Source: Nitratireductor sp. B36 (GTDB lineage: Bacteria; Pseudomonadota; Alphaproteobacteria; Rhizobiales; Rhizobiaceae). From it: 64,000 nucleotides of DNA. The position numbers and the translations under genes were made by a program. The stretch lies in the NCBI RefSeq assembly GCF_020833685.1, contig NZ_JACKZY010000002.1, positions 868,001 to 932,000 of the forward strand, given 5' to 3'. The number at the start of each line of letters is the position of its first letter. The first letter of the stretch is position 1. Shown here in pieces: positions 1 to 64,000 of this stretch. The notes below the pieces were generated by a model that worked only from the letters and a program-made list of their open reading frames with translations, was not told the DNA's origin and made no database searches.

Positions 1-1088
1 TTCCGATCGTTCAGGGCACAAGCTTTGCCTTCTTGCCGGTGATGATCCCGATCGTGGCGGGGCAAGGCGTCGCCGCTATGGGGGCATTGATGGGTGGGGT
101 CGTGGTTGGCGGTATCTTCCACTTCTTTCTCGGCAGTTTCGTGGGCCGCCTGCGTTTCGCGCTGCCACCGATGGTAACGGGTCTGATTGTTCTGATGATC
201 GGACTGTCGCTCATCAAAGTGGGAATTCAGTATTCCGCTGGCGGTGTGCCGCTGATCGGAAAGCCCGCTTATGGCAGCTTGCAAAATTGGAGCGTTGCGC
301 TGGTGGTGGTTGTGGTCACATTGCTGCTGAAGTTTTTTACACGTGGCATGTGGTCGATTGCGGCCGTTCTCCTCGGCCTGGTGGCAGGCTACGTTGTGGC
401 CCTGGCCCTGGGTATGGTGAGCTTTTCCAATGTCGGAAACGCATCATGGGTGGCGGTCCCCGTTCCATTCAAATGGGGTTTCGAGCTTGCGCTCCCCGCG
501 ATTATCGGAATGTGTTTCATGGCGGTCATTTCAGCAATAGAGACAGTCGGTGATGTGTCCGGAATCACCAAGGGGGGAGCCGGCCGCGAGGCGACGGAGA
601 AAGAAATCTCAGGCGCCACATACGCGGATGGGCTCGGAACGGCCATCGCTGGTGTTTTTGGCGGTCTGCCCAACACATCGTTCAGTCAGAATGTCGGCCT
701 GATCTCAATGACAGGCGTCATGAGCCGACACGTGGTGACCTATGGTGCAATTTTCCTGATCCTTTGCGGGCTCATTCCGAAAGTCGGCGCGCTGATCTCG
801 ACAGTGCCGATCATGGTGCTTGGCGGAGGTGTGATTGTTATGTTCGGCATGGTCGCCGCGGCAGGTATCAATATGTTGTCGGACGTGCACTGGAATCGGC
901 GAAACATGGTGATTTTTGCCGTGTCGCTCTCTGTGGGCCTGGGCTTGCAGCTCGAGCCAGGAGCGCTGCAGCATTTGCCGAAGACCGCGCAAATTCTCAT
1001 GACCTCGGGTCTTCTGCCAGCTGCGTTCCTGGCAATCGTCCTGAACCTTATCCTGCCACAGGAAGCGGGGGCGGAACGGAACAATTGA
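1..1088 (+). CDS. NCS2-family xanthine/uracil permease, 5' end missing
   Basis: This is an inner-membrane nucleobase:cation symporter, most likely for xanthine, urate or uracil. The reading frame is open from base 3, so the gene starts before the window and only about 362 C-terminal residues are present. The visible part has at least eight hydrophobic segments. It also carries the NCS2 signature, a conserved glutamate region (AIETVGDVSG) followed by LPNTSFSQNVGLISMTGV and SR, which lines the substrate site in UraA/UapA-type carriers. The C-terminus PQEAGAERNN is short and polar. The substrate cannot be settled from sequence alone. The gene converges with erpA and a weak bidirectional hairpin lies between them. 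Confidence 0.9.
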   Translation, partial: PIVQGTSFAFLPVMIPIVAGQGVAAMGALMGGVVVGGIFHFFLGSFVGRLRFALPPMVTGLIVLMIGLSLIKVGIQYSAGGVPLIGKPAYGSLQNWSVALVVVVVTLLLKFFTRGMWSIAAVLLGLVAGYVVALALGMVSFSNVGNASWVAVPVPFKWGFELALPAIIGMCFMAVISAIETVGDVSGITKGGAGREATEKEISGATYADGLGTAIAGVFGGLPNTSFSQNVGLISMTGVMSRHVVTYGAIFLILCGLIPKVGALISTVPIMVLGGGVIVMFGMVAAAGINMLSDVHWNRRNMVIFAVSLSVGLGLQLEPGALQHLPKTAQILMTSGLLPAAFLAIVLNLILPQEAGAERNN

Positions 1089-1110
1089 GCCGCCTCTGGC
1101 CCAAAATATG

Positions 1111-1142
1111 AAAAGCGCCGTGAAACGATACGCGGCGTTTTC
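1111..1142. terminator. Weak bidirectional terminator between permease and erpA
   Basis: An A-rich arm (AAAAGCGCCG) and a T-rich arm (CGGCGTTTTC) pair with one bulged G around an eight-base loop. The hairpin sits between two convergent genes and would give U-runs in both directions, which fits a shared terminator. The stem is imperfect, so efficiency is uncertain. Confidence 0.55.
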
Positions 1143-1165
1143 TCAAAAAGACTTCTCAAAAAGAC
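1140..1165. repeat. 13-bp perfect tandem duplication
   Basis: The 13-mer TTCTCAAAAAGAC occurs twice back to back just downstream of both convergent genes. It looks like a local slippage duplication next to the terminator. No function is evident. Confidence 0.8.
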
Positions 1166-1183
1166 GGTCGTTGCGAAGAAGAG

Positions 1184-1534
1184 TCAGATCGAAAAGCTGG
1201 TTCCGCAACCACAGGAGGCGACGGCGTTCGGATTCTTGATCTGAAATGACTGGCCGATCAAATCGTCGACAAAGTCGATTATCGATCCGCCCATATAAAC
1301 GAGCGACAGGTCATCGATGAGGACGGTTGCCCCATCCCGCTCGATGGCGTGATCGTCTTCGTTGCGCTGATCTGTGAGGTCGAAAGCATAAGAAAAGCCA
1401 GAACAGCCGCCACCTTCCACCGAGACGCGCAGGGCGATCTTGCCCGGCTCATCCTTCAGAATGGTCGCGATGCGCTTTGCGGCAGCTTCCGTTAGTTCAA
1501 CGCTCTTCAATTCGGTTCCAGCGTCCATGCCCAT
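1184..1534 (-). CDS. erpA: Iron-sulfur cluster insertion protein (A-type carrier, HesB/IscA family)
   Basis: The 116-residue product matches the usual length of ErpA/IscA carriers, which receive and deliver [2Fe-2S] or [4Fe-4S] clusters to apoproteins in the cytoplasm. The three ligand cysteines are present: Cys44 in GGGCSGF, and Cys108 and Cys110 in the C-terminal SCGCG motif. The start at 1534 is chosen because AGGA lies eight bases upstream and the family begins near here; a longer open frame upstream is not protein-like. The gene diverges from dgt, an arrangement common in Hyphomicrobiales. Whether it acts as ErpA or as a general IscA cannot be separated by sequence. Confidence 0.93.
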   Translation of the reverse strand: MGMDAGTELKSVELTEAAAKRIATILKDEPGKIALRVSVEGGGCSGFSYAFDLTDQRNEDDHAIERDGATVLIDDLSLVYMGGSIIDFVDDLIGQSFQIKNPNAVASCGCGTSFSI

Positions 1535-1680
1535 GATGGTTGTCCTGACGGTCACCTTGCGTTCGTGTTCATGGAATAGGTATGAAGCCGCAGGCAGCAA
1601 GTCAACCTGAGCGAGGCGGTCGGGTTTCAAAGGGGACAGTGGCAGGCCGATCAGGGCTGCCTGAGAAGGTGTTACCAAGC

Positions 1681-2901
1681 ATGGAAAAGGATCAGGGCTT
1701 ACAGAACATCGGCTTTGGCTATCGCCCCCGCGCTGCCTATGCGACAGATCCGGCGGCGTCGCGCGGCCGGCTCGTGCTGGAGCCCGAGAGCCCGACACGC
1801 ACGCCTTTTCAGCGCGACCGGGATCGGATCATCCATTCTACGGCGTTTCGCCGCCTTAAGCACAAGACGCAGGTGTTCATCGCCCATGAGGGCGATCATT
1901 ATCGCACGCGGCTGACCCATTCGATTGAAGTGGCGCAGATTGCCCGTGCTCTCGCGCGGGCGCTTTGCTGCGACGAGGATCTGGCGGAGGCGATCGCGCT
2001 GGTGCATGACTTCGGTCACACGCCATTTGGACATACCGGAGAAGACGCACTCGACGAACGCATGGCACAATGGGGCGGCTTCGATCATAACGCCCAGTCG
2101 CTGCGGATCGTGACCGAGCTTGAAAGCCGCTACGCGGAGTTTGATGGTCTCAATCTGTCGTGGGAAACACTGGAGGGGCTGGTCAAGCACAATGGACCGC
2201 TCACGAACGCCGCGGGAGAAGGGCTGGATGGCCCTGTTCCGCAATCCATTCTCGACTATGTCGCCCGCCACGACCTAGAACTGGCCCGTTTCGCCGGGAT
2301 CGAAGCGCAGTGTGCGGCGATTGCGGATGATATTGCCTATAATGCGCACGACATCGATGACGGTCTGCGTTCCGGCCTCCTGACGCTTGAAATGCTTGAA
2401 GAGGTCGGTCTGCCGGGAAAGATTCTCGCGGAGGTCGGGCGCCGCTATCCCGCCCTTGATCCGGTGCGCCGCGGGCACGAGCTCATGCGGCGGCAGATAA
2501 CGGCGATGGTAGAGGACGTGATCGTGGCTTCTCGACAGCGTCTTGAAGTTCTCAAACCCGCCAGTGCGGATGCTGTGCACGATGCAGGTTTCACGATCGT
2601 CGCATTCTCGGACCACATGGCGGCGGAAGAAAAGGAGCTGAAACGTTTTCTCTACGCCAATCTGTACCGTCATGAGGCGGTTGTGGCGGTCCGGGCGCGT
2701 GCCGACCGGATCGTGAAGGATCTCTTTGACGCGTATTTCGACAATCCGCGTGAGATGCCCGAGGGGTGGCGTGATGGCCTCGAAATGGCAGGAGATGCGG
2801 AAAAGGCCAGGCTGGTGGCCGATTTTCTCTCCGGCATGACCGACACCTATGCGGTGAAGGAACACCAGCGCCTGTTTGACCAGACTCCTGATTTGAGCTA
2901 G
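1681..2901 (+). CDS. dgt: Deoxyguanosinetriphosphate triphosphohydrolase-like protein
   Basis: This HD-domain enzyme is predicted to cleave dNTPs into deoxynucleoside plus triphosphate, which limits dNTP pools. The product is 406 residues. Metal-binding residues are visible: His80 in THSIEV, the His-Asp pair at 109-110 in [11 protein letters not shown], and a later [13 protein letters not shown] segment. [10 protein letters not shown] before the first His is typical of the family. I chose the ATG at 1681 (MEKDQGLQN) over an upstream in-frame ATG at 1582, because the extra residues are not family-like and would run through the erpA promoter region. The argS start lies 60 bases downstream, so the two are probably one transcription unit. 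Confidence 0.92.
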
Positions 2902-2960
2902 TGCCAACCGCAATTCCGCCCCGTGCGGACGACAAAGATCTTTCTTTCAGGACATCGTCC

Positions 2961-4718
2961 ATGAACATTTTCGCCGATTTCACAGATCGGGTCGCCAAGA
3001 CCATTGAAACTCTCGGCCTGCAGTCCAACAGTGGGGAGGCGCTTGACCTTTCGCGCGTGGCCGTCGAACCACCGCGTGATGCGAGCCATGGTGACGTGGC
3101 GACCAATGCGGCCATGGTGCTTGCGAAGTCAGTTGGTGAGAACCCGCGAGCGCTGGGGGAGAAGATTGCCAAAGCATTCGAGTCAGATCCCGACGTTGCC
3201 GCGGCTACGGTGGCGGGTCCAGGCTTTGTGAACCTGAAGCTGAGCGACAGTTTCTGGCAGGCTCGGCTTGGTGAAATGCTGGATCTCGGTACGGAGTACG
3301 GCCGCTCGCAGATGGGGCGGGGAGAGAAGGTGAATGTCGAATATGTCTCGGCAAACCCAACAGGCCCCATGCATGTCGGTCATTGCCGTGGCGCGGTGGT
3401 GGGGGATGCGCTCGCCAATCTTCTTGCCTTTGCGGGTTATGATGTCGCGCGTGAATATTACATCAATGATGCGGGCGTGCAGATCGATGTGCTCGGTCAG
3501 TCGGTGATGCTGCGGTACCGCGAGGCGCTGGGTGAGAAGATCGACGAAATTCCCGCGGGTCTTTATCCAGGTGATTATCTGGTGCCGCTGGGCAAAGAAC
3601 TTGCGCGGGAGTTTGGCACGAAACTTCTGGAAATGCCCTCCGCTGCAGCGATGACGATCGTCAAGGACAGGGCCGTCGAGAGCATGATGGCGATGATCCG
3701 GGACGATCTCGCTGCACTGAATATTCGTCACGATGTATTCTTTTCGGAACGCTCATTGCATGAGGGCAATGGTGGGATGATCCGGTCGGCGATCAACGAT
3801 CTCACCATGAAGGGCCATGTTTACAAGGGTAAATTGCCGCCGCCGAAGGGGCAAAAACCTGATGAGTGGGAGGATCGCGAGCAGACGCTTTTCCGCTCGA
3901 CAGAGGTGGGGGACGACATTGATCGCCCATTGATGAAATCGGATGGCAGCTTCACCTATTTCGCGGCTGACGTGGCCTACATGAAGGACAAGCTGGACCG
4001 GGGTTTCGAACATCTGATCTATGTGCTTGGTGCCGATCATAGCGGCTATGTGAAGCGCTTGCAGGCCGTGGCGCGGGCGCTGGCGGAGGACCGGGTGGAC
4101 CTGACCGTGCTTCTGTGCCAACTCGTGAAGCTGTTCCGCGGCGGAGAGCCTGTGCGCATGTCGAAGAGGGCAGGGGAATTCGTTACCCTGCGCGAGGCGG
4201 TGGACGAGGTGGGTCGTGATCCGATCCGCTTCATGATGCTCTACCGCAAAAACGATGCTCCGCTCGATTTCGACTTTGAGAAAGTGACGGAACAGTCGAA
4301 GGATAATCCTGTTTTCTATGTGCAATACGCTTCCGCCCGAAGCCACTCGGCATTTCGGCAGGCAGGCGAGCAACTCGGTGTGAAGGAATTCAGCCGCGCG
4401 GAGATGAAGGCTCAGCTTGGAAAGCTCACGGACGAGGGCGAGATGGCCTTGGTACGTAAGCTTGCTGAATACCCTCGGCTTGTCGAAAGTGCAGCGCAGG
4501 CGATGGAGCCTCACAGGTTGGCATTCTACCTTTATGATCTGGCAAGTCTGTTCCACGCCCAGTGGAACAAGGGTAGCGAGACAGCCGACTTACGTTTTGT
4601 TAAGGTTAACGATCCAGAATTGACCTATGCCAGACTGGGTCTGGTGCAGGCAGTTCGCGATGTGTTGACATCCGGGCTTGCGTTGATCGGGGCCGAGGCG
4701 CCTTCTGAGATGCGCTGA
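2961..4718 (+). CDS. argS: Arginyl-tRNA synthetase
   Basis: This class I synthetase charges tRNA-Arg in the cytoplasm. The 585-residue length is normal. The N-terminal Add-1 domain is followed by the HIGH-type motif in [13 protein letters not shown] (about residues 131-143) and the KMSKS-equivalent [10 protein letters not shown] (about residue 400). The C-terminal anticodon-binding helical domain ends with PSEMR. The ATG at 2961 is preferred because it gives the standard MNIFADF N-terminus and is preceded by CAGGA. An in-frame ATG at 2901 would overlap the dgt stop. The gene follows dgt and precedes the SPOR protein. Confidence 0.97.
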
Positions 4719-4829
4719 CCCCATCCCGTAAGGGGTGCGGTGGTCTGTCACCTTTTGCCCACATTGCGCTGGTACCCGACAATTGTACGACGTCGCGGGC
4801 GTCTACCGAGTGTGAGTGCGGAAAAAAGC

Positions 4830-7592
4830 ATGGCAGATCATAGCTCGAACCAACGCGCGGATAGCGCCGTTTTTTCTGAGGACGACCCATTTGCGGAACT
4901 GACCCGCATTATGGGCCACGACCCACGGCGCGCCGAAGCGTCCGGCAATGAGGCCGAGCAGGAGGGCGATGATCTCGCGCTTGAGCTCGAGAACGAATTG
5001 CTTGGCGATCTGGCGGAATTTTCCGACGAGGTTCATGAGGAAGCAGTTCCCCAGGACGACTGGCAGCCTCAGCCATCGGGCGACTGGCGTTTCGATGCTG
5101 TTGAGGCAGAGCAAAGGCCTGATGAGCCTGCCGTCGACATCGCGGCCGATATGGCTGATGAACTCGACGAGAGCTTTGCTGCGAGTTTTGAAAGCGAAAT
5201 GCGCCTGGAACCGGCTGACGATTTTCCAGCCGTTTCAACGCTGCCTGAGGAAGAGGCCGAAGTTTCAGAACCTGTTGAGGCTGTTGAAGCTGAACTCGTT
5301 GAGCAGCATTTCTCCGAGTTCGACGTCGATATGGCCGAGCCAAGTGGCCCTTTTTCCGAACCGGACTATGAGCGCGACGAGCCCACAGAGAGCCCAGCCC
5401 AGAAAGATACACTTGAGTTCAGCGATCAGGACTTCGCGCAACTGGATAACGATCTCGAAGCTTCTCTGGCGAACGAAGATTGGTTCGGCTCCGAGAATGA
5501 CGTCGGCGAGCAGTCCCTCGAAACTACGGATGCTGCGACTTCCGCGGCAGATCCGTTTACTGATCTGGTGACGGAAGAGGCACTGGAAGCCGCCGAACCG
5601 GCCGTTGCCCTCGATCCGTACAGTGCGGAACCCGATTACCCCGCTGAACGCGATGATTTCGAGGAATTCGAGCAGTCCGAGGTGTCGCTCAGTCTGGATC
5701 AGGCTGAAGACACAGCCGCCAGTGCAGATCCGTTCCTTTCTCCTCAGGCGTTTGCCTCTTCCATCGCTCAGGGAGCCGAGCGGGCGAGTGCGGTGGACGG
5801 GGATGTCGCACGCGAGGATCATGATTTTACCGCGACCCTTGAAGATCAGCTTTCAGCGTCGCCCTCCGAAGAGCCGGCGCCTGTAGAGCCGCTGGTTCAA
5901 CCGCAAGCGGAAGATGGTCTGCAGGCCGAAGCCACTTGGGAAGGTTTTGAGACCGTTGATACGGAGCCTGAGCTGCCGGCTGAAGGTGATCCTGTGGAGG
6001 CGACTTTGGCTGCTCCGTTCTGGCAACAGCCGGAACATCCCTCTGATGCACTGTCCTCGGAACACCAGTCATCCGTACCGCATATCGATACAGTTGATGT
6101 GCCAGGAAACGAACGGGTCCAAGTCGAAGATTCCGCACACATTCCGGAGTTCATAAGCGAACCGGAACGTGTGCCTGAAACAGAATCGGACGATCTGGAG
6201 CTCGCTCTTGCGCGTGCCTTTGGGGACAGCGAAAGCCTGCCTGGGACAGTCGCAGCTGCAGAGGTCGGTCATGAGGGCGGCACCGCGGTGCCCAACGATG
6301 CATATGCTGCTGCAGCCCTGCAGCCAACCGAGCAGGCCCGGGAAGAAGAGGATTTCGGTTTCGAAACTGCTTTTGCGGATAGTTTTTCCGAACCGGATAA
6401 TTTTGCCGGGCCGAGCGAAGAACGAGCAGTTGATAAGCGGGAAGCTGATCCTGCCGACGCTTTCGTGGTCTCGGATATGGACTCCTGGAGCGATCCGTCC
6501 GAGGAATTCGAGCGGGGACCGGGAAGCTTTGCTTCAGAGACTGCGGGAGCCGTGGCTGGGCGTTCTGGGCCGCTTTCCAATCGCCGAAACCTTGCAATGT
6601 TCGGCGTGGCCGGAGGCGTTGCCATTCTCGCTCTCGTCGGCTTTTTCGCCTTCAGCGGCGGTGGCGAAGACAATTCTGCACCAGTGGTTGTTCGAGCCGA
6701 TGACGAGCCCATAAAAGTGAAGCCGGAAAACCCCGGGGGCGAACAGGTTCCCAACCAGGACAATCAGGTCTATCAGAGGGTTTCGGGTGCAGAGGCCGGC
6801 ACTGATCCTGTTCAGGAACGGCTTGTTTCGACGGCAGAAGAGCCCGTGGACGTGCCACAAGCGGCGCCGAAGTCGGAGGAGAGGCTATCGTCGAATGCCG
6901 ACGATACGGTAACCCCGACGAGCGAGCCGGTAACGGCAATGACACCACGGCGCGTACGCACCATGGTGGTTCGACCGGACGGCACGATTGTTCCGCGTGA
7001 GCCGGAGGCACCTGCCCAGAATACTGAAAACGCTGTGGCAACCGGTAACGTTGAGAGCCCTGAGCAGCAGGTTGAAGCTACGACAGCCCAGCAGGCGAGC
7101 CAGGAAGCAGCGCCGGATGCGCGGCTTGCGAGTGCAGATCCGCTGAACGGATCAGCGGAAGATGCGAACGCCTCCGCGGGCAATGTGCCGGTTACAGCGC
7201 CGGTCCCGCCCTCACGCCCTGCTGCACCACCTTCGCAGCCGCAGCGAACTGTTGAAACAACACCTCCTGCTCAGGTCGCAGCAGCGCCCAGCCAGCCTGC
7301 GCAACCTGTTGCACAAACACCTGCACCCGCGCCTGTGACCTCTGGTTCGGATGGCTGGTCGGTGCAGATTTCTTCGCAGCCGACCGTGGAAGCAGCGCAA
7401 AAGTCGTATCAGGATATGGCTCAGCGCTATGGCGGTCTTCTGACCGGAAAAGGCGTGAACATCGTCAAGGCTGACATTGCAGGTAAGGGAACTTATTACC
7501 GCGTGCGCATTCCCTCATCGTCGAAGGATGAAGCAATTCGCCTTTGCTCGCAGTTGAAGTCGGCGGGAGGAAGTTGCTTCGTTTCGAAGTGA
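4830..7592 (+). CDS. Large single-pass SPOR-domain protein (peptidoglycan/septum binding)
   Basis: The 920-residue product has three parts. A very acidic cytoplasmic region spans about residues 1-585, a single membrane helix about 587-610 (AMFGVAGGVAILALVGFFAF), and a Pro/Ala/Gln-rich periplasmic linker ends in a SPOR domain at about 840-920 (GWSVQISSQPTVEAA...). SPOR domains bind denuded glycan strands at division sites, so a divisome or envelope role is likely. The acidic region carries recurring short motifs (see findings). The start at 4830 (MADHSSNQ) follows GGAAAAAAGC; upstream in-frame codons give no credible extension. It lies between argS and nagZ, the order typical of rhizobia. The partner of the acidic domain is unknown. 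Confidence 0.85.
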   Translation: MADHSSNQRADSAVFSEDDPFAELTRIMGHDPRRAEASGNEAEQEGDDLALELENELLGDLAEFSDEVHEEAVPQDDWQPQPSGDWRFDAVEAEQRPDEPAVDIAADMADELDESFAASFESEMRLEPADDFPAVSTLPEEEAEVSEPVEAVEAELVEQHFSEFDVDMAEPSGPFSEPDYERDEPTESPAQKDTLEFSDQDFAQLDNDLEASLANEDWFGSENDVGEQSLETTDAATSAADPFTDLVTEEALEAAEPAVALDPYSAEPDYPAERDDFEEFEQSEVSLSLDQAEDTAASADPFLSPQAFASSIAQGAERASAVDGDVAREDHDFTATLEDQLSASPSEEPAPVEPLVQPQAEDGLQAEATWEGFETVDTEPELPAEGDPVEATLAAPFWQQPEHPSDALSSEHQSSVPHIDTVDVPGNERVQVEDSAHIPEFISEPERVPETESDDLELALARAFGDSESLPGTVAAAEVGHEGGTAVPNDAYAAAALQPTEQAREEEDFGFETAFADSFSEPDNFAGPSEERAVDKREADPADAFVVSDMDSWSDPSEEFERGPGSFASETAGAVAGRSGPLSNRRNLAMFGVAGGVAILALVGFFAFSGGGEDNSAPVVVRADDEPIKVKPENPGGEQVPNQDNQVYQRVSGAEAGTDPVQERLVSTAEEPVDVPQAAPKSEERLSSNADDTVTPTSEPVTAMTPRRVRTMVVRPDGTIVPREPEAPAQNTENAVATGNVESPEQQVEATTAQQASQEAAPDARLASADPLNGSAEDANASAGNVPVTAPVPPSRPAAPPSQPQRTVETTPPAQVAAAPSQPAQPVAQTPAPAPVTSGSDGWSVQISSQPTVEAAQKSYQDMAQRYGGLLTGKGVNIVKADIAGKGTYYRVRIPSSSKDEAIRLCSQLKSAGGSCFVSK

Positions 7593-7612
7593 TCTCGCAT
7601 CCGAGCCAACCG

Positions 7613-7642
7613 AAACCGCCGCCATTGTGCGGCGGTTTTTTC
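7613..7642 (+). terminator. Rho-independent terminator after the SPOR gene
   Basis: AACCGCCGC and GCGGCGGTT form a strong stem with a short CATTGT loop, followed directly by a run of T. It separates the argS/SPOR unit from nagZ-scpAB. Confidence 0.85.
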
Positions 7643-7685
7643 TTGTTTCCTTTTCCAGATTCGCGAGCCCGGTTATCCTGACGGC

Positions 7686-8705
7686 ATGAGCGAATCAAAA
7701 TCCATGATCCTCGGTGCGACGGGGAAAGAACTGACGGCGGATGAAATCGCCTTCTATCGTGATGAGCGGCCATGGGGCTTTATCCTGTTTGCGCGCAATG
7801 TCGGCGAGCCCGCACAGCTGAGCGACCTCGTTGCATCCATGCGCGACAGTGTCGGGAGGCCGGATGCGCCGGTGTTCATCGATCAGGAAGGGGGCAGGGT
7901 GCAGCGCATCCGTCCGCCCATGGCGGGCAGCTATCCAACGGCTTCCGAACTCGGCCGCATCTACGCAAGAAGCCCGGAGGTGGGACTGCGCGCGGCATGG
8001 CTGATGTCGCGCCTGCATGCGATGGACCTCAGACGCTATGGGATCACGGCGGATTGCCTGCCGGTGCTCGACGTGCCGATTGCCGGTGCGCATGACGTGA
8101 TCGGCGATCGCGCCTATGCGCATGACCCGCAGACGGTGATTGCACTTGGCCGCGCTGCGAGCGAGGGGTTGATGGCAGGCGGTGTTCTGCCGGTGATGAA
8201 GCATATGCCGGGCCATGGGCGCGCCTTTGCGGACAGCCACAAGGCGCTGCCCGAGGTGTCGGCTTCCCTCGACGAGCTGCGCACGCACGATTTTATTCCG
8301 TTCAAGGCGTTGGCAGACCTGCCGATGGCGATGACTGCACATATCGTGTTTCATGCAATCGACCCGGAGCGGCCAGCGACGACATCCGCCAAGGTGATCC
8401 GCGACATTATCCGAGGCGAGATCGGCTTCGACGGGCTCCTGATGAGCGATGACGTGTCGATGCACGCACTTTCTGGGGATTTCTCCCAACGGGCGGAAGC
8501 AATCCTTGCGGCGGGCTGTGATCTCGTCCTTCACTGTCATGGGATTATGCCCGAAATGCAGGCTGTCGCCGAAAAGGCGCCTGAATTGTCGGGCAAAAGC
8601 CTGGAGCGGGCCAATCGTGCACTGGCTTGCCTCAATCCGGGGGATGATACGGAAGAACAGGTCGCGCGCGCGGAATTCGAGGAGTGCTTCGCGGCGGTCG
8701 CTTGA
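7686..8705 (+). CDS. nagZ: Beta-N-acetylhexosaminidase (peptidoglycan recycling)
   Basis: This glycoside hydrolase family 3 enzyme removes GlcNAc from GlcNAc-anhydroMurNAc muropeptides in the cytoplasm. The 339-residue length is normal. Visible signatures are the substrate-site motif IDQEGGRVQRI (about residues 61-71), the catalytic loop KHMPGHGRAFADSH (about 170-183), and LLMSDDVSMHAL (about 250-261) with the Asp nucleophile. The ATG at 7686 fits the family N-terminus and is the first plausible start after the upstream terminator. It is followed 19 bases later by scpA. This placement is conserved in Hyphomicrobiales. Confidence 0.95.
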   Translation: MSESKSMILGATGKELTADEIAFYRDERPWGFILFARNVGEPAQLSDLVASMRDSVGRPDAPVFIDQEGGRVQRIRPPMAGSYPTASELGRIYARSPEVGLRAAWLMSRLHAMDLRRYGITADCLPVLDVPIAGAHDVIGDRAYAHDPQTVIALGRAASEGLMAGGVLPVMKHMPGHGRAFADSHKALPEVSASLDELRTHDFIPFKALADLPMAMTAHIVFHAIDPERPATTSAKVIRDIIRGEIGFDGLLMSDDVSMHALSGDFSQRAEAILAAGCDLVLHCHGIMPEMQAVAEKAPELSGKSLERANRALACLNPGDDTEEQVARAEFEECFAAVA

Positions 8706-8724
8706 CGATAAGGGTCGATGACGC

Positions 8725-9573
8725 TTGGCGCAGAACGCTGAAAAGACGGCTGTGAAACCGGCACCCATGGACAAGCTGTGGGACGACAATGCGAAGGAGC
8801 ATGGCGTTTCCGAGCCTGCCCTGACGGTTGATGTCGATGGTTTTGAAGGGCCGCTCGACCTGCTGCTCCACCTAGCACGCACACAGAAGGTGGACCTCGC
8901 GCGCATTTCCGTTCTCGCCCTTGCTGAGCAATACATCGCTTTCATCGAGAAAGTGCGCAAAATGCGGCTGGAGCTGGCGGCCGACTATCTGGTGATGGCG
9001 GCCTGGCTGGCCTATCTGAAATCACGCCTGCTGATCCCCAAAAAGCCGGAGGATGAAGAGCCGACCGGTGAGGAAATGGCCGCACTCTTGCAGTTCCGCC
9101 TGAAGAGGTTGGAAGCGATGCGCGATGCGGCGGCGCGGCTTGTCAACCGCAATCGTCTGGGCCGGGACGTGTTTGCCCGTGGCATGCCAGAGCCGGTGAT
9201 CGTCCAGAAAGAGAGCGCTTTTGCGGCGTCGCTCTATGATCTGCTCACTGCCTATGCCTCACAGCGCCAGCGCCGTGCGGTGACGAATGTACGCATTGCA
9301 AAGCGGGGCGTCTGGTCGCTCAAGCAGGCGCGTGAAATTCTGGTGCGGATGATTGGCGACTTTGGGGACTGGACGGCGCTGGATCACTTCCTGATGCGTT
9401 ACATGACCAAGGCTGAAGAACGGGCGACAGCCACTGCGAGCGCTTTCGCTGCCTCTCTCGAACTGGTGCGGGAAGGCGCCCTTGAAATCCGACAGCAGGA
9501 GCCCTTTGCCCCCATCTACATGCGGACGGGCAAGAAGGCGCCAGCCAGCCTTTTTGAGAATGCCGATGACTGA
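8725..9573 (+). CDS. scpA: Segregation and condensation protein A
   Basis: ScpA is the kleisin subunit that bridges SMC heads and binds the ScpB dimer. The diagnostic segment DGFEGPLDLLLHLARTQKVD (about residues 33-52) is followed by the helical YLVMAAWLAYLKSRLLIP. The C-terminus resembles a winged helix. The product is 282 residues from a TTG at 8725 that has AAGGG about ten bases upstream; an ATG at 8767 would give 268 residues and is a real alternative, with a weaker ribosome-binding site. The stop overlaps the scpB start region, which suggests translational coupling. Confidence 0.93.
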   Translation: MAQNAEKTAVKPAPMDKLWDDNAKEHGVSEPALTVDVDGFEGPLDLLLHLARTQKVDLARISVLALAEQYIAFIEKVRKMRLELAADYLVMAAWLAYLKSRLLIPKKPEDEEPTGEEMAALLQFRLKRLEAMRDAAARLVNRNRLGRDVFARGMPEPVIVQKESAFAASLYDLLTAYASQRQRRAVTNVRIAKRGVWSLKQAREILVRMIGDFGDWTALDHFLMRYMTKAEERATATASAFAASLELVREGALEIRQQEPFAPIYMRTGKKAPASLFENADD

Positions 9574-10297
9574 CAACAGCAATGTGGTTCCGTTTGTCGC
9601 CAATGAGGGCGAGCTGGAAAACGAAACCTCCGAGATGCATTCGCCGCATCTCGTCGAGGTCAAGCGGATGGTGGAGGCGATTGTTTTCGCGAGCGCGGAG
9701 CCGGTGGCCGAAAAGGCTCTGGCCGAGCGTCTGCCCGATGGAACCGATGTTGTCCAAGCTCTGGCCGAACTTCAGAAGGAATATGAAAAGCGCGGGGTGA
9801 ACCTCGTCCGCGTCGAAAACAGTTGGGCGTTTCGAACAGCAAGCGACCTCTCGTTCCTCATGAACCGGAACGCTGTCCAGCAGCGCAAATTGTCGCGTGC
9901 CGCGCTCGAGATGTTGGCGGTGATCGCCTATCACCAGCCGGTCACGCGTGCGGAGATCGAGGAAATTCGGGGTGTGGAGACGTCCAAGGGGACGCTCGAC
10001 ATTCTGCTTGAAACGGGCTGGGTCAAGATGCGCGGCCGCCGCCGCACACCGGGGCGCCCGGTAACCTATGGAACCAGCACAGAATTTCTGGATCACTTTG
10101 GGTTGACGGAGCTGCGCGATCTGCCGGGCATCGATGAGTTGAAGGGGGCTGGACTGCTTTCCGCCAGAATGCCGGTCAACTTCTCGGTGCCGCAGCCGAT
10201 GACTGATCCGGATGAACTCACAGAAGATGAAGATCCGCTGACAGATATCGACCTGGAAGAACTTGGTCTGTTGACACCGCTCGCTGAGGATGATTGA
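9560..10297 (+). CDS. scpB: Segregation and condensation protein B
   Basis: ScpB is a two-winged-helix protein that dimerises on ScpA in the SMC complex. Family signatures include EAIVFASAEPV near residue 35 and the second winged helix AALEMLAVIAYHQPVTRAEIEEIRGV (split here as AALEMLAVIAYHQPV and TRAEIEEIRGV), then FLDHFGLTELRDLPG. The C-terminal tail is acidic. ATG codons at 9560 and 9566 are both possible (MPMTDNSN); either one lies inside the scpA end. The 245-residue product is typical for alphaproteobacteria. Confidence 0.93.
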   Translation: MPMTDNSNVVPFVANEGELENETSEMHSPHLVEVKRMVEAIVFASAEPVAEKALAERLPDGTDVVQALAELQKEYEKRGVNLVRVENSWAFRTASDLSFLMNRNAVQQRKLSRAALEMLAVIAYHQPVTRAEIEEIRGVETSKGTLDILLETGWVKMRGRRRTPGRPVTYGTSTEFLDHFGLTELRDLPGIDELKGAGLLSARMPVNFSVPQPMTDPDELTEDEDPLTDIDLEELGLLTPLAEDD

Positions 10298-10350
10298 CGG
10301 AAGTCCTGCGGGACAGGGGCCGCCTGCGATCCATCCAGGGATACCGGTGC

Positions 10351-11469
10351 ATGGACAATAAGAAGCAAAGTTCGGCGCGTGGAACGGCCGGCGTCAGCTT
10401 CGCGGCGCGTCTTTCCTTCCAGAATATCAGCCATTCCTATGCTTCGGGCGCGCAAACACTCAGGGACGTGTCTCTTTGCGCGGAGCCCGGCGAGGTGCTT
10501 TGTCTTCTCGGGCCTTCCGGTTCCGGCAAGACGACGCTCCTCCGGATTGCTGCCGGCATCGAGGCTCAGCGCTCCGGCCAGGTGTTTCTGAACGAGCGCG
10601 AAATTGCCGGTCCGAACGTGTTTCTGCCGCCCGAAAAGCGCTCGATCGGTCTCGTGTTTCAGGACTTTGCGCTTTTCCCGCATCTGACCATTCTCGACAA
10701 TGTGCGCTTCGGACTGACTGCCCTTTCGGGTGAGGAAGCCCAGAAAGAGGCAATGATCGCGCTTGAGCGGGTCGGGCTTGAAGGCTATGCCGGCGCCTAT
10801 CCGCACGTGCTGTCAGGCGGTGAGCAGCAGCGTGTTGCGCTGGCGCGGGCGCTGGCGCCACGACCGGCGGTGCTTTTGATGGATGAGCCATTTTCAGGGC
10901 TCGATTCCCGTTTGAAGGACAGTGTGCGCGCGGAAACGCTCTCCATTCTGCGGCAAAGCCGTGCGACCGCCGTTGTGGTGACCCATGACGCAGAAGAAGC
11001 CATGCGTATGGGTGATCGGATAGCACTTCTCAAGGATGGAAAACTCGTTCAGGTGGGGACCGCCGAAGAGCTTTATCGACGCCCCGCCGATCTTTTCGTG
11101 GCCGGCTTCTTTTCCGAGATCAACGAGTTTGATGGACAGGTGCACGCCGGCAGTGTGGAAACGCCCCTGGGGCGTTTTTCGGCAGATGGGCTGAAAGAGG
11201 GCGCGGATGCAACTGTTGCGGTTCGCCTGTCCGGGTTTCAGGTGGATCAAGAGCGCGGTTCCGTACCGGCGCGGATCGTTTCCAGGCGCTTCCTCGGCGT
11301 GGTGGAGTTTCTCGAGCTTGCGATCCCCGGGGCTGACCGGCATGTGCGTGCCCGCGTGCGTTGCGGGCAGTTGCAACCGGGCGTGCGGGACATATGGCTG
11401 AACGTGATCGAGAGCGATGTTCTCGTATTCGCGAGACAATCGTTTGAAACATCGCGCGAAAGCGCATAA
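10351..11469 (+). CDS. ABC transporter ATP-binding protein (iron/sulfate/polyamine importer type) without partners nearby
   Basis: The 372-residue protein is a complete MalK-superfamily ATPase. It has Walker A GPSGSGKTT (about residue 57), signature LSGGEQQRVALARAL, Walker B VLLMDEPFSGLD, an H-loop in VVTHDAEEA, and a C-terminal TOBE-like domain (ARIVSRRFLGVVEFLEL). This architecture resembles FbpC or CysA/PotA subunits of importers. No permease or binding protein is encoded in the neighbourhood, so its partners must lie elsewhere or it has another role. The ATG at 10351 follows AGGG at ten bases. It sits between scpB and tatA. The substrate is unknown. Confidence 0.85.
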   Translation: MDNKKQSSARGTAGVSFAARLSFQNISHSYASGAQTLRDVSLCAEPGEVLCLLGPSGSGKTTLLRIAAGIEAQRSGQVFLNEREIAGPNVFLPPEKRSIGLVFQDFALFPHLTILDNVRFGLTALSGEEAQKEAMIALERVGLEGYAGAYPHVLSGGEQQRVALARALAPRPAVLLMDEPFSGLDSRLKDSVRAETLSILRQSRATAVVVTHDAEEAMRMGDRIALLKDGKLVQVGTAEELYRRPADLFVAGFFSEINEFDGQVHAGSVETPLGRFSADGLKEGADATVAVRLSGFQVDQERGSVPARIVSRRFLGVVEFLELAIPGADRHVRARVRCGQLQPGVRDIWLNVIESDVLVFARQSFETSRESA

Positions 11470-11504
11470 ATCAAATCAATGGCAATTGGTGAAAGAGACT
11501 GATC

Positions 11505-11729
11505 ATGGGTTCCTTTTCAATCTGGCACTGGCTTATCGTGCTCGTCGTGGTGCTGCTCCTGTTTGGACGCGGCAAGATACCCGAGCTGATGGGCGACATG
11601 GCCAAGGGCATCAAGAGCTTCAAAAAGGGCATGTCCGACGATGATGAGGACACGACCAAGACGGTCGAACATCAGGCCGATGAGCCGGTGAAGGAAGCGA
11701 GCAAGCCGAGCAAGAAGAAGTCCGGCTGA
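11505..11729 (+). CDS. tatA: Sec-independent protein translocase subunit TatA
   Basis: TatA assembles the channel for folded twin-arginine substrates in the inner membrane. The 74-residue product has the short N-terminal helix [15 protein letters not shown], the [10 protein letters not shown] hinge, an amphipathic helix ([12 protein letters not shown]), and a charged C-terminal tail. It is followed by tatB after 53 bases and then tatC, so the complete Tat system is here. The start ATG is clear, with AAAGAGA upstream. Confidence 0.97.
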
Positions 11730-11782
11730 TTCGCCGCAATTCGCACAGCGTTTCCGCTTCCTGCTATCCGTTCCGGTGACCT

Positions 11783-12358
11783 ATGTTTGATCTTGGCTGG
11801 CCCGAAATCATGGTGATCGCCATCGTCCTGATCGTCGTGGTCGGGCCGAAGGACTTGCCGCGCATGTTGCGCACCTTTGGGCGTACGACGTCCAAACTGC
11901 GCACCATGGCGGGCGATTTTCGCAAGCAGTTCGATGAAGCGCTGCAGGAGGCCGAGCTTGATGATGTGAAATCCCTCGTGGATGACGCGCGCAAGCTCGA
12001 TCCGCGCAACGAGATCAAGAAACATCTCAACCCGATCGAGAAGGTCGGGCAGGAGATCCGGTCCGGTCTTGATGCGGCGATGAAGCCGCAGGCGGCGAAA
12101 TCGGGCGCGCCGGCGTCCAAGGAACCGCATGCGACGGAACCGGCCAAGGCAGGCGCAACCCGCATGCCGGGTGAGGCGAAGCCCAAGGCCACGGCCAAGC
12201 CCCGCACGGCGACGAAAACGGCAGCAAAGCCGAGGGCGACCAAGGCACCGGCAACAAAGCCCGCGACGACGGCCAAGCCAAAGGCAGGCAGCAAAACCAA
12301 AACGGCGAGCGCGACCAAGCGCGCTCCGGCAAAAAAGACTAGCGGAGCCAAGTCGTGA
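11783..12358 (+). CDS. tatB: Sec-independent protein translocase subunit TatB
   Basis: TatB forms the substrate receptor with TatC. The N-terminal part has the membrane helix MFDLGWPEIMVIAIVLIVVV, the GPKDLPRMLR hinge and an amphipathic helix. The last 80 or so residues (about 110-191) are a low-complexity Lys/Ala/Pro/Thr tail built from recurring AKPKA, ATK and PATK units, longer than in E. coli TatB. The 191-residue length is common in rhizobia. The stop overlaps the GTG start of tatC by four bases, implying coupled translation. Confidence 0.95.
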   Translation: MFDLGWPEIMVIAIVLIVVVGPKDLPRMLRTFGRTTSKLRTMAGDFRKQFDEALQEAELDDVKSLVDDARKLDPRNEIKKHLNPIEKVGQEIRSGLDAAMKPQAAKSGAPASKEPHATEPAKAGATRMPGEAKPKATAKPRTATKTAAKPRATKAPATKPATTAKPKAGSKTKTASATKRAPAKKTSGAKS

Positions 12359-13188
12359 ACGCCGAACGTGACGACGACATCGATCAGTCTTCCGCACCGC
12401 TGATCGACCACCTGATCGAGCTTCGATCGCGCCTGATGTGGGCGCTTGCCGGTTTTTTTGTGGCCTTCCTCGTCTGCTTTTTCTTCGCCAAGCAGATTTT
12501 CAATCTGCTGGTCATCCCGTTCCAGTGGGCAACCCAATGGGCGGGTCTAGACGCGGACAAGGTGGACCTGATCTACACCGCGCCGCAGGAATTTTTCTTC
12601 ACCCAGATCAAGCTTGCCATGTTCGGCGGACTGGTGCTCGCCTTTCCGGTGATCGCCATGCAGGTCTATAAGTTTGTGGCGCCCGGTCTTTACCGCAATG
12701 AGCGCCGGGCCTTCATGCCGTTCCTGATCGCTTCGCCTATTCTGTTCTTGATTGGTGCGGCGCTTGTCTATTTCTTCTTCACGCCGATGGTGATGTGGTT
12801 CTTCCTGTCCATGCAGCAGGTGGGGCCGGACAACACTGTGCAAATCTCGCTGTTGCCCAAGGTTTCCGAATATCTCGGGCTGATCATGACGCTGATCCTG
12901 TCCTTCGGGCTGGTGTTTCAGCTTCCGGTGGTGACGACGCTGATGGCGCGGGTGGGGCTTCTCACCTCGACTGGGCTCGCCGACAAGCGCAAATATGCGA
13001 TCGTGGCGGCGTTTGTCGCGGCGGCGATCCTGACGCCGCCGGACCCGGTAAGCCAGATCGGTCTTGCGCTTCCGACCATCCTTCTCTACGAAATTGCCAT
13101 CTGGGCCGCCCGTATGGTTGAGCGCCAGCGCGAGAAGGAAAAGACCGCGCAGGACGAAACCGACGAAGCGGATCAGCCGACCGCCTAG
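12355..13188 (+). CDS. tatC: Sec-independent protein translocase subunit TatC
   Basis: TatC is the six-helix membrane core that binds the twin-arginine signal. The 277-residue product shows the typical N-terminus APLIDHLIELRSRL, the periplasmic loop region YTAPQEFFFTQIKLA, and the conserved FGLVFQLPVV helix. The C-terminus is acidic (DETDEADQPTA). Translation begins at a GTG that overlaps the tatB stop; no ATG is nearby in frame. It closes the tatABC operon, and serS follows 66 bases later. Confidence 0.97.
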   Translation: MNAERDDDIDQSSAPLIDHLIELRSRLMWALAGFFVAFLVCFFFAKQIFNLLVIPFQWATQWAGLDADKVDLIYTAPQEFFFTQIKLAMFGGLVLAFPVIAMQVYKFVAPGLYRNERRAFMPFLIASPILFLIGAALVYFFFTPMVMWFFLSMQQVGPDNTVQISLLPKVSEYLGLIMTLILSFGLVFQLPVVTTLMARVGLLTSTGLADKRKYAIVAAFVAAAILTPPDPVSQIGLALPTILLYEIAIWAARMVERQREKEKTAQDETDEADQPTA

Positions 13189-13254
13189 ATTTGCTGGCTT
13201 TCCTGTCGCGTTCGAGGCGGTTCACCGCAATCTCTCCGCGATTGGAAATCTGAC

Positions 13255-14538
13255 ATGCTCGACATCAAATGGATTCGCGAGAACCCGCAGGCGCTGGATG
13301 AAGCGCTGAAGAAGCGTGGCGCGGACCCTGAAAGCGCGAAGCTTCTCGCGCTCGACGAAGCGCGCCGCCAGCACCTGACAAAACTTCAGGAAGCGCAGGA
13401 GCGCCGCAATGCTGCCTCCAAGGAAATCGGCAAGGCGATGGCTTCCGGCGACAAGGAGCTTGCCGAGAAGCTGAAGGCCGAGGTGTCGGAGCTGAAGAGC
13501 TTCGTTCAGGATGGTGAAGCCGAAGAGCGGCGTCATGATGCGGCGCTGAACGACGCGCTGGCGCGCATTCCCAATGTTCCGCTCGACGATGTGCCGGTTG
13601 GCGCTGACGAGAACGACAATGTGGAGGTGCGCAAACATGGCGAGCCGAAGCGCGCCAACTGGGCCAAGGAGCATTTCGAGATCGGCGAAGCGCTCGGCCA
13701 GATGGATTTCGAACGCGCGGCGAAGCTTTCGGGCGCGCGCTTCACGGTGCTTTCGGGGCCGCTTGCCCGTCTGGAGCGTGCGTTGGGGCAGTTCATGCTC
13801 GACCTGCACACGCAGGAGCATGGCTATACGGAAGTCCAGCCGCCGCTTCTGGTGCGCGACGATGCGATGTTCGGCACCGGACAGTTGCCGAAGTTTAGCG
13901 ACGACCTTTTCCGCGCCGGCGATGATCACTGGTTGATCCCGACGGCGGAAGTCTCGCTCACCAATCTGGTGCGCGAGGAAATTCTCGATGGCGAAAAGCT
14001 GCCCCTGCGCTTCACCGCGCTAACGCCATGCTTCCGTTCGGAAGCGGGTTCTGCGGGACGCGATACGCGCGGCATGCTGCGCCAGCATCAGTTCTACAAG
14101 GTGGAGCTCGTCTCGATCACCGATGCCGAAAGCGCGATTGATGAGCATGAACGCATGACGCAATGCGCCGAAACCGTGCTCAAGAAGCTCGATCTTCCAT
14201 TCCGCACCATGGTGCTGTGCACCGGCGACATGGGCTTTGGCGCACGCAAGACCTACGATCTTGAAGTGTGGCTGCCGGGGCAGAACGCCTATCGTGAGAT
14301 TTCGTCCTGCTCGGTCTGCGGCGATTTTCAGGGCCGGCGCATGAATGCGCGCTACCGGGTTGCGGGCGAGAAGCAGACGCGCTTCGTGCACACGCTCAAC
14401 GGCTCGGGAACGGCGGTTGGCCGGGCGCTGATTGCGGTTCTGGAGAATTATCAGAACGAGGACGGCAGTGTCACGATACCGTCAGCGCTGAAACCCTATA
14501 TGGGCGGCCTGGAGAAAATCGAAGCAGTAGAGGACTGA
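13255..14538 (+). CDS. serS: Seryl-tRNA synthetase
   Basis: This class II synthetase charges tRNA-Ser and tRNA-Sec type acceptors. The 427-residue length is standard. The N-terminal [11 protein letters not shown] leads into the long antiparallel coiled coil (about residues 30-105) that contacts the tRNA long arm. The catalytic core has motif 2 ([18 protein letters not shown]) and motif 3 ([18 protein letters not shown]). The gene lies between tatC and surE, an order shared by many alphaproteobacteria. Confidence 0.97.
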
Positions 14539-14542
14539 GACT

Positions 14543-15301
14543 TTGCGCATTCTGTTGACCAATGACGATGGCATTCACGCTGAAGGACTGGCGACGCTGG
14601 AGCGGATCGCCCGCACGCTGAGCGACGATGTGTGGGTGGTGGCACCCGAGACCGACCAGTCGGGCTTTGCCCATTCGCTGTCATTGTCCGAGCCGCTCAG
14701 AATGCGCAAGATCGATGACCGGCATTTTGCGCTGCGCGGCACGCCCACCGATTGCGTGATCATGGGCGTCCGGCACGTGATGGACACGCCGCCGGACTTA
14801 ATCCTTTCGGGCGTGAACAATGGCACAAACATTGCCGACGACGTGACCTATTCCGGCACGGTGGCCGGCGCAATGGAGGGTACGCTTCTCGGCATTCCCT
14901 CCTTTGCACTGAGCCAGGCCTACGATTTCACCGATGAGAGCCGCTATATTCCTTTCGCTACGGCAGAGGCTCTTGCGCCGCCGATCCTCAAGAAGCTGAT
15001 CGAACGCCCGATGCCGGAGGGGGTGCTCGTCAACATCAACTTCCCCAATTGCGCGCCGGAAGAGGCCAAGGGCACGCTCGTGACCGTGCAGGGCAAGATG
15101 GTGCACGGGCTCAACGTGGAAGAACGCCGCGACGGGCGAAACTATCCGTATTACTGGCTGCGTTTCGGGCGCAAGCAGGCCGACATTCGCCAGGGCAGCG
15201 ATCAGGCGGCGGTGCGCGACGGTTATGTTTCGGTCACGCCGCTGCATCTTGACCTGACGGCGCACGAGGTGCGCGACCAGCTTGCCAAGGCGCTGGCATG
15301 A
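14543..15301 (+). CDS. surE: 5'/3'-nucleotidase SurE
   Basis: SurE is a metal-dependent survival nucleotidase/exopolyphosphatase. The N-terminus [15 protein letters not shown] holds the paired metal-binding Asp residues. Further metal and active-site regions are [14 protein letters not shown] and [19 protein letters not shown]. The 252-residue length is normal. The start is a TTG four bases after the serS stop, supported because the family protein begins exactly at this residue. The stop overlaps the pcm start (ATGA), so the two genes are translationally coupled. Confidence 0.96.
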
Positions 15302-15951
15302 TCGAACCGGGGCAGGAGCGAGAGAGCTTTGCCGCCTTCATGCTGCGCATGCGCGCAAGCGGGGTCGGCAGCAAAGAGCTCTTCGCCGCGATGGAAGCGA
15401 CGCCGCGCGGCAGCTTTCTGCCATCGGAATGGTACGCGCTTTCCTGGTCCGATCGAATGGTGCCAATTGCCTGCGGCGAGGCCATCGAAGGTTGCGACTT
15501 TCAGGCCCAGGTGATTGATGCGCTGGCGTTGTCTTCCGGACACCGGGTTTTGGAGATTGGCACTGGATCCGGTTTCACCGCAGCCGTTATGGGACGTCTG
15601 GCGGGGAGGGTGCTTACACTCGACCGCTACCGAACGCTGGGAATGGAGGCACAACTGCGCTGGGACCATCTGGGTATCAGCAATGTGGTTGTACGCCATG
15701 CCGATGGAACGGATGGGGCACCCGCTGATGGGCCCTTCGACCGAATCGTATCCTGGGCGGCTTTCGATGATCTGCCGCGGCGATTTGTGGATCAACTCTC
15801 AACGGGCGGGGTGATGATTGCGCCAATCGGCCCCGGAGATGATGTTCAAAGCGTTGCCAAACTGGAGAAAGTCGGCAGCAGGTTTGAGCGGACGGATATT
15901 GCGGAAACGCGCCTTCAGCCACTCCTGAAGGGGGTTTCGTCAGCGATCTGA
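15298..15951 (+). CDS. pcm: Protein-L-isoaspartate O-methyltransferase
   Basis: Pcm methylates abnormal isoaspartyl residues with S-adenosylmethionine so that they can be repaired. The 217-residue product has the SAM motif [20 protein letters not shown] (about residues 81-100), with an acidic motif II in LTLDRY. The surE-pcm pair is widely conserved. The ATG overlaps the surE stop by four bases. No terminator is seen immediately after the gene. Confidence 0.93.
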
Positions 15952-15993
15952 AACCGCGAGGAACAGCGCGATTTATTAATTTCCGCGCGCGGC

Positions 15994-16024
15994 TTAACCG
16001 CTGAGTAACATTAACGCGATTTAA
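15994..16024 (+). promoter_or_regulatory. Candidate CtrA-like boxes upstream of the LytM factor
   Basis: This AT-rich stretch has TTAA-N7-GTAAC followed immediately by TTAA-N6-TTAA. CtrA, the alphaproteobacterial cell-cycle regulator, prefers TTAA-N7-TTAA. Neither copy is perfect, but two near-matches in 31 bases just upstream of a division-type gene are suggestive. This is inference only. Confidence 0.3.
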
Positions 16025-16061
16025 TTGCTCGTGTTCAGGTATTGGGTACGCGGGTAGTCAA

Positions 16062-17690
16062 ATGCGTTGTATTGCACGGAATTTCGATCGCGCGCTTTTG
16101 CGCGGAGCCGCCGTCATCTTGATCGGCGGTGTGGCGGCAGGATGCAGCTCAGACCTCTCGCGCTTCAAGTCTAGCGACTTTGCTGATGCGCGATCGACAA
16201 ATCGCAGTGTGGCGATGACGCCAGCCAGCCAGCCTTATCCCGGCGATACGGCGAGTGGCCTTGATACTACCTATACAGGATCCATCAGCAGGCAGGGCGG
16301 AGGGCCGCGGCCATCAGCTTCAGTTGGCGGCGCGATGCAGCAACCTTTGCCCGCGCCCACGAATACCGCGGCTCGGGCTGCAACGCGGCCTGTCGATCTG
16401 ACTGCCCCCAGCGCTGCCAGCGGCAGTGTGCAACGCCAGCCTATCGCGGCGCCAACACAAACGGCACCGGCGGTGGCGGCTGCTCCTCAGCCGAAACTTG
16501 ACCGCACTCCGACCGGATCGATCGCGCGTCAGTCGGCACAGGCCCCCGCACGCAGTGGCAACAGCGGCGATAGCGGCTGGAGCGATGTGGGCGGCACGAC
16601 CATCACCGTGCGCGAGGGCGAAACGGCTTACAATCTTTCGCGACGCTTTGGTGTTCCCGTGGGAGCAATCCTCAGTGCCAACAATCTTTCGAGCGCGTCC
16701 GAGTTGAAAGCGGGACGGCAGATTGTCATTCCGACCTATGTTTATTCGCGCCGAGCACCGGTCTCTGCACCGGACAATGATGCGCGCGCGTCACAGCAGG
16801 CTGCACGCCAGCCGATCCCAAATGAGCCGGCGCCACAGCGCGAGCCACAGGAGCGCCTTGCTGTCCTGCGCGAAACGCCCCGGCCAAAATCGCGTCCGCA
16901 AGGTGCTGAGACCAACAATGCCGCTGCAAACACCCACAGCGCTGGTGGGAGAACGGCTACGTCCCCTGTCACCTCGAGCGCGGGGGGCACATATACGGTC
17001 GTTTCAGGCGATACGCTTTACGGCATTGCCCGCAAGACCGGCGCGAGCGTTGGCGCCATCAAGGCGGCGAACGGTCTGTCGGATGGATATCTGCGGGTCG
17101 GGCAGACGCTGGCCATTCCGTCCGGCAATGGCGGCGAGCAATCCCAGGTGGCGAGCGTGACGCAGCAGCAAGTTGACAAAACAACGACAAGCGCTACGAC
17201 ACGTGAAACCACGCCTACGGTGAAAGCATCTGCTCCGCAGGCGGCTTCCTCCACGCAGACCCAGGTTGCTGCAGTTGCAACGCAAAGCAACGATGTTGCG
17301 CCGGATTCCACCGGCATCGGCAAACTGCGCTGGCCCGTTCGTGGGCGGATCATCTCGGATTTCGGCAGTACGTCCGGTTCGGCCCGCAATGATGGCATCG
17401 ACATCGCCGTCCCGGCAGGCACACCTGTCAAGGCTGCGGAAAACGGTGTTGTGATTTATGCCGGTGACGGCCTCAAGGAATTCGGAAACACGGTTCTGGT
17501 ACGGCACGATGATGGCATGGTCACGGTCTACGGACATGCTAGCGCGCTTCGGGTCAAGCGTGGCGAGAAAGTGCGACGCGGTCAGGAAATCGCGCTGTCG
17601 GGCATGAGCGGCAGTGCCGATCGTCCCAAACTGCACTTTGAAGTGCGCAAGGATGCGACGCCCGTCAATCCGAGTGGCTATCTGGAATAA
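16062..17690 (+). CDS. LysM/LytM (M23) lipoprotein, DipM/NlpD-like division factor, probably non-catalytic
   Basis: The 542-residue product has a lipoprotein signal (VAAGC, Cys28). Two LysM peptidoglycan-binding repeats follow, at about residues 178-225 (ITVREGETAYNLSRRFGV) and 309-354 (YTVVSGDTLYGIARKTG), separated by Pro/Gln/Ala-rich linkers. A C-terminal M23 fold spans about 420-540. In active M23 peptidases the first zinc motif is HxxxD; here it reads NDGID, so the His is Asn, although the later YGHAS and LHFEV histidines remain. That points to an amidase-activating LytM factor like NlpD, EnvC or DipM rather than an endopeptidase. It stands alone, downstream of pcm. Confidence 0.85.
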   Translation: MRCIARNFDRALLRGAAVILIGGVAAGCSSDLSRFKSSDFADARSTNRSVAMTPASQPYPGDTASGLDTTYTGSISRQGGGPRPSASVGGAMQQPLPAPTNTAARAATRPVDLTAPSAASGSVQRQPIAAPTQTAPAVAAAPQPKLDRTPTGSIARQSAQAPARSGNSGDSGWSDVGGTTITVREGETAYNLSRRFGVPVGAILSANNLSSASELKAGRQIVIPTYVYSRRAPVSAPDNDARASQQAARQPIPNEPAPQREPQERLAVLRETPRPKSRPQGAETNNAAANTHSAGGRTATSPVTSSAGGTYTVVSGDTLYGIARKTGASVGAIKAANGLSDGYLRVGQTLAIPSGNGGEQSQVASVTQQQVDKTTTSATTRETTPTVKASAPQAASSTQTQVAAVATQSNDVAPDSTGIGKLRWPVRGRIISDFGSTSGSARNDGIDIAVPAGTPVKAAENGVVIYAGDGLKEFGNTVLVRHDDGMVTVYGHASALRVKRGEKVRRGQEIALSGMSGSADRPKLHFEVRKDATPVNPSGYLE

Positions 17691-17752
17691 GCGTTCCCTG
17701 GATAACGAGAAAAGCTGCGGCCTGCCAGACCTCCGGTCGGGCCGCCTCTTTG

Positions 17753-17776
17753 ACCCGCCCGAAAGGGCGGGTTTTT
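17753..17776. terminator. Bidirectional terminator between the LytM gene and the DUF815 ATPase
   Basis: ACCCGCCC-GAAA-GGGCGGGT is an eight-bp stem with a GNRA-type tetraloop followed by TTTTG. It lies between convergent genes, ending two bases before the 3' end of the minus-strand ATPase. Confidence 0.8.
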
Positions 17777-17778
17777 GT

Positions 17779-18657
17779 TCATGCGTCCAACCGTTTTCCG
17801 AGACGACCGGCAAGATCCTGGATGAACTGCCAGGCCACACGTCCGGATCGGCTGCCCCGCGTGGTTGCCCATTCAAGCGCTTCAGCGCGGAGCGCTTCTG
17901 GAGCTATCTCCAGGCCGAAATGAGCAACATAGCCGCGGACCATTTCGAGATAATCATCCTGCGAACATTTGTGGAAACCGAGCCAGAGCCCAAAACGATC
18001 CGATAGCGAGACCTTTTCCTCCACGGCTTCCGACGGGTTGATCGCCGTGGAGCGTTCGTTTTCGATCATGTCACGCGGAAGAAGGTGGCGCCGGTTGGAT
18101 GTGGCGTAAAGAATGACGTTGGCTGGCCGGCCCTCGACACCACCTTCCAGCGCCGCCTTCAGCGATTTGTAAGATGTGTCGTTTTGATCGAAGGACAGAT
18201 CGTCGCAGAACAGGATGAACCGGAAGGGGGCAGCCTTCAGAAACGCCATGAGCTGAGGAAGCGTTTCGATATCTTCCCGGTGGATCTCGACCAGTTTCAA
18301 AGGTGGCTGTCCGGCCGCGGCGGTGCGGTTGACCTCCGCGTGCACCGCCTTAACCAATGAGGACTTGCCCATCCCCCGGGCGCCCCACAAAAGGACGTTG
18401 TTGGCCGGGAGGCTTTTGGCGAAACGGTCCGTGTTGTCTGCGAGAATATCGCGGACCCGGTCGACTCCTCGGATAAGACTGAGCTCTACCCGATTGACGA
18501 TTTCTACAGGTTCAAGGGCTTTTCGCTCAGCCTGCCAGACGAAGCAGTCGGCCACATCGAAACGGGGAGGTACAGCAGGTGCGGGGCCGAGATCCCGAAC
18601 CGCAGCGATCAACCTGTCCAGCTTCTCGCTCAACACTTCGATGGTCTTGTCGGTCAT
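17779..18657 (-). CDS. DUF815 family AAA+-type ATPase
   Basis: The 292-residue protein is a P-loop ATPase of the DUF815 family, whose exact role is not established. Walker A is GARGMGKSS at about residues 90-98, with a Walker B-like FILFCDDLSFD near 150, and sensor-like TSNRRHLL near 180. The N-terminal region about residues 1-70 looks like a separate helical module. The ATG at 18657 has GAGGGA just upstream. It is transcribed away from yajC and shares that upstream region, which contains a 16-bp palindrome. Confidence 0.85.
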   Translation of the reverse strand: MTDKTIEVLSEKLDRLIAAVRDLGPAPAVPPRFDVADCFVWQAERKALEPVEIVNRVELSLIRGVDRVRDILADNTDRFAKSLPANNVLLWGARGMGKSSLVKAVHAEVNRTAAAGQPPLKLVEIHREDIETLPQLMAFLKAAPFRFILFCDDLSFDQNDTSYKSLKAALEGGVEGRPANVILYATSNRRHLLPRDMIENERSTAINPSEAVEEKVSLSDRFGLWLGFHKCSQDDYLEMVRGYVAHFGLEIAPEALRAEALEWATTRGSRSGRVAWQFIQDLAGRLGKRLDA

Positions 18658-18692
18658 GATTCCCTCACGAAGGCGTGTGCTGCCATGAATTA

Positions 18693-18708
18693 CGTACCGT
18701 ACGGTACG
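18693..18708. promoter_or_regulatory. Perfect 16-bp palindrome upstream of the DUF815 gene
   Basis: CGTACCGTACGGTACG is its own reverse complement and is built from repeated GTAC/CGTAC units; a further overlapping half-repeat continues to the right. It lies 36 bases upstream of the DUF815 start and 190 bases upstream of yajC. Size and symmetry fit a dimeric repressor operator, but no regulator can be named. Confidence 0.4.
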
Positions 18709-18899
18709 GTTCTTTCATAGGGGCGCGGTATTTGCAAGCGGGGAAGGGGGCATTGCGGTACGGAGTGCCGACCGGGAGTGCACACGCTTGCAGAAGTCGG
18801 TGCGCGGAGACGGTGAACAGTTGCAATGGATAGGCGAAAGTCTATATTCCGGCCACATTTATGACCAGCCGGACGTCCGGCGCATATCAGGAGTTTTCG

Positions 18900-19247
18900 A
18901 TGTTCATCACCCCGGCATACGCACAGGCTGGAACAGGCGGAGCGCCTGACATCTTTGTCAGCATTCTGCCTTTCGTCCTGATCTTTGTGATCATGTATTT
19001 TCTTATCATCCGTCCGCAGCGCCAGCAGATGAAGAAGCGGACCGAAATGCTGGCCGCTGTTCGCCGCGGCGACACAGTGGTGACGGGCGGCGGTCTTGTC
19101 GGAAAGGTGACGAAGGTCCTCAACGACGCCGAGCTTGAAATCGATCTTGGCGGCGGAAACAAAGTGACGGCGATGCGCGCCATGCTTGCCGAGGTACGCG
19201 TCAAGGGCGAACCGGTGGCCGACAACAGCCAGTCCGCCAAGAAATAA
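18900..19247 (+). CDS. yajC: Preprotein translocase subunit YajC
   Basis: YajC associates with SecDF-YidC at the inner membrane. The 115-residue product has the N-terminal MFITPAYAQA, one transmembrane helix (SILPFVLIFVIMYFLII, about residues 20-37), RPQRQQMKKR after it, and the conserved GDTVVTGGGLVGKV cytoplasmic segment. The ATG at 18900 follows a perfect AGGAG at six bases, so the in-frame ATG 39 bases upstream is rejected. It is followed by secDF. Confidence 0.97.
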   Translation: MFITPAYAQAGTGGAPDIFVSILPFVLIFVIMYFLIIRPQRQQMKKRTEMLAAVRRGDTVVTGGGLVGKVTKVLNDAELEIDLGGGNKVTAMRAMLAEVRVKGEPVADNSQSAKK

Positions 19248-19269
19248 CCGCAATATGACGTGATTGCCG

Positions 19270-19295
19270 GGAAGGGCCGGCAAAACGGCCCTTCC
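19270..19295 (+). promoter_or_regulatory. Perfect 10-bp hairpin between yajC and secDF
   Basis: GGAAGGGCCG and CGGCCCTTCC form a perfect stem with a six-base GCAAAA loop, ending 21 bases before the secDF ATG. There is no T-run, so it is not a normal terminator. It could stabilise the upstream yajC message or slow entry to secDF. Confidence 0.6.
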
Positions 19296-19316
19296 AAACC
19301 GAACCGACGAGGCCCC

Positions 19317-21890
19317 ATGCTACATTTTTCGCGCTGGCAAACGATCCTCATATGGCTGGCCGTGGCGCTTGGTGTCGCCTATGCGGCGCCGAACATCATA
19401 CCGCCATCCTACCTGTCCTCGATGCCAAGCTGGGCGCCTTCAAGGCCGATGACTTTGGGTCTCGACCTTCAGGGCGGTTCGCATATTCTTCTGCAGATTG
19501 AAAAGCAGGAACTGATCGAAGAGCGCATTGTCACGACGCGTGACGATATCCGGAGGCTGCTGCGCGAGAAGCGGATCGGCTACACGGGGCTCACGGGTTC
19601 GGGCCAGTCCGTTCAGGTGCGAATCCGCGACGTGGGCCAGGTTGCGGAGGCCAAGGAAGCGCTGCGCGAGCTCACACAGCCGGTCAATTCGGGACTGTTC
19701 GGCGGTGGGACCGTCACCGAACTTCAATTGACGGAGCCGGAGCCGGGACTGCTGCGCTATTCGTTGACGGAAGAGGGGATCAACTACCGGATTTCCTCTG
19801 CATTGTCGCAGTCCATCGAGGTGGTAGGGCGTCGTGTCAACGAGCTCGGCACAACCGAGCCGATCATTCAACGCCAGGGTGACGACCGTATTCTGGTTCA
19901 GGTACCTGGTCTTCAGGATCCTCAGCGCCTGAAGGACATCCTCGGCCAGACGGCCAAGCTTACTTTCCAGATGGTGGATCAGTCGGTGCCGGTGCAGGAG
20001 GCCATAAACGGCCGTCCTCCTATTGGAACGACGATCAAATACTCGGTGGACGATCCGCCGGTTCCCTATTTGATCGAAGACCGGGTCATCGTTTCGGGTG
20101 AAAACCTCGTGGATGCGCAGGCGACATTCGATCAACGGACCAACGAGCCCGTCGTGAGTTTCCGCTTCGATACCAAGGGCGCAACCCGTTTTGGCCAGGC
20201 GACACAGGAGAATGTCGGGCGGTTGTTCGCCATCATTCTTGACGATCAGGTCATCTCTGCACCGCAAATCCGCGAACCCATTCTGGGCGGCACCGGCCAG
20301 ATATCGGGAAGTTTCGACGTTCAGTCGGCCAATGATCTGGCTGTTCTGCTGCGCGCTGGCGCGCTGCCAGCTACGCTTACAATCATCGAAGAGCGTACGG
20401 TCGGTCCGGGCCTTGGGCAGGATTCGATTGATGCCGGCAAAATCGCTTCGGTCATCGGTGCGGCTCTGGTTATTCTGTTCATGATCGCGGCCTATGGGCT
20501 TCTCGGTGTGTTCGCCGTGGTGGCGCTCGCAGCGAATGTGACCATGATTATCGCGATCCTATCGGCGCTCGGGGCAACCCTTACGCTTCCCGGTATTGCC
20601 GGTATCGTTCTCACAATTGGCATGGCGGTCGATTCCAGTGTGCTTATCTTCGAGCGTATACGCGAAGAGCGGGCTGGCGGGCGCTCATTGATCCAGGCGG
20701 TAGACACCGGTTTCTCCAAGGCTTTGGCGACGATCGTCGATGCCAATGTGACGACACTGATCGCCGCCATCATCCTTTTCTATCTCGGTTCGGGACCGAT
20801 CCGCGGCTTCGCCGTCACGCTTGCCATCGGTATCGCCACGACAGTGTTCACGGCCTACACGCTGACACGCTGGATCGTAGCCGACTGGGTGCGGCGCCGC
20901 CGTCCGAAGGAGCTGCCGCGTACGCCGCTGCGTTTCGTGCCGGACAACACGAGTATCGGCTTCATGAAGCTGCGGCGCGTCACCTTTACGCTCTCGGCCA
21001 TTGCGTCGATCGCGGCGGTAGCGTTGTTCATGACCGTAAACATGAACTATGGCATCGATTTCAAGGGCGGTTCCTCGATCGAGGTTCAGTCTCGCGAGGG
21101 ACCCGCAGATATCGGCGATATCCGTGCTCGCCTTTCCGATCTCAACCTTGGCGAAGTGCAGGTTCAGGAGTTCGGCGATCCGCGTGAGGTGCTGATCCGG
21201 GTGCAGGCGCAGGACGGCGGCGAGAATGCAGAGCAGACCGTGATCACAAAGATCCGCGGTGAGCTTGAGGATGCCTACGAATTCCGCCGCGTTGAAGTCG
21301 TCGGGCCGACGGTTTCCGGTGAACTTGCCCGTGCAGGTACCATAGCGGTGCTGGTATCGCTGATGGCGATCCTGATTTACATCTGGCTGCGGTTCGAGTG
21401 GCAGTTCGCCGTGGGTGCGATCCTGGCGACGCTGCACGATGTCATCATGACGGTCGGGTTCTTCGTGATTACCGGGATTGAGTTCAATCTTTCGAGTATT
21501 GCCGCGATCCTGACGATCGTGGGTTACTCGTTGAATGATACGGTGGTCGTCTATGACCGTGTGCGCGAGAATCTCAGACGGTTCAAGAAGATGCCAATGC
21601 CTGAGCTTCTCAACCTGTCAATGAACCAAACATTGTCGCGTACCATCATGACGTCGGTGACGACGCTGCTGGCGCTGGCGGCTCTGTTTGTCTTTGGCGG
21701 CGAGGTCATTCGCTCCTTTACGGCGGCGATGATCTTCGGAGTGGTGATCGGCACCTATTCATCGATCTTCATCGCTGGGCCTTTGCTGATCCTGTTCCGC
21801 ATGCGCTCCACTGGCGCGCTGGGCGCGGAGCAGGCTGGTGATGACGCATCAGCCGGTTCGGAGACGACCGGACAACTGCCGGCCAAGTGA
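19317..21890 (+). CDS. secDF: Fused protein translocase subunit SecDF
   Basis: SecD and SecF are fused in one 857-residue RND-type protein that uses the proton gradient to help pull proteins out of the Sec channel. The SecD half (about 1-530) begins with a membrane helix, has the family motif LGLDLQGGSHILLQI, a large periplasmic domain, and five more helices. The SecF half (about 555-857) has MNYGIDFKGGSSIEV and the GYSLNDTVVVYDRVREN motif. The ATG at 19317 fits the family; an upstream in-frame start would cross the hairpin. The stop overlaps the next gene by one base. Confidence 0.97.
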   Translation: MLHFSRWQTILIWLAVALGVAYAAPNIIPPSYLSSMPSWAPSRPMTLGLDLQGGSHILLQIEKQELIEERIVTTRDDIRRLLREKRIGYTGLTGSGQSVQVRIRDVGQVAEAKEALRELTQPVNSGLFGGGTVTELQLTEPEPGLLRYSLTEEGINYRISSALSQSIEVVGRRVNELGTTEPIIQRQGDDRILVQVPGLQDPQRLKDILGQTAKLTFQMVDQSVPVQEAINGRPPIGTTIKYSVDDPPVPYLIEDRVIVSGENLVDAQATFDQRTNEPVVSFRFDTKGATRFGQATQENVGRLFAIILDDQVISAPQIREPILGGTGQISGSFDVQSANDLAVLLRAGALPATLTIIEERTVGPGLGQDSIDAGKIASVIGAALVILFMIAAYGLLGVFAVVALAANVTMIIAILSALGATLTLPGIAGIVLTIGMAVDSSVLIFERIREERAGGRSLIQAVDTGFSKALATIVDANVTTLIAAIILFYLGSGPIRGFAVTLAIGIATTVFTAYTLTRWIVADWVRRRRPKELPRTPLRFVPDNTSIGFMKLRRVTFTLSAIASIAAVALFMTVNMNYGIDFKGGSSIEVQSREGPADIGDIRARLSDLNLGEVQVQEFGDPREVLIRVQAQDGGENAEQTVITKIRGELEDAYEFRRVEVVGPTVSGELARAGTIAVLVSLMAILIYIWLRFEWQFAVGAILATLHDVIMTVGFFVITGIEFNLSSIAAILTIVGYSLNDTVVVYDRVRENLRRFKKMPMPELLNLSMNQTLSRTIMTSVTTLLALAALFVFGGEVIRSFTAAMIFGVVIGTYSSIFIAGPLLILFRMRSTGALGAEQAGDDASAGSETTGQLPAK

Positions 21891-22279
21891 TGGCGGGCGG
21901 GATCGAAATCCGCGCGGCCCACTTTCCGGGCCGTGCTCCGATTGATGCCTATGGCAATGGCGGTTTCCGCTTCGCCGACATGTCGCATCGGGGTTCGATC
22001 CTGTGTTTGCCTTCGGGCATTCACGGATGGGATGTCAGCGGTTTCGGCGAACTGGAGGAGGCAGATCTTGCCCGCATGTTCGATGAGGCCAGCGAATTCG
22101 ACATTTTGCTTGTCGGTACGGGTGAGCAACTGATTCCGATGCCGGCCGAGCTCCGCAAACGATTTCGCGAGGCCGGCGTGGCGGTGGAGACCATGGCCAC
22201 CGGCGCGGCAGTGCGGACTTACAATGTGCTTTTGGCCGAAGACCGCACTGTGGCTGCAGCGCTGATCGCTGTCGACTAA
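21890..22279 (+). CDS. Mth938-like domain-containing protein (DUF498)
   Basis: The 129-residue cytoplasmic protein has the single-domain Mth938-like fold family features: a conserved FDILLVGTGEQLIPMP strand-loop (about residues 65-80) and TGAAVRTYNVLLAEDR (about 104-119). In eukaryotes the related NDUFAF3 assists complex I assembly. The ATG overlaps the secDF stop in TGATG and the next gene begins two bases after its stop, so this is a tight operon. Its partner downstream is NDUFAF6-like, which strengthens a shared assembly role as inference. Confidence 0.85.
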   Translation: MAGGIEIRAAHFPGRAPIDAYGNGGFRFADMSHRGSILCLPSGIHGWDVSGFGELEEADLARMFDEASEFDILLVGTGEQLIPMPAELRKRFREAGVAVETMATGAAVRTYNVLLAEDRTVAAALIAVD

Positions 22280-22280
22280 G

Positions 22281-23129
22281 ATGACTGATTGGCATCAATA
22301 CGTCGTTTCTCTGGTGCGGGATACCGATCCGGATCGCTATCTTTCTGTTCTTTATGCTCCGGAAGAAAAGCGTTCAGCGCTTTTCGCACTTTACGCATTC
22401 AACGCTGAGGTGGCGGGCATGCGGGATCGTGTGAGCGAAGCTCTCCCAGGCGAGGTGCGGCTGCAGTTCTGGCGTGATGTGCTGATGGCCCAGACAGCAT
22501 CGGAAAGCGCCGAAGGCTCGCCCCTAGCGGTCGCACTGCTCGAGGCTGTTCGTTCTCATCAGCTTCCGGTCCAGCCTCTGCTGGATCTCCTGGAAGCGCG
22601 TATCTTTGATCTTTATGACGATCCGATGCCGAGCCGGAATGACCTGGAAGGCTATTGTGGCGAAACGGCCTCTGCACTTATCCAGCTGGCTGCGCTGGTG
22701 CTCGACCCGCCAGCTGCCGCTCGGTTTTCCGAGGTTGCCGGACATGCTGGCTGTGCGCAGGCCATCGCCGGGCTTCTTCGCATGCTGCCAATCCATCGCA
22801 GGCGGGGACAGTGCTACATACCCGCCGACCTGCTCGCAGCGGCCGGAACCACACGCGAGGCTCTGCTGAGTGGCGAGGACAAGGCGGGTTCGGCGCGCGC
22901 ACTTGCCGCGATGATTGCGCTCGGCAGACACCATGTGACGAGATTTGAGGAAGGGGCGAAGGATCTTCCAACCAGCCTGCGCTCGGCGTTTCTGCCTGCA
23001 GGCCTTTCAAGCACTTACCTTGATCGTCTCGAGACAGGTGGGGAGGCGGTACTTGATGAAATTGTCTCGCTTCCTCTGTGGCGGCGTCACTGGCTCATGT
23101 TGAAACGGGCCGTGAGAGGTTGGCGCTAA
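22281..23129 (+). CDS. Squalene/phytoene synthase-fold protein, NDUFAF6-like
   Basis: The 282-residue product belongs to the squalene/phytoene synthase fold. The prenyl-diphosphate-binding Asp-rich motif expected after the ALYAF helix is replaced: the sequence reads ALYAFNAEVAGMRDRVSE, followed by LQFWRDVL. That pattern matches NDUFAF6-type proteins, which are needed for complex I assembly, rather than terpenoid enzymes. The second Asp motif is also not obvious. No other carotenoid or hopanoid gene is nearby, and the preceding gene is NDUFAF3-like. I therefore consider a synthase activity unlikely. Confidence 0.75.
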   Translation: MTDWHQYVVSLVRDTDPDRYLSVLYAPEEKRSALFALYAFNAEVAGMRDRVSEALPGEVRLQFWRDVLMAQTASESAEGSPLAVALLEAVRSHQLPVQPLLDLLEARIFDLYDDPMPSRNDLEGYCGETASALIQLAALVLDPPAAARFSEVAGHAGCAQAIAGLLRMLPIHRRRGQCYIPADLLAAAGTTREALLSGEDKAGSARALAAMIALGRHHVTRFEEGAKDLPTSLRSAFLPAGLSSTYLDRLETGGEAVLDEIVSLPLWRRHWLMLKRAVRGWR

Positions 23130-23205
23130 GCCACCAATGCGATTGCCTAATTTGCGCCGTGCTCACATGCTCGTGTTCGTCTGGAAATCTGCTTGAGGAC
23201 GTCTT

Positions 23206-24963
23206 TTGTCTGAAAAATTGAATAGAAATCATGGGGCTGTCGGCTGGTTTCAATCACTGCAAGAGGCCGGTGCCGCGATGGTGGAGGCTGTATCCCGCTT
23301 CCCCGTGACGGTCGGGTTTTTGTTTGTCACGGCGGCGCAGGCCAATGCCCTTGTTGCCTACAGTAGCCTGTTTTCATCTCGGATTTTTGGCACGGCCTCC
23401 CAGGAAAACCAGCTTTTCGCACTGATCGGGGCCGTGCTTGCATCATTTGCTGCAACGCTGTTCGCGCAATCCAGGCGTCTCTCGTCGTGGGCGTGTTATG
23501 TTCTGCCCGCGGTTGCCGGACTGGCGGCATTCACCGTGATGTGGCCGCCGATCGGCGTGCGAACTGTGGAGTGGGCATTTTTGTTCTCTCTGGCAGCGCT
23601 CGTTCCCATAGCGCCCTTTGTCGGCAGAGGGACAGGCGACGCCTTCTGGATGTTTACGGCGCGTTTGGCTTTTGCGGCTGCGCTTGCCCTCCTCGCATTC
23701 GTTCTTTTCTGGGGAGGTGCCTCTGCAATACTGGCGAGCCTCACCAACCTTTTCGGTATCGGCATTTCGAACGGCCTCTACAAACATATCGGGGTTTCCA
23801 TTTGTCTCTTCGTTGCTCCGTTGTTCGGTCTCGGTCAGACACCCTTTGTGTTTGACGAGGAGCCGGGCGGGCGTGAGCATGACATGATGCAATATGGAAT
23901 GCGGGCGCTTGGCGACTTTGCTGCAGTTCCGCTTCTCATCATCTACGCGATAATCCTGCATCTCTACACGATGAAGATCGTCCTTACCGGTGAGATCCCG
24001 CAGGGGCAGATCGGCTGGTTGGTTCTAACCTATGGTGTCTCCACGGTTGCGGTACTGCTTCTAACCAAGCCGTTTCTAGACACAGCACGCGCGCCGACCC
24101 GTTTTTTTGTTCGCTTCTGGCCTTTGATCCTTGTGATGCCGCTTGGCCTTCTCTTTTACGCACTGTGGTTGCGCGTGAGCGTTTTCGGATGGACCGTGGA
24201 ACGCTATTTTCTGGGGCTTTTCGGCGTAGTGATGCTTGCTCTTGTCATTCTGCAAGCGCTCCGGCCTTTGCGTGGCGATATCCGTGTGGCTGCAGGGCTG
24301 CCGGTGATCGCGCTTCTCATTGGCAGTTTCGGCCCTCTGGGGGCTGTCGACTGGTCGATCAGGTCGCAACAGTCACGCTTTCTTGAACTCGTCCGCGGTG
24401 AGCCCGACGATCATCAAACGAAGGCGGAAGCACTAGCCGTGCTGCGCTATCTCAGTGGAGAGAATGCCGAGCTTGGTGTGGCGCCTGAAGGGTTCTCGCC
24501 GTCGGGAGAAGAAAGCCTTTACCGGCAGATTGCGCATGCGTGGAACCTGGATCCGGACAATCCTGTCCAGCGTGGGCGTCAATGGTATTCTTATGACAGG
24601 AACTCGACCGTTATGGTCGCTCTGGATGAGTTCGATGTGCTTTTTCAGCACGTAAGAGTAGACCAAAAGGATGGTGCCAACAGCCCCTTGTCATTGCCTG
24701 ACGGAACCAGTCTCAAATTGACTCTGAACAAGAACGAAGTTTCGCTGACCTCGGAAAAAGGCACCCCCACCCTCTTCAAGGTCGAAACCTCAAGAATAGT
24801 CGAACTGTCGACTCAAGCTGACCAATCAGCTTTGTTGCGCCTCGAGGCGGACGGGAAGCAGATCCTATTGATCCCCACCACTCTGTCTGCCAGTTCATAC
24901 CCCGAAACTGTGCTAACGCATTTCTATGGCGCGGTGGTTCTGCGCAGCAGCGACTGGGAATGA
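23206..24963 (+). CDS. DUF4153 multi-pass membrane protein
   Basis: The 585-residue protein has roughly ten to twelve hydrophobic helices in the first 390 residues. A soluble C-terminal domain follows (about 395-585), where MVALDEFDVLFQHVRV and ILLIPTTLSA look like a beta-rich fold. It fits the DUF4153 family, which has no known biochemical role. The start is TTG at 23206 (MSEKLNRN), well supported by GAGGA six bases upstream. No ATG is available near it. It is a single gene facing trmFO tail to tail. Confidence 0.8.
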   Translation: MSEKLNRNHGAVGWFQSLQEAGAAMVEAVSRFPVTVGFLFVTAAQANALVAYSSLFSSRIFGTASQENQLFALIGAVLASFAATLFAQSRRLSSWACYVLPAVAGLAAFTVMWPPIGVRTVEWAFLFSLAALVPIAPFVGRGTGDAFWMFTARLAFAAALALLAFVLFWGGASAILASLTNLFGIGISNGLYKHIGVSICLFVAPLFGLGQTPFVFDEEPGGREHDMMQYGMRALGDFAAVPLLIIYAIILHLYTMKIVLTGEIPQGQIGWLVLTYGVSTVAVLLLTKPFLDTARAPTRFFVRFWPLILVMPLGLLFYALWLRVSVFGWTVERYFLGLFGVVMLALVILQALRPLRGDIRVAAGLPVIALLIGSFGPLGAVDWSIRSQQSRFLELVRGEPDDHQTKAEALAVLRYLSGENAELGVAPEGFSPSGEESLYRQIAHAWNLDPDNPVQRGRQWYSYDRNSTVMVALDEFDVLFQHVRVDQKDGANSPLSLPDGTSLKLTLNKNEVSLTSEKGTPTLFKVETSRIVELSTQADQSALLRLEADGKQILLIPTTLSASSYPETVLTHFYGAVVLRSSDWE

Positions 24964-25055
24964 GGGTTTGGCGACATTTGCAAATGCCCTGAACGAACAA
25001 GGGGGGCGCCAACCGCACCCCTGACAGTTTGCATTTCAAAGCACGAGAGGCCGAG

Positions 25056-26459
25056 CTATTCGGCTGCCTCAGCCGCAGGAAGCCCGTCAAGCCATGCTTT
25101 GAAGTCCGCAAGCGCGCGCGCCGTAATTGCTTTCTTCTTGGCGACCGATTTCTCCTTCCCGCGAAGCCGCTTGCCTTCCGGCTTTGGGACTTCCACGGGA
25201 GGGAAAAGGCCGAAATTGACGTTCATTGGCTGAAACGAACGTTTTCCGGGCTCATCATCCGCAACAATGTGTCCGCCGGTGATGTGGTTGAGCAGGGCGC
25301 CGAAGGCGGTGGTCTGCGGCGGGGTGGGGATGGAGCGCCCCAAACGTTCCGCGGCAGCGAAACGACCAGCGATCAATCCCATGGAAGCACTTTCCACATA
25401 GCCTTCGCAGCCTGTGATCTGGCCGGCAAAGCGCAACCCCGGGCGGCTCTTCAACTGCAAGGTCCCATCCAGAAGGGTCGGGGAATTCAGATAGGTGTTG
25501 CGGTGCAAGCCGCCGAGACGCGCGAACTCGGCGTTCTCCAGACCCGGAATCATACGGAAGATGCGCGTTTGCTCTCCATATTTCAGTTTCGTCTGAAATC
25601 CGACCATGTTGTAGAGCGTGCCGAGTGCATTGTCCTGACGCAGCTGGACGACCGCATAGGGCTTTTCGTCCGGCTTGTGCGCATTGGTCAGGCCCATCGG
25701 TTTCATCGGGCCGTGACGCAAGGTTTCGGGACCGCGCTCTGCCATCACCTCGATGGGGAGGCAGCCGTCGAAATAGGGTGTGCCTTCCCACTCCTTGAAT
25801 TCGGTCTTGCCGCCATCTAGCAACGCCTGAATGAACGCTTCGTACTGCGACTTGTTCATCGGGCAATTGATATAGTCCTTACCCGTTCCGCCGGGTCCGA
25901 CCTTGTCATAGCGTGACTGGAACCACGCCACATCGAGATCGATTGAATCGAAATGAACGATGGGGGCGATAGCGTCAAAGAACGCAAGGGATTCGGCACC
26001 GGTTGCCTCTGAGATCGCTTCCGCAAGGGCCGGAGCGGTGAGAGGGCCCGTTGCGATGATCGCCAGATCCCAGTCCTCGGGCGGAAGGCCGGTCACTTCT
26101 TCACGCTTGATCGTAATCAGCGGGTGAGCCTCCAATGCCGCGGTCACGGCATGTGAAAAGCCTTCGCGATCCACTGCAAGCGCGCCCCCGGCTGGGACCT
26201 GATTGGAATCGCCCGAACGCATGATAAGTGAGTCCGCCAACCGCATCTCCGCGTGGAGCAGACCGACCGCATTGGTCTCTGCGTCGTCTGAACGGAAGGA
26301 ATTGGAACAGACCAGTTCGGCAAGGCCATCGGTCTTGTGGGCATCCGTACCGCGCACCGGGCGCATCTCATGCAGAATGACTGGAACGCCAGCCTGCGCA
26401 ACCTGCCAGGCAGCTTCTGAACCGGCGAGCCCGCCGCCAATGATGTGTATCGGTTTCAT
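25056..26459 (-). CDS. trmFO: Folate-dependent tRNA uracil-54 C5-methyltransferase
   Basis: TrmFO uses methylenetetrahydrofolate and FADH2 to make ribothymidine at U54 in the T-loop. The 467-residue product begins at the FAD-binding [18 protein letters not shown]. Conserved catalytic segments are [12 protein letters not shown] (about residues 46-57) and [13 protein letters not shown] near 200; [11 protein letters not shown] lies near the C-terminus. The ATG at 26459 is the only credible start. No Shine-Dalgarno sequence precedes it; instead the bases upstream read CTCCTCCCC, and a promoter ends six bases before the ATG, so the message may be leaderless. Confidence 0.95.
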
Positions 26460-26465
26460 GGGGAG

Positions 26466-26494
26466 GAGATAAGCTGCCGTGTGAGGGAATGCAA
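26466..26494 (-). promoter_or_regulatory. Candidate promoter for leaderless trmFO mRNA
   Basis: On the minus strand TTGCAT and TATCTC are spaced by 17 bases, and the second hexamer is followed by six bases and then the trmFO ATG. Initiation at normal distance would start on the A of the ATG. Hexamer matches are moderate. Confidence 0.35.
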
Positions 26495-26579
26495 CGGGAT
26501 AGAAACCGGCGCTAACCAAATATGCAGTGTCCTGCCGGGAGCGCTTCCCTCGTCGCCCAACGCGCCCTAAACTGTGACG

Positions 26580-27152
26580 ATGGGGCTTGGAATTTTCAGA
26601 GTTGGAGCGGTTTGCATTGCGTCTGCACTCTTCTGGGTGGGCGATGCGAACGCAGAGCGCGTGTATCTGTGCAGCGGTTATGGCTGCTATTACAAGAAAA
26701 GCATGACGATCGACACGGCGATGAGGCAAAGACTGGTCGCCATCATGGCACCGGGCAAAGCATCTGCGAAGGCTGAACGGAAAGCCGTGGCGCAGGCGGT
26801 TCGCTATTTCGAAACCGTGGCAACCCAGACCATCGGTGTGCGGGACGGCCCGAAATCGGCTCCCGGCGGCGCGCGAGTCTACGGACAGATGGACTGTATC
26901 GACGAGTCGCGCAACACGCGCACGCTGCTACGCTATCTGGAGCGACACGGGCTTCTTCATCATCACACTGTTCAGCGAAACGCCGCGCGCGGTTTCTTTC
27001 TCGACGTGCGCTATCCGCACGCTACGGCGGTCCTCCGCGCGAAAAGCGGTGAGGAATGGGCGGTGGACAGCTGGTTCGAGCCAGCCGGAGGGGCACCGGA
27101 CATCATGAAGCTGGCCGAATGGAAAACGCGCGGTGTGCGAGGCGAACGATAG
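26580..27152 (+). CDS. Exported conserved hypothetical protein
   Basis: I do not recognise a named family. The 190-residue product starts with a cleavable signal peptide ending near GDANA-ERV (about residue 26). Cysteines sit in [11 protein letters not shown] and MDCIDES and could form disulfides in the periplasm. The central sequence, with [14 protein letters not shown] and a long C-terminal [12 protein letters not shown] segment, looks globular and enzyme-like, with several histidines ([14 protein letters not shown]). The ATG at 26580 is preferred over a GTG six bases upstream. It ends directly against the terminator of the minus-strand RNA cluster. Confidence 0.7.
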
Positions 27153-27156
27153 GCAA

Positions 27157-27277
27157 TAAAAAACGACACCCGCCGAGGGAGGAGGTTCGGCGGGTGTCGT
27201 TATGGGATGACCGGCAATTTTGGGAGGAGGAGGTTGCCGGTCTATTCGCCAGGGTTGGGAGGAGGTAACCCAGGCGA
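27157..27277 (-). ncRNA. CCUCCUCCC-loop RNA unit, distal copy with terminator
   Basis: Read on the minus strand this unit has three hairpins. The first (27246-27277) pairs two five-bp helices around one A-A type mismatch; the second (27209-27242) has a perfect nine-bp stem; the third (27162-27201) has a 14-15 bp stem followed by TTTTTT, a strong Rho-independent terminator. Each loop carries CCUCCUCCC (plus-strand GGGAGGAGG at 27177, 27222 and 27257). It matches what I know of the cuckoo/CcsR RNAs found downstream of DUF1127 genes in alphaproteobacteria. This copy ends the cluster, five bases from the stop of the convergent gene. Confidence 0.85.
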
Positions 27278-27330
27278 AATCTATGAAACTCAAATCCTGA
27301 CAGGCCCCATATGGGGAGGCTGCTGCCCGG

Positions 27331-27449
27331 AAACAACACCCGCCGAGGGAGGAGGTTCGGCGGGTGTCGTTTTGGGATGACCGGCAATTGGGAGGAGGAG
27401 GTCGCCGGTCGGTTCCTTCAGGATTGGGAGGAGGATAACCCCAAAGGAA
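27331..27449 (-). ncRNA. CCUCCUCCC-loop RNA unit, middle copy
   Basis: Three hairpins in the same order as the other copies: 27413-27449, 27379-27410 and 27331-27372 on the minus strand. The motif loops are at 27426, 27390 and 27347. Its stems contain five A/C oppositions on the plus strand that become G-U pairs in minus-strand RNA, so it folds well only in that orientation. The last hairpin is followed by only a short U stretch and then GC-rich sequence, so it is a weaker terminator and read-through into the distal copy is likely. Confidence 0.83.
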
Positions 27450-27497
27450 ACTCTAAAACTCTGTTTGGCGTGCCGTTCCCGGCTCTGCCGCCCGTTT

Positions 27498-27610
27498 CAA
27501 CACCTGCCGGGGGAGGAGGTCCGGCAGGTGTTGTTTTGGGTGACCGACAATTGGGAGGAGGAGGTTGTCGGTCATATTCGTCAGGATCGGGAGGAGGTGA
27601 TCCTGGCGAA
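27498..27610 (-). ncRNA. CCUCCUCCC-loop RNA unit, proximal copy
   Basis: This copy lies next to the DUF1127 gene. Hairpins are 27577-27610 (12-bp stem), 27542-27573 (perfect nine-bp stem) and 27498-27533 (perfect 13-bp stem), with the loop motif at 27589, 27553 and 27511. Relative to the distal copy at least four stem base pairs have changed on both sides while keeping pairing. The transcript probably comes from the DUF1127 promoter and is then processed into separate RNAs. Confidence 0.85.
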
Positions 27611-27630
27611 ACTCTTAATCTCAAATGCCC

Positions 27631-27771
27631 TTAGAGGGACTTGCGCGCCACGAAGGGGATGTCGCCGCGGGAGATGCCCAGATCGTTCAACTCGCGGTTG
27701 GACAGGCGGCTCAGCTCGGTGACGGTCTGACGGTAACGGCGCCAGTTGCGGTAATTGCGGATGATGTTCAT
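27631..27771 (-). CDS. DUF1127 small protein (CcaF1-like)
   Basis: This 46-residue protein reads MNIIRNYRNWRRYRQTVTEL, then SRLSNRELNDLGISRGDIPF and VARKSL. It has the Arg-rich N-terminal helix and the L-SNRELNDLGISR-DI core that defines DUF1127. In Rhodobacter, the DUF1127 protein CcaF1, encoded upstream of the CcsR RNAs, is reported to bind RNA and affect sRNA maturation and turnover. Here the gene is likewise directly upstream of three CCUCCUCCC RNA units on the same strand, with the first hairpin 21 bases after the stop. The ATG at 27771 has only a weak GAG upstream. RNA-binding in this organism is inference from that homology and position. Confidence 0.93.
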   Translation of the reverse strand: MNIIRNYRNWRRYRQTVTELSRLSNRELNDLGISRGDIPFVARKSL

Positions 27772-27817
27772 CTCAGTGCTCGCTTCGTTTGAATTCCGTG
27801 TTCGTTTGTTGAGCCTG

Positions 27818-27846
27818 AAATAGTCCCATCCCGCTCAGCTTTGAAG
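27818..27846 (-). promoter_or_regulatory. Candidate promoter of the DUF1127/RNA cluster
   Basis: CTTCAA and CTATTT are separated by 17 bases on the minus strand, about 45 bases upstream of the DUF1127 ATG. The CTT-containing -35 resembles heat-shock sigma (RpoH) promoters, the type that controls the homologous Rhodobacter locus. The -10 is a partial match, so this is a candidate only. Confidence 0.4.
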
Positions 27847-28032
27847 TGCCAATGTTGCATGACAGCAATGCGATTTGTGCAATGCAGCATGGCGCTTTTG
27901 CGGCTGCGTTATGGCGGATGTTCGGCTTGGATATAATCGATTTATAAAAGCGTGGGGAAAATCAGGCAGCATGTTCGTGTCGGGCTGGTTGGCGAAAGGC
28001 ATAAAAAAGCCCTGAATCTTGCCAATTTTGCT
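27847..28032. other. Divergent intergenic region between DUF1127 and tRNA-Leu
   Basis: The gap between the DUF1127 start and tRNA-Leu is about 330 bases. It holds the candidate DUF1127 promoter, an AT-rich stretch with TATAAT at 27932-27937 on the plus strand without a good -35, and the tRNA promoter. I see no open reading frame with coding character. GC content is visibly lower than in neighbouring genes. Confidence 0.6.
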
Positions 28033-28060
28033 TTGATAGACTAGGTGCAGGTGATATAGA
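28033..28060 (+). promoter_or_regulatory. Candidate promoter of tRNA-Leu
   Basis: TTGATA and TATAGA are spaced by 16 bases and end 45 bases before the mature tRNA 5' end. This is the best sigma-70-like match in the region. Confidence 0.45.
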
Positions 28061-28104
28061 ACCCGCGCTTTCGGAAGCTTAGGGCGCTCCTTGGGTTTTT
28101 CGAA

Positions 28105-28189
28105 GCGGGTGTGGTGGAATTGGTAGACACGCAGGATTTAGGTTCCTGTGGCGCAAGCCGTGGGGGTTCAAGTCCCTCCACCCGCACCA
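28105..28189 (+). tRNA. tRNA-Leu (anticodon UAG)
   Basis: The seven-bp acceptor GCGGGTG/CACCCGC is followed by discriminator A and an encoded CCA. The anticodon arm CAGGA-TTTAGGT-TCCTG gives anticodon TAG, reading CUN leucine codons. A long variable arm (GTGGCGCAAGCCGT) and the T-loop GTTCAAGT confirm a class II tRNA. The trigger factor gene follows after 88 bases. Confidence 0.97.
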
Positions 28190-28277
28190 GAAGGGCCGAT
28201 CCCGGTAAGATTCCCCGACAGGAAGAGCGGTGGGCGCCGTGAAAGCGGCGGCAAAAGCGAATACAAAGGTATGATGG

Positions 28278-29714
28278 ATGCAGGTAACCGAAACTCTCAA
28301 CTCAGGGCTCAAGCGCGAACTTAAGGTCGTCGTTCCTGCAAAGGACATGGAGGCGCGCCTTAGCCAGCGTCTCGATGACGCGAAGGGCAAGGTCAACCTT
28401 AAGGGGTTCCGCCCCGGCAAAGTGCCCGCACAGCACCTGCGCCGCGTCTATGGCAAATCCTTCATGGCTGAGGTCGTGAACGAGATCCTTGCGGACACGC
28501 AGAGCATCCTGACCGACCGCGGCGAGAAGCCGGCCATTCAGCCGGAAATCTCCATGACCGAGGACGAAAAGGAAGCCGAAAAGGTTTTGGCCGGCGATGC
28601 GGACTTCGAATTCTCGATGTCTTACGAAGTCATCCCGCCGATCGAACTCAAGAGCTTCTCCGATATCAAGATCACGCGCCAGGTTTATGACGTCACGGAT
28701 GAGGAAGTCGAAGAGCAGGTCAAGCGCGTCGCCGATTCTGCCCGCACCTATGAGGTGAAGAAGGGCAAGGCCGCCGAAGGCGACAAGGTGAAGCTCGACT
28801 ATCTCGGCAAGATCGATGGCGAGCCCTTCGATGGGGGCTCTGCCGAGGATTCCGAGGTCGTGATCGGTATGAACCAGTTCATCGCTGGTTTCGAAGAGCA
28901 GCTTGTCGGTCTCAAGGCCGGCGATGAGACCACGATCAAGGTGACTTTCCCGGAAGAATATGCGGCAGCGCATCTGGCCGGAAAGGAAGCCGAGTTCGAC
29001 ATCAAGGTCAAAGAAATCTCCAAGCCCAATGATTTGGAGATCAATGACGAGACCGCAAAGCAGCTTGGCCTGGAATCGGCCGAGAAACTTCGCGAGATCG
29101 TTCGTGGCCAGCTCGAGAACCAGTTCGGCCAGGTAACCCGCCAGAAGGCGAAGCGGCAGATTCTCGACGCGCTGGATGAGGCATACAAGTTCGAAGCGCC
29201 GTCCAAGCTGGTGGAAGCCGAGTTCGAGAATATCTGGAACCAGGTGACCCGCGATCTCGAGTCTGCCGGCCGGACCTTCGAAGACGAGGACACGACCGAG
29301 GAAGAGGCGCGCGAAGAGTATCAGCGTCTTGCCGAACGCCGTGTGCGCTTGGGACTCGTTCTGTCCGAGATCGGCGAAAAGGCCGAGGTGAAGGTTAGCG
29401 ATGAAGAGATGCAGCGTGCGCTCATCGAATCGATCCGTCGCTATCCTCCGCATCAGCAGCAAGAGATTTACGAGTTCTATCGCCAGAACCCGCAGGCCAT
29501 GGCAAACATCCGTGCGCCGCTCTTCGAGGAGAAGGTCATCGACCATCTGCTCGGTGAAATCTCCGTCACCGACGAAAAGGTTTCGCGCGACGAGCTGATG
29601 GCGGATGATGAGGACGAAGCGGAGGCAAAGCCCGCGAAAAAGGAGAAGGCTGCTCCGAAAAAGAAAGCCGCTCCGAAGAAGGCTGCCGCCAAGAAGAAGG
29701 AAGAAAGCGAGTAA
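28278..29714 (+). CDS. tig: Trigger factor (ribosome-associated chaperone, PPIase)
   Basis: Trigger factor binds nascent chains at the ribosome exit. The 478-residue product has the N-terminal ribosome-binding domain with [17 protein letters not shown] (about residues 44-60), where the family signature is GFRxGKxP. The FKBP-like PPIase domain is about 155-245 ([18 protein letters not shown]), and a helical C-domain follows. The last 40 residues are a Lys/Ala/Glu tail ([13 protein letters not shown]...) beyond the E. coli length. The ATG is clear. A terminator follows, and the usual clpP/clpX/lon neighbours are absent. Confidence 0.97.
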
Positions 29715-29743
29715 TCGCTTCTCTTCTTTTGTGAGACGATTGG

Positions 29744-29776
29744 AAAAGGCCGCTCTTTCAGCGGCCTTTTCTTTTT
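29744..29776. terminator. Bidirectional terminator between tig and radC
   Basis: AAAAGGCCGCT and AGCGGCCTTTT form a perfect 11-bp stem with a five-base loop and T-runs on both sides. It serves tig (plus) and radC (minus). Confidence 0.9.
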
Positions 29777-29800
29777 GACGCCTTTGGCCCCAAAGCGGGA

Positions 29801-30541
29801 TCAGATCAGCTGAAGCCCCTTGAAGCTCGCATGCCCCTTCTTGCCAATGATGATGTGATCATGGACCGTAATGCCCAATGGTTTGGCGGTGTCCACGATG
29901 GTTTTGGTCATGTCTATATCTGCGCGGGAAGGGGTTGGGTCGCCTGAAGGGTGGTTGTGGACGAGAATCACCGCCGTTGCGGCAAGCTCCAAAGCACGGC
30001 GTACCAGTTCTCGTGGATAAACCGGGGTATGATCGACGGTACCGGTTTGCTGAACCTCGTCGGCAATGAGCTGGTTTTTTTTATCGAGGAAGAGGACGCG
30101 GAATTGCTCTCGATCCTCATGGGCCATCACTGCGGTGCAGTATTCAATTACCTGTGACCATGAGGTCAGGAGTTGGCGGTCGCGCAAGTCTGCCTTGAGC
30201 ATTCTTTGAGCCAGGGCTGCTGCCACTTTGATATCTCGCGCGGCAGCCTCTCCTATACCGTCGACTTCCTGCAAGAGACGCTCCGGCGCGCCGAAAATCT
30301 CGGGAAGCGAGCCAAAGCGCTCCAGCAAGGCTTTTGCCGGACCTTTGGTGTCTGCACGCGGTATGGAACGGAACAGAAAAAGTTCCAGCAGCTCATAATC
30401 AGAGAGCGCTGTGCTACCCGTTTCCGCAAAGCGCTGCCGCAAGCGGTCCCGATGTCCATGATAATGCGGCTTCATGCCGGATTTTCGAGTGGGCAGAACT
30501 GGCCGTTCGGCCAGAAAACCGTGGTCGTCGTCCTCTTCCAT
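29801..30541 (-). CDS. radC: RadC family protein (JAB/MPN domain)
   Basis: The 246-residue protein has an N-terminal helix-hairpin-helix region ([16 protein letters not shown], about residues 88-103) and a C-terminal JAMM metalloprotease-like domain with [15 protein letters not shown] (about 193-207). Despite its name, RadC's DNA-repair role is doubtful in the literature and its substrate is unknown. The ATG at 30541 (MEEDDDHG) has GGGGACA upstream. The map gene is just upstream on the same strand, separated by 66 bases. Confidence 0.92.
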
Positions 30542-30607
30542 GAAATGTCCCCGCCACTGTTCCAGGGGAACGTGCGGTTTGCCGATGGCGCACGTCCTGG
30601 TGGCAGT

Positions 30608-31435
30608 CTAAGCCGGGAGACCGGGCCGGTCGAGCCCTGCAGGCGAAAGCGTGAAAATTTCGCATCCGGTCTCTGTGACGCCGATCGAGTGTTCATACTG
30701 AGCGGACAAAGAACGATCGCGTGTGACTGCAGTCCAGCCGTCCGAGAGGACTTTTACATGCGGCCGGCCGAGATTGATCATCGGTTCGATGGTGAAGATC
30801 ATGCCCGGACGCATTTCGACACCTTCGTTCACACTGCCATAGTGCAGGATGTTGGGTGCGTCATGGAACAGTTGACCAACACCATGGCCGCAAAAATCCC
30901 GCACAACCGAACAGCGTTCACCTTCTGCGTAGGCCTGGATAGCCGCTCCGATGGCTCCGGTGCGTGCGCCCGGCTTCACCGCGGCGATGCCGCGCATGAG
31001 GCACTCATGGGTGACCTCCAGCAGCCGTTCGGCGGCGCGCTTGATCGTACCGACGGGATACATGCGGCTTGAATCGCCATGCCACCCATCGAGAATATAG
31101 GTGACGTCGATATTGACGATATCGCCATCGCGCAGCGGTTTGTCATCCGGAATCCCATGGCAAACCACGTGATTGATGGAGGTGCAGGTGGACTTTGTAT
31201 AACCACGATAGTTCAACGTTGCGGGGATCGCTCCGTGATCCATTCCGAATTCAAACACAAATCTGTCGATTTCGTTGGTGGTCACCCCTGGGGCGACCCG
31301 GCTTGCAAGCTCGTCCAGACAGCGGGCGGTGAGACTTGATGCCCGGCGCATGCCCTCGAACCCTTCTTCGCCATAAAGGCGGATCTGTCCGGTGTTTCGC
31401 ATCGGGGCGGAATCTGCTTCGAGATAGGTGACCAT
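30608..31435 (-). CDS. map: Methionine aminopeptidase, type I
   Basis: Map removes the initiator methionine. The 275-residue length is usual for alphaproteobacteria. Metal ligands are recognisable in GDIVNIDVTYILDGWHGDSSRM (both Asp, about residues 103-124; split as GDIVNIDV and GWHGDSSRM), CGHGVGQLFHDAPNI (His), FTIEPMIN (Glu) and SAQYEHSIGVTE (Glu). The N-terminal extension before the catalytic core is short, so this is a type Ia/b enzyme without an SH3 linker. It is followed by radC and preceded by sfsA on the same strand. Confidence 0.96.
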   Translation of the reverse strand: MVTYLEADSAPMRNTGQIRLYGEEGFEGMRRASSLTARCLDELASRVAPGVTTNEIDRFVFEFGMDHGAIPATLNYRGYTKSTCTSINHVVCHGIPDDKPLRDGDIVNIDVTYILDGWHGDSSRMYPVGTIKRAAERLLEVTHECLMRGIAAVKPGARTGAIGAAIQAYAEGERCSVVRDFCGHGVGQLFHDAPNILHYGSVNEGVEMRPGMIFTIEPMINLGRPHVKVLSDGWTAVTRDRSLSAQYEHSIGVTETGCEIFTLSPAGLDRPGLPA

Positions 31436-31489
31436 GAGGTTTGAATCGCTTGCGCTTGGACTGGATAAGGTTGCCGGATTTTGCTGTTT

Positions 31490-32191
31490 TTATAGCACGA
31501 TGTCTATCAGACGATCCGGTTTGATTGCTTCAGGGCTGATTTGGCACTTGATGGCGTAGGCTTCAACCCCGGCTTTGTCAGCAAGTGCAAAAGCCTTTGC
31601 GTAAGCCGGGTCGAGATCGTCACACAAACGAAAGCGCGCGCAATCGCCTCTTTGAATGAGATAGATCATGATAGCGCGGTGGCCTGCCTTGCGCATGGTG
31701 ACAAGCTCGTGCAGATGCCGTGCTCCCCGCTCCGTCACCGTGTCGGGAAATTCCGCAAGTCCCTCTTCGCGCATGAAATGCACATTCTTTACCTCCACAT
31801 AGGCGCGAGGGCGTTCCGGCTCCTCAAGAAGCATATCGATGCGTGAGCGTTCTCCATAGCGCTGCTCGCGCTTCAATGAGCCGTATGTGGCAAGATCGGA
31901 CACAAGGCCGGCACGGATGGCCTCTTCCGCAAGCCTGTTTGGCAGTCCCGTGTTTATCCCGACCAAGGTGCCGTCAGCCTCGACGATCTCCAGCCGGTGT
32001 CGGTATTTTCGCTTCGGATCGTCGGAGCGGGAGAGATAGACGCGCGCCCCTTTGGCTGTGAGCCCGAGCATGGAACCGGTGTTTGGTACGGAGACGGTGA
32101 CCTCTGTGCCGTCCATCAATGTGACGTCCGCCAGAAAACGCTTGTAGCGGCGGATCAGACGTGCCTCGATGAGCGGTGTTGAGAATTCCAT
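31490..32191 (-). CDS. sfsA: SfsA family protein (sugar fermentation stimulation)
   Basis: The 233-residue product has the SfsA N-terminal segment [20 protein letters not shown] with an OB-like fold, [20 protein letters not shown], and a nuclease-like core with [20 protein letters not shown] near residue 135. The family has been linked to maltose metabolism and nucleic-acid binding, but its activity is not settled. The ATG at 32191 is preferred over an in-frame upstream ATG because the family begins there. It precedes map with a 54-base gap. Confidence 0.93.
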
Positions 32192-32243
32192 GAGGGTCCT
32201 TCGAAAAGTGCCTGTTGGGAATGGCTGTGCCTTCTCGGATCGA

Positions 32244-33218
32244 TCAGCTTCGCGCCTGTTGCTGGGGCAGCGCGGCAGCACGTTTTCGATAATAGGCGCC
32301 CAGCACCAGCGGCGTCAGATACATGGGGATCTGGTAGCACCCGATGAAGAGCAGCAGCGAATCGGTCACGCCGGCGGGGAGGGCTGTGAGGAAGAGGCCA
32401 ATATTGCGATTGCCCGCGGCAATTCCCAATGGTGCGGCCATGGTGTTCTTGCCAAAGCGCTCGAGCAGAACCGTGACAGCGATCTGCAGCATGAAATTGG
32501 CTGCAAAGGCAATCGCCAGATTGAGGCCCACCCGTGCTGGATCGATCAAAAGCGTTTCGCCGACCGCTGACATGAGGCCGATCACCACGATGCCCATAAG
32601 GATGGCGGAGAGACCGTCAATCGACTGGATCGCAACCGGCGTCGGGTTTGCCAATGCAAATCGGCGAAGGACGAATGCTGCGGACACGGCCAGCACGATG
32701 ACAGCCAAAAGCCGGCCGGCAGCCGCGAAAATGACGTCTGCACTGCCGAGTGCCGGTGTGAGCCAGAAAACGGGCAGCACAGTGAGTGGCAAGAGTGCTG
32801 TTCCAAGCGTCATGACCCGCATGACGGGGGCAGGGTCATTACCGGTCATGATTGCCAGGTGCGGGCTGCCGGAAACCGGAGCCGCAGCGGCCATCAAAAC
32901 CAGCGCGGTCGGCAGCACACCTTCCCAGCCCATTGCGAGGAAGGAAAGCGCGAACCCGATCGGCAGCAGCAATTGAAAGGCGAGGGTGGCGACAAGCGAC
33001 TGACGCAGGTCCCCCAGAGCACCGACAAGGGCTTTCGGGCCCATTCTCAGAGCCGCAAGGAAGAGCAAAGCGGCGATCATTTCGGCGATCCAGGGTTTGG
33101 CCGCGTGCGCGGCCGCCGGTGAAGCGATGCCGACCAGAAGCCCGGCGATCAGGAAGAACCGTGCGCGCGAGGCGGCAAAACCGAGCGCCTTCTCAGCAAC
33201 AATCAACGGACTCTGCAT
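32244..33218 (-). CDS. Putative BASS/SBF-like membrane transporter
   Basis: The 324-residue protein has nine or ten predicted membrane helices. [20 protein letters not shown] (about residues 113-132) and [16 protein letters not shown] (about 270-285) resemble the two crossover regions of bile acid:sodium symporter and ACR3-type carriers. The substrate is unknown and sequence similarity to characterised members is weak. The ATG at 33218 gives a short polar N-terminus. It is likely a single gene, 52 bases upstream of sfsA on the same strand. Confidence 0.65.
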
Positions 33219-33360
33219 TTCATGCCTTCCTGCGCGTCTCGGTGAAGTCTCACATCCCCATCAGTCCAAAAAAGGACGAGCGAGAAGTACGCGGGCTGGC
33301 ACGCCGGGTCAAACGCCACACGGCTTTGTTCACTGATGCACAATTTCAGGAGGAAAAAAC

Positions 33361-33436
33361 TGGCACGCCCAACGGGACTCGAACCCGTGTTTCCGCCGTG
33401 AAAGGGCGGCGTCCTAGACCGCTAGACGATGGGCGC
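33361..33436 (-). tRNA. tRNA-Glu (anticodon UUC)
   Basis: On the minus strand the acceptor GCGCCCA pairs with TGGGCGT (first pair G-U), followed by G and an encoded CCA. The anticodon arm CCGCC-CTTTCAC-GGCGG gives anticodon TTC. The D-arm GTCTAGCGGTCTAGGAC and T-loop GTTCGAGT are standard. Confidence 0.97.
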
Positions 33437-33516
33437 GCTCAAGACGATCCGGCTTATAGTGAGCTTCGTTGCCGGGGGCAACCCGTCTTGTGATGGTTCT
33501 ATGCTTTTTTTGTGAT

Positions 33517-34668
33517 TTATTTTCTGCGACGGCAGCGCCAGTTCCAGTCACGCTCCGGGCCGACGTCCACATGCACCGATTTCGTATGACAATAGGTGCC
33601 TACGCCGCCGCGACCGGGCATGGAGCGAACATATTTCGCCAGTTCCCATTTGCTGACGCCATCGATCTGGATGTCTGCGGCTGCACAATACATATGAAGA
33701 GACTTACGGGCCCCTCGAACGCGGCGATTGTAGCTGGGGCTGCGATAACCTGAAGTGACGACGATTCGTTTGCCGTAATGTCGTTCGATCGCCTTGAGCA
33801 TGCCGACCAAGGCGGGTTTCAGGCAGGCCGTATCAACGCTCTCACGCTGTTTGAGAAGGCCATTGGGGGCAAGACGGGCCATGCCTGCGGCCGAGGCGAC
33901 CTGGTAAGCAGGTTCTTCCTCGTAAATATCCGCGTCGGCATCATCGTTGCCTGTCTTGCTCGAAAACTCGAACAGGCTTTCGCCTTGCCTTACACCGGGG
34001 AGGGCAGAACCCATATTGACTGATGCCTGCACGGGCTTTGTGTCGGGTGAGGCTGAGGCGAGCACAACCTTGGAAGTTTCTGCGGGTTTGGCTTTGCTCG
34101 TTTCGACCAGCGGACGGGAGGCTTTCTCTGCCGCTTTCGCTGCCTTGGGTTCTTTTGCGGAGAAAAAGGCTGAAAGAAAACTTTGCCGTTTGGATGCTGA
34201 TTCGCTCTCGGACTGCGGTGTCGTATCGGCTTCCGCAACCTCTTCAGAAGCATCTTCTTCAGCTGGAGCGGCGGTCGCAGTCTGTGTTGGCACGCTTTCG
34301 GCCGGAGGAGCAGGGTCTTCTGAAACGTTGTCGGCGGCGACCGCCTCGATTGCCGAGACAGGTTCTTTCTGGGACGCTGCTGCTGTTTCCGTCGCGACCT
34401 CCTCTGGGGCCGCTGCATCTTCTTTTTGACCAGGACGTTCGGAGGGGAGAGGCATCGAAGTCGAGGCTTCCGACCCGCCGGCGCCTTCTGCTGCCGCAAA
34501 CAGGGTGGCGTCGCTCGTCGAGAGAGAAGAATTGGTTTCGCCGTTTTGTAGTGCAGTCGGGGCGAGACCCAGTTGGGTCACAGGATCAGAGGTGGTGGAG
34601 CAGGATGCCAGAAATAGAGCGCAGATCACACCCGCCAGACTGGATCGACCATGCCTCAACACCGACAT
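33517..34668 (-). CDS. DUF882/M15-type peptidase lipoprotein
   Basis: The 383-residue product has a lipoprotein signal (ALFLASC, Cys about residue 23), a long acidic Ala/Glu/Thr-rich linker (about 40-250), and a C-terminal peptidase M15/YcbK-type domain. That domain shows VTSGYRSPSYNRRVRGA, the zinc motif SLHMYCAAADIQ (HxxxxxxD) and a later HVDVG, so metal ligands are intact. It probably acts on peptidoglycan in the periplasm. The ATG at 34668 gives a normal signal peptide; a TTG 48 bases upstream would add an unlikely extension. Confidence 0.85.
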   Translation of the reverse strand: MSVLRHGRSSLAGVICALFLASCSTTSDPVTQLGLAPTALQNGETNSSLSTSDATLFAAAEGAGGSEASTSMPLPSERPGQKEDAAAPEEVATETAAASQKEPVSAIEAVAADNVSEDPAPPAESVPTQTATAAPAEEDASEEVAEADTTPQSESESASKRQSFLSAFFSAKEPKAAKAAEKASRPLVETSKAKPAETSKVVLASASPDTKPVQASVNMGSALPGVRQGESLFEFSSKTGNDDADADIYEEEPAYQVASAAGMARLAPNGLLKQRESVDTACLKPALVGMLKAIERHYGKRIVVTSGYRSPSYNRRVRGARKSLHMYCAAADIQIDGVSKWELAKYVRSMPGRGGVGTYCHTKSVHVDVGPERDWNWRCRRRK

Positions 34669-34921
34669 ATAGCGTTTTCCGCTCTCGTCCCCCAACAACA
34701 GAAATATGCCCCTCAATTGATTGAATCACGCACACGACGATGAACTGAATTCGGTTCGCAAATCTATAGCAAGTGCTTGTCTTGCCTGCGAATCCCAGCC
34801 CTATGAACAATCATATAGGCGGTAGAAAACAATTGAGGCAAGAACATGTTTCATGCCGAAACTACGTCAAAGTTCCCTTGGGGCCTCTAAAAGCATTGTT
34901 TCGTTCTGTCATTTTGTGTGA

Positions 34922-36751
34922 TCAGGCGCGGATGCGCACATAATCTCCCGGAGCTTCACCAAGCGCATTCTTGTTCTTCGCTGGTTTGCGGGCTTTCACC
35001 TGGCGGCTGTCCTGAGAAAGGATCCAGTACTGCCAGCGCGGCCACCAGGAACCGGCGTGCTCATCGGCGTTTGCCATCCAGTCATCAAACTCGCCTTCGG
35101 GGTCTCTGCCCGTCCAAAACTGGTACTTTTTCATCTCGGGCGGGTTGATGACGCCGGCGATGTGACCGGAACCCGCCAGCACAAACTCAACCGGCCCACC
35201 AAAAAAACGGCTGCCAAGGAAGACGGATTTGGCTGGTGCTATGTGATCCTCACGCGTGGCAAGGTTGAATATCGGGATCTTGATGTCTTCCAGATGAAGC
35301 GATTTTCCGCGTAGAACGGCGCGGCCCTGGGAGAGGTTGTTCTCAAGATAACAGTTGCGCAGGTAATATGAGTGATTGGCGGCTGCCAGGCGTGTGGAAT
35401 CGGAATTCCAGTAAAGAAGGTCGAAAGGCAGAGGCGCCTGACCGCGCAGGTAATTGTTGACCACATATGGCCAGATCAGATCGCCTGCGCGCAGCATATT
35501 GAAGGCGGTGGCCATGCGTGTGGCGTCCAGGTAGCCGCGTTCACGCATGGCTGCATCCAGAGCCTGGATCTGATCTTCATCCACGAAAACCTTGAGATCG
35601 CCAGCAAAGGTGAAATCCACCTGTGTGGTCAAGAAGGTAGCGGAGGCGATACGGTCGTCTCCCTCGGCTGCCATCAGGGCCAGACCGGCTGCCAATAGGG
35701 TTCCGCCCACGCAGTATCCCATAGCGTTGACCTGTTTTTCTTCTGTCGCAGCCTCGATCGTGTCCAGCGCGAACCTTATGCCCTGGTCGATATAGTCTGC
35801 CCAGTCATACCGGGCGTGTCGCTCGTCCGGATTGACCCATGAAATCACAAAAACCGTATGCCCTTGCTCAACGGCCCAGCGGATGAATGAGCGCTTGGGA
35901 TTGAGATCGAGGATGTAGAATTTGTTGATCCAGGGAGGAACAATAAGCAGCGGCCGCTTCAAAACCTTCTTTGTCGCGGGGGCGTATTGCAGAATTTCGA
36001 CCAGTTCGTTGCGGGCTATCACCTTGCCCGGAGTGTTGGCCAGATTCTCGCCGATCTTGAATTGTGAACTGTCGGATTGCCGGAGTTTGAGGTCGCCTTT
36101 CCCGGCGGCAATGTCTTCGGCGAGCATTCGCATGCCGCGTACGAGATTTTCCCCGTTACTCGCCATGGTCTCACGATACAGCTCAGGGTTCGTAAGGAGA
36201 AAGTTCGACGGCGATAGGGCCTGGCTCATCTGCTCCACATAGAACCGCGCCTTGTGACGCGTTATGTCATCGAGGTCGTCGGCGCCGTCCACGAGGTCTG
36301 CAGCCCAACGCGCAGTGACGAGATAGGCCTGTTTCAGGAAACTGAAAAAAGCATTGCGTCCCCATTCGGGATTCTGGAAGCGCTTGTCCGTCGCCGCAGC
36401 GGAGGCGTAGTCGCCCACGTTCTCCTCGCTCATTCGGCGGATGGCATTTGCCCAGATGCCCATGAACTCGGCGAACAGACGTGTCTGGGCTTCCAGCGCG
36501 CGGGTGGGATCGCCCAACCAGTATTCACTGACGCGCGAAAAGGTTCTGATCATGTCGGCAAGGGGGGCGGCGGTTATGTCGCTGGCTTCATTCTTTTCTC
36601 TCGCTTGCGTCCAGGAGGCGGCGGCCTTGCCGAGTTCCTCAAGCGCGCGCGCCAGGTTTTGTGCCAGACGTTCGGGGTCTTTTGCGAAATACTGGTCGAA
36701 TGCCGACTCTTCGTGGTTTTCTGCGCCCGTGGTCTGCTTTTCTCGAGCCAT
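34922..36751 (-). CDS. phaC: Class I poly(3-hydroxyalkanoate) synthase
   Basis: PhaC polymerises (R)-3-hydroxyacyl-CoA on the surface of storage granules. The 609-residue protein has a helical N-terminal domain and an alpha/beta-hydrolase catalytic domain. The nucleophile is Cys347 in MGYCVGG; the catalytic Asp lies in LATREDHIAP and the His in AGSGHIAGVINPP. The class I end motif YQFWTGRDPEGEFDDW is present. The ATG at 36751 follows CAGG at eight bases; the longer open frame upstream is not conserved-looking. phaA, phaB and phaR are not in the window. Confidence 0.96.
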   Translation of the reverse strand: MAREKQTTGAENHEESAFDQYFAKDPERLAQNLARALEELGKAAASWTQAREKNEASDITAAPLADMIRTFSRVSEYWLGDPTRALEAQTRLFAEFMGIWANAIRRMSEENVGDYASAAATDKRFQNPEWGRNAFFSFLKQAYLVTARWAADLVDGADDLDDITRHKARFYVEQMSQALSPSNFLLTNPELYRETMASNGENLVRGMRMLAEDIAAGKGDLKLRQSDSSQFKIGENLANTPGKVIARNELVEILQYAPATKKVLKRPLLIVPPWINKFYILDLNPKRSFIRWAVEQGHTVFVISWVNPDERHARYDWADYIDQGIRFALDTIEAATEEKQVNAMGYCVGGTLLAAGLALMAAEGDDRIASATFLTTQVDFTFAGDLKVFVDEDQIQALDAAMRERGYLDATRMATAFNMLRAGDLIWPYVVNNYLRGQAPLPFDLLYWNSDSTRLAAANHSYYLRNCYLENNLSQGRAVLRGKSLHLEDIKIPIFNLATREDHIAPAKSVFLGSRFFGGPVEFVLAGSGHIAGVINPPEMKKYQFWTGRDPEGEFDDWMANADEHAGSWWPRWQYWILSQDSRQVKARKPAKNKNALGEAPGDYVRIRA

Positions 36752-36865
36752 AATCTGCGCCTGCAACCTGAACGCGCCTTTCAAGCGGCGCGGTGTTAAC
36801 GTAATCTCCACGGGAGGCTCCCCCGCGACCATCATGCATGGTAGTGGCTTGAATCGGAAGAGAAT

Positions 36866-37288
36866 ATGAAAATCAGAGCTCACCGCGGTTTTTTTCGCAT
36901 CACCGAAGCATTTGCCTTGGCGGCTTCCCTTCCGCTTGTGCTCGGTGGGTGTGTCAGCGCGAGTTTGGAAGATGCAGCGCCTTCCGCGGCGATCAGCACG
37001 CCACCGCCCTTGCCAGGCCCTGCTTCACAAGCTGGGACCGGGGCAACCAATACGTCTGCTGCGCGCAACACGGGTGTCTATCCCGATCTCAACATCCCGT
37101 CGGAATCAGCGGCTACGCCAATTGATTCAAGTGAGAAGGATGCACTGACGCGGGATCTCTCCGCAGTGCGGGAGCGCCTGGCGGTCCGGGCTCCAAGCAA
37201 CGACGCCGAAGCAGAAGCTGCACGGTTGCGCCGTCTTGCCAAAACACATGCGGAGCGGCAGCTCGAGGAAATCGAAAAGAGCGAATAA
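36866..37288 (+). CDS. Small conserved lipoprotein
   Basis: I do not recognise a functional family. The 140-residue product has a lipobox (VLGGC, Cys about residue 29), a low-complexity Pro/Ala/Ser region (about 35-80), and a charged alpha-helical C-terminus rich in Arg, Glu and Ala (LTRDLSAVRERLAV, EAEAARLRRLAKTHAERQ). It could bind peptidoglycan or an outer-membrane protein. It diverges from phaC and precedes the aminotransferase. Confidence 0.75.
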   Translation: MKIRAHRGFFRITEAFALAASLPLVLGGCVSASLEDAAPSAAISTPPPLPGPASQAGTGATNTSAARNTGVYPDLNIPSESAATPIDSSEKDALTRDLSAVRERLAVRAPSNDAEAEAARLRRLAKTHAERQLEEIEKSE

Positions 37289-37377
37289 CCTCAGCTCTCC
37301 TTTCCCTCGACCACTGAGTGGAATGGGTATATGAGGACCGGTCACCGGTCTCGCGTCACCTGCATCGAGGTATGATG

Positions 37378-38595
37378 ATGGAAGAATTTCATAAGATCCG
37401 TCGGCTCCCGCCCTATGTTTTCGAGCAGGTGAATCGCCTGAAGGCGAGTGCGCGTTCGCGTGGTGCCGATATCATTGATCTCGGCATGGGAAACCCCGAT
37501 CTTCCAACGCCGCAGGCCATTGTCGACAAACTGTGTGACGTGGTGCGCGATCCGCGCACGCATCGCTATTCATCTTCGCGTGGCATTCCCGGTCTTAGAC
37601 GGGCACAAGCGGCCTATTACGAGCGTCGCTTCGGCGTGAAGCTCGATCCTGAAACTCAGGTGGTCGCGACGCTGGGGTCGAAGGAGGGGTTTGCCAATAT
37701 GGCCCAGGCGATCACCGCGCCGGGCGATGTGGTGCTGTGTCCAAATCCGACTTATCCCATTCACGCATTCGGGTTCATCATGTCGGGTGGTGTCGTGCGG
37801 GCTATCCCCGCCGAGCCTGACGCGAATTTCATTCCGGCGCTCGAGCGTGCAGTGCGCTATTCGACGCCAAAGCCGATCGCCCTCATCCTGAACTACCCGT
37901 CAAACCCCACGGCCTGTATGGCGTCGCTGGATTTTTACAAGGATGTGGTTGCCTTTGCGCGCAGGAACGATCTGATCATTCTTTCTGATCTTGCCTATTC
38001 GGAGATCTATTTCGAGGGCAATCCACCACCTTCGGTTCTGGAAGTGCCCGGCGCAATGGACGTCACGGTGGAGTTCACCTCGATGTCCAAAACGTTTTCC
38101 ATGCCGGGCTGGCGCATGGGCTTTGCCGTGGGCAATGAGCGGCTGATCGCCGCGCTGTCGCGTGTCAAATCCTATCTGGATTATGGCGCCTTCACACCGA
38201 TCCAGGTGGCGGCTGCGGCTGCTTTGAATTCCGATGGTACGGAGATTGAAGAGGTGCGCGAAATCTATCGCCGCCGCCGGGATGTGCTTGTGGAATCGTT
38301 TGGCCGCGCCGGCTGGGATGTGCCACCGCCACCTGCCACCATGTTTGCCTGGGTGCCGATCCCGGACGCCTACCGAGAACTCGGTTCTTTGGAATTCTCC
38401 AAACTTTTGGTCGAAAAGGCCGAGGTGGCGGTTGCGCCTGGCATCGGGTTTGGTGAGTTTGGCGACCAGTTCGTGCGTATCGCACTGGTTGAGAACGAGC
38501 ACCGGATCCGACAGGCCGCCCGCAGCATCAAGCGCTTCCTTGCAACCGCGCCGGAAAACACCGACAACGTCATTCCGCTCGGCGCCCGTCGCTGA
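37378..38595 (+). CDS. alaC: AlaC-like PLP aminotransferase (class I/II)
   Basis: This fold-type I aminotransferase probably interconverts alanine or aspartate-family amino acids with 2-oxoglutarate. The 405-residue product starts MEEFHKIRRLPPYVF, which is characteristic of the AlaC group. The PLP lysine is in SMSKTFSMPGWRMGF (about residues 240-254) and the phosphate-binding Arg in this motif. Three in-frame ATG codons occur at 37372-37380; the last is best spaced from CGAGG. The gene precedes hom, so a role in the aspartate/methionine/threonine branch is plausible. Confidence 0.88.
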   Translation: MEEFHKIRRLPPYVFEQVNRLKASARSRGADIIDLGMGNPDLPTPQAIVDKLCDVVRDPRTHRYSSSRGIPGLRRAQAAYYERRFGVKLDPETQVVATLGSKEGFANMAQAITAPGDVVLCPNPTYPIHAFGFIMSGGVVRAIPAEPDANFIPALERAVRYSTPKPIALILNYPSNPTACMASLDFYKDVVAFARRNDLIILSDLAYSEIYFEGNPPPSVLEVPGAMDVTVEFTSMSKTFSMPGWRMGFAVGNERLIAALSRVKSYLDYGAFTPIQVAAAAALNSDGTEIEEVREIYRRRRDVLVESFGRAGWDVPPPPATMFAWVPIPDAYRELGSLEFSKLLVEKAEVAVAPGIGFGEFGDQFVRIALVENEHRIRQAARSIKRFLATAPENTDNVIPLGARR

Positions 38596-38634
38596 GTCTA
38601 ACCACTGAATTATCGAGAAGGAGCACGCCTCATC

Positions 38635-39948
38635 ATGGCCGAAGCGTTGCGTATTGGAATTGCGGGTTTGGGAACCGTGGGTGCTTCCGTCGTGCGTTGC
38701 ATGACGGACAAGGAAGCGGAACTCACCAGGCAATGCGGACGCACGATGGCTCTGACCGCGGTTTCTGCCCGCGACCGTAATCGCGACCGCGGCATAGAAT
38801 TGGGTAACGCGCAGTGGTTTGATGACCCGGTCGAACTGGCCAGTTCGGCCGAGATCGATGTGTTCGTGGAATTGATCGGTGGCGACAGTGGAGCGGCTTT
38901 TGATGCGGTGAAGGCGGCACTGGAGGCGGGGCGCCACGTGGTGACTGCAAACAAGGCGCTCCTCTCCAAACACGGTGTCGCGCTGGCCGCAATCGCGGAG
39001 GAGAAGGGCGTTCTTCTCAACTACGAAGCCGCGGTCGCCGGCGGCATCCCCGTTATCAAAACCATGCGCGAGGCGCTTGCCGGCAATGAAGTGAGCCGTG
39101 TGTTCGGAATCATGAACGGCACGGCAAACTACATTTTGACACGCATGGAAGAAGAAGGGCTCTCCTTCGAGGACTGCCTTTCAGAAGCGCAACGCCTTGG
39201 ATATGCCGAAGCCGACCCCACCTTCGATATCGAGGGACACGATACGGCGCACAAGCTTTCGATCCTGACCAGCCTCGCCTTTGGGTGCAAGATCTCTGCT
39301 GACGATATCTATATGGAGGGTATCTCAAATATCAGCCAGGCTGATATCCGCGCAGCCAGCGAGCTTGGTTACCGGATCAAGCTCCTGGGTGTGGCCGTCA
39401 AGACCGAAAGCGGGATCGAGCAGCGTGTTCATCCGACGATGGTTCCGACACATTCGGTCATCGCGCAGGTGCATGGCGTGACCAATGCCGTGGCGATCGA
39501 GACGGATGTTCTTGGCGAGCTTCTGCTTTCAGGCCCCGGTGCAGGGGGGAATGCCACAGCCTCTGCAGTTATCGGCGATATGGCAGACATTGCGAAAAGC
39601 CGTCCGGGTTTTCAGCACGGTCCGGTTTTTGGGCGACCCGCTGCCAAGCTGAAACCCTACAAGCGGGCTCGAATGCGCTCACATGAAGGGGGCTATTTCA
39701 TCCGCATGACCGTGCATGACCGCGCCGGCGTCTTCGCGGCCATTGCCAAGCGCATGGCTGACAATGACATTTCGCTCGAATCGATCGTCCAACACGCTGA
39801 TGGCGGACTGCCGGATGAGCAGAAGAATGTGATTCTCGTGACCCATGAGACGACCGAAGCCGCCGTCCGCAAGGCGGTCGATGGTGTGATGAAGGACGGT
39901 CATCTCGTCGACAAGCCGCAAGTTATCCGGATTGAGCGGGCGGCCTGA
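38635..39948 (+). CDS. hom: Homoserine dehydrogenase with C-terminal ACT domain
   Basis: This enzyme reduces aspartate-semialdehyde to homoserine on the way to threonine and methionine. The 437-residue product has the NAD(P)-binding GIAGLGTVGASVVRC (about residues 8-22), the catalytic/substrate region IMNGTANYIL (about 160-170), and GYAEADPTFDIEGHD (about 187-201). A C-terminal ACT domain (about 350-430, FIRMTVHDRAGVFAAI) suggests threonine feedback control. It sits 39 bases after alaC; AAGGAG precedes the ATG. Confidence 0.97.
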   Translation: MAEALRIGIAGLGTVGASVVRCMTDKEAELTRQCGRTMALTAVSARDRNRDRGIELGNAQWFDDPVELASSAEIDVFVELIGGDSGAAFDAVKAALEAGRHVVTANKALLSKHGVALAAIAEEKGVLLNYEAAVAGGIPVIKTMREALAGNEVSRVFGIMNGTANYILTRMEEEGLSFEDCLSEAQRLGYAEADPTFDIEGHDTAHKLSILTSLAFGCKISADDIYMEGISNISQADIRAASELGYRIKLLGVAVKTESGIEQRVHPTMVPTHSVIAQVHGVTNAVAIETDVLGELLLSGPGAGGNATASAVIGDMADIAKSRPGFQHGPVFGRPAAKLKPYKRARMRSHEGGYFIRMTVHDRAGVFAAIAKRMADNDISLESIVQHADGGLPDEQKNVILVTHETTEAAVRKAVDGVMKDGHLVDKPQVIRIERAA

Positions 39949-40085
39949 CGCGCATTTCGAGCCTGTCACATTTATTCAATCGATTCATGTTTTTGACGGA
40001 GCGGTCGGGGTCTTGCCGTGCCGCGCCGTCTTTGTCACAAGAAGCCGCCGCCCATGGGAGGCGGTGAAAATCAGGATCTAGATAT

Positions 40086-41063
40086 ATGTTGAAAGCCTCG
40101 CAGGCGGGTCTCGACCGCATTCTCACACTGGAACTCGTTCGTGTGACAGAGCGCGCGGCTGTGGCTGCGGCAAGGCTGCGCGGCCGTGGCGATGAGAAAG
40201 CGGCGGATCAGGTGGCCGTTGACGCAATGCGTTCGGAGCTCAACCGTTTGCCGATCAAGGGCACGGTGGTGATCGGCGAGGGTGAGCGCGATGAAGCGCC
40301 GATGCTCTATATCGGAGAAGAAGTGGGTGTGGGTGAGGGACCCGAGGTCGACATCGCGCTCGACCCGCTGGAAGGCACGACGATCTGCGCCAAGAACCTG
40401 CCAAACTCGTTGGCTGTGATCGCCATCGCGGAGCGCGGCAGCCTGCTTTATGCGCCCGACGTCTACATGGAGAAAATCGCTGTCGGTCCTGGTTATCCCG
40501 AAGGTGTCGTCGATCTCGATGCTCCCGCCGTGGAGAATATCGAGGCGCTGGCAAAGGCCAAGGGTGTGCCGGTCAACGAGATCACGGCCTGTATTCTCGA
40601 CCGGCCGCGCCATGCGCGCCTGATCGAGGAAGTGCGCGGCACGGGTGCCGCGATCCGGCTGATCGGCGACGGTGACGTGGCCGGCGTTATACACACGACC
40701 GATCCGGATGAAACCGGCATTGATATCTATCTCGGCATCGGCGGCGCGCCCGAGGGGGTTCTTGCGGCGGCGGCACTGCGCTGTATCGGAGGGCAGATGC
40801 AGGGACGCCTGCAACTCAATACCGAAGAGAAGATCGCGCGCGCGGCGAAGATGGGCATTTCCGACCCGAACAAGGTCTACCGTATGGATGAGATGGCAAA
40901 GGGTGATGTGTTGTTTGCCGCGACCGGTGTGACGGACGGCAATCTGCTCTCCGGTGTCAAATTCGGCCGCGACCAGATCTCCACCCATACGATCGTCATG
41001 CGCTCTTCTTCGCAGACGGTGCGCGAGATCATCGCCCGCCATCAGGATCTGGACAAGTTCTGA
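40086..41063 (+). CDS. glpX: Class II fructose-1,6-bisphosphatase
   Basis: GlpX hydrolyses fructose-1,6-bisphosphate in gluconeogenesis. The 325-residue product has the metal-site motif GEGERDEAPMLYIGEEVG (about residues 59-76), DPLEGTTICAK (about 96-106), and the catalytic region GDGDVAGVI near 195. Length and motifs fit GlpX and not class I FBPase. It follows hom in the order typical of rhizobia, with a 137-base gap that contains a weak hairpin. Confidence 0.95.
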   Translation: MLKASQAGLDRILTLELVRVTERAAVAAARLRGRGDEKAADQVAVDAMRSELNRLPIKGTVVIGEGERDEAPMLYIGEEVGVGEGPEVDIALDPLEGTTICAKNLPNSLAVIAIAERGSLLYAPDVYMEKIAVGPGYPEGVVDLDAPAVENIEALAKAKGVPVNEITACILDRPRHARLIEEVRGTGAAIRLIGDGDVAGVIHTTDPDETGIDIYLGIGGAPEGVLAAAALRCIGGQMQGRLQLNTEEKIARAAKMGISDPNKVYRMDEMAKGDVLFAATGVTDGNLLSGVKFGRDQISTHTIVMRSSSQTVREIIARHQDLDKF

Positions 41064-41114
41064 GAACCTCAAGGTCGCTTGCCATTGTTCGTCCTCTGTG
41101 AAACCTAGTCGGCG

Positions 41115-42896
41115 ATGACTGGCGACAAGCGATATTTCCTGGATGTGCGGCACTCGGCACGCGGGCTTGCGTGGGAGCATCGGTTGGACCTGCGCGGCGA
41201 GAACGTTGCGCTGGCGATGGCGCAGACCCATGGTATTCCCGAAATCGTTGCGCGCGTTCTGGCCGGTCGTGGGGTGGAGTTGGACGAGGCCAAACGTTTT
41301 CTCGACCCGACGATTCGTGATCTCCTGCCCGATCCAGCGAGCCTGACCGACATGGAGAAAGCCGCCGAAAGGCTGGCCCGCGCAGTTCAGCGCGGCGAAA
41401 AGGTAGCGATTTTTGGCGACTATGATGTCGATGGTGCTGTTTCCTCGGCCATGATGAAGCGCTTTCTTGCGCACTACGGCATCGCATCCGAAATCTACAT
41501 TCCGGACAGGATTTTCGAGGGCTATGGACCAAATCCCGAGGCGATGAGAGAGCTTGCCGGCAGGGCAAGCCTGATTGTCACCGTGGACTGCGGCGTCAAC
41601 AGCGCCGTCGCCATCGCAGCGGCGACGGAGGCGGGTGCCGACGTGGTGGTTCTCGATCATCACCAAGTAGGCGGCGAGTTGCCGGAGGCGGTCGCGGTGG
41701 TGAATCCGAACCGGGAAGATGACCTCTCAGGCCAGGGATTCTTGTGTGCCGCCGGTGTTGTGTTTCTTGCTCTGGTGCAAACGGTCAAACGTCTTCGCCA
41801 GGATGGGGCGGTCAAGGGAGCGCCGGACCTGTTGGGGCTTCTTGATCTCGTGGCGCTCGGAACGGTGTGCGATGTGGTGCCGCTGGTGGGCGTCAACCGC
41901 GCCTTCGTGGTGAAGGGGCTGTTGGCCGCGCGTCAGATGAAAACGCCGGGACTGGCCGCGCTGGCACGCGTGTCGCGCATTGGCGAACCACTCAACCCCT
42001 ACCATCTCGGCTTCATGATCGGGCCGCGCATCAATGCCGGTGGCCGTATCGGCAACGCGGCTTTGGGCAGCAATCTGCTCGCCAGCGACGATCCGGCCGA
42101 AGCCGCGAAAATCGCAGAGACACTCGACCGGCTGAATACCGAGCGTCAGGACATGGAAACGGTGATGCTTGCGGAGGCGAAGGCCGAGGCGGACGCCGAG
42201 TTGATGGCCGGCGAGGGGCCCGCTGTGCTTGTTACCGCGAGCGACCGCTGGCATCCGGGCATCGTTGGTCTTCTGGCGTCCCGCCTCAAGGACCATGCAA
42301 GGCGGCCGACCTTTGCGATCGCTTTCGATCCGAGCGGCAAGGGCACAGGCTCGGGGCGCTCCATTCCGGGATTTGATCTGGGCAAGATCGTTCGTGAAGC
42401 GGTCTCCGAAGGGTTGTTGGTCAAGGGCGGCGGCCATGCCATGGCGGCCGGGATTACCATTGAACGCGGTAAGCTCGGGCCGCTTAGGGCGTTTTTCGAG
42501 GAGCGGGCTGCTCGCGCGGTGAAAAAGCTGAGGGATGCTGAAAGCCTGAAGGTCGATGCGGCACTCTCTGCCGATGGAGCAAATTTTGCGTTGCTCGATG
42601 CGTTGGAGACCGCCGGGCCATTTGGCTCGGGTCACCCGACACCAGTGTTGGCGCTGCCGCGCCACCGTCTGGCCGATGTACGAATCGTGGGCAATGGACA
42701 TATCCGGGTCGATCTGCGCTCACAGACAGGTGCGCGCATGGAGGCCATTGCCTTCCGGGCTGCCGAGACCGATCTCGGCAATTTCCTTTTCGCCAACCGC
42801 GGCGCGACAATCCATGTTGCGGGAACTTTGGCGGTTAATCACTGGAACGGCACGAAGCGCATCCAGATGCGGCTTCAGGATGCGGCGAGCGCATGA
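41115..42896 (+). CDS. recJ: Single-stranded-DNA-specific exonuclease RecJ
   Basis: RecJ digests single-stranded DNA 5'-3' in recombination and mismatch repair. The 593-residue length is normal. DHH-family metal motifs are visible: AIFGDYDVDGAVSSAMM (about residues 98-114), VDCGVNS, and VVLDHHQVGGELP (about 180-192). The DHHA1 and OB-like C-terminal domains follow (RSIPGFDLGKI, GGHAMAAGITI). The ATG at 41115 (MTGDKRYF) is the first start after glpX. No terminator separates them. Confidence 0.96.
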   Translation: MTGDKRYFLDVRHSARGLAWEHRLDLRGENVALAMAQTHGIPEIVARVLAGRGVELDEAKRFLDPTIRDLLPDPASLTDMEKAAERLARAVQRGEKVAIFGDYDVDGAVSSAMMKRFLAHYGIASEIYIPDRIFEGYGPNPEAMRELAGRASLIVTVDCGVNSAVAIAAATEAGADVVVLDHHQVGGELPEAVAVVNPNREDDLSGQGFLCAAGVVFLALVQTVKRLRQDGAVKGAPDLLGLLDLVALGTVCDVVPLVGVNRAFVVKGLLAARQMKTPGLAALARVSRIGEPLNPYHLGFMIGPRINAGGRIGNAALGSNLLASDDPAEAAKIAETLDRLNTERQDMETVMLAEAKAEADAELMAGEGPAVLVTASDRWHPGIVGLLASRLKDHARRPTFAIAFDPSGKGTGSGRSIPGFDLGKIVREAVSEGLLVKGGGHAMAAGITIERGKLGPLRAFFEERAARAVKKLRDAESLKVDAALSADGANFALLDALETAGPFGSGHPTPVLALPRHRLADVRIVGNGHIRVDLRSQTGARMEAIAFRAAETDLGNFLFANRGATIHVAGTLAVNHWNGTKRIQMRLQDAASA

Positions 42897-42905
42897 AAGA
42901 GCGGG

Positions 42906-43886
42906 TCACCCCAGAACGGTGATGATCCGGTCGAGCTCGGAGAGGCGGGCCTGGGTGGTCTCGTAACCGATCGCAATGGCTTCATCGGCACGGTGGAACT
43001 CGGTAAGGCCGATGTGGCCGAGCTTGGGCTGGAGCGACAGATCCGGCGGGTCGCCCGCCATACGCGCGCGCGAAATTCGATCCTGAATGATGTTGAAGGC
43101 TTCGACCATCACGCCGGTAATGCCGAGCCGCTGATCGCGCTGATGCGGGCCCTTTTCCACCACTAGCGGGGCTTTGTCGCCTTGCTCGGTTTCCCGAGGC
43201 ATATCGGCTGCGTGCTTGATGACTGCAGCGCGTCCAAACAGGTCGTAATGAAGATTGACGGCCATGACGAGGGGCTGTTCATAGGTTCGGCAGGCCGAAA
43301 CAGGGACCGGATTGACGAGCGCGCCGTCAACAAGCACTCGACCGTTGCAGGTAACTGGTTCGAAAACGCCCGGCAACGCGTAGGAAGCCCGCATCGCAGT
43401 GATGAGTGACCCGCTCGACAACCAGATCTCGTGGCCGGTGCGAATTTCGGCAGCGACGCAGACAAACGGCTTTGAAAGATCATCAAAGGTCACGCCGCGC
43501 AGATGCTCTTCCATGCGGGCCGTGAGTTTCATCCCGCCAAACAGACCGCTGCCGCCGAAATTGATGTCGAGCAGTCCAAAAATACGCCGCTTGGTCAGGG
43601 AACGGGCAAAATCTTCCAATTCATCCAGCTTACCGGCCAGATAACAGCCACCCACCAGCGCGCCGATGGAGGTGCCGGCAATCATACCGATGGGGATGTT
43701 CGCTTCGTCGAGTGCGCGCAGGACACCGATATGAGCCCAGCCGCGCGCAGCGCCGCCGCCGAGGGCAAGCGCGATACCATTGCGGGGATTTGGTGCAGGC
43801 ACCCGCTCGGCCACGGGTGGCTCAGGCGAACCCAAATCGCCCTGCCTGCTGTCTTGCTTCCTGCGTAGAGATGCCCAATCGAGCAT
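42906..43886 (-). CDS. Patatin-like phospholipase (NTE/RssA type)
   Basis: This is a cytoplasmic or membrane-associated serine lipid hydrolase. The 326-residue product has the patatin oxyanion hole GGGAARGWAHIGVL (about residues 43-56), the nucleophile motif GTSIGALVGG (about 74-83) and the catalytic Asp in VDGALVNPVP (about 200). The C-terminal stretch has no extra domain. The start at 43886 fits GAGGAG about seven bases upstream better than a second ATG at 43892. It converges with recJ; the substrate is unknown. Confidence 0.9.
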   Translation of the reverse strand: MLDWASLRRKQDSRQGDLGSPEPPVAERVPAPNPRNGIALALGGGAARGWAHIGVLRALDEANIPIGMIAGTSIGALVGGCYLAGKLDELEDFARSLTKRRIFGLLDINFGGSGLFGGMKLTARMEEHLRGVTFDDLSKPFVCVAAEIRTGHEIWLSSGSLITAMRASYALPGVFEPVTCNGRVLVDGALVNPVPVSACRTYEQPLVMAVNLHYDLFGRAAVIKHAADMPRETEQGDKAPLVVEKGPHQRDQRLGITGVMVEAFNIIQDRISRARMAGDPPDLSLQPKLGHIGLTEFHRADEAIAIGYETTQARLSELDRIITVLG

Positions 43887-44078
43887 GATCATCTCCTCGT
43901 CCCCATGGCATCATGCCTGGGAACTGTATCAAATTGGTGAATATGCGTCGCTTTGACGAACCGAACGGTTCAACGCTGCCTCACCGGGGAACGTGGCGGA
44001 TCTGCCAGTCTCTAGATGTGCGTTCCCGAGAAGAAAGTCTACGCCGCGGTCGATCAAGAAATCGAGACCGACTTTTGG

Positions 44079-44525
44079 TCAAGCGTGTCCGTCTTTGTGA
44101 TCCAAGGGCTTCATGCCGAGGTCGATGAGAACCGCCTTGCCATCACGGACAGAGACGTTTCTGTAGAAACAGGAACGCCGGCCGGTGTGGCAGGTGGCAC
44201 CATCGCCAGCAACCTTCACGCTCAAATGCACCGCATCCTGATCGCAGTCCGTGGCGATGGAGACAATGTGCTGGACGTTGCCGGAGGTCTCGCCCTTCTT
44301 CCAGAGCTTACCCCGCGAGCGCGACCAGTAATGGGCAATGCCGGTTTCAAGCGTCATTGCCAATGCCTCGGCATTCATGTGCGCAACCATCAGGAGCGCA
44401 TTCGTTTCGGCATCTGTCACAACCGCCGTAAGAAGGCCGTTGGCGTCAAAGCGCGGCGAAAAAGCCGCGCCTTCTTCAAGCGCGGCCTTGTCGGATGGGG
44501 CTGGAGGAAAACTCAATGTCGTCAT
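44079..44525 (-). CDS. hisI: Phosphoribosyl-AMP cyclohydrolase (histidine biosynthesis)
   Basis: HisI opens the purine ring of phosphoribosyl-AMP. The 148-residue product has the substrate motif [19 protein letters not shown] (about residues 60-78), GNVQHIV, and metal ligands in [12 protein letters not shown] and [12 protein letters not shown]. It lacks a HisE domain, so that function is separate here. The ATG overlaps the folE stop in TGATG, showing translational coupling with folE. Confidence 0.95.
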
Positions 44526-45190
44526 CAGCGATGATTGTCGCGCAGCATGGTCATGAAGCGCGCCTGCTCCTGAAGATCTTCTCGATATGCACCCGTAAAC
44601 GTGGTGGTGAGCGTGACGGAGCCCTGTTTGCGGATGCCACGCATGGCCATGCACATATGCTCCGCCTCAACCAGTACGGCCACGCCGCGCGGTTTCAGGA
44701 CATCCTGAATGACATGGGCGATCTGTGCGGTCATGGCTTCCTGCGTCTGCAGGCGGCGGGCGAAAATGTCGACAACGCGGGCGATCTTGGACAGGCCGAC
44801 AACCTTCCCATCCGGCAAATACGCCACGTGGGCCTTGCCGATGATTGGCACCATGTGATGCTCGCAGTGCGAGTGGAACGAGATGTCCTTGATCAGGACC
44901 ATATCGTTGTAGCCCTGCACCTCTTCAAAGGTCCGCCCCAGTTCCTCGGCGGGGCATTGGTCGTAACCGGAGAACATTTCGCGATAGGCTTTGGCCACGC
45001 GCTTGGGCGTTTCGATCAGACCTTCTCGAGCAATGTCGTCACCAGTCCAGCGCAACAGGGTGCGCACGGCGTTTTCCACCTCTTCCTGAGATGGACGTTC
45101 GGTAGCCGGCTTGTCCATGTAAGATTTCGTCTCCGCGATTTTCTCACCCTTTTCGGCATGAGGCGGAAAATTCTTGATAATGGCGTCCAT
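44525..45190 (-). CDS. folE: GTP cyclohydrolase I
   Basis: FolE makes dihydroneopterin triphosphate, the first step of folate synthesis. The 221-residue protein has the family signatures [20 protein letters not shown] (about residues 107-126) with the zinc cysteine, [20 protein letters not shown] (about 135-154), and the second zinc cysteine in [11 protein letters not shown]. The ATG at 45190 follows GGGAG at ten bases; an internal ATG at 45118 is possible. It is the first gene of the folE-hisI pair. Confidence 0.96.
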
Positions 45191-45432
45191 AGAAGGCGTC
45201 TCCCGTAGTCCCTGTCTCGGCAGGGACGAGTTGAACGGTTCACGGCCTTATCCAGCGGGTATTGGAGAAAAATCTCAGCCCGGCCCGACAGTGGCGTGCG
45301 CGAAACTGGTACCCACAATGGCATCATGCCTTGTCGCAGGCCCACAGCGACCATTATATAAGTGGCTTGAAGCAGAAGGGAAGGTGCCGAAGCGACTTTG
45401 ATGTGTTTCGGTTGCGGCAGAACGGAAATTCT

Positions 45433-45879
45433 ATGCTGGACGACGTCTACAACGCGAAAATTCTTGGTTTTGCCGGAAATATTCAGCGGATCGGGCGGCT
45501 GGAAGCACCCGATGCTTCTGCGAAGGCACATTCCAAACTTTGCGGTTCGACCGTTCTGATCGATCTCAAGGTCGAAAATGACACGGTTGTCGATTTTGCA
45601 CATGAGGTAAAAGCTTGCGCTCTTGGACAGGCTTCATCTTCGATTATGGCCGCTCATGTGGTGGGAGCGAAGTTTGACGAGTTGCGGCAAGTCCGCGAAC
45701 AGATGTACGCCATGTTGAAAGATGAGGGCGCGCCGCCAGCCGGTCGTTTCGAGGATCTGAAATATCTGGAGCCGGTGCGTGGTTACAAGGCGCGCCATGC
45801 GTCCACGCTGCTGACGTTTGATGCGGTGGTGGATGCCATCGACCAGATCGAAAAGGCGCGTGCCGGCGCTGCCGCCTGA
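45433..45879 (+). CDS. IscU/NifU-type Fe-S scaffold, third cysteine missing
   Basis: The 148-residue protein has the NifU N-terminal domain fold seen in IscU and SufU scaffolds. Cysteines are present in SKLCGSTVLID (Cys about 36) and EVKACALGQASSS (Cys about 60). The third ligand position, where canonical scaffolds have HCS or a similar Cys, reads KARHASTLL, so the cysteine is absent. That makes classical [2Fe-2S] assembly doubtful, though I know such homologs occur beside yidD in rhizobia. The ATG at 45433 is the start; yidD begins five bases after the stop. Confidence 0.82.
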   Translation: MLDDVYNAKILGFAGNIQRIGRLEAPDASAKAHSKLCGSTVLIDLKVENDTVVDFAHEVKACALGQASSSIMAAHVVGAKFDELRQVREQMYAMLKDEGAPPAGRFEDLKYLEPVRGYKARHASTLLTFDAVVDAIDQIEKARAGAAA

Positions 45880-45883
45880 CGTT

Positions 45884-46201
45884 ATGGCAAACGGTGCGCG
45901 GAGCCGAAACTGGCAGGGGCCCTGGCCCAAAACCCCGGGGCGTGTTCTGGGCACGGCTTTGGTGCGGTTCTATCAGCTCACCCTGTCTGGTTTCATTGGC
46001 AATTCCTGCCGGCATCTCCCTACCTGTTCGGAGTACGCCTATGAAGCGATTGCCCGCCATGGCTTGTGGGGTGGCGGCTGGATAGGGCTTTTTCGTCTTG
46101 TTCGCTGCGGGCCGGGTGGTACCCACGGGCTTGATCCGGTGCCCGAACATCTGGATGAGCGTCTGAAATGGTGGGCTCCCTGGCGGTATTGGCGTCTTTA
46201 A
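45884..46201 (+). CDS. yidD: Membrane protein insertion efficiency factor YidD
   Basis: YidD is a small amphipathic protein thought to help YidC insert proteins. The 105-residue product shows the family core YQLTLSGFIGNSCRHLPTCS (about residues 31-50; canonical YQ...P...CR..PTCS), then EYAYEAIARHG and FRLVRCGPGG. The ATG at 45884 lies four bases after the scaffold stop, so the pair is an operon. The usual rpmH-rnpA-yidC context is absent, as is common in this order. Confidence 0.94.
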   Translation: MANGARSRNWQGPWPKTPGRVLGTALVRFYQLTLSGFIGNSCRHLPTCSEYAYEAIARHGLWGGGWIGLFRLVRCGPGGTHGLDPVPEHLDERLKWWAPWRYWRL

Positions 46202-46309
46202 GGTGCCTTACAGGGGTTTACGCTTTCCGCTGATGGCGCTAAACGCCCCTTGCTTACATACACCAAGACCACCCGCGCTCGTTGGCGGGACTGGATAAGG
46301 AGAAGTTTT

Positions 46310-48298
46310 ATGGCCGAGGCCGTTTCCCTCAAATTTCCCGATGGTTCCGTTCGCGACTACGATGCGGCGACGACCGGCGCTGACATCGCTGCCGGCATTT
46401 CCAAGTCACTTGCCAAGAAGTCGGTTGCCTATGCGCTCGATGGCACCGTGCGCGACCTTTCCGACCCTGTCGGCAAGTCAGGCGACATCGAAATCATTAC
46501 CCGTGAGGATCCGCGGGCGCTGGAACTCATTCGGCACGATGCTGCTCATGTGCTGGCCGAGGCCGTACAGGAATTGTGGCCCGGCACGCAGGTGACCATC
46601 GGCCCGGTGATCGAGAACGGCTTCTACTATGATTTCGCCCGCAACGAGCCTTTCACGCCCGAGGACCTGCCGGTCATCGAGAAAAAGATGGCCGAGATCA
46701 TCGCGCGCAACAAGCCTTTCACCAAGGAAGTTTGGTCGCGCGACAAGGCCAAGAAGGTGTTTGCGGAGAAGGGCGAGAGCTACAAGGTTGAACTGATCGA
46801 CGCGATCCCCGAGGATCAGGACGTGAAGATCTATGCGCAGGGCGACTGGTTCGACCTGTGTCGCGGTCCGCACATGGTGTCCACGGGCCAGATCGGCAAG
46901 GCGTTCAAGCTGATGAAGGTGGCCGGCGCCTATTGGCGCGGCGATGCCAACAATCCGATGCTGACGCGCATTTACGGCACAGCCTGGCAGACTCAGGAGG
47001 AGCTCGACCAGTATCTGCATATGCTGGAAGAGGCCGAGAAGCGCGACCATCGCCGCCTTGGTCGCGAGATGGACCTGTTCCATTTCCAGGAAGAGGGGCC
47101 GGGCGTCGTCTTCTGGCACTCCAAGGGCTGGCGCATGTTCCAGAACCTCGTCAGCTATATGCGTCGCAGGCTTGCCAGCGATGGCTATGATGAGGTCAAC
47201 GCGCCGCAGGTGCTCGACAAGAGCCTCTGGGAGACGTCTGGCCACTGGGGCTGGTACAAGGAGAACATGTTCAAGGTTGAGTGCGCCGATGACGAGGCGG
47301 AAGACACCCGTACCTTCGCGCTGAAGCCGATGAACTGTCCCGGCCATGTGCAGATATTCAAGCACGGCCTGAAATCCTATCGTGACCTGCCGATCAGGCT
47401 CGCCGAATTCGGCAATGTGCACCGCTATGAGCCATCTGGCGCGTTGCACGGGCTGATGCGTGTGCGCGGCTTCACGCAGGACGATGCCCACATCTTCTGC
47501 ACGGAAGAGCAGCTTGCGGCCGAGTGCCTGAAGATCAACGACTTGATTCTCTCCACCTATGCTGATTTCGGCTTTGAGGAGATCACTGTCTACTTCTCCA
47601 CGCGGCCGGAAAAACGCGTCGGCTCCGATGCGCTATGGGATCATGCCGAAGAGATCATGAGCAAGGTGCTGGTGCAGATTGCCGAACAGTCGGGCGGGCG
47701 CATCAAGACCGCGATCAATCCCGGCGATGGCGCATTCTACGGTCCGAAGTTCGACTATGTGCTGAAGGATGCCATTGGCCGCCAGTGGCAATGCGGAACG
47801 ACCCAGATCGACTTCAACCTGCCGGAGCGCTTTGGCGCGTTCTATATCGATCAGGATTCAGAGAAGAAGCAGCCGGTTATGGTGCATCGCGCCATCTGTG
47901 GTTCGATGGAACGCTTCCTTGGCATTCTGATCGAAAACTATGCCGGACATTTCCCGCTCTGGTTTGCGCCGGTGCAGGTGGTGGTGGCGACGATCACCTC
48001 CGACGCCGATGATTATGCGCTGAAAGTGACGGAGACGCTGAAGGAGGCTGGGCTTCTGGCTGAGGCGGATCTGCGTAACGAGAAGATCAACTACAAGGTC
48101 CGCGAGCATTCGCTGGCCAAGGTTCCGGTCATTCTGGTGTGCGGCAAGCGCGAGGCGGAGGAGGGCACGGTCAACATCCGTCGTCTGGGCAGCCGCGATC
48201 AAGCCTCCATGTCGCTGACCGACGTGACCGCGATACTTTCAGAAGAGGCAACACCGCCCGATCTCAAGCGGAAGGCTGCAAAGGTGCCTGCGGCCTGA
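46310..48298 (+). CDS. thrS: Threonyl-tRNA synthetase
   Basis: ThrS charges tRNA-Thr and edits seryl-tRNA. The 662-residue length is normal. Domains in order are TGS (about 1-62), the editing domain with the HDAAH motif (about residues 78-82), the class II catalytic core with [10 protein letters not shown] (about 343-352) and [21 protein letters not shown] (given as [10 protein letters not shown] and [10 protein letters not shown]), and the C-terminal anticodon-binding domain. The ATG at 46310 follows AAGGAG; an upstream in-frame ATG would place codons over that site. A perfect terminator follows. Confidence 0.97.
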
Positions 48299-48320
48299 CG
48301 GCGTTCAATGCCTCATTCGG

Positions 48321-48348
48321 AAAAAGCCGCGCCGATGCGCGGCTTTTT
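48321..48348. terminator. Bidirectional terminator after thrS
   Basis: AAAAAGCCGCGC-CGAT-GCGCGGCTTTTT is a perfect 12-bp stem with A and T runs, so it works in both directions. It separates thrS from the convergent exported protein gene. Confidence 0.95.
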
Positions 48349-48367
48349 CATCTGAGGCGGAAGCAAA

Positions 48368-49342
48368 TCAATCTGGAAACTGATTGCGCGTATCGAGCAG
48401 GTCTGTGGGGAGGAGTTCAACGTCCTGATTGCGACCGGGGACGACCGAGAAATCGCGTTGGTAGATTCGGTCACGGTTTTTGGCGACGATGGTATAGTCC
48501 CCCTCCGCTAGCACCATGGATGCATAGGCACTGACCGTTTCATACACGATTTCGCCTGTGTCGGTGAGCACCGACCAGGCGGTGTCGGCAATGGCTTCGC
48601 CACCGCGTTCGCGCACGAGCTTCATGGTGAGGTCGGCGGCCCGGTGCTCGACTGTCGCTTCAGTGAGCTTGCCAGCTTCGACACGGATATCGGAGCGGAT
48701 CACGGCATTCATGGCGCCATACTTGGCGACGACGTGATATGTGCCGGCATTGAGACGCACGATGCTGCCAGGCTGAACGTCGGGGAGAATCAGCGTACCG
48801 TCTCCGATGTTGTCTTCACCGGCCTCGTAGATTGAAAAGCGAAGCTGATTCTGCGGAATCCTCACGCCGCCGGGAAGGATTGCATTCAGTTTCAGGCCAC
48901 CCGCGTCAAGGAACAGGTCCTCACGCATCGGTTCCCGCCCGACCGTGATGCGCTTGGTGACACCGGCGCGACCGTAGGCAGCGTGTACCAGATAGCTCCC
49001 CGGGGCGAGCTGGAAAACCGTGTTGCCGCCACGGGCGGTGGCCACCAGTGGGAGCTTCTCATCTGCGCCTGGCTGCGTCCCAAAAATACGCCAAACAAGC
49101 CCATTCGGGATCTCCTCGCCACCCTCATTCAGGTGAGCGACAAGAGTGACCTCGCCAGTCTCGGCGATGGCCAAGGCATTATCCACTGAAGCAGGAGCAT
49201 AATTGTTGAGGCCCGGCAGGCGCAGACCATCCACTGCATTTGCCCCATCTTCCTGCGCATGAGCGGGAAACGCCATCAGGGGAGAAGCACACAGGGCGAA
49301 ACAGGAGAGTATCGATCTTAAAGGACTGCGCATGCCTGACAT
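48368..49342 (-). CDS. Exported protein of three beta-rich repeats, unknown function
   Basis: I do not recognise a named family. The product of about 324 residues has a signal peptide ending near FPAHAQ and then three repeats of roughly 85-100 residues. Each ends with an aligned unit: LAPGSYLVHAAYGRAGV, LNAGTYHVVAKYGAMNA, and LAEGDYTIVAKNRDRIY. These look like carboxypeptidase-regulatory/Ig-like beta-sandwich domains that could bind envelope partners. The start could be 49342 or 49333 (second ATG); a TTG at 49411 is less likely. It is a single minus-strand gene. Confidence 0.75.
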   Translation of the reverse strand: MSGMRSPLRSILSCFALCASPLMAFPAHAQEDGANAVDGLRLPGLNNYAPASVDNALAIAETGEVTLVAHLNEGGEEIPNGLVWRIFGTQPGADEKLPLVATARGGNTVFQLAPGSYLVHAAYGRAGVTKRITVGREPMREDLFLDAGGLKLNAILPGGVRIPQNQLRFSIYEAGEDNIGDGTLILPDVQPGSIVRLNAGTYHVVAKYGAMNAVIRSDIRVEAGKLTEATVEHRAADLTMKLVRERGGEAIADTAWSVLTDTGEIVYETVSAYASMVLAEGDYTIVAKNRDRIYQRDFSVVPGRNQDVELLPTDLLDTRNQFPD

Positions 49343-49458
49343 GAAGCCCAAGGCGGTGGCAATTTCAAGGCGATTGTGCGATCTGAATTCCACGAAAGAA
49401 AGCTTTCGCAAAACATTCTGCCTGAGTCAGGCCTTTTTATCCTACAGGAGACAGACAA

Positions 49459-50043
49459 TTGCACCCATCCGTGCTTGATTTCATGCTTGCGCGCCGCTCG
49501 ACGCCGGTGAAAGATCTTGCGGAACCAGCGCCGTCCGACAAGGAAATCGAGACCATATTGAAGGTGGCCTCGCGTGTGCCAGATCATGGCCGGTTAACAC
49601 CGTGGCGTTTCATTCTTTATCGGGGCGACGCCAGAAAGCAGGTGGGTGAGGCCTTGGCCGCACGTGCCATGGAGCGGGAACACAACCTCCCGGAGGCGCG
49701 GATCGAGCAGGAACGGACCCGGTTTTCGCGCGCACCCCTGGTGATTGGCGTGGTGTGCGTTCCCAAAGAGAGCCCGACGATCCCCGAGTGGGAGATGTTC
49801 CTCTCCGGTGGCATGGCTGCAATGAACCTGATGATTGCCGCCAACGCTCTGGGCTACGGCACCAATCTCATTACAAACTGGTATTCGGATGATGCCGAAG
49901 GTCGCCGCATATTGGGGCTCGCGCCGCAGGAGCGTGTGGTTGGATTTGTTCACATCGGCTCTTTTGACGGTGAGCTTCTAGAACGTCCGCGCCCGGAGCT
50001 TGATGATATCGTCTCCGAGTACAGCGGACCGTGGGAGGAATGA
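49459..50043 (+). CDS. Nitroreductase-family flavoprotein (YdjA-like)
   Basis: The 194-residue product belongs to the FMN-dependent nitroreductase fold. Visible are the N-terminal FMN phosphate region LARRSTPVKDL, RVPDHGRLTPWRFILY (about residues 39-54), and GGMAAMNLMIAANALGYGTN (about 117-136), which covers the helix and cap. Its natural substrate is unknown. The start is TTG at 49459 with AGGAG eight bases upstream and no ATG in reach. Its stop overlaps the next flavoprotein gene start, so they are co-translated. Confidence 0.9.
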   Translation: MHPSVLDFMLARRSTPVKDLAEPAPSDKEIETILKVASRVPDHGRLTPWRFILYRGDARKQVGEALAARAMEREHNLPEARIEQERTRFSRAPLVIGVVCVPKESPTIPEWEMFLSGGMAAMNLMIAANALGYGTNLITNWYSDDAEGRRILGLAPQERVVGFVHIGSFDGELLERPRPELDDIVSEYSGPWEE

Positions 50044-50651
50044 TGTTTTACGAACCATCCAAGGGCCATGGGCTACCGCACGACCCGTTCAAGGCCATCG
50101 TGTCGCCGCGCCCGATTGGCTGGATTTCCACGCTCTCTCAAGAGGGAGTTGCCAATCTCGCTCCATATTCCTTCTTCAATGCGATCTCGTCCAATCCGCA
50201 TTTGGTCTTCTTTTCCTCGGAAGGGGCAAAGGACAGCGCTACCCACGCCGAAGAGAGCGGCGAGTTTGTCGTCAATCTGGCCAGCAAACATCTCGCCGAA
50301 CAACTGAACGCCAGTTCGGTGGATGCGCCGCGTGGTGTCAACGAATTTGCATTTGCCGGTCTCACGGAAGCTCCCTCAAAGCTTGTAAAGCCGCCGCGCG
50401 TGGGTGAATGCCATGCGGCGCTTGAATGCAAGGTGACCGAGGTGAGGCGTCCGCTGGGTCTCGGTGGGGCACCGGCGGGCGTGATTGTTGTTACCGGTGA
50501 AGTGGTTGGCGTGTATATCAGCGAGGCGGTGTTGAAGGATGGCCAGTTCGATGCTGTCGCTGCAAGCAATCTCGCGCGTCTCGGCTATCGCGATTATGCG
50601 GCGATCACCGAGACTTTCGAGATGACACGGCCGCAATGGAAGGGCGACTGA
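50043..50651 (+). CDS. Flavin reductase-like FMN-binding protein
   Basis: The 202-residue protein has the split beta-barrel of the flavin reductase family. Indicators are VSPRPIGWISTLSQEGVANL (about residues 20-39), APYSFFNAISSNP and the FVVNLASKHLAEQ helix. It may reduce FMN for a partner or act as an oxidase subunit; pairing with the upstream nitroreductase is suggestive. ATG codons at 50040 and 50043 both follow GGGAGG and overlap the previous stop; 50043 is better spaced. Confidence 0.85.
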   Translation: MFYEPSKGHGLPHDPFKAIVSPRPIGWISTLSQEGVANLAPYSFFNAISSNPHLVFFSSEGAKDSATHAEESGEFVVNLASKHLAEQLNASSVDAPRGVNEFAFAGLTEAPSKLVKPPRVGECHAALECKVTEVRRPLGLGGAPAGVIVVTGEVVGVYISEAVLKDGQFDAVAASNLARLGYRDYAAITETFEMTRPQWKGD

Positions 50652-50661
50652 ACCCCTTCGG

Positions 50662-51540
50662 TCAATCCTCAGAAACCGCAGCGGCGCGTTCAAGAACACG
50701 CTGGGCAAGGGCGAGGTGCGGGCGATCATACATTCGCCCGCCAATGTTCACCACGCCTGCATCGCCCGCGGCGGAAAATGCCTTCACCACCGCGCGCGCG
50801 TCCTCTATCTCCCGAGCGGAGGGCGTAAAAATGGTATTGATGGGCTCGATCTGGGCCGGATGAATGGCCATCTTGGCGACGAAACCATCACGGGCAGCGG
50901 TGTGGCATTCTCTCTCAAATGTTTCTGTGTCGGAAAAATTGGGGAATACCGTGTCAACGGCTGGAACGCCCGCTGCGGCTGCGGCCAGAAGCGTCATGCT
51001 GCGCGCGAGCTGGAAGAGTGATGTATAGCTTCCGTCTTCGTGGCGCGCTGTGAGCGCGCCAATATGCGCGGAAAGATCTTCGGCTCCCCAGGTCAGTCCG
51101 CAGAGACGCGGGCTGCAATTGCGGTAGCTGGCGGCATTCAGAACGCCAAGGGCAGTTTCCGTGATGATCGGGAGAATGCGTGTTCTGCCGTCCTCAATTC
51201 CGTTTTCTGCTTCGTGGACGCGTAGCATCGTTGCGAGACGTGCCACGTCGTCTCCGCCTTCGGCCTTCGGGAGCATGATGCCATCCGGTTTTCCCTTCAT
51301 GATCCCGTCGAGGTCATCATTGGTGAAACCGGAGGACAGGTCGTTTACCCGCACAAAAAGCCGAGCTTTTGTGCGGGCTCGTGCGTGCTCCAGAAACGCG
51401 GCCGTGACGCGACGTGCTTCTTCCTTCTTGTGGAGACCGACTGAATCTTCCAGATCAACAATCAGAACGTCGCTTGATCCGTGCAAAGCCTTTTCGAGCT
51501 TGCGTTCAGAATCGCCTGGAACAAAGAGCAGCGAGCGCAT
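50662..51540 (-). CDS. HpcH/HpaI-family CoA ester lyase (citrate lyase beta-like)
   Basis: This TIM-barrel enzyme probably cleaves a malyl-CoA-, citramalyl-CoA- or related ester. The 292-residue product begins MRSLLFVPGDSERKLEKAL, typical for the family. Active-site features are LIVDLEDSV (about residues 28-36), RVNDLSSGF, and GIMLPKAEGGDD (about 90-101), followed by MAIHPAQIEPIN near 245. The ATG at 51540 lies two bases after the stop of the MaoC gene, which suggests a two-step hydration-cleavage module. Substrate is not fixed by sequence. Confidence 0.87.
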   Translation of the reverse strand: MRSLLFVPGDSERKLEKALHGSSDVLIVDLEDSVGLHKKEEARRVTAAFLEHARARTKARLFVRVNDLSSGFTNDDLDGIMKGKPDGIMLPKAEGGDDVARLATMLRVHEAENGIEDGRTRILPIITETALGVLNAASYRNCSPRLCGLTWGAEDLSAHIGALTARHEDGSYTSLFQLARSMTLLAAAAAGVPAVDTVFPNFSDTETFERECHTAARDGFVAKMAIHPAQIEPINTIFTPSAREIEDARAVVKAFSAAGDAGVVNIGGRMYDRPHLALAQRVLERAAAVSED

Positions 51541-51542
51541 GT

Positions 51543-51998
51543 TCAAGCGCTCTTTTTCTTGAGGATCATCGCCTGGCGCAGGCAGCGGGCCACCAGTTTG
51601 TCATTCTGATTGAAAGCCCGATGCTCGAATTCCACGATGCCTCGATCGGGCTTAGATTTGGATTCGCGCACCGACTTCACCTCCGTCTCGACACGGATCG
51701 TGTCGCCGTGGAACACCGGGTTCGGGAAGTTGGTTTCGGTCATTCCAAGGTTGGCCACGGTGGTGCCGAGCGTTGTGTCGTGTACCGAGATGCCGATCAT
51801 CAGACCGAGGGTGAAGAGTGAGTTGACCAACGGCTTGCCCCACTCGGTCTTCTCTGCAAAATCGAAATCGATGTGAAGCGGCTGAGGGTTCAGCGTCATG
51901 GTTGAAAACAACATGTTGTCGCTTTCGGTAACGCTTTTGCGCAGGGTGTGTTGAAACACCTGTCCTGGCTGGAATTCCTCAAGATAAAGGCCCGCCAT
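51543..51998 (-). CDS. MaoC-like dehydratase (hotdog fold)
   Basis: The 151-residue single-domain protein has the MaoC catalytic pattern: TLNPQPLHIDFDFAEKTEWG (about residues 35-54) contains the Asn/His pair, and the PLVNSLFTLGLMIG helix follows. It likely hydrates or dehydrates a CoA ester. GGAGGA precedes the ATG at 51998 at five bases, so the alternative start six codons upstream is not needed. It is the first gene of a pair with the CoA ester lyase; in ethylmalonyl-CoA or itaconate pathways similar pairs occur. Confidence 0.87.
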   Translation of the reverse strand: MAGLYLEEFQPGQVFQHTLRKSVTESDNMLFSTMTLNPQPLHIDFDFAEKTEWGKPLVNSLFTLGLMIGISVHDTTLGTTVANLGMTETNFPNPVFHGDTIRVETEVKSVRESKSKPDRGIVEFEHRAFNQNDKLVARCLRQAMILKKKSA

Positions 51999-52134
51999 AG
52001 GGCTCCTCCCGTCCAAAGGATGATCTGTCTCTTGATAGGGGCGGCGGCGGCGGGCTGCAAGTCGCTCTTATGGTAAACGTTTCCTATACGAATTCACGCT
52101 AGGTTTGCTTCAGACAGGGCGGGAGTGTGACTTC

Positions 52135-53280
52135 GTGCAAGTGGTTCAGCATTTTCTCAAGTGGACGCAGACGGCAAAGGTGTCCGAACGCGCAGGAGCA
52201 GCAGCAGCCCTCGCCAGAGCCTATCTCGAGGGAGAGCTGCCGTTCGAGGATCGCTACGCGGCAGAGGCCGCACTGACGGCTTTGCTTGACGATCCATCTT
52301 CCAAGGTGCGCTTCGCGCTGGCAGAGGCGCTTTCCATGAGCAGGCACGCGCCCGTGCAGGTGGTGGCGGCTCTGGCGTCTGATCAGCCGGACGTCGCTGC
52401 GCCAATCCTGGCGCGCTCTCCGGTTCTGTCCGACACTGATCTCATTGATCGGGTCGCGGACGAAAGAGTGGCAACCCAATGCCTCATCGCGCGGCGCGCG
52501 CATCTGAGTATGAGTGTGTCTGCCGCCATAGCGGAGGTGGGGGCTCTCGAGGCTTGTATAGCTTTGGCGGAAAATTCGAGCGCGGACATTGCGGCCGTGA
52601 GTTTTCGCCGCATGATCGAACGCCACGGAAACGATGCGCGTTTGCGGGAAAGACTGGCCGGGGACCCGCGTTTGCCCTCGGATTGCCGCCACGTGCTCTT
52701 GCGACAGTTGGGAGAAGCCTTGCGGGACGCTCCTTTAGTGCGAGCGCTGGTGGGCGCGGCGCGTGCTGAAAAGCTCACCAAGGATGCCTGTATTCGCGCT
52801 TCGCTCACGCTGATCGAGACCCTCGACGCTGATGAACACGGGGCTATGGTTGAGCATCTTCGCATCCAGGGGGAATTGACGACCAGTTTCATCGTGCGAC
52901 TTGTGGCCCATGGAAAGATCGATTTTTTTGGCCATGTCCTTATGTCATTGACAGGAGAGTCCCTGGCAAGGATCGGGGGGCTTCTGGTAAGTGGACGCGA
53001 TCTACCGCTGGCCGCTCTTTTCAAAAAAGCAGGTCTTGCAAAGCCTGTTCATGCACCGATCATCCGAGCTTTGGCCGTATGGCGTGACGTCGCGCTCGGT
53101 AAGCGGATAGCAGGCGCTCAGGAGGTTTCGTGGCTGATGCTTGAGAGCATTGGAGCCACGCCGGGGCAGGATGGACCTGCAGCGGATGCCGCAGAACTGG
53201 CCGGATTGTTGCGGTCCATTCACCTAGACGCCTTGCGCGAGAATGCGCGTATTCAAGCACAGGCGATCGCAGCCGCCTGA
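52135..53280 (+). CDS. DUF2336 domain-containing protein
   Basis: The 381-residue cytoplasmic protein is almost entirely helical. The N-terminal half has short HEAT-like repeats (FEDRYAAEAALTALLDDPSS, KVRFALAEALSMSRHAP, DVAAPILARSPVLSDTDLI), which fits the DUF2336 family. The role is unknown. GTG at 52135 with GGGAG nine bases upstream is my start choice (MQVVQHFLKW); a TTG at 52105 is an alternative. It converges on parE with only 13 bases between stops. Confidence 0.8.
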   Translation: MQVVQHFLKWTQTAKVSERAGAAAALARAYLEGELPFEDRYAAEAALTALLDDPSSKVRFALAEALSMSRHAPVQVVAALASDQPDVAAPILARSPVLSDTDLIDRVADERVATQCLIARRAHLSMSVSAAIAEVGALEACIALAENSSADIAAVSFRRMIERHGNDARLRERLAGDPRLPSDCRHVLLRQLGEALRDAPLVRALVGAARAEKLTKDACIRASLTLIETLDADEHGAMVEHLRIQGELTTSFIVRLVAHGKIDFFGHVLMSLTGESLARIGGLLVSGRDLPLAALFKKAGLAKPVHAPIIRALAVWRDVALGKRIAGAQEVSWLMLESIGATPGQDGPAADAAELAGLLRSIHLDALRENARIQAQAIAAA

Positions 53281-53293
53281 AGAAGCCGGCAGA

Positions 53294-55351
53294 TCAGATG
53301 TCCAGCTCGTCAGCGAACTCTGCGTTCTCCTGAATGAAGCGAAAGCGTGCCTCGGGTTTGGTACCCATCAGGGAATCTATGGCGCTCTTTGTCGCCTCCT
53401 CGCCATCGAGAACGGACACGCGCAGCAATGTGCGTTTGGCCGGATCCATGGTCGTTTCCTTGAGCTGGCTCGCCATCATCTCGCCAAGTCCCTTGAAGCG
53501 CCCGATCTCGACCTTGCCACGACCCGTGAACTCCGTTTCCAGAAGCTCGTCCTTGTGCGCGTCGTCGCGAGCATACATGGTCTTGCCACCCTGGCTGATG
53601 CGGTAGAGCGGGGGTACGGCCATGTAGAGATGCCCGTTCTCGATAAGCTGCGGCATCTCCTGGTAGAAGAAGGTGATCAGCAGAGACGCGATATGCGCGC
53701 CGTCGACGTCGGCGTCCGTCATGATGATCACGCGATCGTAGCGCAGGTCATCTTCGCGATATTTCGACCTGGTGCCACAGCCAAGCGCCTGAACGATGTC
53801 GGAGATCTGCTGGTTGGCGGCGAGTTTTCCGGTGCCGGCACTGGCCACGTTTAAAATCTTGCCTCGCAGTGGCAATACGGCCTGACTGGCTCGATTGCGC
53901 GCCTGCTTGGCGGAGCCTCCGGCGGAGTCGCCCTCGACAATGAAGATTTCGGCACCCGCCGCTGCACCCATGGTACAGTCGGCGAGCTTTCCGGGAAGGC
54001 GCAGTTTTCGCACCGCACTCTTGCGGCTGACTTCGCGTTCCTGGCGGCGGCGCAGGCGTTCGTCTGCGCGGGCCACAACCCAATCGAGAAGCTTGGAGGC
54101 CTCCTGCGGATTTTCCGCAAGCCAGTGGTCAAAGGGATCGCGCACGGCGTTTTCGACAATGCGCATGGCGGCAGCCGTGGCCAGCTTGTCCTTGGTCTGG
54201 CCGACGAATTCCGGCTCGCGAACGAAGACGGAGAGCATGCCGGCGGCCGAGATCATCACGTCTTCGGAGGTGATGATGGACGCGCGCTTGTTGCCGGTGA
54301 GCTCGGCATAGCCGCGAAGGCCGCGCAGGAGCGCGTTGCGGAAGCCGGTCTCGTGGGTTCCGCCTTCGGGAGTGGGCACGGTGTTACAATAGGAATTGAG
54401 CATGGCGTCGCCGCCATACCAGGTGATCGCCCATTCCACCGCGCCATGGCCGGAGCTCTTTTCGCTGCGGCCGGAAAACACTTCCTTCGTGACCTGGAAC
54501 TGCCCGTCGAGCGAAGCGATCAGATAATCCTTCAATCCGCCGGGGAAGTGGAAGGTGGCCTTGTCCGGCGTCTGGTCTTTCTCACCGATCAACTCGGGCG
54601 CACAGACCCAGCGGATCTCGACACCGCCGAAGAGATAGGCCTTGGAGCGTGCCATGCGGTAAAGGCGCGCCGGTTCAAACTTGGCGCCCTTGCCGAAGAT
54701 CTGCTCGTCCGGCTTGAAGCGCACTTTCGTGCCGCGACGGTTGTGGACATCGCCGAGCTTTTCGAGCCCGCCCTGAGGCAGACCGCGCGAAAAGGTCTGG
54801 CGGAAGAGCTGTCGATTGCGCGCGACCTCGACTTCAAGGAGTTCGGAGAGCGCATTCACGACAGAAACGCCCACACCGTGCAAACCACCGGAGGTCTCAT
54901 AAACCTTGGAATCGAATTTGCCGCCGGCATGCAGCGTGGTCATGATGACCTCGAGCGCCGACTTGTCCTTGAACTTAGGGTGGGGGTCTACGGGGATGCC
55001 GCGACCATTATCCGTGACAGAAAGAAAGCCTTCCGCGTCCAGCTCCACCTCGATGAAAGTGGCATGACCGGCCACCGCCTCATCCATGGAGTTGTCGATG
55101 ACCTCGGCGAAGAGGTGGTGCAGCGCCTTGTCGTCGGTGCCGCCGATATACATGCCTGGACGTCGGCGGACAGGCTCAAGGCCTTCCAGAACCTCGATGT
55201 CGGCTGCACTGTAGCCCTCGCCAGACGATGCGGGCGAGGGGGAGGGCGCAGGGCGCGGCGCGGGCTTGCGTTCAGGCGCTGCCGGCTCCGGTGCTTTCGC
55301 ACGTTCCACATTTGCGGTCATTCCGGCGAAGAGGTCGTTGTTGTCGTCCAT
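53294..55351 (-). CDS. parE: DNA topoisomerase IV subunit B
   Basis: ParE is the GHKL ATPase of topoisomerase IV, which decatenates daughter chromosomes. The 685-residue product has the ATP site (EVIDNSMDEAVAGHA about residues 87-101, DNGRGIPVD, GGLHGVGVSVVNAL) and a TOPRIM domain with IVEGDSAGGSAKQARNR, PLRGKILNV, and MTDADVDGAHI. The first 50 residues are a Pro/Ala-rich extension. The ATG at 55351 (MDDNNDLF) is the best start; upstream codons are not conserved-looking. parC is elsewhere. Confidence 0.95.
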   Translation of the reverse strand: MDDNNDLFAGMTANVERAKAPEPAAPERKPAPRPAPSPSPASSGEGYSAADIEVLEGLEPVRRRPGMYIGGTDDKALHHLFAEVIDNSMDEAVAGHATFIEVELDAEGFLSVTDNGRGIPVDPHPKFKDKSALEVIMTTLHAGGKFDSKVYETSGGLHGVGVSVVNALSELLEVEVARNRQLFRQTFSRGLPQGGLEKLGDVHNRRGTKVRFKPDEQIFGKGAKFEPARLYRMARSKAYLFGGVEIRWVCAPELIGEKDQTPDKATFHFPGGLKDYLIASLDGQFQVTKEVFSGRSEKSSGHGAVEWAITWYGGDAMLNSYCNTVPTPEGGTHETGFRNALLRGLRGYAELTGNKRASIITSEDVMISAAGMLSVFVREPEFVGQTKDKLATAAAMRIVENAVRDPFDHWLAENPQEASKLLDWVVARADERLRRRQEREVSRKSAVRKLRLPGKLADCTMGAAAGAEIFIVEGDSAGGSAKQARNRASQAVLPLRGKILNVASAGTGKLAANQQISDIVQALGCGTRSKYREDDLRYDRVIIMTDADVDGAHIASLLITFFYQEMPQLIENGHLYMAVPPLYRISQGGKTMYARDDAHKDELLETEFTGRGKVEIGRFKGLGEMMASQLKETTMDPAKRTLLRVSVLDGEEATKSAIDSLMGTKPEARFRFIQENAEFADELDI

Positions 55352-55493
55352 GAAGCGTGTTGTGTCCTGTCCGCGAATCACATCGCAGTTTGCCATGGAT
55401 TCCAAGGCAAAGCGAAGCCTGTTCCGGTTCCGTTCGGAGTGTGTGGACGACGCTTTATCAGAAAGCGCGGGCCCCAGCCAAGTGCATGCGGCA

Positions 55494-55530
55494 AAAAGAG
55501 CGATCATCTCCCCCGACAGGGGAGATGATC
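55494..55530 (-). terminator. Rho-independent terminator of the gcv operon
   Basis: GATCATCTCCCC and GGGGAGATGATC form a perfect 12-bp stem with a five-base loop, 13 bases beyond the gcvP stop; on the minus strand CTCTTTTTG follows. It also shields parE from read-through. Confidence 0.85.
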
Positions 55531-55543
55531 CGTGGTGTTAGTC

Positions 55544-58345
55544 TCAACTGGCCAATGCCTCGACGGGCGGGCAGGCGCAGACCAGATTGCGGTCGCCGCT
55601 GACATTGTCGACGCGCGAGACCGGCGGCCAGTATTTGGACGCGGACGCCAGCGCACCCTCGGGGAAGGCGGCTTCATTGCGGCTGTAGGGGTGTGTCCAC
55701 TCGTCGCCCATCAGCTCCATCGCCGTGTGGGGTGCATTGACGAGAGGATTATCCTCCTTCGGCCATAGGCCCTTTTCAACCTTCGCTGCTTCCTCGGCAA
55801 TGGAGATCATCGCCTGACAGAAGCGATCAACCTCGCTCTTTGGCTCCGATTCCGTTGGCTCGACCATCAATGTTCCCGCAACCGGAAAGCTCATGGTCGG
55901 GGCATGGAAGCCATAATCGATGAGCCGCTTGGCGATATCGTCGACGGTGATGCCGGCACGATCCTTGAAGACACGCGTGTCCAGAATGCACTCATGGGCG
56001 ACCCGGTCATTGCGGCCTTTATACAGCACCGGATAGTGCTCTTTCAGCCTGTGAGCGATGTAGTTGGCGTTGAGGATTGCCATTTCCGTCGCCCGTTTGA
56101 GCCCGTCTCCACCCATCATTCGGATATACATCCACGTGATGGGCAGGATCGACGCGCTGCCATAGGGCGCTGCCGCGACCGCCTGGTCGCTGCCCAGCGC
56201 CACATGGCCCGGCACGAATGGTTTGAGATGTGCCTTGACGCCGATGGGGCCGACACCGGGGCCCCCGCCACCATGGGGGATGCAGAAGGTCTTGTGCAGG
56301 TTCAGGTGGCAGACATCCGCGCCCAGATCGCCCGGACGCGCAAGGCCGACCATGGCATTGAGATTGGCGCCGTCGAAATAGACCTGGCCGCCATGCTCAT
56401 GAATGACCGTGCACATGTCGCGCACGCCTTCCTCGAACACGCCGTGGGTGGACGGGTAGGTGAGCATGAGAGCGGCCAGCCTGTCTGAATGTTCTGCCGC
56501 TTTGGCCTTCAGGTCGTCCTGATCGATATTGCCATCATCCGTGCAGCGCACGACCACCACCCGCATACCCGCCATGGAGGCGGACGCCGGGTTGGTGCCA
56601 TGGGCGGAGGAGGGGATGAGACAGATGTCGCGACCGGCCTCGCCACGCTCGGCATGGTAGCGGCGGATCGCCAGAAGACCGGCATATTCGCCCTGGCTGC
56701 CGGCATTGGGCTGCAGGGAGACCGCATCGAAACCGGTGATTTCCGAAAGCCAGCGGTCGAGATCCTCGATCATGCGACGATAGCCTGCCGTGTGCCCGGC
56801 AGGAGCAAAGGGATGCAGCCCTGCCACTTCCGGCCAGCTGACCGGCATCATCTCGGCGGCGGCGTTGAGCTTCATGGTGCAGGAGCCGAGCGGGATCATG
56901 GCGCGGTCGAGTGCCAAATCCTTGTCGGCGAGCCGGCGCAGGAAGCGCATCATTTCCGTTTCCGAGCGGTGGGCATGGAAGTCGGGCTGGGTGAGGAAGC
57001 CTTCGCCACGCGCTTTTGACGGAGCAAGGCGCGGTGCTTCATCCGGCAGCTGCGCACCGAACAGGGCGGCAATGGCCGCAAGATCATCCTCATCGGTGGT
57101 CTCGTCGAGATTGATCCCGATGCGATCCGCGTCGATGACGCGAAGGAGACGGCCGCCAGCCTCTGCTTTCTGGGCGATTTCCTCCGCCTTGCTCGGAACG
57201 GTGGCGGTTACCGTATCGAAGATTGTGTCGCCCGCAAGTTGGATGCCTGCGGCTTTCAACGCTGCATGAAGGCGCGACGCACGCGCGTGGATGCCCTCGG
57301 CGATGGCAACGAGGCCTTCCGGTCCGTGCCATATGGCAAAGGCTGCTGCCATATTTGCAAGCAGCGCCTGCGCGGTGCAGATGTTGGAGGTCGCCTTGTC
57401 GCGGCGAATGTGCTGTTCGCGGGTCTGGAGCGCCAGACGATATCCCGGGCGGCCGTGGGCGTCGACCGACTGGCCGACGAGACGGCCGGGCATCAGACGT
57501 GTGAGCTTGTCAGAGACTGCACAATAGGCAGCGTGCGGGCCGCCAAAGCCCATTGGCACACCGAAGCGCTGCATTGAGCCAACAGCGATGTCCGCGCCAA
57601 GCGCTGCCGGCGTTTCGCTCAAAAGCAGGCCGAGCGGATCGGCCACCATGATGACGATGGCACCCTTGTCTTTGGCCTTGGCGATAAGCGCGCTGTAATC
57701 GCCATAGACGCCATATGTATCCGCCCAAGGCACGATGAGGGCGAACGTGTCGTCGTCGATCGTGTCGCCGTCAACCTCAATGCCCAATGGCTCGGCGCGG
57801 GTGACGACCACATCACGCGTTTGCGGATGGAGTTCGCCGGCAAGTGCCAGCCTGTTGCGCTTGGAACGATGGTGCCGCCAGGCAATGCCCACGGCCTCCG
57901 CCACCGCCGACCCTTCGTCGAGCAGGGAAGCGGAGGCGACAGGCAGGCCGGTCAGCTCTGTTACCAGCGTCTGGAAGTGGAACAGGAGCTCCAGGCGGCC
58001 CTGACTGATTTCAGATTGGTACGGCGTGTAGGCCGTGTACCAGGCCGGGTTCTCGAACAGATTGCGCTGGATGACCGGTGGCACCTTCACGCCGTGATAG
58101 CCGGTGCCGATGAAGCTTTTCAGAACCTTGTTCTCGCGCATGGCGGCGCTGAGCTCGGACAGAGCCTCGGATTCGCTGGCCGCCGGTGGCAGGTCGAGCG
58201 GACGGTCGAGGCGAATGGATTTCGGCACCGCCTGCGTGATGAGCGTTTCGAGTGAAGGAACGCCAAGCGTTGCCAGCATGGCCTTGGTTTCCTCACCGCG
58301 CGGGCCGATATGGCGGGCGGCGAAAGGGAGCGATTTGGCAGACAT
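55544..58345 (-). CDS. gcvP: Glycine dehydrogenase (decarboxylating), P protein
   Basis: The P protein decarboxylates glycine and passes the aminomethyl group to lipoyl-GcvH. The 933-residue product is the undivided homodimeric form. The PLP lysine is in [20 protein letters not shown] (about residues 680-699), with the glycine-rich loop after it. The N-terminal half carries the duplicated fold ([17 protein letters not shown]). The ATG at 58345 has GAGGAAACACC upstream. It is the last gene of gcvT-gcvH-gcvP. Confidence 0.97.
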
Positions 58346-58354
58346 GGTGTTTCC

Positions 58355-58723
58355 TCAGGCTATCGACGCCTTGTAGGCGGCTTCGTCCATAAGGCCTTCG
58401 AGCTGGCTCTCATCGGCAAGTTTCATTTTCCACAGCCAGCCATCGCCGGTCGGGGCAGAATTCACCAGGGCCGGATCGCCCGTCAGAGCATCGTTCACTT
58501 CCGCGACTTCGCCATCGACCGGAGCATAGACATCGGAGGCAGCCTTGACGGATTCGACCACCACGGCAGTGTCACCCTTGGAGAGCGTGGCGCCGGTTTC
58601 CGGCAATTCGACAAAGACCAGATCGCCAAGCTGTTCCTGCGCGTAGTCGGTAATGCCCACGGTTGCGACGCCGTTCTCGACTTTGATCCATTCGTGATCT
58701 TCGGTGAAATAGGTCTGGCTCAT
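58355..58723 (-). CDS. gcvH: Glycine cleavage system H protein
   Basis: GcvH carries the aminomethyl group on a swinging lipoyl arm between GcvP, GcvT and dihydrolipoamide dehydrogenase. The 122-residue product has the lipoylation motif [20 protein letters not shown] with Lys about residue 60. It starts [15 protein letters not shown], the family N-terminus, at 58723; longer upstream frames are within gcvT. It lies seven bases after the gcvT stop. Confidence 0.97.
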
Positions 58724-58730
58724 CTGGCTG

Positions 58731-59834
58731 TTATCCTTTTTTGTAGCGCTGCGGCGTGAAGGGAAGGGGATGGACGTCGAGTGCGATGCGATTGCCGCGC
58801 ACTTCGGTAAAAAGACGGGTGCCGGGTGCGGAGAGCGGTTTGGCCACATAACCCATGGCCACCGGGTGTCCGGCCGAAGGCCCAAACCCGCCCGATGTGA
58901 CGCGGCCGACCCTCTCGCCTGCCTCGTTGATCAACAGCGCACCGGCACGGACCGGCTGACGACCTTCCGGCTTCAGACCGACACGCTTTTCCCTTGCGCC
59001 GTCCGCGATGATTTTCTGCAACGCTTCCGCGCCGATGAACTGGCCCTTTTCGCGCAGCGCCTTCGGCACGGCCCATAGGATGGCCGCACTCGCCGGATCT
59101 GTGTTTTCGTCGAGATCCTGACCATGCAGGCAAAGGCCTGCTTCCAGGCGCAGGCTGTCGCGCGCGGCAAGACCCACCCATTGAACCCGTTCATCGTCGA
59201 GCAGTGTGCGGACAAAACGCTCCGCCTCATCGACGGGCAGTGCCACCTCGAAACCGTCTTCGCCGGTGTAGCCCGACCGGGCCGCGAACCAACCCTTGCG
59301 CGGCTCGGTGCCGGTCATGAAGGTGAGGTCGCTCAGATCGAGGCCCGCCGCAATCATGGCAGCTTCGGCTTCAGGGCCCTGCAGCGCCAAGAGCACGCGT
59401 TCTAGCGGGGTGAGCGAAACCTCGAACGCGGTAGCAATGGCCCGGAAATGCGCTTCGTCCTTGTCGGCATTGCCGGCGTTTGCAACGACCATGAAGCGGT
59501 TTTCGCCAAGACGCGTGACAATCAGATCGTCGATGATGCCGGCATTCTCGTTGAGAAGAACGGTGTATTTCGACTGGCCCTCCTTCAGGGCCGCTGCATC
59601 GATGGGGCAGGCGCGCGACAGGAAATCGGCGGCACCGGCGCCTTCGACCTCGAAAAGCTGCATGTGGGAAATATCGAAGAGGCCCGCACTTTCGCGCGTG
59701 TGCAGGTGTTCTTTCATGACGCCGGCAGGGTAGGTCAGCGGCATGCGCCAGCCGGCGAATGTGCCGAAACGCGCGTTCGCATCTTCATGCAACGCTTCCA
59801 GCGGCAGGTGTTTTTGAGGTTTCGTATCGCTCAT
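58731..59834 (-). CDS. gcvT: Aminomethyltransferase, T protein of the glycine cleavage system
   Basis: GcvT transfers the methylene from GcvH to tetrahydrofolate, releasing ammonia. The 367-residue product has [20 protein letters not shown] (about residues 20-39), the folate/H-protein region [12 protein letters not shown] (about 42-53), and [18 protein letters not shown] near 220. ATG codons at 59834 and 59837 follow GGAGGA; the first has better spacing. It is the first gene of the operon and is controlled by a glycine riboswitch. Confidence 0.96.
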
Positions 59835-59884
59835 CATTCCTCCAGAATCGCACGCATGCCGCGATAAGCGACATGTTCGTGCCC

Positions 59885-60080
59885 CTCTGTCGGAAGCCTG
59901 AGAGACTCGCGCAGCCGGAACCCTGTCGACCACGCTTACACCTTCGGCGCGGGGATCGCTCCCCGACTTTCCAGAGTGTCTTGGCCCGTCTACGGTTCTT
60001 TTGCCTGAGAGATTTCGGGCGATTTCCCCTTCGGCGTCCGCTCCGGCACTTGCCGGTTTGGCCCTCTCCCGCAGCCAGGC
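59885..60080 (-). promoter_or_regulatory. Tandem glycine riboswitch upstream of gcvT
   Basis: Two glycine aptamers occur in series on the minus strand. Aptamer I (about 60003-60072) begins GCGGGAGAG, has CGCCGAAGGGG and ends TCTCAGGCA. Aptamer II (about 59885-59965) has the matching CGCCGAAGG and TCTCAGGC. They are joined by a short linker and end about 50 bases before the gcvT ATG. Glycine riboswitches usually turn on gcv expression when glycine is abundant. The expression platform is not obvious, but the Shine-Dalgarno region is close enough for translational control. Confidence 0.93.
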
Positions 60081-60209
60081 AGGGCTTCTGCCCTCGACGG
60101 CTGGAAACTAGCGCAGGCGAATGTGTTTGTCACCTGACATAATGCTCTGCCTGGCATTGGCATGATGGTTTCTGTGCACAAGAGAGACGACGGCTTTAAC
60201 GACCGTTTC

Positions 60210-60593
60210 TCAACGTGAGCCCACCGCGCGGGCAAGGTCGGCTTCGATCTGGGCGACCAGACGGTTTGTCTCGTCCTGAAGTTTGCGGATACGCTTCAGA
60301 TTGGCTGAAACGGCATTGACAAGTTCCGAGCGGCTTTCATCAGCGGGCGAGACTCCGACACCATGCAACAGCCAGGACAGGCTCACATTCAAAACGCCGG
60401 CAAGCATGGCAAGACGGTTGGCGCGTGGTTGTGCCCGGTCGCTCTCCCAGGCCTGTATCGTTGCTGTCTTCACGCCCAGACGGCGGGCGAGTTCAGCGAC
60501 AGGAAGTCCAGCAGCGTCGCGGGCTCGTGAAAGGCGGCCGCCCATCGTGTCGTGATCGGGTGAATCTGTATAAATGTGTGCGGTGTCATGCAC
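60210..60593 (-). CDS. XRE-family helix-turn-helix regulator
   Basis: The 127-residue protein has an N-terminal XRE domain (LSRARDAAGLPVAELARRLG, then TATIQAWESDRAQPR, about residues 20-70) and a helical C-terminal tail (NLKRIRKLQDETNRLVAQIE, about 98-117) for dimerisation. Targets are unknown. The start is GTG at 60593 with a perfect GGAGG nine bases upstream; there is no ATG that matches. It lies upstream of the gcv riboswitch on the same strand, about 130 bases away, so read-through into gcvT is possible. Confidence 0.85.
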   Translation of the reverse strand: MHDTAHIYTDSPDHDTMGGRLSRARDAAGLPVAELARRLGVKTATIQAWESDRAQPRANRLAMLAGVLNVSLSWLLHGVGVSPADESRSELVNAVSANLKRIRKLQDETNRLVAQIEADLARAVGSR

Positions 60594-60804
60594 CGGTCTG
60601 AACCTCCATATTCCCAGCGGACATCTCCGGTTGTGTCTTCCACCCCGAGAGCAGGTTATTCCCATGAAGCATGCCGGAAGGGACGCTTCAGGACAAGTTT
60701 TGGTAATATCGCGGAATGGGGCGCTGGCAAAATATCGTTATTTCTCGGTGTGTTGACCGGGAAAGGTGAGAGGGTGATTCATGGATGTCACAAATTGATT
60801 CAGA

Positions 60805-61644
60805 TCAAGATGTGCCCTGGCGCTTGGCGTGCCAGGCAAGATGATCATTCATGAAGCTCGAGATGAAGAAATAGGAATGGTCGTATCCCTCGCGCATGTT
60901 GAGCGTAAGTGGAATTCCGGCCTTCTTGCAGGCTTCCTCGAACAGCCATGGCCGCAGACCTTCGTCCAGAAACCCGTCTGCGGTGCCCTGGTCGATCAGG
61001 AACTCTGGAAAGCGTGCGCCATCGGCGACGAGCGCACAGGCGTCGTATCGGCGCCAAGCCGCCTGATCCTTGCCCAGATATTTCTCGAGCGCTGGCTTCG
61101 ACCAGCCGGCCGTGGATGGTTCAACTATCGGAGCGAAGGCGGAGCAGCTTTTGAACCGGTCGGGGTTCTTGAGCGCGATCGTCAGCGCGCCATGCCCTCC
61201 CATGGAGTGTCCGAAAATGCCTTGGCGGTCCATATCCGCCGGAAAGTGTTTTGCGATCAGTGCCGGTAGTTCGTCGGCAATGTAGGAATACATTCGGTAA
61301 TTCCTGGCGAAAGGCTCCTGTGTCGCGTCGACATAAAAGCCGGCACCCTTGCCGAACTGCCAGTTCTCCGGCTCGTCCGGCACATCATCGCCGCGTGGGC
61401 TGGTATCGGGACAAACGATCATCAGGCCGAGGTCGGCGGCCATGCGGCGGTATTCGCCCTTGTCCATGACATTGGCGTGGGTGCAGGTAAGGCCGGACAG
61501 ATACCACAGGATGGGGCAGGGGCCATCTTCGGCTTGCGGCGGAACGAACACGGCGAATGTCATGTCGCATTGGCAGGTTTCGGCTTCGTGGGTGTAAACG
61601 CCCTGAACCCCGCCATGCGAGCGGGCGGTGGAAACGGTTTTCAT
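60805..61644 (-). CDS. fghA: S-formylglutathione hydrolase
   Basis: FghA hydrolyses S-formylglutathione to formate and glutathione in the last step of formaldehyde detoxification. The 279-residue alpha/beta-hydrolase has the oxyanion and nucleophile region GIFGHSMGGHGALTIAL (Ser about residue 147) and His/Asp in the C-terminal part (DHSYFFISSF). The ATG at 61644 is preceded by AAGGA at eight bases. The matching dehydrogenase is two genes upstream. Confidence 0.95.
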   Translation of the reverse strand: MKTVSTARSHGGVQGVYTHEAETCQCDMTFAVFVPPQAEDGPCPILWYLSGLTCTHANVMDKGEYRRMAADLGLMIVCPDTSPRGDDVPDEPENWQFGKGAGFYVDATQEPFARNYRMYSYIADELPALIAKHFPADMDRQGIFGHSMGGHGALTIALKNPDRFKSCSAFAPIVEPSTAGWSKPALEKYLGKDQAAWRRYDACALVADGARFPEFLIDQGTADGFLDEGLRPWLFEEACKKAGIPLTLNMREGYDHSYFFISSFMNDHLAWHAKRQGTS

Positions 61645-61648
61645 AGGT

Positions 61649-62107
61649 TCAGTCCTTTGGTTCTTTCAATGCGCGGCGTACCGTTCGGTCGAGCGCCTGC
61701 AGGAAGTCGGAGCGATCGCGGGCGGTGAAGCCGGGATTGTATCCCTTGATCTCCCCGGATTCGCGCAGGTCCTGCTTGAGATTGCGCATGGCGACGTCCA
61801 TGCCGATGCTTGCGGGCGTGAAAGTCCGCCCGGTGGGCCCAAGCACATGCACGTCCCTTTCGACGAGGCGCGCTGCCAGCGGCACATCCGCCGTGATGGC
61901 GATGTCGCCCTTAACGGCATTCTCCACGATCCAGTCGTCGGCGGCGTCGGCGGTGCCCGGCACCACGACGTGCCGCACCATGGGATCGCGTGAAGGACGC
62001 AATCCGCCATTGGAGACATAAACGATCACAAGCCCGTGCCGCTCGGCGACACGGGCTGCTTCCGGTTTCACCGGACAGGCGTCTGCATCCACATAGATGG
62101 TCGTCAA
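61649..62107 (-). CDS. UPF0178/YaiI-YqxD family protein
   Basis: The 152-residue protein has the family N-terminus TTIYVDADACPVKPEAARVA and a central VVVPGTADAADDWIVENAVK, with conserved Asp residues resembling a PIN-like nuclease fold (inference). Its function is unknown. The start is TTG at 62107, with GAGG eight bases upstream; no ATG is available at the right place. It lies between the adh stop (10 bases) and fghA (4 bases), so it appears to be part of that operon. Confidence 0.88.
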   Translation of the reverse strand: MTTIYVDADACPVKPEAARVAERHGLVIVYVSNGGLRPSRDPMVRHVVVPGTADAADDWIVENAVKGDIAITADVPLAARLVERDVHVLGPTGRTFTPASIGMDVAMRNLKQDLRESGEIKGYNPGFTARDRSDFLQALDRTVRRALKEPKD

Positions 62108-62117
62108 TGTGATGGCC

Positions 62118-63245
62118 TCAGTAGACCACCACGGAGCGGATGGATTCGCCCGCATGCATGAGGTCGAAACCCTTGTTGATCTCATCGAGCGAAAGCGTGT
62201 GCGTGATCATCGGGTCGATGTCGATCTTTCCTTCCATGTACCAGTCGACGATCTTGGGAACGTCTGTGCGGCCGCGCGCGCCACCGAAGGCGGTGCCTTT
62301 CCAGGTGCGTCCGGTGACGAGCTGGAAGGGACGGGTGGAGATTTCCTGACCCGCGCCGGCCACGCCGATGATAATCGATTCACCCCAGCCGCGATGCGCG
62401 CTTTCCAGCGCCTGGCGCATGACAGTGACATTGCCCGTGCAGTCGAACGTGTAATCCGCGCCGCCGATCTGGTCGGCGCCGCGCTTGGTCATGTTGACGA
62501 GATAGGGGACAAGGTCTTCGCCGACTTCCTTCGGATTGACGAAATGCGTCATGCCGAATTTTTCGCCCCACGGTTTCTTGTCATTGTTGAGGTCGACGCC
62601 GATGATCATGTCGGCACCGGCAAGCCGCAGGCCCTGAATGACATTGAGGCCGATGCCGCCGAGGCCGAACACGATCGCAGTCGCGCCGATTTCCACCTTG
62701 GCTGTGTTGATAACGGCTCCTACGCCAGTGGTCACACCGCAACCGATGTAACAGATCTTGTCAAAGGGGGCATCGGGATTGACCTTTGCCACCGCGATCT
62801 CGGGAAGAACGGTGAAGTTCGAGAAGGTCGAACAGCCCATATAATGATGCAGCTTTTCGCCGTTGATGGAGAAACGGCTCGTGCCGTCGGGCATCAGGCC
62901 CTGGCCCTGGGTCGAGCGGATGGCGGTGCAAAGATTGGTCTTCTGCGACAGGCAGGACGGGCACTCACGGCACTCGGGCGTGTAAAGCGGGATTACGTGA
63001 TCGCCCTTCTTGAGGCTGGTGACGCCGGGGCCCACGTCCACAACGACGCCGGCGCCCTCGTGGCCGAGAATCGCCGGGAAAATTCCCTCGGGATCGGCAC
63101 CCGACAGAGTGAACTCATCCGTGTGGCAGATGCCGGTCGCCTTCACTTCGATCAGCACTTCGCCTTCGCGCGGCCCGTCGAGGTCGACCTCCATGACTTC
63201 AAGTGGTTTTCCTGCCTGAACGGCGACAGCGGCACGGGTTTTCAT
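62118..63245 (-). CDS. frmA: S-(hydroxymethyl)glutathione dehydrogenase / class III alcohol dehydrogenase
   Basis: This zinc-dependent NAD enzyme oxidises the formaldehyde-glutathione adduct. The 375-residue product has the catalytic-zinc region [12 protein letters not shown] (about residues 38-49), [12 protein letters not shown] (about 60-72), the structural-zinc cysteines in [15 protein letters not shown] (about 92-106), and the NAD motif [13 protein letters not shown] near 195. The ATG at 63245 has AGGAG upstream. It heads the operon with UPF0178 and fghA. Confidence 0.96.
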
Positions 63246-63441
63246 GGACACTTCTCCTGCAAGTCCGGAATCTACGCCGAAAGTTTCAGGAAATGCATCA
63301 TGCCGCAAGTCCGATCGGGCCTGCGGATGACGCAAACTGGCAAAGCCGCTTCGCACATGACAGTGCCGCGAAGTGCTTGAGTGGGGCGGCATCAGGCCAT
63401 AGAACAGTGTCAACGCTGCTCGTTGGGGGGAACCACCGTTC

Positions 63442-64000
63442 ATGTTCAAGAAGATCCTCATTGCCAATCGCGGTGAAATCGCCTGCCGGGTGATGAAGAC
63501 AGCAAAACGGATGGGCATCGCGACTGTCGCAGTCTATTCCGATGCCGATGCGGATGCTGTGCATGTGGAGATGGCCGATGAGGCGGTGCATATCGGCCCG
63601 GCTGCCGCCAATCAGAGCTATCTTCTCGGCGATCGGATCATCGCCGCCTGCAAGCAAACCGGGGCTGAAGCCGTTCACCCAGGCTACGGATTTCTTTCCG
63701 AGAATGCTGCCTTCTGTGAAAAGCTGGAGGCGGAGGGCATCGTTTTCATCGGGCCCAAGCCCAAGGCCATTCAGGCTATGGGCGACAAGATCACCTCCAA
63801 GAAGATTGCTGCGGAAGCAGGGGTCTCGACCGTTCCAGGTTTCATGGGGCTGATCGACGATGCCGAACATGCGGTGAAGATTGCCGGTGAAATCGGTTAT
63901 CCGGTGATGATCAAGGCATCGGCGGGCGGTGGCGGCAAGGGCATGCGGATCGCGTGGAACGATGATGAGGCTCGCGAAGGCTTCGAACGCTCGAAATCCG
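63442..64000 (+). CDS. pccA: Propionyl-CoA carboxylase alpha subunit (biotin carboxylase), 3' end missing
   Basis: The open frame runs off the window. The first 186 residues begin [20 protein letters not shown] and match the biotin carboxylase N-domain; [20 protein letters not shown] is characteristic of PccA. The later [12 protein letters not shown] is the ATP-grasp glycine-rich loop. The protein would be near 670 residues if complete. It diverges from the frmA operon; GGGGGGAACC precedes the ATG. Distinction from acetyl-CoA or methylcrotonyl-CoA carboxylase is by this N-terminal pattern only. Confidence 0.88.

Follow-up and report, generated by a model that had tools for sequence, protein, structure and literature searches.

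We favour, on balance, a reading in which the array on the minus strand of the window (the whole 64,000-nt stretch of Nitratireductor sp. B36 DNA analysed here) is an NfeR1/CIN1-type operon, DUF1127-ar14-ar14-ar14, that would be made as a single transcript from a two-input PhaR/LsrB promoter and would respond to PHB. That the array is a new alpha-r14 member in the CIN1 arrangement, a kind already known, is certain in practice. The predicted PhaR/LsrB two-input promoter and a further ar14 copy in the tail of a phasin gene, both derived from sequence comparison, appear to be new. The features of the locus are as follows.

27875..27886, minus strand: palindrome TGCATTGCACAA, matching the PhaR consensus TGCRNYGCASMA; identical in 10/10 genus genomes
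27868-27881, minus strand: LsrB-type word TGCACAAATCGCAT, overlapping the PhaR-consensus site; matches a published motif
27859-27871, minus strand: LsrB-type word GCATTGCTGTCAT; matches a published motif
27818..27846, minus strand: likely core promoter, from conservation; -35 CTTCAAA at 27840-27846, 16-nt spacer, -10 CTATTT at 27818-27823
27631..27771, minus strand: DUF1127 small protein gene of the CcaF1/SDP type, 46 aa; ORF with PF06568 match (66.4 bits, E 1.9e-18)
27495..27615, minus strand: alpha-r14 unit 1, three hairpins with CCUCCUCCC loops; RF02344 at 96.4 bits, fold, covariation
27331..27453, minus strand: alpha-r14 unit 2; RF02344 at 95.2 bits, fold, covariation
27161..27282, minus strand: alpha-r14 unit 3; RF02344 at 89.4 bits, fold, covariation
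27158..27200, minus strand: likely sole intrinsic terminator of the operon, formed by the third hairpin of unit 3 and a T-run; from sequence and T-run pattern

A preliminary description of this DNA had reported a 46-residue minus-strand DUF1127 gene followed by three repeat units, each with three hairpins and a shared motif in every loop. The gene corresponds to the ORF with the Pfam match listed above, and folding reproduced the units, the hairpins and the motif-bearing loops. All nine places of GGGAGGAGG were recovered, and these are the only ones in the whole 64 kb (exactly 9, against a mean of 0.54 and a maximum of 3 in 100 shuffles). The covariance-model search that had been proposed was run with the Rfam ar14 model (RF02344) and returned three tandem minus-strand matches of 89.4-96.4 bits, over the Rfam gathering cut-off of 58.8. 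Scores over the cut-off, three hairpins, anti-SD CCUCCUCCC loops and variable stems place the units in the alpha-r14 family. The likeness to the 16S rRNA 3' end that had also been claimed did not hold up across the genus, where the longer form GGATCACCTCCT (unit 1) is kept in only 3/10 genomes. A 16S origin of hairpin 1 was considered and rejected: GGATCACCTCCT occurs three times in the own genome (G000), and genus-wide it is found only in unit 1 of G000, G005 and G007, so that the likeness is probably a coincidence. Elsewhere in the window, a THF-II riboswitch (45200-45238, minus strand) and a glycine riboswitch (59877-59984, minus strand) also scored over their Rfam cut-offs.

The short DUF1127 gene beside cuckoo RNAs matches the CIN1 locus, an arrangement already described (named in PMC10253847). 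DUF1127 adjoins the array in all ten genus genomes searched, and the own genome and nine congeners (10/10 searched) all have the DUF1127 gene and the three tandem units, plus one or more separate copies. Eight named loci were compared with the 8 kb around the array; the closest were five Nitratireductor contigs (L084 85.6%, L054 84.2%, L058 82.6%, L051 81.2% and L075 80.0% over the aligned parts), followed by three Mesorhizobium contigs with 72-76% over the aligned parts. The array is adjoined by tig (28278-29714), which also lies beside ar14 in four loci from other genera (L011, L012, L019, L027). In S. meliloti, candidate C14 (SmrC14, later NfeR1) is placed between SMc02051 and tig (PMC2780559; naming in PMC7143759). 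The roles described for DUF1127 proteins are RNA processing (CcaF1, PMC10253847) and action on the sensor kinase PhoR (PMC12501420), and by analogy the protein encoded here may help in RNA processing or act on PhoR. A plus-strand ORF of 192 aa (26574-27152) is convergent with the array and has similar counterparts in at least two other genera (L014, L025); it gave no Pfam match.

The closest known relative of the array is NfeR1/SmrC14 of S. meliloti (alpha-r14, RF02344), with which it shares the family over the cut-off, the three hairpins, the CCUCCUCCC loops, the tig side and an LsrB-type promoter motif at a similar distance. It differs in having three tandem units behind DUF1127; its promoter lies before that gene, and its LsrB-type word is overlapped by a PhaR consensus. 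NfeR1, by contrast, is described as an sRNA of 115-123 nt driven by a promoter of its own, and the sections consulted on it mention no DUF1127. NfeR1 is reported to repress target mRNAs by anti-SD pairing (PMC10746234, PMC7143759) and to be activated by LsrB (PMC10746234); in the accounts consulted, its proven regulators in S. meliloti are LsrB and NtrC, and its targets are transporter mRNAs and ntrB (PMC10746234, PMC7143759, PMC8844928). As a target in the organism of the window, ntrB was not retained, since only GAGGAG, a partial match, precedes the own-genome ntrB start. According to the same literature, NfeR1 reaches high levels in defined glutamate/mannitol medium but is barely detected in rich TY (PMC10746234, PMC7143759), a pattern explained there by LsrB and NtrC; by analogy, PHB-linked control would fit it too.

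The pattern of T-runs suggests, at the level of sequence, that DUF1127 and the three units form one transcript: in all ten genus genomes searched, unit 3 alone is followed by five or more T in a row, the longest run after units 1 and 2 being 2 to 4. A generic terminator scan with loops limited to 3-8 nt did not list 27158..27200 and gave no minus-strand site. The single T-run terminator fits a polycistronic RNA like that of CcaF1-CcsR, which is described as being cut afterwards (PMC10253847, PMC8625941), and we infer co-transcription and RNA processing at the array.

Phylogenetic footprinting with ten aligned genus genomes delimited a conserved block lying upstream of DUF1127, about 46 to 125 nt away; further out the sequence diverges over roughly 100 nt before conservation returns near a tRNA gene. 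The block holds the palindrome TGCATTGCACAA. PhaR is a repressor that senses granules of PHB, the carbon-storage plastic of the cell. The PhaR consensus that TGCATTGCACAA matches was derived from footprints (PMC6201568), and PhaR-bound sites reported in S. meliloti, for example at phaP2, resemble TGCATTGCACAA (PMC12542648). The consensus occurs at one place only on both strands of the 64 kb; 1.42 matches would be expected by chance, and therefore the window alone proves little about the PhaR site. The two LsrB-type words correspond to the motifs published as TGCA-N6-GCAT (PMC10746234) and GCAT-N3-TG-N3-T (PMC8844928), and both forms are kept in 8/10 genus genomes, L020 and L024 deviating. Downstream of these words, the -35 CTTCAAA is identical in 10/10 genus genomes, and the -10 reads CTATCT in eight, TTATCT in one and CTATTT in the window. 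This core promoter resembles the published form CTTAGAC-N17-CTATAT; a generic sigma-70 promoter scan listed no minus-strand site at the array.

Scanning genomic contigs with the promoter word TTGCAWTGCACAANNYGCAWTGCTGNC gave 110 loci, 106 of them with DUF1127 within 400 nt downstream and 102 with anti-SD loops. For none of the eight loci lacking loops does the available downstream sequence exceed 423 nt, and three of these eight are among the four that lack DUF1127; in the fourth, L091 on a Mesorhizobium zhangyense contig, ar14-type loops directly follow the promoter word. The word thus seems to be dedicated to the DUF1127-ar14 operon. The window itself reads CTGCATT where the pattern requires TTGCAWT. 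Because TTGCAWTGCACAANNYGCAWTGCTGNC contains the PhaR consensus, these 110 loci are not evidence for PhaR.

In a draw of 101 family genomes (best matches only), selection by RF02344 alone, ignoring the promoter, yielded 104 ar14 loci; they come from 60 genomes that all represent different genera. The PhaR consensus lies within 800 nt upstream in 61/104 of these loci, against a mean of 0.8 and a maximum of 14 for 300 column-permuted consensi, and within 250 nt in 29/104 (permuted mean 0.3, largest 22). Counting both strands, there were 82 matches in 83,188 bp upstream of ar14 loci and 9 in 51,677 bp downstream. PhaR (AniA) is also known for a regulon that includes the sRNA MmgR, reported to be PhaR-repressed (PMC12542648); the consensus palindrome is shared and MmgR is a different RNA. 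No link between PhaR and any of NfeR1, cuckoo RNAs and DUF1127 was found in the literature consulted. Neither NfeR1 nor DUF1127 is named in the main text of the study on the PhaR regulon (PMC12542648), and PMC9230146 mentions DUF1127 and PhaR in separate places. The NfeR1 neighbour SMc02051, reported as PhaR-repressed (PMC12542648), was rejected as support for PhaR at NfeR1, the sites listed for it lying beyond the NfeR1 3' end.

The distribution of the site follows that of phaR itself. The gene (TIGR01848) was found in 88/101 family genomes, including the own genome (G000:C3:652594-652917, 144.4 bits), so that the locus combines a consensus site in its promoter with phaR in the same genome. 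Genomes bearing phaR have a site in 50/56 cases (60/98 ar14 loci); those lacking it have one in 1/7 (3/17 loci) over the cut-off and in 2/10 (4/26 loci) when all loci are taken. Conversely, 38/98 ar14 loci in phaR-bearing genomes have no site within 800 nt, and 6/56 genomes have none at any locus taken. The two phaR-less exceptions are G068, with one sub-cut-off locus, and G056, an assembly of 140 contigs with sites at 3/3 clusters scanned, from which phaR may be missing. Among DUF1127-led operons the site is present at 32/41 loci with phaR and 1/11 without (four of the 11 sub-cut-off; Fisher 5e-5, a test that overstates independence, the genomes being related). The adjacent GCYATGCA word is found within 350 nt at 36/98 loci with phaR and 13/26 without. 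As the PhaR word is rare without phaR while GCYATGCA persists, the two halves of the promoter separate, one being mostly lost without phaR. At one locus of a relative, L283 (G023:C34:65608-68032), phaR itself precedes DUF1127, a PhaR consensus and an ar14 unit, all packed into about 0.8 kb.

A fourth ar14 copy in the own genome (G000:C1:1253467-1253573; 58.0 bits, just under the cut-off) starts some 17 nt past the stop codon of a phasin gene (Phasin_2, phaP). This order of phasin and ar14 recurs in 10/10 genus genomes (the gap is longer in G002 and G005) and in two other genera (G016, G017), making 12 of the 125 loci examined. This figure is not a frequency estimate, since most of the remaining loci had been selected by high ar14 scores, which phasin-tail copies do not reach. 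The PhaR consensus is found in the phasin promoters of 9/9 genus relatives and of the own genome (TTGCAATGCACAA); in the own genome, TTGCANTGCACAA occurs three times, before the phasin gene, a MaoC-like dehydratase gene and an MFS transporter gene. A phasin mRNA with an ar14 RNA tail would be a second, independent link to carbon storage.

The array could instead be an ordinary NfeR1/CIN1 operon with an LsrB-like activator as its sole driver, in which case the PhaR match would be part or a by-product of the LsrB-type element. This is possible, though we hold it to be rather unlikely. Its strength lies in the LsrB-type words, which match published motifs, TGCACAAATCGCAT falling at about -70 to -57 if the TSS is taken to be 27811, compared with -72 to -60 in S. 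meliloti, and in the AbcR promoters. In the latter (ar15), the PhaR consensus is present in 11/70 loci and in seven of these (L314, L316, L318, L321, L323, L354, L355) it overlaps an LsrB-type motif at position -54, which shows that the consensus can be mimicked by an LsrB site. Some AbcR copies may also be PhaR-linked, or else the PhaR word there is a by-product of the LsrB site. At ar14 loci about half of the loci with PhaR matches (31/61) have every match overlapping one of the two LsrB motifs, and the site in the window is among those that overlap. Even so, the PhaR word is less frequent at ar15 than at ar14 loci (11/70 against 61/104; Fisher 1e-8, relatedness ignored), and the difference persists when LsrB-overlapping matches are dropped (5/70 against 30/104; Fisher 4e-4, relatedness ignored). 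The LsrB motif GCAT-N3-TG-N3-T lies within 120 nt in 51/70 ar15 loci, and the PhaR word is present in 9 of these 51, a control that is diluted by mixing LsrB-driven AbcR1 with RpoH1-driven AbcR2, as these are described in PMC8844928. An activator of the LsrB type alone also sits poorly with the scarcity of the PhaR word at phaR-less loci, three of the four being in G056, while GCYATGCA persists there, and with the presence of the PhaR word at phaP.

The preliminary description had proposed a set of stress-linked translational regulators or sponges in the cuckoo/CcsR layout with CcaF1, a proposal taken here as a CcsR/CcaF1-type stress operon under RpoH; the sponge role is conjectural. The cuckoo-type RNAs and the arrangement with DUF1127 were borne out, but the closest relative, on the tig side, is NfeR1/alpha-r14 and not Rhodobacter CcsR. 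Rhodobacter sphaeroides, the host of the CcsR locus, belongs to another order than Nitratireductor. Its CcaF1-CcsR1-4 operon shares DUF1127, tandem anti-SD hairpin RNAs and one terminator in the same gene order (according to PMC10253847), and differs in its RpoHI/RpoHII promoter and its four units; its RNA is reported to be processed by RNase E and CcaF1 (PMC10253847, PMC8625941). Control by RpoH is quite improbable here: the -35 CTTCAAA is one base off the RpoH1 form CTTGAA reported in PMC8844928, but the -10 reads ACTATTT/ACTATCT and not CCTATAT, LsrB/PhaR-type words are present and the tig-side synteny favours NfeR1. A general stress link, though conceivable, is thus not indicated.

Covariation was assessed in an alignment of 41 units, 40 of them distinct (30 from ten genus genomes, 11 from other genera). 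Two-sided change was found at 29/32 stem pairs (shuffled mean 14.9), and 95.1% of cells were paired (shuffled mean 82.0). The invariant columns lie nearly all in loops; a few relatives' loops differ at the motif edge, for example TCTCCTCCC in unit 3 of G003, and unit lengths differ by one or two bases between species. Open plus-strand frames do exist (e.g. 27311-27634), yet with such stems, loops and lengths the idea that this is plus-strand coding sequence or a functionless repeat holding no RNA genes can hardly be entertained.

Returning to the PhaR/LsrB-controlled operon, transcription would run once from the promoter upstream of DUF1127 to the terminator after unit 3, and the transcript would presumably be cut into a DUF1127 mRNA and three sRNAs, each about 120 nt long. 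Through its three CCUCCUCCC loops an sRNA would pair with the Shine-Dalgarno regions of target mRNAs and reduce their translation; the array as a whole would set nine loops in competition with ribosomes for these regions. With little PHB, PhaR would occupy the site overlapping the activator site and keep the operon low. As PHB accumulates under carbon excess and nitrogen limitation, the granules would titrate PhaR away from the promoter; an LsrB-like activator could then work, and the ar14-tailed phasin mRNA would be made along with the operon. In Nitratireductor, the binding of PhaR and LsrB, the direction of control and the targets are all predicted from sequence.

In the legume symbiont, control of alpha-r14 has been established through LsrB and NtrC, and the accounts consulted do not address drivers in non-symbionts. 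We see about an even chance that alpha-r14/cuckoo RNAs form a Rhizobiaceae-wide arm of the PHB response, in which PhaR-gated DUF1127-ar14 operons, together with phasin-tail ar14 copies in Nitratireductor and some relatives, damp the translation of uptake genes. If PhaR does gate alpha-r14, there would be a direct tie between carbon storage and a broad translation brake on nutrient-uptake genes.
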